A stretch of DNA of 40,775 bases from an uncultured Clostridia bacterium (GTDB lineage: Bacteria > Bacillota > Clostridia > Oscillospirales > Ruminococcaceae), in the NCBI GenBank assembly GCA_947630845.1, contig CANRJB010000004.1, positions 1-40,775 on the forward strand. Direction: 5' to 3'. A program made the position numbers and the translations under genes. Positions within the stretch are counted from its first letter, which is position 1. Each line of letters opens with the position of its first letter. The notes below the pieces were generated by a model. It was given only the letters and a program-made list of their open reading frames with translations, had not been told where the DNA came from and made no database searches. Positions 1 through 40,775 of this stretch are shown here, piece by piece.

Positions 1-20
1 CAGATTACCTCATACCTTTT

Positions 21-51
21 GAGCCGAGTTTAACCTCGGCTCTATTTTTTT
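21..51 (+). terminator. Intrinsic terminator of an upstream gene
   Basis: An 8-bp perfect stem (GAGCCGAG at 21-28, CTCGGCTC at 35-42) with a 6-nt loop is followed by TATTTTTTT. The T tract lies only on the right, so it serves a plus-strand gene that ends left of the window. Nothing else was recognised between here and the integrase remnant at 125. Confidence 0.75.
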
Positions 52-124
52 ACCCACGGGATTGGTTGGCGCTTACTCTTTTTCTCATCAATTTTTTTTT
101 TTTCGATATTATATTATGTAATCT

Positions 125-427
125 TTACATTTGCGTTTCTCCTGTTACCACAGGGATGTCACTTTTCTTTTTACGTCCGCCTGACTTCTTTGGTGCAGGC
201 TTGTCTGTTGTTTTTGATACTGACTTTTTTTCAGCCTCCGCAGGAGCTTTACTTTTCTGTTCGGTTTCACCGTCAAGCACTCTTGCAATCGTTTCAGCAG
301 AAATGACCTTTGCGTTATACTCCAAATGACTATACAGATTTGCAGTGATTGCATAGTTACTATGACCGAGCCATTGCCGAGCCGACCTCTGCTTAATTAT
401 GTCATCTGGAGAACGGAAATGCCACAC
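125..427 (-). pseudogene. Truncated tyrosine recombinase (C-terminal remnant)
   Basis: The readable frame (GTG at 427, 100 codons) carries the C-terminal signature of a phage or ICE tyrosine recombinase: WLGHS (the catalytic His/Trp box), then ITANLYSHLEYNAK, which holds the nucleophilic tyrosine. The upstream catalytic Arg and the HxxR box, and the whole core-binding and DNA-binding N-terminus (normally about 270 more residues), are absent. The frame is open upstream only to a stop inside the 63-bp terminator element at 458-520. After the recombinase motif comes a Lys/Ala/Ser-rich tail ending GETQM. I read this as a decayed integrase whose front has been lost, so it should be inactive. It sits next to a sigma/anti-sigma pair and a type III R-M system, which suggests the edge of a former integrative element. 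The GTG start is the first in-frame candidate only and has no clear RBS. Confidence 0.7.
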
Positions 428-457
428 AGAGCTGTCCGAGCCTGCGTAGTGGAAACT

Positions 458-520
458 TAACCGCTGAAAAGAAAAAGCCCTCAGAAACGCTTACAGAGCG
501 TTTCTGAGAACTTGCGGTTA
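458..520 (-). terminator. 63-bp palindromic terminator, copy 1
   Basis: On the minus strand a strong stem (CUCAGAAACGC paired with GCGUUUCUGAG) is followed by GGGCUUUUUCUUUUC. An outer 7-bp stem (UAACCGC with GCGGUUA) closes the whole element. It lies 50 bp behind the stop of the anti-sigma-like gene and is well placed to end the sigma operon. A near-identical second copy lies at 2328-2390; the first 36 bases of both copies are identical. Confidence 0.8.
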
Positions 521-570
521 GCATTCCATTTGAATATGTTAAGTGTCATAATACTGAGTAAAATAGGACA

Positions 571-1551
571 TCATTGACAAAAGCCGTTAAACACCACAGA
601 ATTATCATCAGATTCATTGGAATCTGTATAATTTGGTTCAAGACGTTCAGGTTCGTATTTTTCAGGTGACCAGTCAGGACTGCACATCACTACAATAGCT
701 CCATAGGGAGAATTTGGATCTGACTTTACCACGAATAATACATCTGTTGATTCTTTGACTGTATATACACTGTCTTCCGGAGAAATACGATAATTAAATT
801 CAGTGCTGTACTCTCCATTGAAATCACCAACCTTACCTATATATTTATCCTGTGTATATGCAGATACATTTGCTGCATCATTATCACTGAATGTGATTCC
901 ATTCCATTCAATACTGCTTACCATAATACACCACCAGTTATCCAAATCGGATGAGTCACCCGAATTGTTAGGGACACTCTGTACTTCAAGATCACTTTGT
1001 TGAACAGGTGGAGCAGTCTGCTGAACCGGAGTTTCTGTTTGCACAGAAGGCTCTACTCTTTTTGGTTCATTATTTTTGTTTATGGTATTGTCTGATGCAG
1101 ACATATTGCTGTTATCAGATGCAGAAGTATTTACATCAACAGAAGCAGTATCTGTTATGTTTTTCTCACTCGTATTTTCCTCAGTTGCATTGTGGATAAT
1201 GGTATCTTCGTTTTCTGCCTGCTGATCCGATGTAGAGGAGGATATTGCAGGCTCAACCCCTATGTTAGTGTCATTCTTATCACTTGCGGAGTGATTATCT
1301 GTCGATATATCGTTGCTCTCAGGCAGAATAATTTCAGATGCCATAGATTCTGAAAGTCTGTTTATAAGCTGATCATTGTGAGATGTCAGTACTCCGCCTT
1401 TCCACAAGCCAACACCGACAAGTGTTGCTGTACATACAGGTGTAACCGAGGCGGCTATTTTTTTAATTTTAGCTCTTTTTGCTCTCTGGTCAGATTCATA
1501 GGCATCAATACGATGAAGTACATCTTTCGCCATATCTTCATAATTTTTCAT
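571..1551 (-). CDS. Membrane anti-sigma-like protein with extracytoplasmic domain
   Basis: This is a single-pass membrane protein of about 326 residues, probably the regulator of the ECF sigma factor encoded just upstream. I place the start at the ATG at 1551 because GGAGGG lies about 8 nt before it; an ATG 21 bases earlier lacks this spacing. The N-terminal ~30 residues (MKNYEDMAKDVLHRIDAYES...) are charged and cytoplasmic, matching where anti-sigma factors bind sigma. A membrane segment follows (IAASVTPVCTATLVGVGLW, about residues 33-51). Residues ~60-210 are a low-complexity Ser/Thr/Asn/Glu linker with QTETPVQQTAPPVQQ, typical of a wall-spanning spacer. The last ~110 residues, beginning WWCIMVSSIEWNG, look like a folded sensor domain that I do not recognise. 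No zinc-binding HxxxCxxC motif is present. The gene overlaps the sigma gene by 14 nt, indicating translational coupling. Confidence 0.65.
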   Translation of the reverse strand: MKNYEDMAKDVLHRIDAYESDQRAKRAKIKKIAASVTPVCTATLVGVGLWKGGVLTSHNDQLINRLSESMASEIILPESNDISTDNHSASDKNDTNIGVEPAISSSTSDQQAENEDTIIHNATEENTSEKNITDTASVDVNTSASDNSNMSASDNTINKNNEPKRVEPSVQTETPVQQTAPPVQQSDLEVQSVPNNSGDSSDLDNWWCIMVSSIEWNGITFSDNDAANVSAYTQDKYIGKVGDFNGEYSTEFNYRISPEDSVYTVKESTDVLFVVKSDPNSPYGAIVVMCSPDWSPEKYEPERLEPNYTDSNESDDNSVVFNGFCQ

Positions 1552-2107
1552 AATCAAAGCCCTCCATTTCAAGTTGTAATTTCAGTGACTTTCGTGCTCG
1601 ATATAAAAGAGACTCTATACTGCGGACACTTTTCTTCATGACCTTTGCAGCTTCCTTGTTGCTTAGTTCCTCAAAATAGATCAGCCATAGTACCTGTTGA
1701 TACTCAGGAGAAAGTTTTCGCAAAGCCTTATGTACTATGATTTTCTGTTCCTTTTTGACATACTCCGATTCAACAACATCTTCATCGCTAATAAGATTTA
1801 CATTGTTATCGTCAATGGAAATCTCTATATGCTTTGAATGTTTCCGAAGATAATCTATCGCAACATTTCTGCCAATGGTATAAAGCCATGTCTTGAACGA
1901 GCTTTTTCCTTTGTCTTTTGGCTTTTTCGTGCCTATCAGAACAAAGGTGTCTTCTGCAAGTTCTTCCGCTGTCTGAATATTCCCGACAATGCTTGTCAGG
2001 TATAAGATCAAACCGTCTTTATAGTCCTTAATAATCTCGACAAGTGCACTATGGTCACCGTCGTCTCGGAAACGGCGGTAGCTACTTGCACCGTTGTCCA
2101 TTGACAT
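1538..2107 (-). CDS. ECF-type RNA polymerase sigma factor
   Basis: The 189-residue protein has the two ECF domains. Region 2 spans about residues 20-95, with TAEELAEDTFVLI (region 2.1/2.2) and FKTWLYTIGRNVAIDYLRK (region 2.3/2.4, -10 recognition). Region 4 spans about residues 120-180, with LSPEYQQVLWLIYFEELSNK and the helix-turn-helix EAAKVMKKSVRSIESLLYRA for -35 recognition. It would recruit core RNA polymerase to a dedicated regulon. An acidic linker separates the two domains. Two ATGs lie close together (2107 and 2101), and the purine-rich GGGAAGGG before them fits the second slightly better. Its stop lies inside the next gene, an anti-sigma-like membrane protein, which is the usual ECF arrangement. 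No consensus housekeeping promoter was found upstream, so autoregulation through its own promoter is possible but not shown. Confidence 0.88.
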   Translation of the reverse strand: MSMDNGASSYRRFRDDGDHSALVEIIKDYKDGLILYLTSIVGNIQTAEELAEDTFVLIGTKKPKDKGKSSFKTWLYTIGRNVAIDYLRKHSKHIEISIDDNNVNLISDEDVVESEYVKKEQKIIVHKALRKLSPEYQQVLWLIYFEELSNKEAAKVMKKSVRSIESLLYRARKSLKLQLEMEGFDYEKL

Positions 2108-2327
2108 TTCCCTTCCCTTCCGAAAGCCTTTTCATCTGCTTTCACTTATTACACGAAAAAAATGGTGGAAACTACGCACCTTATTTTGAAAAGCGACAAA
2201 GTTTGTGCGTTGTGCTGCACTCGTTTTTTGCAATTTTGTTGTTTTTGACCAATGTTGCCAAAGTAAACAGATAGTCTGGAAAGAGAAAATGTCTCTCATT
2301 GGCATTTATCCTTACAAAGCGGAAAAC
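2108..2327. other. Intergenic region upstream of sigma operon
   Basis: This AT-rich stretch between the sigma gene and the second terminator copy should hold the sigma operon promoter on the minus strand. I see no convincing TTGACA/TATAAT pair. A minus-strand TAATAA near 2145-2150 has no good -35 partner. No ORF with a ribosome binding site was found. Confidence 0.4.
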
Positions 2328-2390
2328 TAACCGCTGAAAAGAAAAAGCCCTCAGAAACGCTTATATAACGTTTCCGAGAGCCTGCAGTTA
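2328..2390 (-). terminator. 63-bp palindromic terminator, copy 2
   Basis: This has the same architecture as copy 1 (458-520). The inner stem is CUCGGAAACG with CGUUUCUGAG (one G-U pair), the outer stem is UAACUGC with GCGGUUA (one G-U pair), and a U-rich tract follows. The two differences from copy 1 in the arms keep pairing only in the minus-strand RNA. It lies 46 bp behind the res stop codon and should end the mod-res operon. Confidence 0.8.
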
Positions 2391-2436
2391 TTTGTTCCAA
2401 TAGGGTTTGTGAAAAGGTTGATTATAAGCTGATCAA

Positions 2437-5394
2437 CTATTCACTTTTACTTACAATTTCCTTTATGATCTGCACCATTTGCTTATTATTGAGTTGCTTT
2501 CGGAAGTGAACTGTATAGCCGTCTTTGGATAACATCTCAAAAAAGATTTCTGCACATTCAATACGAACCGCCTCAGCTCCTCTAAGATCAGACTTACCCT
2601 CAACATCTTTCGTTTCGATCACTACATTCAAATCCTTAGTGCCGTCCTTTCGCTTTACAACATACATAAAGTCGGGACTGTATGTACCTCCAGTAATTGT
2701 AGGAATAGCGATGCTTCTGCGAGGTATCTTACCATATACCACGATTTCATCGACCTCTGCTTCAATGTTTTCCTTTTCAAGTGGAGAATCGTATGCAATC
2801 GCATCATACAGATACTTTTTGCTTACTGTACCTGGTACAAGTTTTGTTCCGATTCGCCCTTGTGCAATATCATCTCTCGGTGTACCATCAGCATAGGTAA
2901 GTGCCGTAGCTCCAAGCGGTACTTTACTCTGCACATACTTAAACCTTTTTTGATGATTCTCATTTTTCCATGTGATAAAAGCCGAACAGAATGAAGCAAT
3001 CGTATTTTCATTAAAGAATCTACCGTCAAGCCCATTACATTCAGAACTATATTTGCACAGAGCTGAGTGAAGCATCGTTATAGGAATATTGGTTTGTGCT
3101 GATATTCGTTTGAGAAATTCGTTGTATTTTACAGGCTTTTCAATGATATACTGTACGCCCGATTCTGTTACAGTCTGCAATAAACCATCCCTTGCTTCAA
3201 CCGATTGTCTGCTGCTGGATATTGAAACGTCAGTGAAAATATCACCACTTTTAAGAATGCTCAGTATTGCATCTTCAATTTTATCAGTTAAGTCCTTATC
3301 ATAGAACAGTAAATAGCGTTGATTGATCTTTTCCCACAACTCACGCAATTCACTGTAAACAGCTTTTCTGATTTTAACAGGTTGCAGCTTTTCCTTGTTT
3401 CTGTCCTTAATCTTTCCTGTTTGCAAACCTGTTGCGAAGTCAGGATACTCTGCAAAGAAAGCATCTTTATTATCTGATTTGATTTGATATTTCCTATCAA
3501 TATAACCTTTTTGAAGCAGCTCAATAAACAAATCATCTGCGCCTTTGCCGAGTTTAGTTGCAACCTCAGCGAGCGTTTCGTCTGTCAGTATCGATGTCTG
3601 CGGTATCTCGCCATTTATCTGCTCTACAAGCTGTTGAGCAAAATCCGCTTCTGTGAAGTCAACAATATAATTAAGCTGAAAATCCTCGTTAGCAATTCTG
3701 TTTCCGTTTTCATCAACAGGCAGTCGCAGACCTCTGCCGACTTCCTGAAGTTTGCTGATCTCACTTCCGCTTGAACGCAGTTTCGCTATTGTAAATACGT
3801 TAGGATTATCCCAACCTTCTTTCAGCGTCCATTTGGAGAACAGAAAACGAAGTGTGTTAAAGCTGCCGTCCTCGTTCTTGAATGAAATAAGCTGTTTTTT
3901 ACCGTGAAGTATGATATCAACTTCTTTGGCTATATCTTCATCTGAATCGCTGTTATCTTGTGCGAAATATCCTGCATGGCAGGAAGAAATGTCAGCGAGG
4001 CTGGCTTCAAGGTAAGCCCTATATTCCGATTCATGTTCGTTAAGACCGCTGGTCGTCTTTTCAATTTGTTCTTTCAGCAAGCGCTCAAAGGTTTTAAGCA
4101 AATAAGGTTCTTTACCGCTATCGTCTGTACGATAAGAGGATATATCGTCAATGAAAAACAGAGCTAAGGTCTTTATCTTGTAATTCCTGTTAAAGTTCTC
4201 TCTTTCCGTCTCAAAGTGACGATATAATGCGAGTTTCAACATTTGCTCCTGATAAGAGGACATATAAATATCTACATCAAGTTCCTCGCCCTTAGATTTC
4301 TCTATGCCATTGGAAAAAAGAACCGATGATTTACCGATAGCATCAATGGTCACACCCTCAAAAGCACTGCTGATGATAGATAGCGAATCATCGGGTTTTA
4401 ATGTATAAGTTTTGGTAGGTTCACCCTTGCTGATATATTGGAAATTAACAGAATCATTTTTAACAATAGACGTGATCTTGACCTTTTCATCACGCTTAGA
4501 TAAAGGCTCAAAATGCTCCTTTACTACGCCTTTTATCAGTCCAAGATTGAAAGAATCACAAGCATTCAGGTCATAGACTAAGTTGCGGTAATCACTAACA
4601 GCTTGTTTGGATTTGCCCTTGCCGACCGTAATTTCGGGGAATGTTGCTCCGAAACGGATAATACACTGGGGCTTTAATTCCTCTGTGATTGCTTTATAAG
4701 CCGTTTGAGTTCTCGAAAAGCGGTGCGGCTCATCTATGATGACAAAAGGCTTTGTCGCTCTCAGCGCATCAAAAGGGCGATAATAGCCCTCTACACCGAA
4801 ATCGTAATCATCACTTTTCAGCATTTTACTGCCTGTAAGAAGCTGCATATTTACGAGCAGGACATATATCTTTCCTGTATTCTGGCAGGAACCTCTGATA
4901 AAGTCACTCACCACATTCGGAAAGAATGAACGTCCTTTCTTCTTGTTCTTGACAGCTTCAAGGACACCAAGCTCAATATCCGTGCCGTAACCACAGCCGT
5001 CAGAGAAATGTCTGCGAGCGTAGCCGTCCTGCATAAATGCTGCTGTACCTGCTTTTATAGCAAGTGACGGAACGGCGATGATGAATTTGTTGATACCATA
5101 GCGCTTATGCAGTTCATATATCACCTTAGTGTAAACATAGGTCTTCCCAGTACCCGTTTCCATTTTTATATCAAGACTGAGTATATCATCTTCGGGCGGT
5201 ACATAGCTGTGTTCACCTCTGAGAGATTTTTGCAGCTCTCTGATATTATGTTCAACATTGCTGTCATTAAGGGATATATGGGGATTTTCAAAATACTGCT
5301 TTGGGGCAGAGATATGTACTCCCTCAAACACACGGCTTACCGCATCAATAGCAGCCTGCTGGTGAGGAAGGTCTTTTTGTAAGATAAGTTCCAT
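2437..5394 (-). CDS. res: Type III restriction enzyme, Res subunit
   Basis: This is the 985-residue helicase-nuclease subunit of a type III restriction-modification system. It needs Mod for DNA recognition and uses ATP to communicate between two inversely oriented sites before cutting. The SF2 helicase motifs are in order: Walker A GTGKT (81-85), motif II DEPH (221-224), motif III GATF (249-252), and motif VI QEVGRGLR (550-557). The C-terminal endonuclease has a PD-(D/E)xK layout, with SPDF (906-909) and VIETK (925-929). Length is normal for the family (about 900-1000) and all key residues are present. The start ATG follows the mod stop with one base between, and its GAGG ribosome binding site lies inside the end of mod, so the two are co-translated. 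Terminator copy 2 follows. Confidence 0.95.
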   Translation of the reverse strand: MELILQKDLPHQQAAIDAVSRVFEGVHISAPKQYFENPHISLNDSNVEHNIRELQKSLRGEHSYVPPEDDILSLDIKMETGTGKTYVYTKVIYELHKRYGINKFIIAVPSLAIKAGTAAFMQDGYARRHFSDGCGYGTDIELGVLEAVKNKKKGRSFFPNVVSDFIRGSCQNTGKIYVLLVNMQLLTGSKMLKSDDYDFGVEGYYRPFDALRATKPFVIIDEPHRFSRTQTAYKAITEELKPQCIIRFGATFPEITVGKGKSKQAVSDYRNLVYDLNACDSFNLGLIKGVVKEHFEPLSKRDEKVKITSIVKNDSVNFQYISKGEPTKTYTLKPDDSLSIISSAFEGVTIDAIGKSSVLFSNGIEKSKGEELDVDIYMSSYQEQMLKLALYRHFETERENFNRNYKIKTLALFFIDDISSYRTDDSGKEPYLLKTFERLLKEQIEKTTSGLNEHESEYRAYLEASLADISSCHAGYFAQDNSDSDEDIAKEVDIILHGKKQLISFKNEDGSFNTLRFLFSKWTLKEGWDNPNVFTIAKLRSSGSEISKLQEVGRGLRLPVDENGNRIANEDFQLNYIVDFTEADFAQQLVEQINGEIPQTSILTDETLAEVATKLGKGADDLFIELLQKGYIDRKYQIKSDNKDAFFAEYPDFATGLQTGKIKDRNKEKLQPVKIRKAVYSELRELWEKINQRYLLFYDKDLTDKIEDAILSILKSGDIFTDVSISSSRQSVEARDGLLQTVTESGVQYIIEKPVKYNEFLKRISAQTNIPITMLHSALCKYSSECNGLDGRFFNENTIASFCSAFITWKNENHQKRFKYVQSKVPLGATALTYADGTPRDDIAQGRIGTKLVPGTVSKKYLYDAIAYDSPLEKENIEAEVDEIVVYGKIPRRSIAIPTITGGTYSPDFMYVVKRKDGTKDLNVVIETKDVEGKSDLRGAEAVRIECAEIFFEMLSKDGYTVHFRKQLNNKQMVQIIKEIVSKSE

Positions 5395-5395
5395 A

Positions 5396-7441
5396 TCAAT
5401 ACCTCACATCGAAATTGACACGCAGGTTTTTCTCCGTATCTTTGAGCCGTTTCACGTTTATCTGCAAAGTATCACGCATTCCCCATGTGAAGCTGTAACC
5501 GAACAGAACGATATTTTCAGGATTGAAGTCTGCGTCCGATTCAAGTTTCTCACAGATTGCTGTGATTGCTTCATCGCTTAGTCCCTCATTTATCAAATAG
5601 AGGTGTTTTCCGCAGAAATATGCTTCATAGCCTGCAAAATCAAGTGTTTCGTATTTTGCGGTAAAGCCATAGCCATCACGGACGAGCCATGTAGTCAGTA
5701 CCGTAGGCACTCCGAACTCGTCAAGGAGATTGGAGAACATCTGGTCAGGCGAGAAACTTTCCAGTTTATCAAGAGTTTCTGTTGACGGTTCATAGAGAGT
5801 ATAGTGCTTGAAGCCGAGGTCTGCCGTTGTATCGGGATAATTATCTTTAATCTGCTTTGCAGCACGAATAAGACGTTCCTGACCAACTTCATCCAATTTA
5901 TGTGGGCGGCTAACTGAGTCAAGAAAGTCTATAACCATCTTTATCTTTGGCTTATCCGTCTTAGTAGCTATTTCATATTTCGCATCTAAATCTTCTGGTA
6001 TTTGAACCGCAATAATGCGTCTATGACCACCATCAGATGCATTTAATGACATTACAGCTTCTGCTGATGTTCCTGAACCAGAAAAGAAATCCATGAACAA
6101 TGATTCGGAGTCTCCGCCAATTGCCATAACCTTTTTGATCAAATATGTGGGCTTAGGAAAATCAAAAGCATCTCCCATTCCATATTTACCAAGCTCCTTA
6201 GAGCCTTGTTCTGTAATTACTCCCGTTTCCTCCCAAATATCATCATCTTCGTCAGCAATATCTCCAACGAGGTGATCCTCATACCATATAGTTTTGGCTT
6301 TGAATGTACCTTTTCTATACTTTTCATAACAGCCGTACTCGCCAGTAGTTTTAAGTTTTGCAACCACATCACTATCCATAGAAGAAGTAGGATCATTATG
6401 TGCAGTGAATTTTTTTGTTCCCCATCTCCAACAGCTTTCCTCACCTTCGCTGTTATAAGGAAGTATCTCAACACTAAACTCATCAGTTCTTTCTAAAGAA
6501 ACAGGACAGTACCCACACTCGTCAGTAAGATTCGGATTTGCGTAAATAGGATAGAACAAATTAGGTCTGTTAAATCGCCCAAATTTAGGATTACGGTTTC
6601 TTAACTCTCGTTCCTCAAATTTACTAATGTTGTCTTTTTTGTCAAATGCTCCTTCACCTTTTGATAACTCATTAAGTATTGCACTATCACTTCTAACATA
6701 GACGAGTAAATACTCATGTGTCTTCGATAGTTGTCTATATGTTTGACCTCTCTTATTTGACTGTATAATGATATTAGCGATACAGTTATTCTCGCCAAAC
6801 ACTTCATCACATAGTATTTTTAGATTAGCTTGTTCATTATCATCAATAGAAATAAAGATAACGCCATCTTTATGAAGCAAGTCTCTTGCTAACATTAGGC
6901 GAGGATACATAAACATCAGCCATGCAGAATGAGAAGCGCTTCCTCTTTTGGTAAGATCAAGGATGCGTTCTGCCTGTTCAAGGTCTATGGTCAGCCTTAC
7001 AGACAGTTCTTCAGCAGTAAAAAAGAAGTTGTCTTTATAAACAAAGCCGTCAGTTCCAGTGTTGTAGGGAGGATCAATATAAATGCAATTAACACGCCCT
7101 GCATAAGATTTGAGAAGGTGCTTGAGTGCGTCAAGATTATCGGCACTGATATAGATATTTTCACTGTTTGCATTCTCGGGACGGCTATTATGCTCTATAT
7201 CAGGCGAAATCACTGTAGTAGTTTCTTCGGCTGCCAACAGACGGGCATAATTCTTTCCTAAGAATTTCAACTCATGACCTTCATGCGTTACAGCAACCTT
7301 GTCACTCAAAAACGCCCTGAAACGCTCAATATCGAAACTCCCGTCAGACTTGAAGCAGGACGGAAAGTTCTCTTTCAGAATGCTCATTTCTCTGCTATTC
7401 GGAAACACTGTTTTGTTGTGAGAAATTATATCCTTTATCAT
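5396..7441 (-). CDS. mod: Type III R-M adenine methyltransferase, Mod subunit
   Basis: This 681-residue site-specific N6-adenine DNA methyltransferase recognises the target for both methylation and restriction. Motif IV DPPY is at 123-126, in IDPPYNTGTDGF, and the SAM-binding motif I (DFFSGSG) is at 451-457. DPPY before FxGxG is the beta-class order typical of type III Mod. The segment between them (~230-440) is the variable target-recognition region. I choose the ATG at 7441 because GGAGGG precedes it by 7 nt. The frame extends 58 codons further upstream, but that extension runs through the promoter and a terminator hairpin, so it cannot be coding. The final base of its stop codon is one base from the res start. 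No simple repeats indicating phase variation were seen inside the gene. Confidence 0.94.
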   Translation of the reverse strand: MIKDIISHNKTVFPNSREMSILKENFPSCFKSDGSFDIERFRAFLSDKVAVTHEGHELKFLGKNYARLLAAEETTTVISPDIEHNSRPENANSENIYISADNLDALKHLLKSYAGRVNCIYIDPPYNTGTDGFVYKDNFFFTAEELSVRLTIDLEQAERILDLTKRGSASHSAWLMFMYPRLMLARDLLHKDGVIFISIDDNEQANLKILCDEVFGENNCIANIIIQSNKRGQTYRQLSKTHEYLLVYVRSDSAILNELSKGEGAFDKKDNISKFEERELRNRNPKFGRFNRPNLFYPIYANPNLTDECGYCPVSLERTDEFSVEILPYNSEGEESCWRWGTKKFTAHNDPTSSMDSDVVAKLKTTGEYGCYEKYRKGTFKAKTIWYEDHLVGDIADEDDDIWEETGVITEQGSKELGKYGMGDAFDFPKPTYLIKKVMAIGGDSESLFMDFFSGSGTSAEAVMSLNASDGGHRRIIAVQIPEDLDAKYEIATKTDKPKIKMVIDFLDSVSRPHKLDEVGQERLIRAAKQIKDNYPDTTADLGFKHYTLYEPSTETLDKLESFSPDQMFSNLLDEFGVPTVLTTWLVRDGYGFTAKYETLDFAGYEAYFCGKHLYLINEGLSDEAITAICEKLESDADFNPENIVLFGYSFTWGMRDTLQINVKRLKDTEKNLRVNFDVRY

Positions 7442-7468
7442 AGTAGATCCCTCCATATTTTCTTCTCT

Positions 7469-7502
7469 TATATATTGCTGCAACGGGCTGAAGCAATATA
7501 TA
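7469..7502 (-). repeat. Perfect 11-bp inverted repeat at the mod mRNA 5' end
   Basis: TATATATTGCT (7469-7479) and AGCAATATATA (7492-7502) form a perfect inverted repeat with a 12-nt loop. It begins about 2 nt after the predicted transcription start and ends about 27 nt before the mod start codon. It could be an operator at the start site or a 5' stem that stabilises the mRNA. There is no T tract, so it is not a terminator. Confidence 0.6.
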
Positions 7503-7510
7503 CAAAATTT

Positions 7511-7539
7511 ATTATACCACATAATCCTGATGAAATCAA
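7511..7539 (-). promoter_or_regulatory. Promoter of mod-res
   Basis: On the minus strand, TTGATT (7534-7539) and TATAAT (7511-7516) are separated by exactly 17 bp. The predicted start is near 7504, 63 nt before the mod ATG. Confidence 0.8.
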
Positions 7540-7562
7540 TGACATTATATGAAAAGATGACG

Positions 7563-7595
7563 AAAAAGCATCTGTCATAATGGCAGATGCTTTTC
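7563..7595 (-). terminator. Terminator of the SGNH hydrolase gene
   Basis: A 13-bp stem (AAAAGCATCTGTC at 7564-7576, GGCAGATGCTTTT at 7582-7594, one G-U) has a U tract on the minus strand. It separates the hydrolase gene from the mod promoter. The plus strand also has a short T run, so it may act in both directions. Confidence 0.8.
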
Positions 7596-7645
7596 ATGCC
7601 CCCAAAATTCAGCAAAACGTCCGCTGCACCAACAGTCTGACTGTG

Positions 7646-8830
7646 TCATGCTCCATTTTCATGCGGACAGTGTTCCTTTTGAAAAATAACATGGTAAGCT
7701 TCCTCAGCCATGCGCCGGTAGGCAGCATCACTGGGATGCAGATGGTCACCGCTATCATACCCCGGTGCAAATCTTGCCGGATGTGACGAATCACAGACTG
7801 CCTTGTCAAAGTCAATGCAGCCATCTGCCTCATTTGTTGTCCGCATCCACGCATTGATCGCTGTACGAAGCTCTTCCCGGAAGTCTGCATAGGTACGCCA
7901 ACCCTCGATTGGAAGAAGCGTACCGAGCCATATCTTCATGCCCATCTCTCTTGCCCATGCGATATACTGACGCAGACCTGCGATCATTTCTTCCGCAGTG
8001 GGAAGATCACTCCACGGACGGAAGGGATTGACATCCGTGCCGACAGGATGGATAATATCATTGATGCCATGCTGAATGATGACATGATCTGCACCTGTGA
8101 CAGGAAATTCATGCGGAAAGCGAATCGAACCCTTTAATCCATAAGATTCATAGGTCACATTGTCATATTGCCGCAGGATACGTGTACCACTTGCCGCTTT
8201 ACGGATGATGGAAACGTTTCCGTCACCTTCATTCAGCGTTTTTTGTATCAGATGATCCGGCCACGCCTGTGCGGTAATGGAATCGCCATAGCAGACAATG
8301 CAATGATTGTCCGGAGATGTCAGTATGTCGATGTCACTTAGAAAATAAAAGCAGTTGATTTTTTTGGAATATTCCAGAGGCAGAATGTCCTCATCCGCAT
8401 AATCACCGACTGCAAAATACCCTTCAGACAGCGGTCCGGTAATGATCACAGCAGACCGCATTTCTGTGAAGCCTTCAAAATACATGCTGACAGCGATTTT
8501 TTCTCCACGCCTGACCGGAAATGGCAGGGGATCACTTTGCAGCCTTGCTCCGGCAGGGAGCGTTACGGAACGGCTGCCGTCAAAAGTCAGGGGAACGCTG
8601 TCGGAAACCTCTGCACCACGGACAGAGCGTGCAACAGATGCATGATGAATGGTGACAGGTTCATTTCCACAAAAATTATCAAATGTAACCCTGATTGCCT
8701 TTCCATCGAGCATCATTGTCATCGGATACCGGAGTGTCAGATGCTTTCCATAATTTTCCGGGCGACGCTCCCGGATGGAGATGGCATTTCCCCATACTGC
8801 AACCCATTTTTCATCATTTTTCCGCTCCAT
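7646..8830 (-). CDS. SGNH/GDSL-family hydrolase (esterase-like)
   Basis: This is a 394-residue serine hydrolase of the SGNH fold, likely an esterase or deacetylase acting on an acylated carbohydrate. Block I is GDSIT, with nucleophile Ser184. Block II Gly is about 215 (AASGTRI), block III is HGIND with Asn257, and block V is DHLH with Asp362 and His365. The catalytic domain is residues ~175-385. Residues 1-170 form a separate beta-rich N-terminal domain, like that seen in some two-domain carbohydrate esterases; this resemblance is an inference. There is no signal peptide, so it is probably cytoplasmic. The start at 8830 has GAGG about 9 nt upstream. The frame is open to 8899, but the promoter (-10 at 8871-8876) lies inside that extension. 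It is divergent from the corC-type gene. The substrate cannot be told from sequence. Confidence 0.85.
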   Translation of the reverse strand: MERKNDEKWVAVWGNAISIRERRPENYGKHLTLRYPMTMMLDGKAIRVTFDNFCGNEPVTIHHASVARSVRGAEVSDSVPLTFDGSRSVTLPAGARLQSDPLPFPVRRGEKIAVSMYFEGFTEMRSAVIITGPLSEGYFAVGDYADEDILPLEYSKKINCFYFLSDIDILTSPDNHCIVCYGDSITAQAWPDHLIQKTLNEGDGNVSIIRKAASGTRILRQYDNVTYESYGLKGSIRFPHEFPVTGADHVIIQHGINDIIHPVGTDVNPFRPWSDLPTAEEMIAGLRQYIAWAREMGMKIWLGTLLPIEGWRTYADFREELRTAINAWMRTTNEADGCIDFDKAVCDSSHPARFAPGYDSGDHLHPSDAAYRRMAEEAYHVIFQKEHCPHENGA

Positions 8831-8870
8831 AACTGTATCCTCACTCTCCGGCATAATGATTCCTATATTC

Positions 8871-8899
8871 ATTATAACGGATTTATTGTGTTTTGTCAA
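8871..8899 (-). promoter_or_regulatory. Promoter of the SGNH hydrolase gene
   Basis: On the minus strand, TTGACA (8894-8899) and TATAAT (8871-8876) are a consensus pair with a 17-bp spacer. The start should fall near 8864. This fixes the hydrolase start codon downstream of 8864. Confidence 0.88.
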
Positions 8900-8939
8900 C
8901 AGTTGTATTGTGCATTATGAAAAAAACATGGGCTGGCCC

Positions 8940-8968
8940 TTGACAAAGCAGCACACCTGTGCTATAAT
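8940..8968 (+). promoter_or_regulatory. Promoter of the corC-type gene
   Basis: TTGACA (8940-8945) and TATAAT (8963-8968) with a 17-bp spacer make a consensus housekeeping promoter, divergent from the hydrolase promoter 40 bp away. Transcription should start near 8975, giving a leader of about 190 nt before the corC-type start. Confidence 0.88.
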
Positions 8969-8974
8969 GAGCTT

Positions 8975-9164
8975 ATATTGAAAAGGAGGAGCATATGACA
9001 CACAGCAGCACAGATGATGCGGGTGTCCCGTATCATAGTACGAATACATATCTATCGGCAGGGCATAGCAGGAATTTTGCTATACCCTTTTTGTGTTTCC
9101 TGCATGGATCTTCAACGAAAAAGATGATTTATGATTTGCATGATGAGAAGAGGAGATCCGTGAG
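8975..9164 (+). promoter_or_regulatory. Structured leader with terminator and alternative stem
   Basis: The leader contains a 10-bp hairpin with one G-U pair (ATGATGCGGG 9014-9023, CCCGTATCAT 9027-9036). A terminator-like hairpin follows (GGGCATAGCA 9061-9070, TGCTATACCC 9078-9087, one mismatch), directly followed by TTTTT at 9088-9092. A third stem, GCAGGAA (9068-9074) with TTCCTGC (9097-9103), shares bases 9068-9070 with the terminator left arm, so the two cannot form fully together. This is the layout of a transcription attenuator or riboswitch. It does not match any riboswitch consensus I can recall. A 57-codon ORF also spans it. Confidence 0.6.
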
Positions 9165-9168
9165 ATGA
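8995..9168 (+). CDS. Possible 57-aa leader ORF overlapping the corC-type start
   Basis: An ATG at 8995 follows AAAGGAGGAG at ideal spacing and opens a 57-codon frame starting MTHSSTDDAGVPYHSTN and ending EKRRSVR. Its TGA (9166-9168) overlaps the next ATG as ATGA, so ribosomes finishing this ORF could restart on the corC-type gene. The peptide is polar, has no membrane segment, no signal peptide and no run of one amino acid typical of amino-acid attenuators. It covers the hairpins of the leader, so translation through it would melt them. It may be a real small protein, a coupling leader peptide, or a chance ORF over a riboswitch. The strong ribosome binding site and the ATGA overlap are the reasons for listing it. 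Confidence 0.4.
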   Translation: MTHSSTDDAGVPYHSTNTYLSAGHSRNFAIPFLCFLHGSSTKKMIYDLHDEKRRSVR

Positions 9169-10427
9169 GTGATATGTTTTCATTGATTTTGATTCTCATT
9201 TGTATTTTGCTTTCCATGTTTTTTTCGGCAGCAGAAACGGCATTTAATTCCGTCAGCCGTATCCGGTTGAAAAATAGAGAAAGTGAAGGCAGCAAAAAGG
9301 CTGCTCTCGTCCTGAAATTATTGGATCAGTATGACAGGATGCTGTCTGCGATCCTGATCGGGAATAATATTGTCAATATTGCATGTACATCATTGGCAAC
9401 CTTATTATTTGTGGCATTGTTGAAAGACGAGAATCTGGGAGCAACGGTCTCTACGGCAGTGGTGACGGTTGTACTGCTGATTTTTGGCGAAATTTCTCCG
9501 AAAACCATTGCAAAGGAAAATGCGGAACGCTTTTCCATGTTTGCCGCACCGTTCCTGAACGGCATTATGATACTGCTGACCCCGTTTACTTGGATCTTCG
9601 GACTCTGGCAGAAAATGCTGAGCCATGTTTTCAAGTCCTCCGGAGACTCCGGCATTACGGAACAGGAGCTTCTGACCATTGTGGATGAAGCGGAACAGGG
9701 TGGTAACATTGATGCGGACGAAGGGGAGCTGATTCGTTCAGCCATTGAATTCAATGAGCTGGAGGTCAGGGACATCTTTACACCCCGTATCGACATTCAG
9801 GCGATTCGTTCAGACATGACAAAAGAAGAAACGGCAAAGATATTTTCCGAATCCGGTTATTCCCGGCTGCCGGTTTATGAAGATACGATCGACAATATTA
9901 TCGGCATCATCTATCTGAAAGACTTCTATAATACTGCATTTATGAAAAAGGCAGATATTTCTGAGATCATCAAGCCCGTTATTTTTGTTCCGAAAAGTAA
10001 AAAGATAGCAGATCTCCGGAAGGAATTACAGGAGCAGCAACTGCATATTGCTGTGGTGATGGATGAATTCGGATGTACCGTAGGGCTTGTGACACTGGAG
10101 GATATTCTGGAGGAACTGGTTGGCGAGATCTGGGACGAACATGATGAAATTGTGAGGGAGATTTCTAAGGTAAATGACAACACATGGGTCGTATCCGGTA
10201 AGGCAAATGTGGAAAAGGTTTTTGAAATTCTGGATATGGATTGCGCCTTTGAAGCAATGACAGTCAGCGGATGGGTCATGGAAATTCTGGAAAAAATTCC
10301 AAGTGAAGGCGATACTTTCGAGAATGACGGACTGCATGTCAAGGTCCTGCGCATGTATGGGAAGCGCATCGAGCAAGTGGAGATCGTTAAGATACCCGAA
10401 GCGGACGATGAAAAAACAGAAGAATAA
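9165..10427 (+). CDS. HlyC/CorC-family (CNNM-type) membrane protein
   Basis: This 420-residue integral membrane protein of the CNNM/CorC (DUF21) family is implicated in Mg2+ and Co2+ export or homeostasis. The N-terminal membrane domain (~1-190) begins MSDMFSLILILICILLSMFF and includes SAAETAFNSVSR and FGEISPKTIAKENAE, both family hallmarks. Two CBS motifs follow (~205-330), with FTPRIDIQAI, YSRLPVYEDTIDNIIGI and VVMDEFGCTVGLVTLEDILE; these bind adenine nucleotides in the family. The C-terminal CorC_HlyC domain (~340-415) starts near NTWVVSGKANVEKVF. The length is normal. AGGAGA lies about 10 nt before the ATG. The ion specificity is not visible. Expression is probably controlled by the leader upstream. 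I would not call it a hemolysin; that is a historical family name. Confidence 0.9.
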   Translation: MSDMFSLILILICILLSMFFSAAETAFNSVSRIRLKNRESEGSKKAALVLKLLDQYDRMLSAILIGNNIVNIACTSLATLLFVALLKDENLGATVSTAVVTVVLLIFGEISPKTIAKENAERFSMFAAPFLNGIMILLTPFTWIFGLWQKMLSHVFKSSGDSGITEQELLTIVDEAEQGGNIDADEGELIRSAIEFNELEVRDIFTPRIDIQAIRSDMTKEETAKIFSESGYSRLPVYEDTIDNIIGIIYLKDFYNTAFMKKADISEIIKPVIFVPKSKKIADLRKELQEQQLHIAVVMDEFGCTVGLVTLEDILEELVGEIWDEHDEIVREISKVNDNTWVVSGKANVEKVFEILDMDCAFEAMTVSGWVMEILEKIPSEGDTFENDGLHVKVLRMYGKRIEQVEIVKIPEADDEKTEE

Positions 10428-10463
10428 ATGAAATTTGTCAGAATGGTTTTCAGATTTTCCCTT

Positions 10464-10492
10464 TGATAAATTCACACCGAAAGCTCATACTA
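10464..10492 (+). promoter_or_regulatory. Forespore-type (sigma-G/F-like) promoter
   Basis: CATACTA (10486-10492) is an exact match to the -10 consensus of forespore sigma factors, and TGATAA (10464-10469), 16 bp upstream, resembles their -35 (TGAATA). It precedes the SASP gene, which in Bacillus is a sigma-G target. A small hairpin (TGCGGC 10497-10502, GCCGCA 10509-10514) lies in the 5' untranslated region. Confidence 0.68.
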
Positions 10493-10568
10493 CTGTTGCG
10501 GCACAAAAGCCGCACTTGAAAATGAGATCAAACGCACGATTGAACGTGCATGTAGAGGAGAATGAGTT

Positions 10569-10748
10569 ATGAAGGGTGAATTTACGCAGAAGGGCAAAGA
10601 AGCTATGGAGCGTTTCAAGATGGAGTCCGCCAGTGAGGTCGGTGTAACTCTGAAGCAGGGTTACAATGGCGACCTGACTGCAAGAGAGGCTGGCTCTATC
10701 GGTGGGCAGATGGTCAAGAAGATGATCGATGCCTATAAGATGCAGTAA
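10569..10748 (+). CDS. Alpha/beta-type small acid-soluble spore protein
   Basis: This 59-residue protein matches the alpha/beta SASP family, which coats and protects DNA in the dormant spore core and is degraded on germination by the protease GPR. The conserved halves are visible: MESASEVGVTLKQGYNGDLT (about residues 18-37), where the MES/ASE stretch corresponds to the GPR cleavage region, and AREAGSIGGQMVKKMIDAY (38-56), the DNA-contacting C-terminal motif GSxGGxMVK. It is short for the family (60-75) because the N-terminus is brief. The ATG at 10569 has GAGGAG about 8 nt upstream; an earlier ATG at 10562 is too close. A forespore-type promoter lies upstream and a strong terminator downstream, so it is monocistronic. 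It indicates a spore-forming lineage. Confidence 0.88.
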   Translation: MKGEFTQKGKEAMERFKMESASEVGVTLKQGYNGDLTAREAGSIGGQMVKKMIDAYKMQ

Positions 10749-10810
10749 AACTCGACACACTTTAACCGTAAAAACGGATGCTGTGAAAAATCTTTCCAGC
10801 AGGCAATAAA

Positions 10811-10852
10811 AAAACAGGCAGAGCTTTCCTTTTACAGCTCTGCCTGTTTTTT
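10811..10852 (+). terminator. Strong terminator behind the SASP gene
   Basis: A 15-bp perfect stem (10811-10825 with 10836-10850; core ACAGGCAGAGCT / AGCTCTGCCTGT) has T runs on both sides. It should terminate the SASP transcript and could also act on the minus strand. Confidence 0.92.
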
Positions 10853-10901
10853 ATCGATGGAGTTTTCTGCTCAATGAAAAAAGCTTCATATTTAGCGATA
10901 A

Positions 10902-10924
10902 AAACGGTAACATATTTACCGTTT
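10902..10924. repeat. Inverted repeat upstream of the sigma gene promoter
   Basis: AAACGGTAA (10902-10910) and TTACCGTTT (10916-10924) form a perfect 9-bp palindrome with a 5-bp centre, ending 11 bp before the -35 box. It has no T tract. Its position fits an operator bound by a dimeric regulator. Confidence 0.5.
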
Positions 10925-10935
10925 CCAATTTTCTA

Positions 10936-10964
10936 TTGACGAATTAACAATTATGTTGTATAAT
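10936..10964 (+). promoter_or_regulatory. Promoter of the second sigma factor gene
   Basis: TTGACG (10936-10941) and TATAAT (10959-10964), spacer 17 bp, precede the sigma gene by 37 nt. This is a housekeeping-type promoter, so basal expression need not depend on the sigma factor itself. Confidence 0.85.
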
Positions 10965-11001
10965 AAATAGGAAAAATGACAGACAGTTTGGAGGGAGTCT
11001 T

Positions 11002-11466
11002 ATGCACAAGTCAGTAATAGACAACATCATAAATGAGTACTACAAAGAAATTTTGAAATATTGCCACAAGCATCTGCACGGTGATATGCATGGAGCAGAG
11101 GACTGCACACAGGAAGTATTTCTGCGGCTGCATCAGAAAATCAATACTCTGAATATGCGCTCAGATATTCGTCCGTGGCTGTACCGGACGGCAGACTGGG
11201 TCATCAAGGAATATCTTCGTCACAATCCGGAAACGACAGATATAGATGCCATTCCGGAAATTGCCGACACCACGTGGGATGAGGACGAAAGTCTGTTAGA
11301 TTGCCTGACCGGGGAGGAACGGATGCTTGTGGACGATTACTACAGCGGCAGGGATAAGGAGAAACTTGCTGCTGAAAAGGGCATAACACTGAAATCGCTC
11401 TATGTACGTATCTGTCGTATCCGGAAAAAATTATTGTCCGAATTGGACAAAAATAACAAATCATAA
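11002..11466 (+). CDS. ECF-type RNA polymerase sigma factor
   Basis: This is a compact 154-residue sigma-70-family protein. Region 2 covers about residues 8-75, with YYKEILKYCHKHLHGDMHGA, EDCTQEVFLRLHQK and the -10 recognition helix IRPWLYRTADWVIKEYLR. Region 4 covers about 100-150, with CLTGEERMLVDDYYSGRDKE and the helix-turn-helix LAAEKGITLKSLYVRICRIR. The linker is short and acidic. GGAGGGAG lies about 7 nt before the ATG. The next gene encodes a membrane protein with a cytoplasmic N-terminus and a DUF4367-like outer domain, a common ECF partner, but a terminator hairpin lies between them, so they may be expressed at different levels. The likely regulon (inference) is the set of secreted genes just downstream. 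Confidence 0.88.
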   Translation: MHKSVIDNIINEYYKEILKYCHKHLHGDMHGAEDCTQEVFLRLHQKINTLNMRSDIRPWLYRTADWVIKEYLRHNPETTDIDAIPEIADTTWDEDESLLDCLTGEERMLVDDYYSGRDKEKLAAEKGITLKSLYVRICRIRKKLLSELDKNNKS

Positions 11467-11485
11467 CCAATTTATTTGTGCATTT

Positions 11486-11527
11486 CCCCAAAGTTTTCTG
11501 ATGCATGTTAAGAAAACGGGGTTTTTT
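11486..11527 (+). terminator. Intrinsic terminator between sigma and partner gene
   Basis: The stem is CCCC (11486-11489) plus GTTTTCT (11493-11499) paired with AGAAAAC (11511-11517) plus GGGG (11518-11521), with an AAA bulge, followed by TTTTTT. It would end or attenuate the sigma transcript before the DUF4367-type gene. I could not find a housekeeping promoter for that gene downstream of it. Confidence 0.7.
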
Positions 11528-11629
11528 GTCAGTTCTATTATAGAGGGCAAAATGTATCCATAATTTCTTTCAGAAAACGTATATCCGAATGGGGAATGCT
11601 ATGAATTTAGTATCGGGAGGAGTAGTCTT

Positions 11630-12439
11630 ATGAAAACCAATTACCAACATCTGCTTTCGGATAAGTTTACGCAGGATGCCCTCAAGGAGATTGACGCAAT
11701 GCTGGCAAAAGAGCTGGATAAGCCGGCAAATAGCAGGGATTATGATAAAATCGAGGAATTGATCGACATCTACACCCATCTTACCGGAAAGGAAGAGGAA
11801 ATCGAACAGGCGGCAGAGGATGGTATTGCCGACTTACAGAAACGGCTGCATACCTCAAAACCTCGCATCAGCGTGAAAGTCAAGGTCATGTTGGCTGTTG
11901 CGTGTGTCGTCGTGACGATGCTGATTGCCAACACATTTACCGTTATGGCGTGGGATATGGACGTATTTTCTGTGATCGTCCATCTTAGCGATGGCAGTTT
12001 CTCTGTGGTTTTCCCGGAGAAAGAGGCGGTCATTCTGCCGACAACAGAGGAGGATCCCTACGGGATTCGGACGGAGTGTGCAAAACACGGTATGGATGTG
12101 GAAGCACCTACCTATTTGCCGGAAGGGTTTTACCTTACGAAAGCGTCTTATGTACCTAATGAAAACTATGCGAATATGGCTACATTCTGGTTTAACAGGG
12201 GTGATAATGAAGTTATCATATTCGGTTATGATTTGATTTTTGATGAAGAAGTTGAGTTTAATTATCCGTGTGATGAATTTAATTTATCTGAAATTGAAAT
12301 CAATGGCAATCCTGCAATTCTTTCAAAAGAAGACGAACAGTATACAATTGTCTGGAAGAATGGAGATATACAATGTGATATTTCCACACTTAATGTTGAC
12401 TATGATGAGTGCGATAAAGTTGTCGCATCTCTGAAATAG
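11630..12439 (+). CDS. DUF4367-type membrane protein, putative anti-sigma factor
   Basis: The 269-residue protein has a cytoplasmic, largely helical N-terminus (1-82, rich in Lys/Glu, with YDKIEELIDIYTHLTGKEEE). One membrane segment follows at about 85-107 (KVMLAVACVVVTMLIANTF) and then an extracytoplasmic domain (~110-269). That domain contains APTYLPEGFYLTKASYVPNE and ends with a hydrophilic beta-rich part (YTIVWKNGDIQCDIS), the pattern of DUF4367 domains linked to ECF sigma factors in Firmicutes. No zinc motif is present in the N-terminus. The start is supported by GGGAGGAG 10 nt upstream. The stop is 26 bp before the next start, so this gene and the small secreted protein probably share a transcript. 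It likely senses an envelope or substrate signal and controls the sigma factor encoded upstream. Confidence 0.65.
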   Translation: MKTNYQHLLSDKFTQDALKEIDAMLAKELDKPANSRDYDKIEELIDIYTHLTGKEEEIEQAAEDGIADLQKRLHTSKPRISVKVKVMLAVACVVVTMLIANTFTVMAWDMDVFSVIVHLSDGSFSVVFPEKEAVILPTTEEDPYGIRTECAKHGMDVEAPTYLPEGFYLTKASYVPNENYANMATFWFNRGDNEVIIFGYDLIFDEEVEFNYPCDEFNLSEIEINGNPAILSKEDEQYTIVWKNGDIQCDISTLNVDYDECDKVVASLK

Positions 12440-12465
12440 AATTTTAATGAAAGGAGGTAATTCCA

Positions 12466-12927
12466 ATGAAGAGGTTTGTTACAGCGTTTCTGGTATCCTC
12501 AATGCTCTTAGCTAACATGGCAGTATTGCCGGCAAGTGCTGAATCTGTTCCATCCTGTATCGCTGCAAATCCGGATGCTGAGATCCAAGCCGCTGGATTG
12601 CTGAGCAAATTTGATCTCACAATTCAAGCCAGTAACGGACAGCTTTGTCTGAATGGTACTACAAGAGGATATTCGGAAATGAAGACGATCGGCTTTAAGG
12701 ACTTCAAAATCGAACAAAGCCAAAATAACAGCACGTGGGTGACTTATGATTACAAACTGGACGACATTCTGGCATCCAATGTATCAGAATGTAATATTCA
12801 GAATCTGAAACTTTCTGTTGCCAAAGGTTACTACTATCGTGTGACCTGTACGTTTTACGCCAAAGAAAAGGGGTTGTTTGGGTCTTCGCAAAGTGAGATC
12901 CGTACTTCCAACAGCATAAAAGTCTGA
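12466..12927 (+). CDS. Small secreted protein of unknown function
   Basis: This is a 153-residue exported protein. The signal peptide is clear: MKRFVTAFLVSSMLLANMAV followed by LPASA, with cleavage likely after residue 25. The mature part is about 128 residues and beta-rich, with alternating hydrophobic residues (LTIQASNGQLCLNGTTRGYS, WVTYDYKLDDI, GYYYRVTCTFYAKEKG). It has four cysteines, which could form disulfides. No catalytic motif or dockerin is present. The start has AAAGGAGG at 8 nt spacing. The gene follows the DUF4367 gene closely and precedes a cohesin-like/dockerin gene, so I infer a role at the cell surface or outside the cell. It may belong to a DUF family of small clostridial secreted proteins, but I cannot name one with confidence. 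Confidence 0.7.
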   Translation: MKRFVTAFLVSSMLLANMAVLPASAESVPSCIAANPDAEIQAAGLLSKFDLTIQASNGQLCLNGTTRGYSEMKTIGFKDFKIEQSQNNSTWVTYDYKLDDILASNVSECNIQNLKLSVAKGYYYRVTCTFYAKEKGLFGSSQSEIRTSNSIKV

Positions 12928-13000
12928 CAGCAAAAAGTCGTCTGCCCTCGGCGGAATCTGACACAATAGGGTAAAAATTATAATTAAAGGAGAAATGGTT

Positions 13001-13825
13001 ATGAAATTACAAAAGGTTTTAGCGGTGGTTTTCTCTCTGGTAATGGTCACAGGTGCGGCAGCTCTTCCGGCATCTGCGGCTAAGGTAAATGTTTACTCTA
13101 CCCATTTGGAGACACTTGCAAATGATGTGGTGGCAGAAAATGGTGATGTCGTGCCTGCTGGTACAACTGCCCTGACGGTATCACTTTCTGGCAATACCGG
13201 ATTCAGTGATGGGACTTTTACGCTCACAATTGGTGAGGGGTATGAAGTCATGACTGATGAAAACGGCGAGCCTCTTTTTGAAAAGGGGTCACTCATGCAG
13301 GACTTTCATGTAGCTGTTGCGGCAACTGAAACAAATGCGTGTGTTGCATATGCATCGGCAGATAAAGTCAATTCTGATGGGGAACTGGTGACACTCTATC
13401 TCACTGGAAACGGCAGTGAAGAATTCAAGGTTTCCGAACTAAAAAAACCCGAAGTTTCACCAAGCTATGTGGTCTACTCATTGGTCGGTGATGCTAATGG
13501 AGACGGCTATATCGGTGCAGATGATGCTGCTACAATTTATTCCGCTAATAGTGCCCATGGTGCTTTACATTACCAAACTCAGGTAGAACACTATAAGGAC
13601 GATGGTGGAAAAGAATTTCACACCTACTTCCCTCTTGCCTTTCACCCTGTTAATGTAAACTGTTGGAATGAGGACGGTTGGGAAAAAATTCTGGAAGAAA
13701 CAGGTATAGATATCAGGGTAATCAATCAGAAGGATGGAGACGAAATATTAAACTATATTGCTCATTCAGGTGCAGGTGGTTCCTATACCGGATTGGTAGG
13801 TCAGCTGGGAAAAGCAGAGTTTTAA
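13001..13825 (+). CDS. Secreted protein with cohesin-like domain and split dockerin
   Basis: This is a 274-residue exported protein. I choose the ATG at 13001 over the one at 12995 because AAAGGAG is then 8 nt away rather than 2. The signal peptide is MKLQKVLAVVFSLVMVTGAA followed by ALPASA. Residues ~28-147 are beta-rich and cohesin-like (AGTTALTVSLSGNTGFSDGT, then FTLTIGEGYEVM), but this is a weak match by eye. A dockerin follows: loop one GDANGDGYIGADDAATIY (163-180) is a good EF-hand-like repeat. The second half (about 219-259, ending VINQKDGDEILNYIAHSGAG) is separated by a ~40-residue insert and lacks the canonical Asp/Asn spacing. If functional, the dockerin would anchor it to a scaffoldin; a cohesin-like part would let it bind another dockerin. 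The insert makes calcium binding by the second loop doubtful. Confidence 0.65.
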   Translation: MKLQKVLAVVFSLVMVTGAAALPASAAKVNVYSTHLETLANDVVAENGDVVPAGTTALTVSLSGNTGFSDGTFTLTIGEGYEVMTDENGEPLFEKGSLMQDFHVAVAATETNACVAYASADKVNSDGELVTLYLTGNGSEEFKVSELKKPEVSPSYVVYSLVGDANGDGYIGADDAATIYSANSAHGALHYQTQVEHYKDDGGKEFHTYFPLAFHPVNVNCWNEDGWEKILEETGIDIRVINQKDGDEILNYIAHSGAGGSYTGLVGQLGKAEF

Positions 13826-13942
13826 TTCCAAGTCAATCTTCTGATTCCTTTTGACATACGGCGACCTCTAAAAACCGATTGGTGAAATTCAACAAAAATT
13901 AAATGAAATAATGTTCAAAATGCTGACTTTTTGAGTAAAGAA

Positions 13943-13971
13943 TTGACAAATGATGAGACTCGTGTTATACT
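13943..13971 (+). promoter_or_regulatory. Promoter of the 14157 dockerin gene
   Basis: TTGACA (13943-13948) and TATACT (13966-13971) with a 17-bp spacer. The predicted start lies in or at the edge of an (AT)10 tract at 13976-13995. A weak hairpin (AAAAAGC 14122-14128, GCTTTTT 14133-14139) lies just before the ribosome binding site. Confidence 0.78.
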
Positions 13972-13975
13972 TATA

Positions 13976-13995
13976 ATATATATATATATATATAT
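13976..13995. repeat. (AT)10 dinucleotide tract at the transcription start
   Basis: Ten AT units run directly downstream of the -10 box. Tracts of this kind can change length by slippage and can alter initiation, so length variation between strains would be informative. Confidence 0.85.
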
Positions 13996-14156
13996 GCACT
14001 TAGTCTTGAACATGAAAATGTGCAAACGGGTGGGTTTTTAGAGGTGCCCTTGTTTTGAGTTTCACGCTGTCTGTGATACTTTCTTTGATCGGATGGCAGG
14101 AAATTAGCAAGGATTCGCATAAAAAAGCTTGCGCTTTTTATCAAGGAGTGATGATT

Positions 14157-15272
14157 ATGAAAAAAATGATCAGTACAGTACTTGCAATTGCATGCATATC
14201 CGGCACTGTCGGTATCACAGCAAGCGCAGAAGAGACATATCCTACACAAAACGAGCTTTTTGGAAAGGGATATGAGCTGACCGATGGCGGAAATGGGCTG
14301 GCTATTATCCAGAAGGACACTTACATGACAGATTTGTTAGTCGTTACAGATGGAACAGAACTGGAGGATATTACCAATCCTATGGTTTATTACAACGTGT
14401 ACAAAGCAGAAAAATGCAAAGAGCTTACTGAGACGGAATTAGGAACATTAGATAATCGTGCTGTGCTTAGTCAATACGGTGATGATGCAAAATATTATAT
14501 GGTCACACTGAATCACCAAATAGGGACGCCCACTATCTACTACGGCAGAAAGCTGATGAAGGATCATGATTTCATTCTTGATGTCTTTAGCGTATCTACT
14601 CACCAAAAAGGGTATGCAAACCCGGATCGTGGTGCACCAGATATTTATATAAATGGTGGGTATCCTGTGGTTAATGAAGAGCTGAGTGCGCTATTAACTG
14701 AGTCAAATGAGAAATGGGAAGCTTTGACCAGTGAGGATAATGAAAATTATAAGAAATGGCTGGCAGACCACAAGGATTGGTGGTACGTAGGTGATCCGGA
14801 AGATTTTGATAGAACCAAACTTCCGTCAGCACTCGAAGTGGTCACATCTCGTTTAGAATATGGCTGTATGAGTGATTACGATTATATGAAGTTATCTCTG
14901 AGCAAAGCAGAAGAACTGAAAGAAGCATTTCCGGATTATATTACCATTAGACCAGGATTTGACTACTATGTGGATTTATGGAGTGCCGAAGAATACAGAG
15001 CATGGGGACACCTTACTTCTGTATGGAAATATGTTGGTGATATCAACACAGAAGACATCTCAACAGATGATGCATCTTTGATTCTGAGTCATGTTTCTTC
15101 ACTCGGTGCTGGGGGTGATGGTGTGATCTCGTCGGATTATACAGCATTTTCGGATATCAACTGCAACAACAGAATCGACACCTCTGATGCAGCGATACTG
15201 TTGGAATATATTGCGGCACAAGGTTCCGGCAATTCCGTGAGCTTAGCAGAATTGAGCAGACAAAACGGTTGA
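14157..15272 (+). CDS. Secreted dockerin-containing protein, unknown function
   Basis: This is a 371-residue exported protein. The start is the ATG at 14157, with AAGGAG 8 nt upstream; the frame is open 34 codons further, but that part overlaps the leader and the inverted repeat. The signal peptide is MKKMISTVLAIACISGTVGI followed by TASA. The central ~265 residues match nothing I recognise. They include DIYINGGYPVVNEELSALLT, a Trp-rich patch (WLADHKDWWYVGDPEDF) and paired acidic stretches. The C-terminal ~78 residues form a type I-like dockerin: first repeat VGDINTEDISTDDASLILSH, second repeat SDINCNNRIDTSDAAILLEY. The first repeat lacks the usual DxNxDG core, so calcium binding may be weaker there. 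The dockerin should attach it to a cell-surface or cellulosomal cohesin. A terminator hairpin at 15342 follows. Confidence 0.75.
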   Translation: MKKMISTVLAIACISGTVGITASAEETYPTQNELFGKGYELTDGGNGLAIIQKDTYMTDLLVVTDGTELEDITNPMVYYNVYKAEKCKELTETELGTLDNRAVLSQYGDDAKYYMVTLNHQIGTPTIYYGRKLMKDHDFILDVFSVSTHQKGYANPDRGAPDIYINGGYPVVNEELSALLTESNEKWEALTSEDNENYKKWLADHKDWWYVGDPEDFDRTKLPSALEVVTSRLEYGCMSDYDYMKLSLSKAEELKEAFPDYITIRPGFDYYVDLWSAEEYRAWGHLTSVWKYVGDINTEDISTDDASLILSHVSSLGAGGDGVISSDYTAFSDINCNNRIDTSDAAILLEYIAAQGSGNSVSLAELSRQNG

Positions 15273-15341
15273 ACCAGAATTTCCTGTCATGTTGGGTAAT
15301 TTCCTGCCATGCGATCGGGGTAAGATGTCAGAGTATACGCA

Positions 15342-15371
15342 ATAAGGCTCAGCCAATCGGCTGAGCCTTAT
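15342..15371. terminator. Convergent hairpin terminator
   Basis: A 13-bp perfect stem (ATAAGGCTCAGCC 15342-15354, GGCTGAGCCTTAT 15359-15371) lies between two convergent dockerin genes. T tracts are weak on both sides, so termination is probable but may be inefficient. Confidence 0.7.
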
Positions 15372-15375
15372 CAAT

Positions 15376-16719
15376 TTATGTACTTGTGACCGGCAGTGTG
15401 ATAAGACCAATGACAGCCCGAAGAATATTCAGACCATCGTCTTGTTCAAGCATACCATTACAATTGACATCCGCATTGACAAGCCCCTGCTCCGAAATAG
15501 GCTCTCCGATCATCAGGTATTTGTTCAGTGCGATCATGTCCACCATCTGCACCGTGCCGTTGTCGTCTACATCCCCATAAACAGTCACAGTCAAAGCATC
15601 AGTTTCATTTTCTGTCGGTTCAGTAGTATCTGTAGGCGAAAGCAATTCCAATACAGACGGATCAAAATCATCCTCACTGATTTCCGGGAGCGCATATAAA
15701 TACCGGCTGCGTGTACCCTCCGGAGAATCAGGGATATGGTCATTTTGGTAAGTCTGTGCGCCCTTGGCAAAATACATGTCGCTCACAAACGCACCATGAT
15801 CATCCCATGTACAGTCTGCATAATAATACTTCCCATCGTCAAGCCGGATCACATTCCATGTATGTCCTTCATTTCTGGAAGTACCGCTGACAAAGATATT
15901 TTCAATGCCATAATAATTGCATAGCATTTCATAGATTCGTGCATAGGATTCACAGACACCATACCCTTCTGCAATACCTCCGATGATGGTATGGGCTGCT
16001 GTTGTCATTGAAGGAACACCGTTTGCATCATAAGCATAATTCATTGACAGGGCAAGCTTATCATAAATTGCCTTTGCATCCGTATAGAGATAACCACTGC
16101 CAGTACAGTCCGCATAATCAGCAATAAATTCCTCTATCTGCGTATTATATTCGTTCCTGACACTGCCCTCAGCAAACTCCGGATAGATTCTGAAATAGAA
16201 ATAATAATCTTTTTCTCCCATCAGTGTGTTGTAGCCATAGGAAAACTCATTGGAGATAAAATAGAACAGTGGGTTGTCATTGCGGAACATGAAATAGACC
16301 TCAGCGGCATCCTCATCGGTAATTCCGTAGTCAGCAAGATGAAATTCTTTCAGAATATAATAATCACCAAAATAACTGCTTATGCTTTCAATATCAGCAT
16401 CACTGTTCCAGAATTCTATTGAGGTCTGCATCAGATCATGATAGAGTGCCTGTCTGCCTTCACTGTTCGCACGGTTCACGGTATCATGATAGCCATAATA
16501 CGAGCAGGCACGGTCAGCAAGCGTATTGATCGTTTCAGTGCTGCTGCGAGAGCTTTGCGTCATGGTAAAGGTAACATTTTCCGGAAGGTCGATACGGGTC
16601 ATTTTCAGTTCTTCGAGATCACCCGTCGGATGGGATTCCGCAGTGACCGGAACAGAAGGAATGTCTGTTATCGCCATTACTGCCACAAGTATTGCGGCAA
16701 GGATATGTTTGCATTTCAT
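15376..16719 (-). CDS. Secreted transglutaminase-like protein with dockerin
   Basis: This is a 447-residue exported protein. The signal peptide covers about residues 1-28 (MKCKHILAAILVAVMAITDI, then PSVPVTA). The transglutaminase/protease-like core (about 200-335) has the Cys-His-Asp triad: Cys256 in GYGVCESYARIY, His286 in GHTWNVIRL and Asp302 in YYYADCTWDD. Such domains act as cysteine peptidases or form cross-links; the substrate is not visible. After a Thr/Glu linker (~360-378), a two-repeat dockerin spans 382-441 (GDVDDNGTVQMVDMIALNKY and ADVNCNGMLEQDDGLNILRA), with the first repeat close to consensus. Start support is GGGAGG 9 nt upstream. It is convergent with another dockerin gene. 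I infer that it is delivered to a cohesin-bearing complex on the surface. Confidence 0.85.
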   Translation of the reverse strand: MKCKHILAAILVAVMAITDIPSVPVTAESHPTGDLEELKMTRIDLPENVTFTMTQSSRSSTETINTLADRACSYYGYHDTVNRANSEGRQALYHDLMQTSIEFWNSDADIESISSYFGDYYILKEFHLADYGITDEDAAEVYFMFRNDNPLFYFISNEFSYGYNTLMGEKDYYFYFRIYPEFAEGSVRNEYNTQIEEFIADYADCTGSGYLYTDAKAIYDKLALSMNYAYDANGVPSMTTAAHTIIGGIAEGYGVCESYARIYEMLCNYYGIENIFVSGTSRNEGHTWNVIRLDDGKYYYADCTWDDHGAFVSDMYFAKGAQTYQNDHIPDSPEGTRSRYLYALPEISEDDFDPSVLELLSPTDTTEPTENETDALTVTVYGDVDDNGTVQMVDMIALNKYLMIGEPISEQGLVNADVNCNGMLEQDDGLNILRAVIGLITLPVTST

Positions 16720-16791
16720 AAATATGACCTCCCTGTAGGATTCTCTATCAATTTACTGACAAAGTCAGTCAATAGCTGCCTTTTTACTTTC

Positions 16792-16819
16792 ATTTTAGCA
16801 CTTCCGAACCGAGTTGTAA
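16792..16819 (-). promoter_or_regulatory. Possible promoter of the transglutaminase-dockerin gene
   Basis: On the minus strand, TTACAA (16814-16819) and TAAAAT (16792-16797) are 16 bp apart. Between it and the start codon, minus-strand CTGAC-TTT-GTCAG forms a small hairpin. This is weaker than the other promoters in the window. Confidence 0.4.
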
Positions 16820-16832
16820 ATCATAAATAGTA

Positions 16833-17879
16833 TCAGCTCTTGCAGATGACAATATCCCCGTCCGGAAACCCTACGCCGATCCCTGCACAAGTAAGCAGCC
16901 GATTCCTATGCTTTCCCTGTTTCAAATATGTCTGTACCATTGCAACAGTGGCATCTTGAATTTCATCCCATTCCATATCCCGCTGTTTTGTCATGGTGAT
17001 CAAACCCAGACTTTTATCCGTATAACAAGCCCAATTTTCATCATTTTCATCAAACGAAGATGTCAGATCGACATAGACTTCATATTCCAGTGCATTACCT
17101 TCATGCAGTTCAAAATAAATTCCATTTGCAGCAGACAAATCAGCATTTTCCAAAAGCGTATCAAGCTGCTCTGTAAATTGTTTTTCAGGAGATACCTTGC
17201 GTATAGATTTGGTACGCCGATAGGTTTTTTCAAAGCGAAACGTTTCACCAGATTTTATATAGCCATCGATCGTATCCTTGTGAATGAGATAGTGATATAA
17301 TGTCATGGGTGATTCTTCATACCCTGCTGGGACATCTTTTGAAGTATTGACTCTGTTGGGAACATAGTAATAGAAAAAACATTCGATCGGCTTTCCATCC
17401 TGATAGTGATATTCCTCTCCAATAAGTGAGGTGCTGTCAATGCTATAAAATGAAAGGATTCGCCCCTGTTTATCATATTCCATTCGATATAAGGTGGTAT
17501 ATGGTGTACAGCCATTTTGATTCATCTCAACAGCCCACATGTAGCCTTGGTAATTGAAGAAAAAATAAGCATCCTTAATGCCGAATTGATCGGCATTGCG
17601 AAAGGCAATGGGCTGATTTTCTGCATCATATGAAATTATTTGATAAGATTTACCTTCAGGAATTGTTTTTATGATTCTCCCTTTCTTATGGTTGCCAATC
17701 ACGATATGGCGAACAAGGCTTGGACAAACGATTCCCAGATCATACCCTAACGTGGTGATAACTTTTTTTGCTGCATTGTTTTCTGCATCGTGCAGCGGTT
17801 CAGATAATGTATCAGCGTATTGTATGACATCACCTCTGCACTTCAGGATAGCATCAAAGCGTTCAAATAAATTATTCAT
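16833..17879 (-). CDS. Protein of unknown function
   Basis: This is a 348-residue, probably cytoplasmic protein with no signal peptide or membrane segment. I place the start at the ATG at 17879, which has GGAGGGG 8 nt upstream; a GTG nine bases earlier overlaps that site. The sequence holds short pieces like Rhs/YD-type repeats (YDAENQPIAFRNADQFG and MEYDKQGRILSFYSIDSTSL, about residues 85-165) and a C-terminal alpha/beta part ending VGFPDGDIVICKS. The YD-like pieces suggest a relationship to immunity or scaffold proteins near polymorphic toxins, but no toxin gene is nearby and I do not assign a function. A consensus promoter sits immediately upstream, so it is transcribed alone. It fills the place behind rplQ where many Firmicutes carry ecfA1-ecfA2-ecfT and truA. 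Confidence 0.6.
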   Translation of the reverse strand: MNNLFERFDAILKCRGDVIQYADTLSEPLHDAENNAAKKVITTLGYDLGIVCPSLVRHIVIGNHKKGRIIKTIPEGKSYQIISYDAENQPIAFRNADQFGIKDAYFFFNYQGYMWAVEMNQNGCTPYTTLYRMEYDKQGRILSFYSIDSTSLIGEEYHYQDGKPIECFFYYYVPNRVNTSKDVPAGYEESPMTLYHYLIHKDTIDGYIKSGETFRFEKTYRRTKSIRKVSPEKQFTEQLDTLLENADLSAANGIYFELHEGNALEYEVYVDLTSSFDENDENWACYTDKSLGLITMTKQRDMEWDEIQDATVAMVQTYLKQGKHRNRLLTCAGIGVGFPDGDIVICKS

Positions 17880-17899
17880 CTCATTCACCCCTCCATTCT

Positions 17900-17928
17900 A
17901 TTTTACCATACCACCCGTGCAATGTCAA
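17900..17928 (-). promoter_or_regulatory. Promoter of the 16833-17879 gene
   Basis: On the minus strand, TTGACA (17923-17928) and TAAAAT (17900-17905) have a 17-bp spacer. The predicted start near 17893 leaves only about 14 nt before the ATG, so the ribosome binding site is at the extreme 5' end of the mRNA. Confidence 0.75.
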
Positions 17929-17972
17929 GCATTCTGAAAGGGAGTAGCGCAGTCAATTGTTGCCTGTGCAGC

Positions 17973-18013
17973 AAAAATTTACCCATCATCCGATTGACTC
18001 GGATGATGGGTAA
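17973..18013 (-). terminator. Terminator of the S10-spc-alpha cluster
   Basis: A 15-bp perfect stem (TTACCCATCATCCGA 17979-17993, TCGGATGATGGGTAA 17999-18013) with a 5-nt loop is followed on the minus strand by ATTTTTGC. It stands directly behind rplQ and ends the ribosomal cluster. Confidence 0.88.
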
Positions 18014-18019
18014 TTCATT

Positions 18020-18364
18020 TTAATCTACCAGCTTGATGATCGCCATTTCGGCAGCATCACCACGGCGGGGACCGATCTTAATGATCTGTGTGTAGCCGCC
18101 CTTGCGGTCAGCGTACTTCGGGGAGATCTCGTCAAAGAGTTTCTTTGCGACACCCTCCTTTGTGATATAGGCAAATACCTGACGTTTGCTGTGCAGATCG
18201 TCATTCTTACCCAGAGAAATCATTTTCTCAGCCACGCTGCGGACTTCCTTTGCTCTGGTCACGGTCGTCTCGATCTGACCGTTCTCCAGCAGATAGGTTA
18301 CCATTGCTCTCAGCATAGCAGTTCTGTGAGCAGAGGTCCTGCCCAGTTTTCTGGTACCCGGCAT
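18020..18364 (-). CDS. rplQ: 50S ribosomal protein L17
   Basis: This is the 114-residue large-subunit protein L17, which binds 23S rRNA near the exit tunnel. The N-terminus [20 protein letters not shown] is the family signature and the conserved core [20 protein letters not shown] follows. The end is [20 protein letters not shown] start at the ATG at 18364 because GGAG is then about 9 nt away; the ATG at 18370 leaves only 3 nt. It is the last gene of the alpha block, 65 bp after rpoA, with the operon terminator right behind it. The length is typical. Confidence 0.95.
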
Positions 18365-18435
18365 TCTCATTCACTCCTTTTCAAAAACCAACAGCACTGA
18401 TTTACGTGCATCGGCATATTCAGGTCGGTGCATCC

Positions 18436-19392
18436 TCAATCTTCCTCAGAGGACAGGTCAAAGCCCAGTGACTGGAGCTTTTCCTTGACCTCATCGAACG
18501 ACTTCTTGCCGAGGTTACGCACCTTCATCATTTCTTCCTCGGACTTGTTGATCAAATCATCAACAGTGTTGATGCCGGCACGCTTCAGGCAATTGAACGA
18601 ACGTACCGACAAGTCAAGTTCCTCAATGGTCATCTCAAGGATCTTTTCCTTGCCCTTATCGTCTTTCTCTACCAGAACCTCGGGAATGCTTGCTTCGTCA
18701 GAAAGATCGACGAACAGCTTCAGGTGCTCGTTGAGGAGATTGGCTGCCTGTGACAGAGCTTCCTTTGCGGAGATGGTACCATCTGTCCATACTTCCATCG
18801 TCAGCTTGTCATAGTCGGTGACCTGTCCGAGACGTGTGTTCTCTACAGTATAGTTCACCTTTAAAACAGGAGTATAAATGCTGTCTACGGCAATTACATC
18901 AATCGGCATATCCGGCATCTGCTGCTTGTTACGCTCAGCAGACACATAGCCTCTGCCTCTGTCGATGGTAATTTCCATATGAAGCTTCGCATCCTTGCCC
19001 AGTGTTGCGATATGCATACCGGGATTGAGGATGGTGACCTCGGAATCTGCTACGATGTCGCCAGCGGTGACAACACACTCGCCTTCTGCGTCAATCAGCA
19101 AGTTCTTGGGACCTTCACCGTACAGTTTTGCGGTCAGCCCCTTCAGACTCAGGATGATTTCTGTCACATCTTCCTTCACGCCCGGTATGGTGGAAAGCTC
19201 ATGATGCACGCCGCCGATCTTTACAAAATTGACAGCCACACCCGGAATCGAGGAGAGCAGGACACGTCTGAGACTGTTGCCAAGGGTCGTGCCATAGCCA
19301 CGCTCGAGCGGAGAAAGAACGAATTTACCATACTTTCCGTCGGGTCTGAGATCTTCTGGAGTTATTTCCGGCTTCTCAATTTTTTCAAGCAT
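18436..19392 (-). CDS. rpoA: RNA polymerase alpha subunit
   Basis: The 318-residue alpha subunit dimerises to start RNA polymerase assembly and contacts promoters and activators. The N-terminal domain (1-~230) contains [20 protein letters not shown] and [20 protein letters not shown], the assembly signature. A flexible acidic linker ([10 protein letters not shown]) leads to the C-terminal domain (~245-310), [20 protein letters not shown] and [18 protein letters not shown], whose helix-hairpin-helix binds UP elements. The length is normal. GGAGGG lies 5-6 nt before the ATG. It follows rpsD and precedes rplQ as in most Bacteria. Confidence 0.98.
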
Positions 19393-19465
19393 ATAAACCC
19401 TCCTATTTCGTAATTACTCTTATTGTGGATTTCTGATTCTCAAAATCTCCGTAAGCAATTACGCA

Positions 19466-20062
19466 TTACTTGGAGTACAGCTCGACGATCAGGTGTGTTT
19501 CTGTCTCGTAGTCAATATCCGATGGATTCGGTAATCTGGTCACAGCAGCAGAGAAGTTTTCTTTATTCACATCCAGCCAGAGAGGGGTCGTTCTGCCATT
19601 GGTCTGTTCTACCAAAGACTTGAACTTAGTGCTGGTTCTGCTCTTCTCGCAGACAGCTACCACATCACCGACTGACACACGATAGGAAGGAATATCCACT
19701 CTCTTTCCGTTTACCGTGAAGTGACCGTGTGTGACAAGCTCTCTTGCCTCACGTCTGGTCAGTGCCATACCCATGCGATACGCCACATTGTCCAGTCTGG
19801 ATTCAAGCAGGGTGATGAGGTTGTCACCAGCCTTGCCCTCCATCTTTTCTGCCAGTGCAAAATAGTGGCGGAACGGCTTTTCCATCATCCCATAGATAAA
19901 CTTCAGCTTCTGTTTTTCCTTGAGCTGTGTTCCATATTCAGACAGCTTCTTGCGGCTGTTGGCATTGGGGTTACGGTTGGACTGCTTGCTGATACCCATA
20001 ACCATAGGGCTGATGCCCAGATATCTGCATCTTTTCAGGATCGGATCTTTATTTACTGCCAT
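19466..20062 (-). CDS. rpsD: 30S ribosomal protein S4
   Basis: The 198-residue primary assembly protein of the small subunit binds the 5' domain of 16S rRNA. The S4 RNA-binding domain is clear at about 88-150 (SRLDNVAYRMGMALTRREAR, ELVTHGHFTVNGKRVDIPSY). Only one N-terminal cysteine is present, so this is the zinc-free form. The protein ends in the conserved acidic tail DYETETHLIVELYSK. In Bacillus S4 represses its own separate transcript; here the gene sits inside the alpha block 18 bp after rpsK, so that mode is not evident. Confidence 0.97.
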   Translation of the reverse strand: MAVNKDPILKRCRYLGISPMVMGISKQSNRNPNANSRKKLSEYGTQLKEKQKLKFIYGMMEKPFRHYFALAEKMEGKAGDNLITLLESRLDNVAYRMGMALTRREARELVTHGHFTVNGKRVDIPSYRVSVGDVVAVCEKSRTSTKFKSLVEQTNGRTTPLWLDVNKENFSAAVTRLPNPSDIDYETETHLIVELYSK

Positions 20063-20080
20063 AATACATGTACCTCCAAA

Positions 20081-20482
20081 TCAGACACGGCGTCTCTTAG
20101 GCGGACGGCAACCATTGTGCGGAATCGGGGTGACATCCTTGATCATCCGCACCTCAAGACCTACAGTCTGCAATGCACGGATGGCAGCTTCACGACCACT
20201 GCCCGGACCCTTGACATACACCTCAACGGTTTTCAGACCATGCTCCATAGCAGCCTTGGCTGCTGTTTCGGCAGCGGTCTGTGCTGCGAACGGTGTGGAC
20301 TTTCTCGAACCACGGAATCCAAGACCGCCTGCGCTTGCCCATGAAATGGCATTGCCCTGTGTATCGGTAATGGTCACGATGGTATTATTGAATGTGGACT
20401 GAATGTGCACGGCACCGCTTTCGATGTTCTTGCGCTCTCTGCGGCGGCGCACAGTCGTTACCTTTTTACCCTTCTGAGCCAA
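20081..20482 (-). CDS. rpsK: 30S ribosomal protein S11
   Basis: The 133-residue platform protein of the small subunit interacts with S18 and 16S rRNA near the E site. The signature core includes [40 protein letters not shown] and [20 protein letters not shown], and it ends [12 protein letters not shown], the invariant basic tail. It starts [20 protein letters not shown]. It lies 15 bp after rpsM and 18 bp before rpsD, as expected for the alpha block. Confidence 0.98.
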
Positions 20483-20497
20483 AAGAATTCGCCCTCC

Positions 20498-20866
20498 TTA
20501 CTTCTTCTTGTTTGCGATGGTCTTAGCCGGACCCTTGCGTGTTCTTGCGTTGGTCTTAGTACGCTGTCCTCTGACCGGCAGACCCTTTCTATGGCGAACG
20601 CCTCTGTAGCAGCCGATCTCCACGAGCCGCTTGATGTTCAATGCTACCTCACGGCGCAGATCGCCCTCTACAGTCAGGTTCTGGTCGATGTAGTCACGCA
20701 GCTTAGCTACGTCCTGCTCGGTCAGATCCTTGACTCTGGTGTCGGGATTGATACCGGTAGCAGCCAGAATTTTCGTAGCAGTCGGACGCCCGATGCCATA
20801 GATATAGGTCAGACCGATCTCCACTCTCTTTTCTCTGGGAAGGTCGACACCTGAAATTCTTGCCAT
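20498..20866 (-). CDS. rpsM: 30S ribosomal protein S13
   Basis: The 122-residue head protein of the small subunit forms intersubunit bridges and contacts P-site tRNA through its C-terminal tail. [40 protein letters not shown] (helix-two-turns-helix) and [20 protein letters not shown] are intact. The tail ends [17 protein letters not shown]-type ribosome binding sequence precedes the ATG. It follows rpmJ by 29 bp. Confidence 0.98.
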
Positions 20867-20895
20867 TTGATGAATTCACCTCCAAATTATCGGGA

Positions 20896-21256
<361 letters not shown>

Positions 21257-21257
<1 letters not shown>

Positions 21258-21505
21258 TACCTCCCTGTCTGTGCATACTCACGCAGCATACGGCGCAGCG
21301 CCCTGTCGGTGAGATGCTCTGTCTCCCAGACGGTATTCGTCAGGCGGATATGCCTGATGTTCTTGCGCTTCGGGCTTTTCAGTGTACGGCGTTTGCCATC
21401 AGCGATCAGGACGCAGCCGTCCTCTATGGCTGTCACCAGATAAAATCCATTCTTCTCTTTGCCGGCGGTGCTGCGTACCACCATACCCTTTTGCAGTTCC
21501 ATCAT
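21257..21505 (-). CDS. KOW-domain RNA-binding protein
   Basis: This 82-residue basic protein resembles the KOW/L14e-type small RNA-binding proteins that Firmicutes encode between map and infA. The N-terminal half ([40 protein letters not shown]) is a KOW-like beta-barrel. The C-terminal half is highly basic ([30 protein letters not shown]). Two ATGs are adjacent; the first overlaps the map stop as ATGA and the gene's own stop overlaps the infA start. It is therefore fully embedded in the operon. Its precise role is unknown; ribosome association is likely from context. Confidence 0.85.
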
Positions 21506-22266
21506 TCCGGATCGGTCAGGATGACCGGACCATCAGGTGTCACAGCGATGGCATGTTCAAAGTGAGCAGACAGCGAACCGCTCTTGGTGCGGACTGTCCA
21601 GCCATCCTTGGCACGGCGCACCCCATCTCCCCTGACATTGATCATCGGTTCGATACAGATACACATACCTGCCATCAACTTCACACGCTGATCTCCGGAG
21701 CGAGGGTCAACATAGTTCGGGACTTCCGGCGACTCATGCAGTTCTCTGCCGATGCCGTGTCCGCAGTATTCTCTCACGATACCGTAGCCCCGTGAGCGAC
21801 AGTACTGCTCCACTGCTGCGCTGACTTCTGATAACCTTGCGCCTGCGACAGCTTTTGCAATGCCCTCATAGAGCGATGCTTTCGTCACATCCAGAAGTGC
21901 CTGTGCCTCCTTCGAGATCTTGCCGACCGGAAAGGTCGCACAGGTGTCGCCGTGAAAACCGTTAAGCTTTGCACCGACATCAATGCTTACAATATCGCCG
22001 CTTTTCAGTTTATAGTGTGCACTCGGGATGCCATGGATAACGACATCATTGACAGAGACACAGGCACTCCCCGGAAACCCTGCATAATTCAGGAAAGACG
22101 GATATGCCCCCTGTCCCACGATATAGTCATGCACGATTTTGTCAACATCCAATGTTGTCATGCCCGGCTCGAGGGACTGCCCGGCAAGCTGTAATGCCCG
22201 TGCAGCGACCCTCCCAGCCTCACGCATTCTGTTGAGATCTGTCCTTGATTTAATCGTGATACTCAT
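21502..22266 (-). CDS. map: Methionine aminopeptidase, type I
   Basis: The 254-residue metalloprotease removes the initiator methionine from nascent proteins. The metal and substrate ligands are visible: [20 protein letters not shown] (two Asp ligands, around 95-110), the His in [18 protein letters not shown] (about 167-184), and the Glu ligands in CICIEPMI and near the C-terminus. There is no N-terminal SH3-binding zinc extension, so this is type Ia. It overlaps adk (upstream) and the KOW gene (downstream) by 4 nt each, indicating tight coupling. Confidence 0.97.
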
Positions 22267-22904
22267 TCGGAAGCTGCCCCCACTGCCTTGAGTGTCAGCT
22301 TAACCGTATCGGCAACCTCTTCCTGTCCGACAACAGTGTCGAGCTTACCCTGCTTTTCATAATAGTCTTTGAGGGGAGCAGTCTGCTTGTGGTAAACTGC
22401 CAGACGCTCCAGCACAGTTTCGGGCATGTCGTCCTTGCGGATAACAGTCTTGCCGCCGCATTTATCGCACACACCCTCAGTCTTGGAAGGCTTGTACTGG
22501 ATATGATAGGATGCACCGCAGCCTTCACATACTCGTCTGCCTGATACACGGGTTTTGATAGTCTCATCAGGTACATAGATCTCCAGTACCTTGTCGATCT
22601 GCACGCCCATGGCATCGAGTGCCTCTGCCTGCGGAACTGTTCTTGGGAAACCATCAAGGATGAAGCCATTCTTGCAATCATCTGCGGCGATCCTGTCCTT
22701 CAGGATACCGATAACGATGTCATCTGAAACGAGCGCACCGCTTTCCATAGCAGCCTTTGCCTTCAGACCGTACTCCGTCCCGTTCTTGACAGCTTCACGC
22801 AGCATATTGCCGGTGGAGATCTGTGGGATGCTGAGTGCTTCGGAGATGACCTCCGCCTGCGTACCCTTGCCTGCACCGGGTGCGCCGAGTAAAATCAGAT
22901 TCAT
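22263..22904 (-). CDS. adk: Adenylate kinase
   Basis: The 213-residue kinase interconverts ATP+AMP and 2 ADP. The P-loop is [12 protein letters not shown] (residues 7-18), the AMP-binding strand is [11 protein letters not shown], and the LID (~125-160) carries a four-cysteine zinc site (CEGC and CDKC), the zinc-type LID common in Gram-positives. [13 protein letters not shown] is the conserved nucleotide-site segment. The ATG at 22904 is 13 bp after secY and its stop overlaps the map start by 4 nt. Confidence 0.98.
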
Positions 22905-22917
22905 ATACTTGCCCTCC

Positions 22918-24270
22918 TTATCCTAAGAAGCCCTTATGATGACGCATCATCAATTGGGATTCCAGCGTTCTTGCTGTTTCCAGTGCCACGCTTACCACGA
23001 TCAGGATGGACGTACCACCCATGGACAGCGACTGCAGATTCGGATCGAACCACGACAGCATGATCGGGAAGATGGCGATAATACCTAAGAAAATAGCACC
23101 TACCAGAGTAATTTTGGACAAAACCCTCTGTAAATAATCAGATGTGGGCTTACCGGGACGGATACCCGGGATCGCACCGTTGTTCTGTCTTAAACTGTTT
23201 GCGATCTCAATGGGGTTATACTGCATAGAGACATAGAAATAGTTGAACGCAATGATGAGTACGAAATAGAGGATCGCATACCATGGGCTTGTTGTACGGA
23301 AAAAGTTGATAAAGTGAAAATAGAATACTGCCCAGCCGCCGCTTTCTTTTGCAGCCTCCAGCGATTCTGCCGGCTGAAGGAACATACTGATGGTAGACGG
23401 CAGCGACATGAATGCCATCGCAAAGATGATAGGCATAACACCGCTCATGATGACCTTGATCGGGATGTGGGTATTCTGACCGCCGAACTGCTTTCTGCCG
23501 ACCACACGCTTTGCATACTGGATCGGAACTCTGCGCTCTGCCTCGTTCATGAATACAATGAAACCGATCATCAGCACGAACATTACCAGTACAGCAAGTG
23601 ATGTCCAGAAGTACTTTGGAGAGATCTTGCCGTCCTCCTCACTGAATATCAGTGAGATAAGGTTACCCACATCGGTGGGGAAACGGGCGAGGATACCGGC
23701 GAACAGGATCATAGAAACGCCGTTGCCGATGCCCTTTTCGCTGATACGGTTACCCATCCATACCACAAAGGATGCACCTGCGGTAAAGCATGCCACGATG
23801 ACAATTGCTGCAAACCAGCCATAGAAACCTGTGGTATAGGTCACAGCCCTCATGCTGTTGCGCATGGTAAGGTAGTAGGCGACGGACATGAAGATCGACA
23901 GACCCAGAGCCACATACGCCATGATCTTGTTGATGACCTTACGTCCCTCTTCTCCTTCTTCCTGCAAGCGTTCCAATGGCGGCAGCGCATAGGTCAGAAG
24001 CTGGACAATGATGGACGCATTGATATACGGGGTAATGGAAAGGGAGAAGATGGTTGCCTTGGAGAGGTTATCGCCGGTAAGAATGTTCAGGTACTCTAAG
24101 AAGTTGCCGTTGGTGGCGTTGGCATCCATCCATGTCTGGATGGTAGCAAGGTCAAGAAACGGAACTGTCACAGCACTTCCGATACGGAAGATAATGATCA
24201 TGATGAGAGTATAGATGAACTTCTTACGGATATCCGGCACGCTCCATGCATTTTTCAGTGTCTGAAACAT
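22918..24270 (-). CDS. secY: Protein translocase subunit SecY
   Basis: The 450-residue channel of the Sec translocon is in the inner membrane. Ten hydrophobic segments are expected and visible by pattern, starting with [20 protein letters not shown] (residues 18-37). Family landmarks include [20 protein letters not shown], the cytoplasmic loop [18 protein letters not shown] region, and [20 protein letters not shown] near residue 365-385, where SecA and the ribosome bind. The start is one base from the rplO stop. The length is in the usual 420-450 range. Confidence 0.98.
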
Positions 24271-24271
24271 T

Positions 24272-24712
24272 TCAGATCACCTCAGCCTTCCCGCCTGCCT
24301 TTTCGATCTTTTCCTGTGCGGACTTAGAGAACTTTGCTGCCTTGACAGTCAGCTTAGTGTTCAGCTCGCCGTCGCCCAGAATTTTAACGCCGTCGCAGAC
24401 TTTCTTGACAAGTCCGCTTGCGCACAGCAGCTCTGTATCAACGACTGTACCCTCTGTGAATCTTTCGAGATCACCGACATTCACAGTTGCATACTCTGCT
24501 GCGAAAATATTATTGAATCCTCTCTTCGGGATTCTTCTTGCCAGCGGCATCTGACCGCCTTCAAAACCGATTCTGACACCGCCGCCGGAACGAGCCTTCT
24601 GACCCTTGTGTCCCTTGCCAGCGGTCTTGCCGTTACCGGAACCGTGACCTCTGCCTACACGCTTACGATCCTTATTGGAATCCGGAGCCGGTACGAGTTC
24701 ATGAATCTGCAT
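24272..24712 (-). CDS. rplO: 50S ribosomal protein L15
   Basis: The 146-residue large-subunit assembly protein binds 23S rRNA through a long basic N-terminal extension: [60 protein letters not shown]. The C-terminal globular part ends [25 protein letters not shown] lies close before the ATG. It is followed by secY after one base, so export and ribosome genes share one message. Confidence 0.98.
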
Positions 24713-24724
24713 GGTTGCACCTCC

Positions 24725-24898
24725 TTACGCTTCTTCAACCTTGATGAGGTGGATGATCTTATGGATCTTGCCTGCGGTGCAGGGGTTGTCGGGCTGAACG
24801 GTTACATTGCCGATCTTCCGCAGTCCCAGTGCATGAGCAGTAGCAATCTGATCCTTTTTGCAGCCGATGAGGCTTTTAACGAGTGTGATTTTTTTCAT
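24725..24898 (-). CDS. rpmD: 50S ribosomal protein L30
   Basis: This 57-residue protein is too short for a 60-codon cutoff but clear by sequence: [20 protein letters not shown], then [20 protein letters not shown] and [17 protein letters not shown]. The ITLVKS start and HxLGLRK core are family hallmarks. GGAGGC lies 7-8 nt before the ATG at 24898. It lies between rpsE (12 bp) and rplO (12 bp), the canonical spc order. Confidence 0.97.
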
Positions 24899-24909
24899 GG
24901 TACGCCTCC

Positions 24910-25410
24910 TTAACCGAGGATTTCCTTCACGGACTTGCCACGCTTTGCTGCGACCTCTTCTGCGGTCGTGCAGCCGGTCAGACCTGCGATGGTAGCACGT
25001 ACCACATTGCAGGGATTATTGGAACGCAGGGACTTGGTTCTGATGTCCTTGATGCCTGCCACTTCGATCACGGCACGCACCGGACCACCTGCGATCACTC
25101 CGGTACCGGGAGCAGCCGGACGCATGAGGACTTCGCCTGCGCCAAACTTGCCTACGATCTCGTGCGGAATGGTCGTGCCCTTCAGCGGCACTCTGACCAG
25201 ATTTTTCTTTGCATCCTCGATACCCTTGCGGATAGCATCCGGCACTTCACCGGACTTACCCATACCGAAGCCCACCATACCGTTGCCGTCGCCGACAACG
25301 ACCAGAGCGGAGAATTTCATGATACGTCCGCCCTTGACGGTCTTGGAAACTCTGTTGATGTGTACGACTCTTTCGAGGTACTCGCTCTCTCTTGCATCTG
25401 TATTAGCCAA
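24910..25410 (-). CDS. rpsE: 30S ribosomal protein S5
   Basis: The 166-residue small-subunit protein contributes to decoding accuracy and mRNA helicase activity at the entry channel. The N-terminal double-stranded RNA-binding part contains [40 protein letters not shown] and [20 protein letters not shown]; the C-terminal part contains [20 protein letters not shown]. The [15 protein letters not shown] start has GGAGGGAACACG-type upstream sequence. The length is normal. Confidence 0.98.
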
Positions 25411-25429
25411 TCGTGTTCCCTCCTGTTCC

Positions 25430-25789
25430 TTAGAAATTCAGACCGTTCTCACGGGCAGCCTCTGCAAGAGCCTGCACTCTTCCGTGATACAGGTAGCCGC
25501 CTCTGTCAAAGACAACATCTGTGATGCCCTTTTCCTTGGCAGCCTGTGCGATCATCTCGCCGACCTTTTTTGCGCCCTCGACGTTGCCGCCGTTGCCTTC
25601 AAAGCCTTTCACCTTGCTTGAGGCACTTGCGAGTGTCACGCCCTGCACATCGTCAATGATCTGTGCATAGATGTGCTTGTTGCTGCGGAACACATTAAGT
25701 CTCGGAACTTCGGGAGTCCCGGAGATCTTTCTGCGCACACGGGCATGTCTCTTAAGACGAGCCTTGTTGCTGTCGAACTTTTTAATCAT
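25430..25789 (-). CDS. rplR: 50S ribosomal protein L18
   Basis: The 119-residue protein binds 5S rRNA together with L5 and L25. It has a basic N-terminus ([40 protein letters not shown]) and a globular core ([38 protein letters not shown]). It ends AARENGLNF, the standard C-terminus. It follows rplF by 18 bp. Confidence 0.98.
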
Positions 25790-25807
25790 AGCCGCTTACT
25801 CCCTTCC

Positions 25808-26353
25808 TTACTTCTTACCCTTACCAGCCTTGCCTTCCTTGCGGATAATGCGCTCGCCGAGATAATGGATACCCTTGCCCTTGTAAGGCTCAGGCAGTCT
25901 CTTCTCACGCACCTCTGCGGCAAACTGACCTACCTTCTGCTTATCAATACCCTTGATGACGATCTGGTTGGGCTGCGGAACATCGATCTGGATGTCGTCC
26001 GTTTCAGGAACGATGACCTGATGGGAGAAACCGAGGTTCATGACCAGATTCTTCCCCTGCTTCTGCGCACGATAGCCGACACCATCAATTTCGAGTGTCT
26101 TGCTGTAGCCGTTGACAACGCCCTCCACCATGTTGTGGATGAGGGTTCTTGTCAGACCATGCAGGGAGCGGTGCTTCTTGTCATCGGACGGACGGGTGAC
26201 AACGACCGAACCATCCTCAAGTGCAATGCCAAGCTCTCTGGAAAACTGATGGGACAGTGTTCCCTTCGGTCCCTTGACAGTGACCAGATTGTTTTCAACC
26301 TTCACATCCACGCCGGCAGGAACAGCGATCGGCATTTTACCAATTCTTGACAT
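25808..26353 (-). CDS. rplF: 50S ribosomal protein L6
   Basis: The 181-residue protein sits near the factor-binding centre of the large subunit. Two tandem L6 folds are visible: residues 1-~82 (MSRIGKMPIAVPAGVDVKVE, NLVTVKGPKGTLSHQFSREL) and ~83-175 (GYSKTLEIDGVGYRAQKQGK, RLPEPYKGKGIHYLGERIIR). The C-terminal signature PYKGKGI is intact. The tail KEGKAGKGKK is basic. GGAGGACTATCT lies before the ATG. Confidence 0.98.
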   Translation of the reverse strand: MSRIGKMPIAVPAGVDVKVENNLVTVKGPKGTLSHQFSRELGIALEDGSVVVTRPSDDKKHRSLHGLTRTLIHNMVEGVVNGYSKTLEIDGVGYRAQKQGKNLVMNLGFSHQVIVPETDDIQIDVPQPNQIVIKGIDKQKVGQFAAEVREKRLPEPYKGKGIHYLGERIIRKEGKAGKGKK

Positions 26354-26365
26354 AGATAGTCCTCC

Positions 26366-26764
26366 TTACCATACGTATGCGAGCACTTCGCCGCCGACAT
26401 TGAGCGCTCTTGCCTTCTTGTCGGTCATGATGCCCTTGGATGTGGAAACGATTGCGATGCCCAGTCCTTTACGAACTTTCGGCATATCCTCACAGCTTGT
26501 ATAAATACGCAGACCCGGCTTCGACACACGGCGCAGTCCGGAGATGACCGGTGTTCTGCTGTCCGTATACTTCAGGGTCACTCTGATGATGCCCTGCTTG
26601 CCGTCATCAACGATCTGGAAGTCCTTGATATACCCTTCGTCAGCGAGGATCTGGGTAATTGCCTTCTTTACGTTGGATGCGGGAATGTCGACCGTGGCGT
26701 GCTTCGCAGAGCTTGCGTTACGGATCCTCGTGAGCAGATCTGCGATCGTATCGGAAATTTGCAT
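26366..26764 (-). CDS. rpsH: 30S ribosomal protein S8
   Basis: The 132-residue primary 16S rRNA-binding protein in E. coli also represses the spc operon. The sequence starts [20 protein letters not shown] and ends with the conserved [40 protein letters not shown] is the central family motif. It follows rpsN by 21 bp. Autoregulatory RNA mimicry near rplE was not apparent by eye. Confidence 0.98.
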
Positions 26765-26785
26765 GCCAATGACCTCCTTCCTGAA

Positions 26786-26971
26786 TTACCAGCTTGCCTT
26801 TTTGACGCCCGGGATCTTGCCGTTGTTGGCAAGCTCTCTGAAGCAGATACGGCAGATACCGTACTTTCTCAGATATGCATGGGGTCTGCCGCAGATCTTA
26901 CATCTGGTATAGGCTCTGGTGGAAAACTTTGGGGTTCTCTGCTGCTTATTGATCATAGCCTTCTTAGCCAT
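26786..26971 (-). CDS. rpsN: 30S ribosomal protein S14, zinc form (type Z)
   Basis: This 61-residue short S14 has a CxxC-x12-CxxC zinc ribbon: [20 protein letters not shown] (about residues 24-43). Its N-terminus ([20 protein letters not shown]) and C-terminus ([11 protein letters not shown]) match the type Z form, also called RpsN1. Some Firmicutes keep a second zinc-free copy for zinc starvation, which is not in this window. It lies between rplE and rpsH. Confidence 0.97.
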
Positions 26972-26985
26972 AGTATAACCCTCCC

Positions 26986-27525
26986 TTAGTCAGCGAACGG
27001 AGCGCCGAGGAGCTTCAACAGCTCTTTTGCTTCTTCGTCGGTCTGGGCTGTGGTGATGAAGTTGATGTCCATACCACGTACCTTGTCGATCTTATCATAC
27101 TCGATCTCAGGGAAAATCAGCTGTTCCTTGATACCGGTGGAATAATTGCCCTTGCCGTCGAAGGAGTTGCCGCTGATGCCTCTGAAATCACGTACACGGG
27201 GGAATGCCACGTTAAACAGCTTGTCAACGAAGTCATACATTCTCTCGCCACGGAGCGTTACCTTCACGCCGATAGGCATACCCTCACGCAGCTTGAAGTT
27301 CGCAACGGACTTCTTGGCACGGCATACGATCGGCTTCTGACCGGTGATCTGTGCGAGGTCGTTCATGATCGCATCGATCACCTTGGAATTATCCTTTGCC
27401 TCACCGGCACCGACGTTGATGACTACCTTGTCGAGCTTCGGGATCTGCATCACGCTCTTGTACCCGAATTTCTGCATCAATGCGGGAGCAACGGTGCTGA
27501 CATACTGATCTTTTAATCTTGCCAT
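26986..27525 (-). CDS. rplE: 50S ribosomal protein L5
   Basis: The 179-residue 5S rRNA-binding protein also contacts P-site tRNA. Signatures: [40 protein letters not shown] and [20 protein letters not shown], with the end [20 protein letters not shown]. The length is typical. The ATG at 27525 is 12 bp after the rplX stop; GGAG precedes it. Confidence 0.98.
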
Positions 27526-27537
27526 CTCGTTTCTCCT

Positions 27538-27882
27538 TTACTCAAAAGACTTGCCGCACTTCTTGCATACACGGAGCTTCTTGCCGTCCTCGAACGTATG
27601 ACCAACTCTTGTTGGCTCACCGCACTTCGGGCACACAAGCTGTACTTTGCATGCATAGATCGGAGCTTCTGCTCTGACGATATTGCCGGACTGACCCATC
27701 TGTGTGGGCTTCATGTGCTTGGTGATCATATTGAATCCCTCAACGATGACCTTACCCTCTTTGGGGCTGACTTCAAGCACCTTGCCGGTTCTGCGGTCAA
27801 GATCCTTATTCTTGTATTTGTACTCGGACTTACCGGTACGAAGGATGACGGTATCGCCTGTTTTTACATGAACCTTACTCAT
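27538..27882 (-). CDS. rplX: 50S ribosomal protein L24 with four-cysteine C-terminus
   Basis: This 114-residue assembly-initiator protein begins MSKVHVKTGDTVILRTGKSE. I start at 27882 because GGAGG lies 8 nt upstream; an ATG at 27897 overlaps the rplN stop and includes that ribosome binding site. The KOW domain (residues ~5-40) and VIVEGFNMITKHMKPTQMGQ are standard. The C-terminal part carries two CxxC pairs (CPKCG near 81-85 and CKKCG near 107-111), where many bacterial L24 have Asp/Lys/Ser instead, so it probably binds zinc. This C+ form is less common than the C- form. Confidence 0.95.
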   Translation of the reverse strand: MSKVHVKTGDTVILRTGKSEYKYKNKDLDRRTGKVLEVSPKEGKVIVEGFNMITKHMKPTQMGQSGNIVRAEAPIYACKVQLVCPKCGEPTRVGHTFEDGKKLRVCKKCGKSFE

Positions 27883-27896
27883 TCCTTGCACCTCCA

Positions 27897-28265
27897 TTAC
27901 AGTACTTCCGGTGCAAGGGAGAGGATCTTCATGTAGTCCTTCTCACGAAGTTCTCTTGCGACCGGCCCGAAGATACGGGTGCCTCTGGGGTTCTTGTCTT
28001 CCTTGATGATAACGGCAGCATTCTCGTCAAAACGGATATAAGTGCCGTCCTCTCTTCTAAGACCCTTAGCGGAGCGAACGATAACAGCCTTGACCACATC
28101 GCCCTTCTTTACCACGCCGCCGGGTGTTGCTTTCTTAACGGATGCCACGACAACATCACCGATGTTCGCATATCTTCTGCGAGTACCGCCGAGGACACGG
28201 ATGCACATCAGTTCCTTTGCGCCGGTGTTGTCTGCAACCTTCAGATAAGTCTGCATCTGAATCAT
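27897..28265 (-). CDS. rplN: 50S ribosomal protein L14
   Basis: The 122-residue protein forms an intersubunit bridge. Signatures: [60 protein letters not shown] and [20 protein letters not shown], all canonical. GGAGGAAGCATCC-type sequence lies before the ATG. It is the first gene of the classical spc block and follows rpsQ by 27 bp; no separate promoter was found for it. Confidence 0.98.
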
Positions 28266-28292
28266 GGATGCTTCCTCCTCTCAATTCTGGGC

Positions 28293-28550
28293 TTACTTAG
28301 CCTTTTCGATGATGCTGACAACACGCCATCTCTTGTCCTTGGACAGCGGACGTGTCTCCATCAGCGATACACGGTCGCCGACCCTGCATTCATTATTCTC
28401 GTCATGCGCCTTCAGACGAACGGTACGCTTGATGATCTTCTTATAGAGCGGATGTTTTACGTTGTCCTTGATGGCAACAACAACGGTTTTATCCATCTTG
28501 TCGCTGACAACAACACCGGTTCTGGTCTTTCTCAGATTTCTTTCAGCCAC
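28293..28550 (-). CDS. rpsQ: 30S ribosomal protein S17
   Basis: The 85-residue OB-fold protein binds the 5' domain of 16S r[43 protein letters not shown] and the family motif [20 protein letters not shown] are intact. GGAGGAGAAACGC lies upstream of the ATG. It lies 18 bp after rpmC, closing the classical S10 block. Confidence 0.97.
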
Positions 28551-28568
28551 AGCGTTTCTCCTCCAATC

Positions 28569-28763
28569 TTACTCAGCGCTCTCTGCTTGACGAAGGCAGG
28601 TCTTGACTCTTGCAATGTCTTTCTTGACAGCCTTGACTCTTGCGGTATTCTCCTGCTGACCGACTGCGAGCTGGAAACGGAGCCGGAACAGCTCATCCTT
28701 GAGGCTGACGAGCTTTTCATTCATCTCATCCACGCTCATCTCTCTGATCTCTGATGCTTTCAT
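28569..28763 (-). CDS. rpmC: 50S ribosomal protein L29
   Basis: The 64-residue helical protein lies by the exit tunnel and helps dock trigger factor and SRP. It starts [20 protein letters not shown] and contains [20 protein letters not shown], the family signature. It ends with a slightly acidic tail (RQAESAE). GGAGGGGAG precedes the ATG. It follows rplP by 14 bp. Confidence 0.97.
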
Positions 28764-28777
28764 GCGACTCCCCTCCT

Positions 28778-29203
28778 TTACTCAGCCTGCGATGCAGTTT
28801 CTTTCACAACAAACTTGCACTTGATGGGAAGCTTATGCATTGCAAGACGCATAGCCTCTCTTGCCGTTTCCTCCGGCACTCCCTTGATCTCGAACAGCAC
28901 TCTGCCCGGCTTTACAACAGCTACCCAGTATTCCGGGGAACCTTTACCGGAACCCATACGAGTTTCTGCCGGTTTTTCAGTGATAGGCTTGTCGGGGAAG
29001 ATCTTGATCCAAACCTGACCGCCACGCTTGATGTAACGGGTCATGGCGATACGGGCAGACTCGATCTGATTGGATGTGATCCAAGCCGGCTCAAGTGCCT
29101 GCAAACCAAAATCACCGTAAGTGACGGTATTACCTCTGTATGCCTTACCGGTCAGACGTCCTCTGTGGACTCTGCGGTACTTGACTCTCTTCGGAAGCAG
29201 CAT
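28778..29203 (-). CDS. rplP: 50S ribosomal protein L16
   Basis: The 141-residue protein sits near the A-site finger and is essential for peptidyl transfer. [60 protein letters not shown] and [20 protein letters not shown] are the family motifs. Its ATG overlaps the rpsC stop by one base (TAATG), so the two are coupled. Confidence 0.98.
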
Positions 29204-29991
29204 TACTTGTTACCCCCTTCTCTTCTCTGTCCGCCGTTATTGCGGTTGCCGGAAGAACGTCTGCCGCCGTCACGACGGTCGCCACGCTTTCTGTCCGGTC
29301 TTGCATCTCTGCGTTTTCTTTCGGTTCTCTCTCTTGCAGCCATAGCTCTTGCAGCATCACCCTTGAGGATCTCACCCTTATAGATCCATACCTTGACACC
29401 GATCTTGCCATAGGTTGTATCTGCCTCTGCAAAACCATAGTCAATGTCAGCACGGATGGTCTGGAGCGGGATCGTACCCTCATGGTAGCTTTCAGAACGT
29501 GCAATTTCTGCGCCGGCGAGTCTGCCGGATACCATGACCTTAATGCCCTTGGCATTGAGTCTCATAGCTCTTCCGATGCTCTGTTTCATAGCACGGCGGA
29601 AAGAAACACGATCCTCCAGATCCTTTGCGATCTTCTCTGCAACGAGCTGTGCATCCAGATCGGGCTGCTTGATCTCCAGAATATTGACGGAGACCGACTT
29701 CTTCATCATCTTTTCCAGCTCGACTCTGAGCTTTTCAATTTCTGCGCCGCCCTTGCCGATGACGATGCCGGGCTTTGCACAGTGGATGTGGATCCTCACC
29801 TTGTCCTCAGCATAGCGTTCGATCTCTACACGAGGCACGCCTGCTGCCTTGAGCTTCTTGAGGATGTAGTTACGAACCTTGCAGTCCTCCACCAGCATGT
29901 CGCCGAAGTCTGCCTTCTTTGCATACCAGCGTGAATCCCAATCCTTAATGACACCGACACGGAGACCGTGCGGGTTTACCTTCTGGCCCAT
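29203..29991 (-). CDS. rpsC: 30S ribosomal protein S3 with basic RG-rich tail
   Basis: This 262-residue protein lines the mRNA entry channel. [20 protein letters not shown] is the canonical start (ATG at 29991, GGAGG upstream); the frame continues 45 codons further upstream, but that part overlaps rplV and is not coding. The KH domain has GIVIGKGG at 75-82. The C-terminal S3 domain ends near [11 protein letters not shown] (211). Residues ~213-262 are an extra tail rich in Arg, Gly, Asp and Asn ([14 protein letters not shown] and [12 protein letters not shown]), making the protein about 45 residues longer than the common 210-220. The tail should be disordered and RNA-binding. It overlaps rplP by one base. 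Confidence 0.96.
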
Positions 29992-30008
29992 ACTTAACCT
30001 CCTTGGGA

Positions 30009-30344
30009 TCAGTCTTGTTCTCTCAGCACAACCGTGATGTGTGAGGTTCTTTTCAGGATCCGATACGCTCTGCCGTGTGCTCTCGGCATGATACGCTTCA
30101 TGATCGGACCCGGTGCCACATAGCATTCAGCGACATACAGTCTGTCTTTATCCATGCTATGGTTATGATCTGCATTGGCGATGGCGGACTTCACCAGCTT
30201 CTCCAGAATGGGGCTTGCTGCCTTAGGAGTGAGGCGAAGCGTTGCCAGTGCCACATCAGCAGGCTTATTTCTGATCAGATCCAGCACGATCTGCACCTTA
30301 CGGGGAGAAATGCGGACATTGCTCAGAGTTGCTCTCGCTTCCAT
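30009..30344 (-). CDS. rplV: 50S ribosomal protein L22
   Basis: The 111-residue protein has a beta-hairpin that reaches into the exit tunnel, where macrolide-resistance mutations occur. [40 protein letters not shown] and [20 protein letters not shown] show the domain and the hairpin, with no visible alterations. It ends [22 protein letters not shown] precedes the ATG. Confidence 0.98.
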
Positions 30345-30362
30345 TGTAATTCCTCCTTCCGC

Positions 30363-30647
30363 TTACTTCTTACCGTTGTTGGATGTCTTGGAGCCTGCGT
30401 GCCCCTTGAAGGTTCTTGTCGGTGCAAACTCACCGAGCTTGTGACCTACCATATCTTCTGTTACATAGACCGGTACATGCTTTCTGCCATCATGCACAGC
30501 AAAGGTGTGTCCGACAAAATCCGGAAAGATGGTGGAAGAACGACTCCATGTCTTGAGCACCTTCTTCTCTCCTGCTGCATTCATTGCCATAACTCTCTTC
30601 AGGAGTGCCTCTTGTACGTAAGGTCCTTTTTTGACGCTTCTGCTCAT
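30363..30647 (-). CDS. rpsS: 30S ribosomal protein S19
   Basis: The 94-residue head protein partners with S13. [60 protein letters not shown] and [20 protein letters not shown] are all family signature segments. GGAGGAACCGC lies before the ATG. It lies 21 bp after rplB. Confidence 0.98.
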
Positions 30648-30668
30648 TATGCGGTTCCTCCTTTCCGA

Positions 30669-31502
30669 TTACTTGCCGTTGCGGCGTTTTACGATATACT
30701 TGTCTGTACGGTTATGAGCCTTTCTGGTCTTATAGCCCAGAGCCGGCTTGCCCCACGGGGTAACAGGTCCGGGACGTCCGACAGGTGACTTACCTTCACC
30801 ACCGCCGTGCGGATGGTCATTCGGGTTCATAACAGAACCACGGACAGTCGGTCTCCAGCCCATATGACGCTTTCTGCCTGCTTTACCGTAGTTGACGTTC
30901 TCATGGTCAATGTTGGATACCTGACCGATGGATGCCTTGCAGTCAATTGCAACCTTTCTCATCTCACCGCTGGGGAGACGGATGAGGGCATATCCATTTT
31001 CTTTACCCATGAGCTGTGCCATGTTGCCGGCACTTCTGACAAGCTGTGCGCCCTTACCGGGATACAGCTCGATGGCATGGATGAACGTACCGACCGGGAT
31101 GTCAGCAAGCTTCAGTGCATTGCCCGGCTTGATGTCGGCATCTGCGCCGGCACGGACAACGTCGCCCACCTTCAGACCGTGAGGTGCGAGGATATATCTC
31201 TTCTCGCCGTCCTCATACTGTACGAGTGCAATAAATGCGCTTCTGTTCGGATCATATTCAAGAGTCTGAACAGTTGCATCCATTGCTTCCTTATCACGCT
31301 TGAAGTCAATGATACGGTACTTTCTTCTGTTACCGCCGCCTCTGTGACGGACAGTGATCCGACCGTAGCTGTTTCTGCCGCTCTTTTTCTTGAGTGGTTC
31401 AAGCAGACTTTTCTCCGGACCTTCTTTGCTGAGTACGGTGTAATCCGTCACAGTCATCTGACGCCGGGAAGGGGAGGTCGGCTTATAGCTTTTGATTGCC
31501 AT
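30669..31502 (-). CDS. rplB: 50S ribosomal protein L2
   Basis: The 277-residue primary 23S rRNA-binding protein is needed for subunit joining and peptidyl transfer. [80 protein letters not shown] (with the conserved catalytic-centre His) and the end [12 protein letters not shown] are present. A 68-bp gap separates it from rplW and holds a small hairpin (AGGAGC/GCTCCT). Confidence 0.98.
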
Positions 31503-31570
31503 TTCTCGTTTTCACTCCTTAATTCATGCGATTTGCAGGAGCATGGCTCCTATACTGACAGGCAGTTCTC

Positions 31571-31903
31571 TTAGAACATGCCCTCGAAGAATTCGATCGT
31601 ACCTCTCTTCTTGTCAGCCTTCTTTGTACCCTTTTCGTTATCCGGCTCAGGGTTGACGGTGACGATTGCCTTCTTGTAGGAAGAGGTCTTGCCGACGAAT
31701 CTGCCCATTCTCTTCTGCTTGCCGTCGCAGTTCACAGTGTTGACCTTTGTGACCTCCACATTGAACAGCGTCTCAACAGCGTCCTTGATCTCGAGCTTAT
31801 TGGCATCCTTTGCCACTTCAAAGGTGTACTTGTTCAGACTCAGGTTGTCCGTAGCCTGCTCGGTGATGATCGGGCGGATGATGATATCCTGCGGTGCTTT
31901 CAT
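31571..31903 (-). CDS. rplW: 50S ribosomal protein L23
   Basis: This 110-residue tunnel-exit protein is the docking point for SRP and trigger factor. [40 protein letters not shown] and [20 protein letters not shown] match the family. Its C-terminus is slightly extended by an acidic/basic linker ([18 protein letters not shown]) before [10 protein letters not shown]. Its ATG overlaps the rplD stop by one base. Confidence 0.97.
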
Positions 31904-32526
31904 TATGCGTACACCTCCTCGATTTTTGCGATGGCACTCTTGGAGGCAATAAACTTACCGCCGTTGAGAATGTCATATACATTCAGGGTGTTGACCGCTG
32001 CGGTTCTGACACCCGGGATATTGGCTGCACTCTTATACACCTTGGGGTCTGCCTCTGCTGTAACGATGAGAGCCTTCTTTTCCACACCGAGTGCTTTGAG
32101 CATTGCAACGATGGTCTTGGTCTTATACTCATCTACTGTCAGGGTATCGAGAACGATCAGATTGCCCTCTAACACCTTGGTGGAAAGTGCGGACTTCATA
32201 GCGAGTCTGCGTACTTTCTTATTGAGCGTATATCTATAGCTTCTCGGCTTCGGACCGATTGCCACGCCGCCGTGTGTCCACTGCGGAGCACGGATAGAGC
32301 CCTGTCTTGCATGACCTGTATCCTTCTGTCTCCACGGCTTTTTGCCGCCGCCACGTACCTCGGTACGGGTGAGCGTGGACTGTGTGCCCTGGCGCTGGTT
32401 TGCGAGGTAGTTCACAACTGCCGCATGCATCACGGAAACATTCGGCTCAATGCCAAACACTGCATCAGAAAGCTCTGTTTCAGACACCTGTGTGCCAGCC
32501 ATATCTACTACTTTTACAGTTGCCAT
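31903..32526 (-). CDS. rplD: 50S ribosomal protein L4
   Basis: The 207-residue tunnel protein is, in several bacteria, the repressor of its own S10 operon through the leader [43 protein letters not shown], the tunnel loop [20 protein letters not shown] and [20 protein letters not shown] are present. GGGAGGAAACG precedes the ATG. The leader upstream of rpsJ is the natural candidate target for feedback. Confidence 0.98.
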
Positions 32527-32543
32527 TTACGTTTCCTCCCTTC

Positions 32544-33173
32544 TTACGCCTTCACACTATCGACGATAGTCACAATACCGCCCTTGGGACCCGGAATCGC
32601 ACCCTTGATGGCGATGAGATTGTTTTCAGCATCCACCTTAACAACCTCCAGATTCTGGACCGTCACCTTCTCGGCGCCCATATGTCCAGCCATGCCCTTG
32701 CCTTTGTAGATTCTGGACGGCGAGGAGCATGCACCCATGGAACCTGCCTGTCTGTGAACAGGACCTGTACCGTGAGTTTCCTTCAGTCTGTGCTGGTTGT
32801 GACGCTTGATCGCACCTTGGAAGCCCTTACCTTTGCTTGTTCCGGATACATCCACGATGTCGCCGACTGCAAATGTATCAGCCTTTACAAGGCTGCCTGC
32901 CTCCAGATCGCAGTTATCCAGACGGAATTCTTTCAGAGTCCTCTTGTAGCCTGCATTTGCTTTGTCAAAGTGACCCTTCATAGGCTTGTTGACTCTGGCT
33001 GCCTTCTTGTCGCCGTAGCCGAGCTGCACCGCTGCATAACCGTCGTTTTCTACAGTCTTGACCTGTACAACAACGCACGGACCTGCCTCTACGACCGTTA
33101 CCGGAATCACTTTGCCGTTATCATCGAAGATCTGGGTCATACCGATCTTCTTGGCGATAATGCCTTTCTGCAT
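32544..33173 (-). CDS. rplC: 50S ribosomal protein L3
   Basis: The 209-residue assembly-initiator protein has a loop that reaches the peptidyl transferase centre. [60 protein letters not shown] (loop with the methylated Gln position) and [20 protein letters not shown] are conserved. AAGGAGG lies 8 nt before the ATG. An unusually long gap (126 bp) separates it from rpsJ and carries tandem hairpins. Confidence 0.98.
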
Positions 33174-33196
33174 GATAGTTCCTCCTTATCTGAGTT

Positions 33197-33251
33197 ATTG
33201 GTCGGATCTTTCCGACATGACTCCGTCATTGGTCGGGATATCCGACATGAC
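33197..33251 (-). repeat. Tandem hairpin repeat between rpsJ and rplC
   Basis: Two near-identical units of 24-25 bp stand in direct repeat at 33197-33221 and 33228-33251. Each begins ATTGGTCGG and ends CCGACATGAC. Each forms a GTCGG/CCGAC hairpin, and the second is extended by TCAT/ATGA. There is no U tract, so they are not terminators. In an operon whose other gaps are mostly under 30 bp this is an outlier. They may be processing or stabilising sites, or protein-binding RNA. Confidence 0.65.
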
Positions 33252-33299
33252 AGAGGATCTCCACTCTCTTTCTTTATTAAGGAGCAGAGCTGATGGAAT

Positions 33300-33614
33300 T
33301 TACTTGACTTCCATCACGATGTCAACGCCTGCCGGAAGTTCGAGCTTCTGGAGGGTATCCATCGTCTTGGGGGTAGGACGCAGAACGTCGATCAGTCGCT
33401 TATGGGTACGCTGCTCGAACTGCTCACGGCTGTACTTATACTTGTGAACGGCACGCAGGATGGTTACGATCTCCTTTTCTGTCGGCAACGGGATAGGACC
33501 GGATACCGATGCGCCGCTTCTCTTTGCTGCCTCCACGATCTTAGCTGCTGCGGAGTCAACAGTTGCATGCTCATAGCCCTTGATCTTGATTCTGATCTTT
33601 TCGCTTACTGCCAT
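33300..33614 (-). CDS. rpsJ: 30S ribosomal protein S10
   Basis: The 104-residue protein is part of the small-subunit head and, as NusE, joins NusB in antitermination. [60 protein letters not shown] and [20 protein letters not shown] are the family segments. AAGGAGG lies 11 nt before the ATG. It is the first gene of the S10 operon, behind a roughly 310-nt leader with its own terminator. Confidence 0.98.
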
Positions 33615-33925
33615 TGTTTTTTCGCCTCCTTAGCGGTGAATGAGGGGACGTTTTGTCAGGAACACATCTCTTTACACTCCTCCGGGTGTTTCCTACCCTG
33701 CCGGGAATAAAAAGCCGAAATCCTTTGCAAGATTCCGGACACACAGAAACATAGCCACTCTTTGCTGCATCCCGTAACCCGGATGTCAGCCGCAGTGTAC
33801 CACTTACTGTGTCAGTATTCCTTGCCGCCCGGTTTGAAATCGGACATACTCCACGGAAATTCCCCGGCAAACCGCCGGCAACCTTCCGCTTCCACGCATA
33901 TCTTTGGCGCAGCCTACGCTGAACC
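33615..33925 (-). promoter_or_regulatory. S10 operon leader
   Basis: About 310 nt of untranslated leader lie between the predicted start site near 33925 and rpsJ. It contains several GC-rich stems (minus-strand TTGCCGGCGGTTTGCCGG region near 33850-33880) and the terminator at 33705-33738. Just before rpsJ is a stem AGGAAACAC with GTGTTCCT that encloses a GGAGGAG stretch. This fits an r-protein autoregulatory leader working by attenuation, with L4 as the expected effector by analogy; the exact class is not established here. Confidence 0.65.
33705..33738 (-). terminator. Attenuator terminator in the S10 leader
   Basis: On the minus strand CCGGAATC (33731-33738) pairs with GATTTCGG (33715-33722) through 8 bp with one G-U, followed by CTTTTTATT. 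It lies about 190 nt into the leader and about 90 nt before rpsJ, so it would stop transcription before the operon unless relieved. Confidence 0.72.
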
Positions 33926-33931
33926 TTTAAT

Positions 33932-33960
33932 AGTATACCACATTCTGTCCTTTCTGTCAA
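33932..33960 (-). promoter_or_regulatory. Promoter of the S10-spc-alpha cluster
   Basis: On the minus strand, TTGACA (33955-33960) and TATACT (33932-33937) have a 17-bp spacer. No other promoter of this quality was found for the ribosomal cluster, so it probably drives the whole set. Confidence 0.85.
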
Positions 33961-34008
33961 GGGCATCCAATTCGTTTTGCAGATTTTAATTGTAAATTTT
34001 TTGTGAAC

Positions 34009-34041
34009 AAAATTCCCGATGCATCAGACATCGGGAATTTT
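34009..34041 (-). terminator. Terminator of the MoxR/VWA operon
   Basis: A 13-bp perfect stem (AAAATTCCCGATG 34009-34021, CATCGGGAATTTT 34029-34041) with a 7-nt loop begins 3 bp behind the MoxR-type stop. On the minus strand a U-rich tract follows, with more further on (AAAAAATTT region). It insulates the S10 promoter. Confidence 0.85.
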
Positions 34042-34043
34042 TG

Positions 34044-35555
34044 TCAGTCAAGACTCAGACTTTCGATCTGGGAGATGATCTCCTTTTGCCGCTCCCGGAA
34101 CAGGAGCGACTTATTGTGGATAAAGTATTCTTCCACTCTGTACTTGGCAAGGAAGCGTGCCGTGTGGGGATTTGTGGTCAGTTCTGCCACAAGGATGCTC
34201 AGCTCCCTGCCATCCGTGAATACCTCATCACAGAACCGGAACATATTCGAGACATGAGCCGATGTCGTTTCCACCGAAGCAGTCAGCCCCTTGACCCTCC
34301 GGTCAAATTCCGTTTTCACAACGGCAAAGGCATCACCGTCCGACTGCTGCACCAATCCGGTCAGTTCCCGGAGAGTCCGGATGAGACGGGTCAGGGCACC
34401 CTGCTGTTCATCGGTCAGGCTGTTTGCCTGCAATCCCTTGTCAAAGCGTTCTTTCTGCACGGCAGTGATCGTTTCGAGGAGAGCAGCCCCTTCTGTAGGA
34501 TGTACTGCGACCCGTTCCTTGAATTGCCGCAGCAGCGGCAGCAACTCAGTCAGGTGTGCATCCTCATCCATTGCCGCTTTCATTTCCCCCATGACAGCTT
34601 CGAGCAGCAGACCAAGCAGAGAATACCGTTCATCAAACCTTGCTTTGGCAGCACGGGATCTGATCTGGGCATCTGCCGTGCCGTTCAGGATAGAAGGGAT
34701 CTGATAATCACTCTTGTATTTGTTGTAAAGGTCGTAGTAGGCGGCAAAATGTGATGCAATCTCTTCATCCTGTAAATACTGGCGGATGAGGTTCAGATCC
34801 ACCGTCATGCCATGCTGCTCATAGAGCATGATCATCTGACTCAGGTCATCCCATCCCCGTGCAGTTACAAACTGCTTGCCGTCCACCGTGGACTGCACCC
34901 GATAGAAACGGTTCATGTAGTTGTTGTCGTTTCCGAGATACGTCAGCACAGCGGCATGGATGCCTGTCGCATAGGCATATTCTTTCCAGACATTGAAGTC
35001 AGCCTCCACGTCGATGCGTTTGAGTCTGTCCCATGTTGCAATGTCAAATTCCCGTACCGCATGGTTGTATTCCGGCGGATTGCCTGCCGTCACAACCACC
35101 CATCCGGGTGGAACGGTATGCCTGCCAAAGACTTTATATTGTAAAAATTGCAGCATAATGGGCGTGAGTGTCTCTGAAACGCAGTTGATCTCATCCAGAA
35201 AGAGAATTCCGTTCTTTACGCCCGACTGTTCCATCAGCTCATAGACTGATGCAATGATCTCACTCATGGTGTATTCGGAGATGTCATATTCCGTGCCTCC
35301 GAAATTCACATGCCGGATAAGCGGCAGACCGAGGGCACTCTGCCGTGTGTGATGGGTCATGGAATAGGACAGCAGACCGATGCCCATTTCCGAAGCGATC
35401 TGCTCCATGATGGCGGTCTTGCCGATGCCGGGCGGTCCCATGAGAAAGACCGGACGCTGTTTCTGTGGCGGAATTACATACCGTCCCAATTCATCCGTAG
35501 TGAGATAGGCAGTCACGGTATGTTTGATCTGCTTCTTTGCTTCTCTGATGTTCAT
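34044..35555 (-). CDS. MoxR-type AAA ATPase
   Basis: This 503-residue ATPase of the MoxR branch of AAA+ proteins has Walker A GPPGIGKT (40-47), Walker B LFLDEIN (118-124) and a sensor-like VVVTAGNPPEYN (~150-162), followed by FDIATWDRLKRIDVEADFNV. MoxR ATPases work with VWA-domain partners as metal-insertion or remodelling chaperones. Residues ~290-503 are an additional helical, coiled region without a recognised domain (QFKERVAVHPTEGAALLETI). The start at 35555 has GGAGG 6 nt upstream, and the upstream VWA stop ends one base before it, so the two are one translation unit. This C-terminal extension makes it longer than canonical MoxR (about 330). The target is unknown. Confidence 0.85.
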   Translation of the reverse strand: MNIREAKKQIKHTVTAYLTTDELGRYVIPPQKQRPVFLMGPPGIGKTAIMEQIASEMGIGLLSYSMTHHTRQSALGLPLIRHVNFGGTEYDISEYTMSEIIASVYELMEQSGVKNGILFLDEINCVSETLTPIMLQFLQYKVFGRHTVPPGWVVVTAGNPPEYNHAVREFDIATWDRLKRIDVEADFNVWKEYAYATGIHAAVLTYLGNDNNYMNRFYRVQSTVDGKQFVTARGWDDLSQMIMLYEQHGMTVDLNLIRQYLQDEEIASHFAAYYDLYNKYKSDYQIPSILNGTADAQIRSRAAKARFDERYSLLGLLLEAVMGEMKAAMDEDAHLTELLPLLRQFKERVAVHPTEGAALLETITAVQKERFDKGLQANSLTDEQQGALTRLIRTLRELTGLVQQSDGDAFAVVKTEFDRRVKGLTASVETTSAHVSNMFRFCDEVFTDGRELSILVAELTTNPHTARFLAKYRVEEYFIHNKSLLFRERQKEIISQIESLSLD

Positions 35556-35556
35556 G

Positions 35557-36939
35557 TCATTCCTCCATAATATCTTCTGTCTCAAGGATCACACGCATTG
35601 CCCACGTCGGTACTTCGTAATTGTTCATTTCATCATCCAAAAAGAGAAAGGCAGTCTGGTAAGGCGGCGGAGACTGCGGATAGGTACCGAGCCCATCGGT
35701 AAAATACAGCAATCCTTTCAGGTTACGAAATTCCTTTTTGTCGATCAGCTCCTGTACATAGCGGAACACCGGACGAAAATCCGTTCCTCCGAAGCCGTGA
35801 AACTGCATCGTTTTCAGGTAGCTGTCAAATTCTTCCTGTGTGGTGATTTTCACATTCTCCTGCACGGCAGCATCACACTGGATGATGTGAAGATTGATCT
35901 TAGAAAAGAAGCTTTCCTGTGATTTGAGGATGTTGTAGGTTTTCTGGAGAAATCGCTGCACAGTCTCCCCCTGCACGGAACCGGACGTGTCGATGGCAAT
36001 GACAAATTCCCGGATACGTCTTGCATCCTTATATTCAAGCGGTTCGATCAGCGGCATATTCCCATAGAGCTGTATACCGTAGGAATAAAAGCTGTAGTCG
36101 AAGGTATCATCATCAATGTGCATGACTTCCCCATAGACAGAGAATTTCCGCAGAAAATCTGCATAGTCATAACGTTCTCTGTGCAGGGCTTTCAGATTCT
36201 GGAGAAAATGTCCGGCATGCTTGCCCTGCCCCTTAGAGAAGGTTTCAAGGTCAACCTGTATCTGCCGGGAAAGACGGTTCCATGCCTCCTTTGCCTCATC
36301 CGGCGTCATCGCTCCAAGTCCTTCGTCCTGCATGTCGCTCTCGTCTGCATCCCCCGGCGGTGACGGATATCCCATCCCTTGTCCCCCTCCCGGTGTAGCC
36401 GCAGGTACATACCAGAGTCTGTGATCATCCATCCGGAACAGGGATTGCATCTGTGCATATTGGGAATCCGCAAGCTGCATGTCAAGCAGACAGCGGTAAA
36501 TCTTTTCTGCCGTCATCAAGTCTGTCCTCTTGTGCATCATCTCAAGTACAGGGATCTGCACTGCCTCACAACTGTCATCCACACAACCGAGCGCAAGATC
36601 ATGCAGCATCTGCTCCACTGCAATATCACATGCCAGATCCCACAGATCAAACCGTACTCCAGTGCCTACATACGGGTGCTGGAACACGCAGTGCAGCACC
36701 GAATGCAGGTAGATACGTGTGATGCGCAGGCTGTTTTCCCGGAACATCCGCAGCACGAACCGGCTGTCATAGTAGAGATGTCTGGTATCAGTCCCCATGC
36801 AGCCGCCCTGATAGGGAACAGGGACAAGCCGGCTGACAGCACTGTCCATAAAGCGCAGATTCAGAAACAGATTGTCCCGTGAGAAGCCCAGAACGTGCCG
36901 TGCCAACTGGTCGGCACGCAGGATTTCATCTTCTGTCAT
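35557..36939 (-). CDS. DUF2201/VWA-domain protein, MoxR partner
   Basis: This 460-residue protein has two parts. The N-terminal part (~1-230) resembles the DUF2201 putative metallopeptidase domain, with HSVLHCVFQHPYVGTG (HxxxH at His79 and His83) and FDLWDLACDIAVEQML. A Gly/Pro-rich linker follows (GGGQGMGYPSPPGDADESD). The C-terminal VWA domain has a complete MIDAS: DTSGS (317-321), Thr386 in GGTDFRPVF and Asp415 in FTDG. In the MoxR-VWA pairing the VWA protein binds a client and the ATPase remodels it. GGAGGGGG lies 6 nt before the ATG. The HxxxH motif lacks the usual Glu of HExxH, so peptidase activity is doubtful. Confidence 0.82.
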   Translation of the reverse strand: MTEDEILRADQLARHVLGFSRDNLFLNLRFMDSAVSRLVPVPYQGGCMGTDTRHLYYDSRFVLRMFRENSLRITRIYLHSVLHCVFQHPYVGTGVRFDLWDLACDIAVEQMLHDLALGCVDDSCEAVQIPVLEMMHKRTDLMTAEKIYRCLLDMQLADSQYAQMQSLFRMDDHRLWYVPAATPGGGQGMGYPSPPGDADESDMQDEGLGAMTPDEAKEAWNRLSRQIQVDLETFSKGQGKHAGHFLQNLKALHRERYDYADFLRKFSVYGEVMHIDDDTFDYSFYSYGIQLYGNMPLIEPLEYKDARRIREFVIAIDTSGSVQGETVQRFLQKTYNILKSQESFFSKINLHIIQCDAAVQENVKITTQEEFDSYLKTMQFHGFGGTDFRPVFRYVQELIDKKEFRNLKGLLYFTDGLGTYPQSPPPYQTAFLFLDDEMNNYEVPTWAMRVILETEDIMEE

Positions 36940-36966
36940 GGTATCCCCCTCCGGATCATGTCAAAG

Positions 36967-36999
36967 AAAAGGCAAGAACTTTATCTGTTCCAGCCTTTT
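36967..36999 (-). terminator. Terminator of the PBP-GGDEF gene
   Basis: On the minus strand AAAAGGC pairs with GCCTTTT, with an inner GAAC/GTTC stem and a 2x2 internal loop, followed by CTTTG. It lies just behind the GGDEF gene stop and before the VWA gene start. Confidence 0.65.
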
Positions 37000-37014
37000 C
37001 GATGCAATGTTGAC

Positions 37015-38919
37015 TCATGCCTTCCGCAGATAACGGGAAGTCTTTTTGCGTTTTTTCTTTTCGTACATCATCTGATCGGCAGCGGTGATCATGTTAAAGA
37101 GGGTGACCCCCGGTTCAACATGGGCAATATAAGTACCGACACTGGCGGACAATTCATAGGGCTTGTGGAGAATGTTGTTGATATCGCTGAGTTGTTTGGA
37201 GAAGGCACGTTCAAGTGCCTCGGCATCATCCTCTGAATAGCCTGCACCCAGAATAATAAATTCATCTCCACCGAACCGTGCGCAGATCTGTCCCGACGAG
37301 CAGCAGTCATGAATAACAGAGGCAAGCCGCTGCAAAGCAAAGTCACCTTCCTTGTGACCGTAGTTGTCGTTGATGAGTTTCAGCCCGTCCATGTCGATGA
37401 AGGAGATCAGGAGTGCCTCACCGCTGTCCTCACAGCGATGATAGAGGGCATCCGCCTCACGGATAAAGCCGTTCCGGTTATAGATGCCGCAGAGCGGATC
37501 AATGACATAAAGCCTGTCAAGCTCGTTGATGACATTATTAAGATGCAGGAGTTTACGGATGTTTTCAATAGAATTGGAGATATTCATCATCAGCGAATGG
37601 CACAGCATGCTTTTGGTGGGGAATTGACTATTGGTGATGATATAGTAACCCAGACACCGCTCCCGGAAATGCAGCGGCAGGAAATAACTGATATTACCGC
37701 CTTCTTCGAGCGGTACAGGGTACATCTGCGTACTCGGGAAACTATCCACTGCCCCGATGCCATCCTTTGTCCAGATAAGCGGGGCACTCATGGTCTTGGT
37801 ATAGCCATGGATCTGGTAGTCTGTTGATCTGCCGGTGACGGAACCTTTCCATTCTGAACAGAGACACAGACAGCACTGCTCACAATCCAGCTCATGCAGG
37901 AATTTCCCGATGACGTTAAGACACTCCTCCACATTTTCCGTCTCAGCCAGTTCAGAGGTGATACGGTTGAGCAGGGAGATATCCGAGCGGCAGCTATTGA
38001 TGACTTTGAAGGTGCTTATTTTATAGCGTTTGAGGTCTTCTATGACAGCGTTCCGGCAGCCGCAGCTTTCGGAGAACACAGATGCCGCACGGAAATGCGC
38101 TGTTTTTTCGCAAGCCTCCCCATTTGCCGCACGGATGACCATTTCACACGCCTTATAGCCGACCTTGAAGAGCGGTCTTGCGACGGAAGTCAGGGCAGGG
38201 TAATGATGTCTTGCATTATAGGTATTGTCAAAGCCGGTTACGAGGATATCTTCCGGCACACGCTTGCCGTATTTTTCGAGCATCCTGATCGCACCGAGTG
38301 CCATAGCATCGTTTGCGCAGATGATGGCATCTGGCAGGGGCAGCCGGGCTTGAAACAGCTCTTCCACAGCCCGTTCTCCGTCCACATTCCGGAACTCGCC
38401 GAAATAGACCCGTCTTGCATCGACGATAAGCTGATTTTCAGCCATAACATGGAGATAAGCTTCATATCTGTCCTGTGCTTCGGGGTTGGAGAGCGGACCG
38501 GAGATAAAGTTGATGACCTTTGCGCCGTGTTCCTTGATGACATGCTGTACGATCTCACGCATGGCTTTGGTGTTGTCGATCTCGATGTTATAGAAATCAG
38601 GGTCATCATCGCCGTCGAGGGTAACGGCAGGAATGCCGGCTTCTTTGACACGGTCGATGATTTTTTTCTTTTCGTTGGTATCGCAGACGGTGTTGGTCAT
38701 CAGGATGACCCCGTCAAACAGATCATAATTGGCAAGCTGATAGATGTTATATTCACCAATATCATATTTTCCGCTGGCAATGACACCCCCGAATGCCGCA
38801 AAGCAAGCGACGTTGGCATTCAGTTTTTTTGCGGCAGCGGAAATGCCATCAATGACACTGTTCTGATATTCTTCATCGATACCTGCCACAATGACGGCAA
38901 TTTGTTTAGGTTCTGACAT
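37015..38919 (-). CDS. LacI-like ligand-binding protein fused to GGDEF domain
   Basis: This 634-residue soluble protein joins a sugar-sensing domain to a diguanylate cyclase. Residues 1-~285 are a LacI/periplasmic-binding-type fold (AVIVAGIDEEYQNSVIDGIS, NFISGPLSNPEAQDRYEAYL, AIICANDAMALGAIRMLEKY, ILVTGFDNTYNARHHYPALT), but without a helix-turn-helix, signal peptide or membrane segment. Residues ~300-460 may be a GAF-like domain with four Cys (CEQCCLC). The GGDEF domain (~465-625) has DMDGLKLINDNYGHKEGDFA and an intact GGDEF at 550-554. No RxxD inhibitory site is present five residues before it. It should make c-di-GMP in the cytoplasm in response to a small ligand, perhaps a sugar. A consensus promoter lies 33 bp upstream. 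Confidence 0.85.
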   Translation of the reverse strand: MSEPKQIAVIVAGIDEEYQNSVIDGISAAAKKLNANVACFAAFGGVIASGKYDIGEYNIYQLANYDLFDGVILMTNTVCDTNEKKKIIDRVKEAGIPAVTLDGDDDPDFYNIEIDNTKAMREIVQHVIKEHGAKVINFISGPLSNPEAQDRYEAYLHVMAENQLIVDARRVYFGEFRNVDGERAVEELFQARLPLPDAIICANDAMALGAIRMLEKYGKRVPEDILVTGFDNTYNARHHYPALTSVARPLFKVGYKACEMVIRAANGEACEKTAHFRAASVFSESCGCRNAVIEDLKRYKISTFKVINSCRSDISLLNRITSELAETENVEECLNVIGKFLHELDCEQCCLCLCSEWKGSVTGRSTDYQIHGYTKTMSAPLIWTKDGIGAVDSFPSTQMYPVPLEEGGNISYFLPLHFRERCLGYYIITNSQFPTKSMLCHSLMMNISNSIENIRKLLHLNNVINELDRLYVIDPLCGIYNRNGFIREADALYHRCEDSGEALLISFIDMDGLKLINDNYGHKEGDFALQRLASVIHDCCSSGQICARFGGDEFIILGAGYSEDDAEALERAFSKQLSDINNILHKPYELSASVGTYIAHVEPGVTLFNMITAADQMMYEKKKRKKTSRYLRKA

Positions 38920-38951
38920 GAGCTTTCTCCCCTTTTCACTTCATTACTTAC

Positions 38952-38980
38952 ATTATACAATATTGTATTCACTTTGTCAA
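38952..38980 (-). promoter_or_regulatory. Promoter of the PBP-GGDEF gene
   Basis: On the minus strand, TTGACA (38975-38980) and TATAAT (38952-38957) are a perfect consensus with a 17-bp spacer. The start near 38945 leaves a 26-nt untranslated region with GGGGAG. Confidence 0.88.
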
Positions 38981-39259
38981 GAGGTTTTGTGTGATTGGAC
39001 ATATCTGATGTGTGCCCTCCGTTTTCAGGCAGAGCAATATGTTTCAGCACAGAGAGGTATTACTTATATCTATGAAATTGTAAAGTTTTCGGCTGTATCC
39101 GGAGTAAGATCGGCATTTTCCTTGGAGATATCCCGTGCAGAAAAACTGGAAAGCAGGTTTTCCATGTCGATAAAATGCATATATTTTGGACTTGTTTTAG
39201 TGATATGTTGTGCAAAGTGATGAATATTGCGATGACAGTGTGTTTTTTTCAGAAAACGA
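38981..39259. other. Intergenic region between divergent promoters
   Basis: This AT-rich stretch lies between the GGDEF and padR promoters. No ORF here has a convincing ribosome binding site. A minus-strand frame through 39070-39447 overlaps padR on the opposite strand and is likely chance. No hairpin with a T tract was seen. Confidence 0.4.
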
Positions 39260-39313
39260 TTGACAAATATATCGAAGTGCGATATATTATATATAGAGAT
39301 TCGATATATCGAA
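39260..39313 (+). promoter_or_regulatory. padR promoter with overlapping operators
   Basis: TTGACA (39260-39265) and TATATT (39283-39288) have a 17-bp spacer. An inverted repeat ATATATCG-AAGTG-CGATATAT (39267-39287) fills the spacer and the -10. A 14-bp perfect palindrome TTCGATATATCGAA lies at 39300-39313, around or just past the start site. PadR proteins usually repress their own promoter through such ATATCGA-type sites, so this is a strong candidate operator pair. Confidence 0.75.
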
Positions 39314-39333
39314 GCAAAATCTAAGGAGGTCAT

Positions 39334-39657
39334 ATGGATAGTAAACTTAAACGGATCTACGTCCCCATGACAGAAAGTGGCTTTTACATACTTTTTTGTC
39401 TGCATGAACCACAGCATGGATATGGTATCAGTCAGCAGGTTCGGCATATGACGAATGGTGAGCTTATCATCAGTGCTGGCACAATGTACGGAACGCTTTC
39501 CAAAATGGAAAAGGATGGATTGATTTCCTTTGTGAAGGAAACCGAAAAACGCAAGCTCTATCAGATCACGGCAACTGGAAAGGAGATACTTGAGCTTGAA
39601 TTACACCGTATCGAACGCTTGTACAAAAACAGCAAAGGAGAGATCATACATGAATAA
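39334..39657 (+). CDS. PadR-family transcriptional regulator
   Basis: This is a 107-residue PadR-type winged-helix repressor. The N-terminal helix-turn-helix domain (~8-85) includes MTESGFYILFCLHEPQHGYG, GISQQVRHMTNGELIISAGT and MYGTLSKMEKDGLISFVKET, all family hallmarks. The short C-terminal helix (EILELELHRIERLYKNS) is the dimerisation part of the short PadR-s2 type. GGAGGTCAT lies directly before the ATG. The stop overlaps the next start codon by 8 nt, so it is coupled to the DUF2812 gene. It should autoregulate through the palindromes in its promoter. The ligand is unknown. Confidence 0.9.
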   Translation: MDSKLKRIYVPMTESGFYILFCLHEPQHGYGISQQVRHMTNGELIISAGTMYGTLSKMEKDGLISFVKETEKRKLYQITATGKEILELELHRIERLYKNSKGEIIHE

Positions 39658-40186
39658 AACCATGATACGTTTTTTTACGATATTCGACTATGAAGAAGAG
39701 GAAAACTGGCTGCGTGAACAACATAAAAAAGGCTGGAAACTCATTAAAATGAAGCTGTGTTTCTACGTCTTTGAGAAATGTACCCTGGAGGATGTGATTT
39801 ACCGGCTCGACTACAAAAACAATACCGAAAACAGCAGCTATTATCAGATGTTTCAGGACTACGGGTGGGAATATATCTCACAATGGTTCGGCTGGCTGTA
39901 TTTTCGCAAGCCGCTTGCAAATGCAGAACAGGATACGGAGATCTTTTCGGATAATATCTCCCGCCTTGACATGCTCAGACATATTTATATGACCAGAATG
40001 CTGCCTTTGCTGATTATATTTTTATGCTGTGTCTTGCCGAATTTCTTTATATTTCTTAAACCGGAACATCCATATGATATGATACTTACAGTTATGTTTT
40101 CCGTTTTATTGTTATTATATATCGGATTGCTCACTTACTGCGGTATCAAACTACAAAAGCTCAGGAAAAAGTATCGTAAAGATTAA
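39650..40186 (+). CDS. DUF2812 membrane protein
   Basis: This 178-residue protein matches the DUF2812 pattern: the N-terminal soluble part begins with MIRFFTIFDYEEEENWLREQ and HKKGWKLIKMKLCFYVFEKC, and includes YYQMFQDYGWEYISQWFGWL, typical of the family. Two membrane segments follow at about residues 117-136 (MLPLLIIFLCCVLPNFFIFL) and ~142-166 (MILTVMFSVLLLLYIGLLTY). The start ATG at 39650 overlaps the end of padR, with GGAG about 9 nt upstream. DUF2812 genes commonly follow padR genes in Firmicutes; the function is unknown, though a role in envelope stress or export is often suggested. A hairpin lies behind it. Confidence 0.82.
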   Translation: MNKTMIRFFTIFDYEEEENWLREQHKKGWKLIKMKLCFYVFEKCTLEDVIYRLDYKNNTENSSYYQMFQDYGWEYISQWFGWLYFRKPLANAEQDTEIFSDNISRLDMLRHIYMTRMLPLLIIFLCCVLPNFFIFLKPEHPYDMILTVMFSVLLLLYIGLLTYCGIKLQKLRKKYRKD

Positions 40187-40197
40187 CGCTTGCCATG

Positions 40198-40228
40198 AGG
40201 CTGCAATTGGCTGCTCCGATTGCAGCCT
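40198..40228. repeat. 10-bp hairpin behind the DUF2812 gene
   Basis: AGGCTGCAAT (40198-40207) and ATTGCAGCCT (40219-40228) form a perfect stem with an 11-nt loop. No T tract follows, so Rho-independent termination is uncertain; it may protect the 3' end. Confidence 0.5.
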
Positions 40229-40294
40229 GTGCAGGGCGTTTCCTGACGATCTGATACCTTCAGGCAAGAAAATTAAAAAAATTGAAAAAACCTC

Positions 40295-40323
40295 TTGACA
40301 AATCCGGAAGAATGTGTTACAAT
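40295..40323 (+). promoter_or_regulatory. Promoter of infC
   Basis: TTGACA (40295-40300) and TACAAT (40318-40323) with a 17-bp spacer. The start should be near 40330, giving an approximately 177-nt leader before the proposed infC start. Confidence 0.83.
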
Positions 40324-40329
40324 AATAAC

Positions 40330-40506
40330 GAAAACAAAGCAGGCACAGCAGTGACTCACCGTCTGACCCGGAATTTCCGGTGCCGAAACGGTCAATAGGT
40401 CTTTTGAAAGCAGGGCAGGATATTGTTCTGCGATGACGTGTGAGTGCAGGTGCTTTGTGTCCGCACTCTTTTTTGTTTCAAATTTTAATGCTTGGGGGTG
40501 CCCGCA
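40330..40506 (+). promoter_or_regulatory. infC leader with attenuator
   Basis: The leader contains an internal hairpin (CCGGAATTTCCGG-type near 40371-40382). It also has a terminator: GAGTGC (40442-40447) with GCACTC (40463-40468), partly paired between, followed by TTTTTT (40469-40474). In Firmicutes the infC-rpmI-rplT operon is controlled by an L20-binding leader with such an attenuator, so I read this as that leader by position. I could not confirm the L20 consensus by eye. Confidence 0.65.
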
Positions 40507-40775
40507 ATAAGTAAGGAAAATAAGGACATGCAGATCAATGAGATGATCCGGGATAAGGAAATTCTGGTCATCGACAGCGATGGGTCGAAGCTCGGTGTAA
40601 TGTCCGCAAGAGACGCACAGAAGCTCGCATACGAGAAAAATCTGGATCTGGTTAAGATCGCACCGCAGGCAAAACCGCCTGTGTGCCGCATTCTTGACTA
40701 TGGCAAATTCTGCTTTGAGCAGCAGAAACGGGAAAAGGAAGCCAAAAAGAATCAGAAAGTGATGTCGATCAAGGA
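40507..40775 (+). CDS. infC: Translation initiation factor IF-3, partial
   Basis: This frame runs off the right edge. The protein reads MQINEMIRDKEILVIDSDGS, KLGVMSARDAQKLAYEKNLD, LVKIAPQAKPPVCRILDYGK and FCFEQQKREKEAKKNQKVMS, an unmistakable IF-3 N-terminal domain and linker. It binds the 30S subunit and checks the start codon. Three starts are in frame: GTG 40498 (inside the ribosome binding site), ATA 40507 and ATG 40528. GGGGG (40494-40498), part of GGGGGTG, lies 8 nt before the ATA, and ISKEN... is where related proteins begin, so I choose ATA. Rare start codons in infC are a known autoregulatory device. The C-terminal half is outside the window. Confidence 0.9.
   Translation, partial: MSKENKDMQINEMIRDKEILVIDSDGSKLGVMSARDAQKLAYEKNLDLVKIAPQAKPPVCRILDYGKFCFEQQKREKEAKKNQKVMSIK

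Follow-up and report, generated by a model that had tools for sequence, protein, structure and literature searches.

A Putative Translation-Gated Attenuator With an Acidic Leader Peptide Upstream of CNNM/CorC Genes in Clostridia

Anatomy of the corC Locus

The window, which is the whole stretch of DNA analyzed here, comprises 40,775 nucleotides from an uncultured Clostridia bacterium whose genome (G000) measures 2.03 Mb; judged by the CNNM/CorC protein, its nearest named relatives are Ruminococcus-like Oscillospiraceae assemblies, several of them of rumen origin. On the forward strand, a sigma-70 type promoter (TTGACA-17-TATAAT, 8940 to 8968) matches the consensus at 12 of 12 positions and carries a TG ahead of the -10 box, and TTGAC...TATAAT-like boxes are visible by eye upstream of many relatives' leaders. 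Transcription would start at about 8975, leaving hardly any RNA on the 5' side of the Shine-Dalgarno sequence (AAAGGAGG, 8982 to 8989) of a leader ORF of 57 codons (8995 to 9168, with its ATG at 8995; MTHSSTDDAGVPYHS...). This ORF is without a Pfam match, and leaders led by a Shine-Dalgarno sequence also occur in relatives. Several features lie within it, all on the same strand: a pair of acidic codons (Asp-Asp, codons 7-8, 9013 to 9018), which is the proposed ribosome-destabilizing sensor; a proline codon (Pro12, 9028 to 9030); a hairpin over codons 7-14 (hairpin 1, 9014 to 9036, -13.3 kcal/mol), possibly a pause hairpin or ribosome brake; an intrinsic terminator (9061 to 9092), comprised of a stem with one mismatch (9061-9069/9079-9087, -10.8 kcal/mol) and a T5 run (9088 to 9092); and the Shine-Dalgarno sequence of the downstream gene (AGAGGAG, 9149 to 9155). 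The stop codon of the leader overlaps the ATG of corC (9165) as ATGA, and the corC/CNNM gene (9165 to 10427, 420 aa) encodes the Pfam domains CNNM, CBS, and CorC_HlyC, all above cut-off. A first-pass annotation of the same DNA had described two strong hairpins, a terminator with a T5 run, a 57-codon ORF with an ideal ribosome binding site that crosses the structure and ends in an ATGA overlap, and a transporter of the Mg2+ type as the target, each of which is present at this locus.

Two neighboring features were also observed. On the reverse strand, a second perfect TTGACA-17-TATAAT promoter (8871 to 8899) probably serves the divergent GDSL-hydrolase gene (7646 to 8899); because this promoter overlaps the TTG listed as the start of that ORF, translation probably begins further inside. 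Directly past corC, on the forward strand, is a gene for an alpha/beta-type small acid-soluble spore protein (10569 to 10748), which hints at possible sporulation.

The closest solved structure to the CorC protein is 7m1t_A (E 6.8e-58), and G000, a genome listed as 91.84% complete, has no CNNM match other than the corC product. By family membership, this product is probably an exporter of Mg2+ (or polyamines). The CNNM relatives include the polyamine exporter PaeA, whose family is listed below cut-off, so the substrate may not be Mg2+. Polyamines, too, stabilize ribosomes, and since they are also exported by one CNNM relative, they are considered here as an alternative cation. CNNM/CorC relatives counter Mg2+ excess, an example being MpfA in B. 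subtilis and S. aureus (PMC8844918, PMC5122736), and some relatives are salt-responsive (PMC8844918); in Salmonella, corC is upregulated in high Mg2+, as is mgpA at neutral or alkaline pH, and a ribosome-destabilizing sequence within CorC is suggested as the cause of the corC rise (PMC12421838). The M-box (RF00380) has no match in the 38 genomes of the genus, the window's included, and MgtE was not found in G000, so regulation here is not by the commonest Mg2+ riboswitch.

Leader Peptide and RNA Structure Within the Genus

A DNA search of the 38 genus genomes, including that of the window, gave matches in 18, and among the 17 matching loci outside G000, a corC homologue is present in 15 and absent in two (L017, L018). 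By protein search, corC occurs in 31 of the 38 genomes, and its start could be placed in 30, the window included. An early acidic pair (Asp-Asp, Glu-Asp, or Asp-Glu) is encoded in the leader ORF of 28 of these 30 orthologues, with the pairs of L224, L225, L237, and L247 taken from the printed sequence; the two exceptions are L236, which has no acidic pair in the stretch printed, and L244, for which just 60 bases upstream are available. Seven duplicate loci were dropped, and the set of 26 genus leaders used below omits L238 and L247, which the pattern missed, though both have the acidic pair.

The commonest form of the genus leader is MTHSSSDDAGVP[Y/C]HS. Asp codons vary between GAT and GAC, Asp and Glu interchange (L224, L225, L237), and one leader (L231) lacks Val-Pro owing to an in-frame gap of six bases. 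The proline at the conserved place is always encoded by CCG and the serine nearly always by AGT, which hints at an additional constraint at the nucleotide level. The peptide is thus conserved beyond acidity, and a model of pure acidity does not account for P-Y/C-H-S. The ATGA overlap with the corC start occurs in 6 of the 26 leaders. Separately, a group of similar short leaders (L237, L239-L243, L252, and L238) ends in (K)KSRRL or ESRRL and is without a called terminator (L238 was not tested); the basic C-terminus of these leaders recalls that of MgtL.

The total folding energy of the window's leader stands out only slightly (z -1.68), being equaled or bettered by 11 of 200 shuffles. When the window's peptide was recoded synonymously 300 times, 98.7% of the recodings gave a less stable hairpin 1 than the native sequence (z -3.46), and across the 26 genus leaders, each compared with 300 such recodings, the mean z is -1.60. 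The hairpin is lost in L237, L239, L241-L243, and L249-L251, the last three of which keep the terminator and the peptide; a role for hairpin 1 as a universal element was rejected, given the several relatives without it. For the 15 terminator-bearing genus leaders (alignment A1), the two stems together have 86.5% standard pairs, versus 36-52% when slid, with the stem structure taken from the window and so favoring it; hairpin 1 alone is paired in 87.9% of cells. Two-sided changes occur at five pairs, a number matched by 60 of 500 shuffles, the covariation score is matched by 6 of 500, and the RNAalifold covariation term is only -0.11 kcal/mol. The first-pass annotation had made its reading depend on covariation among homologues; this modest covariation answers the point weakly, and the stronger evidence lies at the codon level and in the geometry of the leader.

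The terminator was called in 15 of the 26 genus leaders (the automatic call in L234 is misplaced, and its terminator is visible in A1), and the leader ORF remains open beyond the terminator in all 15. Of the 13 leaders in which a stricter finder called the terminator, all 13 keep the ORF frame open across it, versus 4 and 5 for the other two frames. In the 11 leaders that retain the peptide and have no called terminator, another output must act. The Shine-Dalgarno sequence of corC is mostly paired in the window's fold (unpaired 0.22, versus 0.53 in shuffles); a stem hiding this site was rejected as a common element, being not general among the 26 leaders. The overlapping alternative stem of the first-pass annotation (9068-9074/9097-9103) folds to -9.6 kcal/mol in isolation but has a probability of 0.0 in the computed ensemble, and at 50.6% paired, versus 36-48% slid, it is not conserved.

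Folding of the nascent RNA bears on how a ribosome could act on this leader. With no ribosome, or with the RNA masked to 9030, 9045, or 9060, the terminator pairs form with probability 0.9-1.0 (the mismatch aside), and with masking to 9070, no terminator pairs can form. Stalling at the acidic codons alone therefore cannot turn the gene on: drop-off or stalling at Asp7-Asp8 should terminate transcription, and passage of the ribosome should permit read-through.

Searches against Rfam gave a single match at gathering in the window, an unrelated ribosomal leader (S10-Clostridia ribosomal protein leader, RF03136, 33822 to 33902, reverse strand, 45.2 bits), and two implausible matches, far below gathering, in the region 8850 to 9300 at E up to 10. 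Across 20 loci, no match at gathering lies in a leader, and the one T-box found, in L226 (3108 to 3382, forward strand), is on the opposite strand from the acidic leader of that locus (∼2830 to 2945, reverse strand), upstream of it and apart from it. No Rfam family fits the leader; the first-pass annotation had recognized no published consensus.

Acidic Leaders and Terminator Geometry Across Clostridia

The acidic early residues were missed in the first-pass annotation, and they recur in dissimilar corC leaders of other Clostridia families. Leaders outside the genus begin, for example, MDDGADADNC, MDDGDGETCH, MDESDDSDGNP, MDEPPPS, MDSDAGDSN, and MEDDSDSNNP, and what they have in common is mainly acidic, or acidic and proline, residues at positions 2-9. 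Named isolates with such a leader include Eisenbergiella tayi (L081) and Flavonifractor sp. AGMB03687 (L087). Two criteria were defined using the named and class corC loci, while the order loci were held out and unseen until then: criterion A, at least three D/E in residues 2-9, and criterion B, at least two D/E and at least three D/E/P. Criterion B identifies a leader at 40 of 86 named, 9 of 87 class, and 22 of 65 order loci, versus 8 of 312 control genes, and criterion A at 29, 8, and 13 of the same loci, versus 6 of the controls. When the 23 genus-like loci are set aside, 27 (A) and 36 (B) of the remaining 63 named loci qualify; the genus-like loci themselves give 2 of 23 (A) and 4 of 23 (B). 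The window's own leader has two acidic residues at positions 2-9 and falls under neither criterion; what ties it to the strongly acidic leaders is its acidic pair, together with the gene and the geometry.

Control genes encode at least 120 aa, have a start led by a Shine-Dalgarno sequence, lie 100 bases or more past the preceding long ORF, and give no CorC blast hit; the control DNA includes 20 stretches of 20 kb from the window's genome, and the gap and Shine-Dalgarno filter was applied to the controls only, not to the corC genes. Earlier controls for criterion A gave 2 of 158 genes in G000, 3 of 106 genes beside corC, and 6 of 865 Markov resamples of the DNA upstream of corC. All counts treat loci as independent, and the order set includes close relatives of named genomes (the leader of L253 is identical to that of L064), so it is held out by draw but is not independent by descent. 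Loci with fewer than 200 bases upstream were dropped (3 of 89 named, 1 of 88 class, 1 of 66 order), as were L196 and L284, in which the start was not located; five leaders that look spurious by eye (L301 and L318 in the order set; L191, L207, and L212 in the class set) are still counted.

Acidity concentrates at the beginning of these peptides. In 128 distinct leaders chosen for the best Shine-Dalgarno sequence, with no acid criterion, the acidic fractions at residues 2-8 are 0.44, 0.36, 0.18, 0.18, 0.19, 0.33, and 0.27, compared with 0.05-0.14 in control leaders (n = 100), and the corC leaders are near the control level from residue 9. Excluding the window's genus (106 leaders), the fractions are 0.53, 0.42, 0.21, 0.19, 0.19, 0.23, and 0.16, and in the genus alone (22 leaders) acidity peaks at residues 7-8 (0.82 each). 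The order loci under criterion B span 10 of the 16 families tested, or nine families, as one (f5) is spurious by eye. A first look at the class loci showed few acidic leaders, 0 of 9 corC loci in other genera of the window's own family fall under criterion B, and no leader of this kind precedes corC at 46 of 86 loci in the named set, 78 of 87 in the class set, and 43 of 65 in the order set.

Terminators accompany many of these leaders. A criterion B leader whose ORF abuts or overlaps a terminator is found at 25 of 86 named, 5 of 87 class, and 17 of 65 order loci, versus 1 of 312 controls. Among the 67 distinct criterion B leaders (four from the genus), the finder located a terminator for 42, relative to which the leader stop lies within 10 nt before the foot in 13, far before it in 3, inside the terminator in 9, and beyond it in 17 (28-31 nt past the stem in nine of the 17); in 39 of the 42, a ribosome finishing the ORF would thus end up on the terminator or directly against it. 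Within this geometry set, the terminator assigned to L037 is doubtful, as are three leaders (L054, L095, and L301). The frame in which the ORF crosses the terminator is similar in several families (...AYLR...AFLC), and the window's leader has ...AIPFLC.

A number of further observations were made at these loci. Additional acidic leaders with weaker Shine-Dalgarno sequences were seen by eye in L123, L132, L138, and L142, outside the counts. Two leaders upstream of corC look even more like MgtL: MDSVPRRRRSL... in L089, and KDDLPRRRRRFRVYLRC (with a TTG start) in L091. Flavonifractor-type genomes (L087, L090, L254-L257, L260, and others) have V/M-D-E-P-P leaders with GGTGA as the likely Shine-Dalgarno sequence, and a second open frame (VSPRGRTSAQ in L087) spans the same stretch as this leader. 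Where a class locus has no acidic leader (e.g., L119, L133, L139, L167), CorC itself often starts acidic (MDSDS, MDSY, MDDS), as though the main gene might house the sensor, which is what is suggested for enterobacterial CorC. A narrow DNA pattern for Asp-rich leaders gave one match in 291 class genomes, by eye the start of an FeoB-like ORF, and is too narrow to speak to specificity; a search of viral contigs with the transporter as query found nothing.

Proposed Mechanism, Alternatives, and Relation to Known Systems

The reading to which we give somewhat better than even odds has the ribosome as a cation sensor: translation of the leader would gate transcription attenuation, switching the exporter on at high Mg2+. 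The ORF has the marks of translation, and the suggestion in the first-pass annotation of an attenuator-like leader, with ribosome movement as the likely switch, is supported to this extent. In E. coli, ribosomes can stall or dissociate on adjacent acidic residues encoded early in a chain, and the EPDP of MgtL has this effect when Mg2+ is limiting, although di-acidic residues alone are insufficient for destabilization (PMC11282234). Here, a ribosome would load on the leader ORF once it is transcribed and encounter Asp codons 7-8 within a stable hairpin. At low cytosolic Mg2+ (or low levels of another ribosome-stabilizing cation), the nascent acidic peptide may destabilize or stall the ribosome at this point; with no ribosome over 9061 to 9092, the intrinsic terminator would fold and corC would go untranscribed. 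With plentiful Mg2+, the ribosome would pass, masking or opening the terminator so that transcription goes on, and the same ribosome would finish at the ATGA, where it could re-initiate on corC. The CNNM protein would then expel the excess cation. An exporter is expected to be on at high Mg2+, which matches the output given by the ORF-terminator geometry.

On a wider scale, the chances appear evenly balanced that these leaders form a widespread attenuator class in Clostridia, present in about nine order families and the genus, in which only a ribosome that survives the acidic codons masks the intrinsic terminator of an export-pump gene; the acidic/proline leaders of such a class would share little sequence and would constitute a counterpart of MgtL that is on at high Mg2+. 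None of the literature titles and abstract openings searched, a scope mostly outside subscription journals, describes acidic leader peptides ahead of clostridial CNNM/CorC genes, and the words hemolysin, CorC, and CNNM are absent from the main text of a 50-genome RNA survey (PMC11109978). In our judgment, sensing of Mg2+ excess and control of efflux seem less understood in bacteria than uptake. If the proposed reading is true, many Clostridia read ribosome stability as cation sufficiency to switch an exporter, inverting the logic of MgtL, and acidic codons at positions 2-9 together with a terminator inside or against the uORF provide a search signature for more such sensors.

A riboswitch for a metal ion or nucleotide, one of the options raised in the first-pass annotation, would have hairpin 1 as its aptamer and the alternative stem in competition with the terminator. 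Two stable hairpins ahead of a metal-transporter gene would suit this explanation, as would the stability of hairpin 1 beyond the demands of codon choice in most of the 26 leaders, but the Rfam searches place no match at gathering inside a leader and nothing plausible at E up to 10, the alternative stem is neither conserved nor populated, and L249-L251 dispense with hairpin 1 while keeping terminator and peptide. Conservation tracks codons, distant leaders have acidity in common, and what is conserved is a peptide with two simple hairpins instead of an aptamer; we regard a riboswitch as very unlikely. Attenuation of the classical amino-acid type, with the leader ribosome stalled by scarcity of charged Asp (or Pro) tRNA, fits the Asp-rich leaders of several families and is yet harder to credit: Asp and Glu interchange, other lineages have D-E-P-P, the target is a cation transporter and no Asp gene, and with no antiterminator found, stalling would terminate transcription, the reverse of the classical outcome. 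Hardly any weight is given to an absence of regulation, under which a small upstream gene would be co-transcribed with, and translationally coupled to, corC, the terminator being weak or there by chance. Such coupling would fit the ATGA overlap, seen in 6 of the 26 genus leaders, and the lack of a called terminator in 11 of them, whereas across families the leaders have no common C-terminal part and range from 12 to more than 50 codons, and both acidity and ORF-terminator geometry are above controls.

The peptide could also act by its exact sequence, as an arrest peptide (D-D-x-G-x-P-[Y/C]-H-S) whose stalling at a defined codon, responsive to an ion or the state of translation, sets the outcome. 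Conservation within the genus beyond acidity is what such a peptide would leave, and a C-terminal KKSRRL is common to most of the terminator-less group; however, a ribosome on codons 7-15 leaves the terminator intact, so arrest could only hold the gene off, and outside the genus it is acidity that recurs, with just scattered look-alikes of P-Y/C-H-S (TCHS, PCQS). We judge this to be unlikely but not negligible. Slightly less probable, in our estimate, is that the same leader reads general ribosome fitness (polyamines, EF-P/ABC-F factors, salt, or ribosome-targeting drugs) and couples export to it. The same output is expected from any destabilizer, and EttA rescues acidic pauses (PMC11282234), while CNNM relatives export polyamines or respond to salt (PMC8844918 for salt); against this, the reported role of the gene family is protection from Mg2+ (PMC12421838, PMC8844918, PMC5122736), and the precedents MgtL and MgtQ serve Mg2+ transporters (PMC11282234, PMC8092293).

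Like the proposed attenuator, the M-box (ykoK, RF00380) provides Mg2+-linked cis control of a transporter gene, but there the RNA itself senses Mg2+. Attenuators of the trp/his type are comprised of a leader ORF, a hairpin over the sensing codons, and an intrinsic terminator, with stalling favoring read-through. The leader described here has the same three parts; unlike the trp type, finished translation should favor read-through, and no antiterminator forming on stalling was found in a non-exhaustive search of pairings, the one candidate stem being unpopulated and unconserved. Nor do the sensing codons specify one amino acid that fits the operon, given the interchange of Asp and Glu and the D-E-P-P types.

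Closer parallels are found among the Mg2+-responsive genes of enteric bacteria. The destabilizing N-terminus of CorC (YbeX) and the YoaL leader of mgpA (yoaE) both concern CorC-family genes that rise with Mg2+, and ribosome stability or a leader peptide is suggested as the cause; unlike here, the YbeX sequence is inside CorC itself and the mechanism of the YoaL leader is hypothetical, and the available text does not describe an acidic uORF with an intrinsic terminator for either (PMC12421838). MgtQ, before mgtB of Salmonella, is likewise a uORF that controls a Mg2+ transporter, with destabilizing Asp2 and Glu5, but it acts on translation, where abortion frees the mgtB ribosome-binding site and raises expression (PMC8092293).

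The nearest likeness is to MgtL of mgtA (E. coli, Salmonella): there, a Mg2+ transporter gene is preceded by a short leader ORF with acidic and proline residues, and ribosome stability at early acidic codons reads Mg2+ (PMC11282234); the same read-out is proposed here. The window shares with it a short ORF led by a Shine-Dalgarno sequence with early acidic and proline residues (Asp7-Asp8 and Pro12, a weaker set than in other families), directly before a Mg2+ transporter gene, the Mg2+ substrate being assigned by family. In MgtL, the gene encodes an importer, termination is Rho-dependent, and abortion of translation turns the gene on; here, the gene encodes a probable exporter, an intrinsic terminator is placed within the ORF or directly against it, and abortion should turn the gene off. 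Aborted translation lifting Rho-dependent termination does not describe the window's leader, as judged by sequence and folding only. Because the intrinsic terminator persists both without a ribosome and with one at codons 7-8, the leader is viewed as MgtL-like in its working and is not filed as MgtL.
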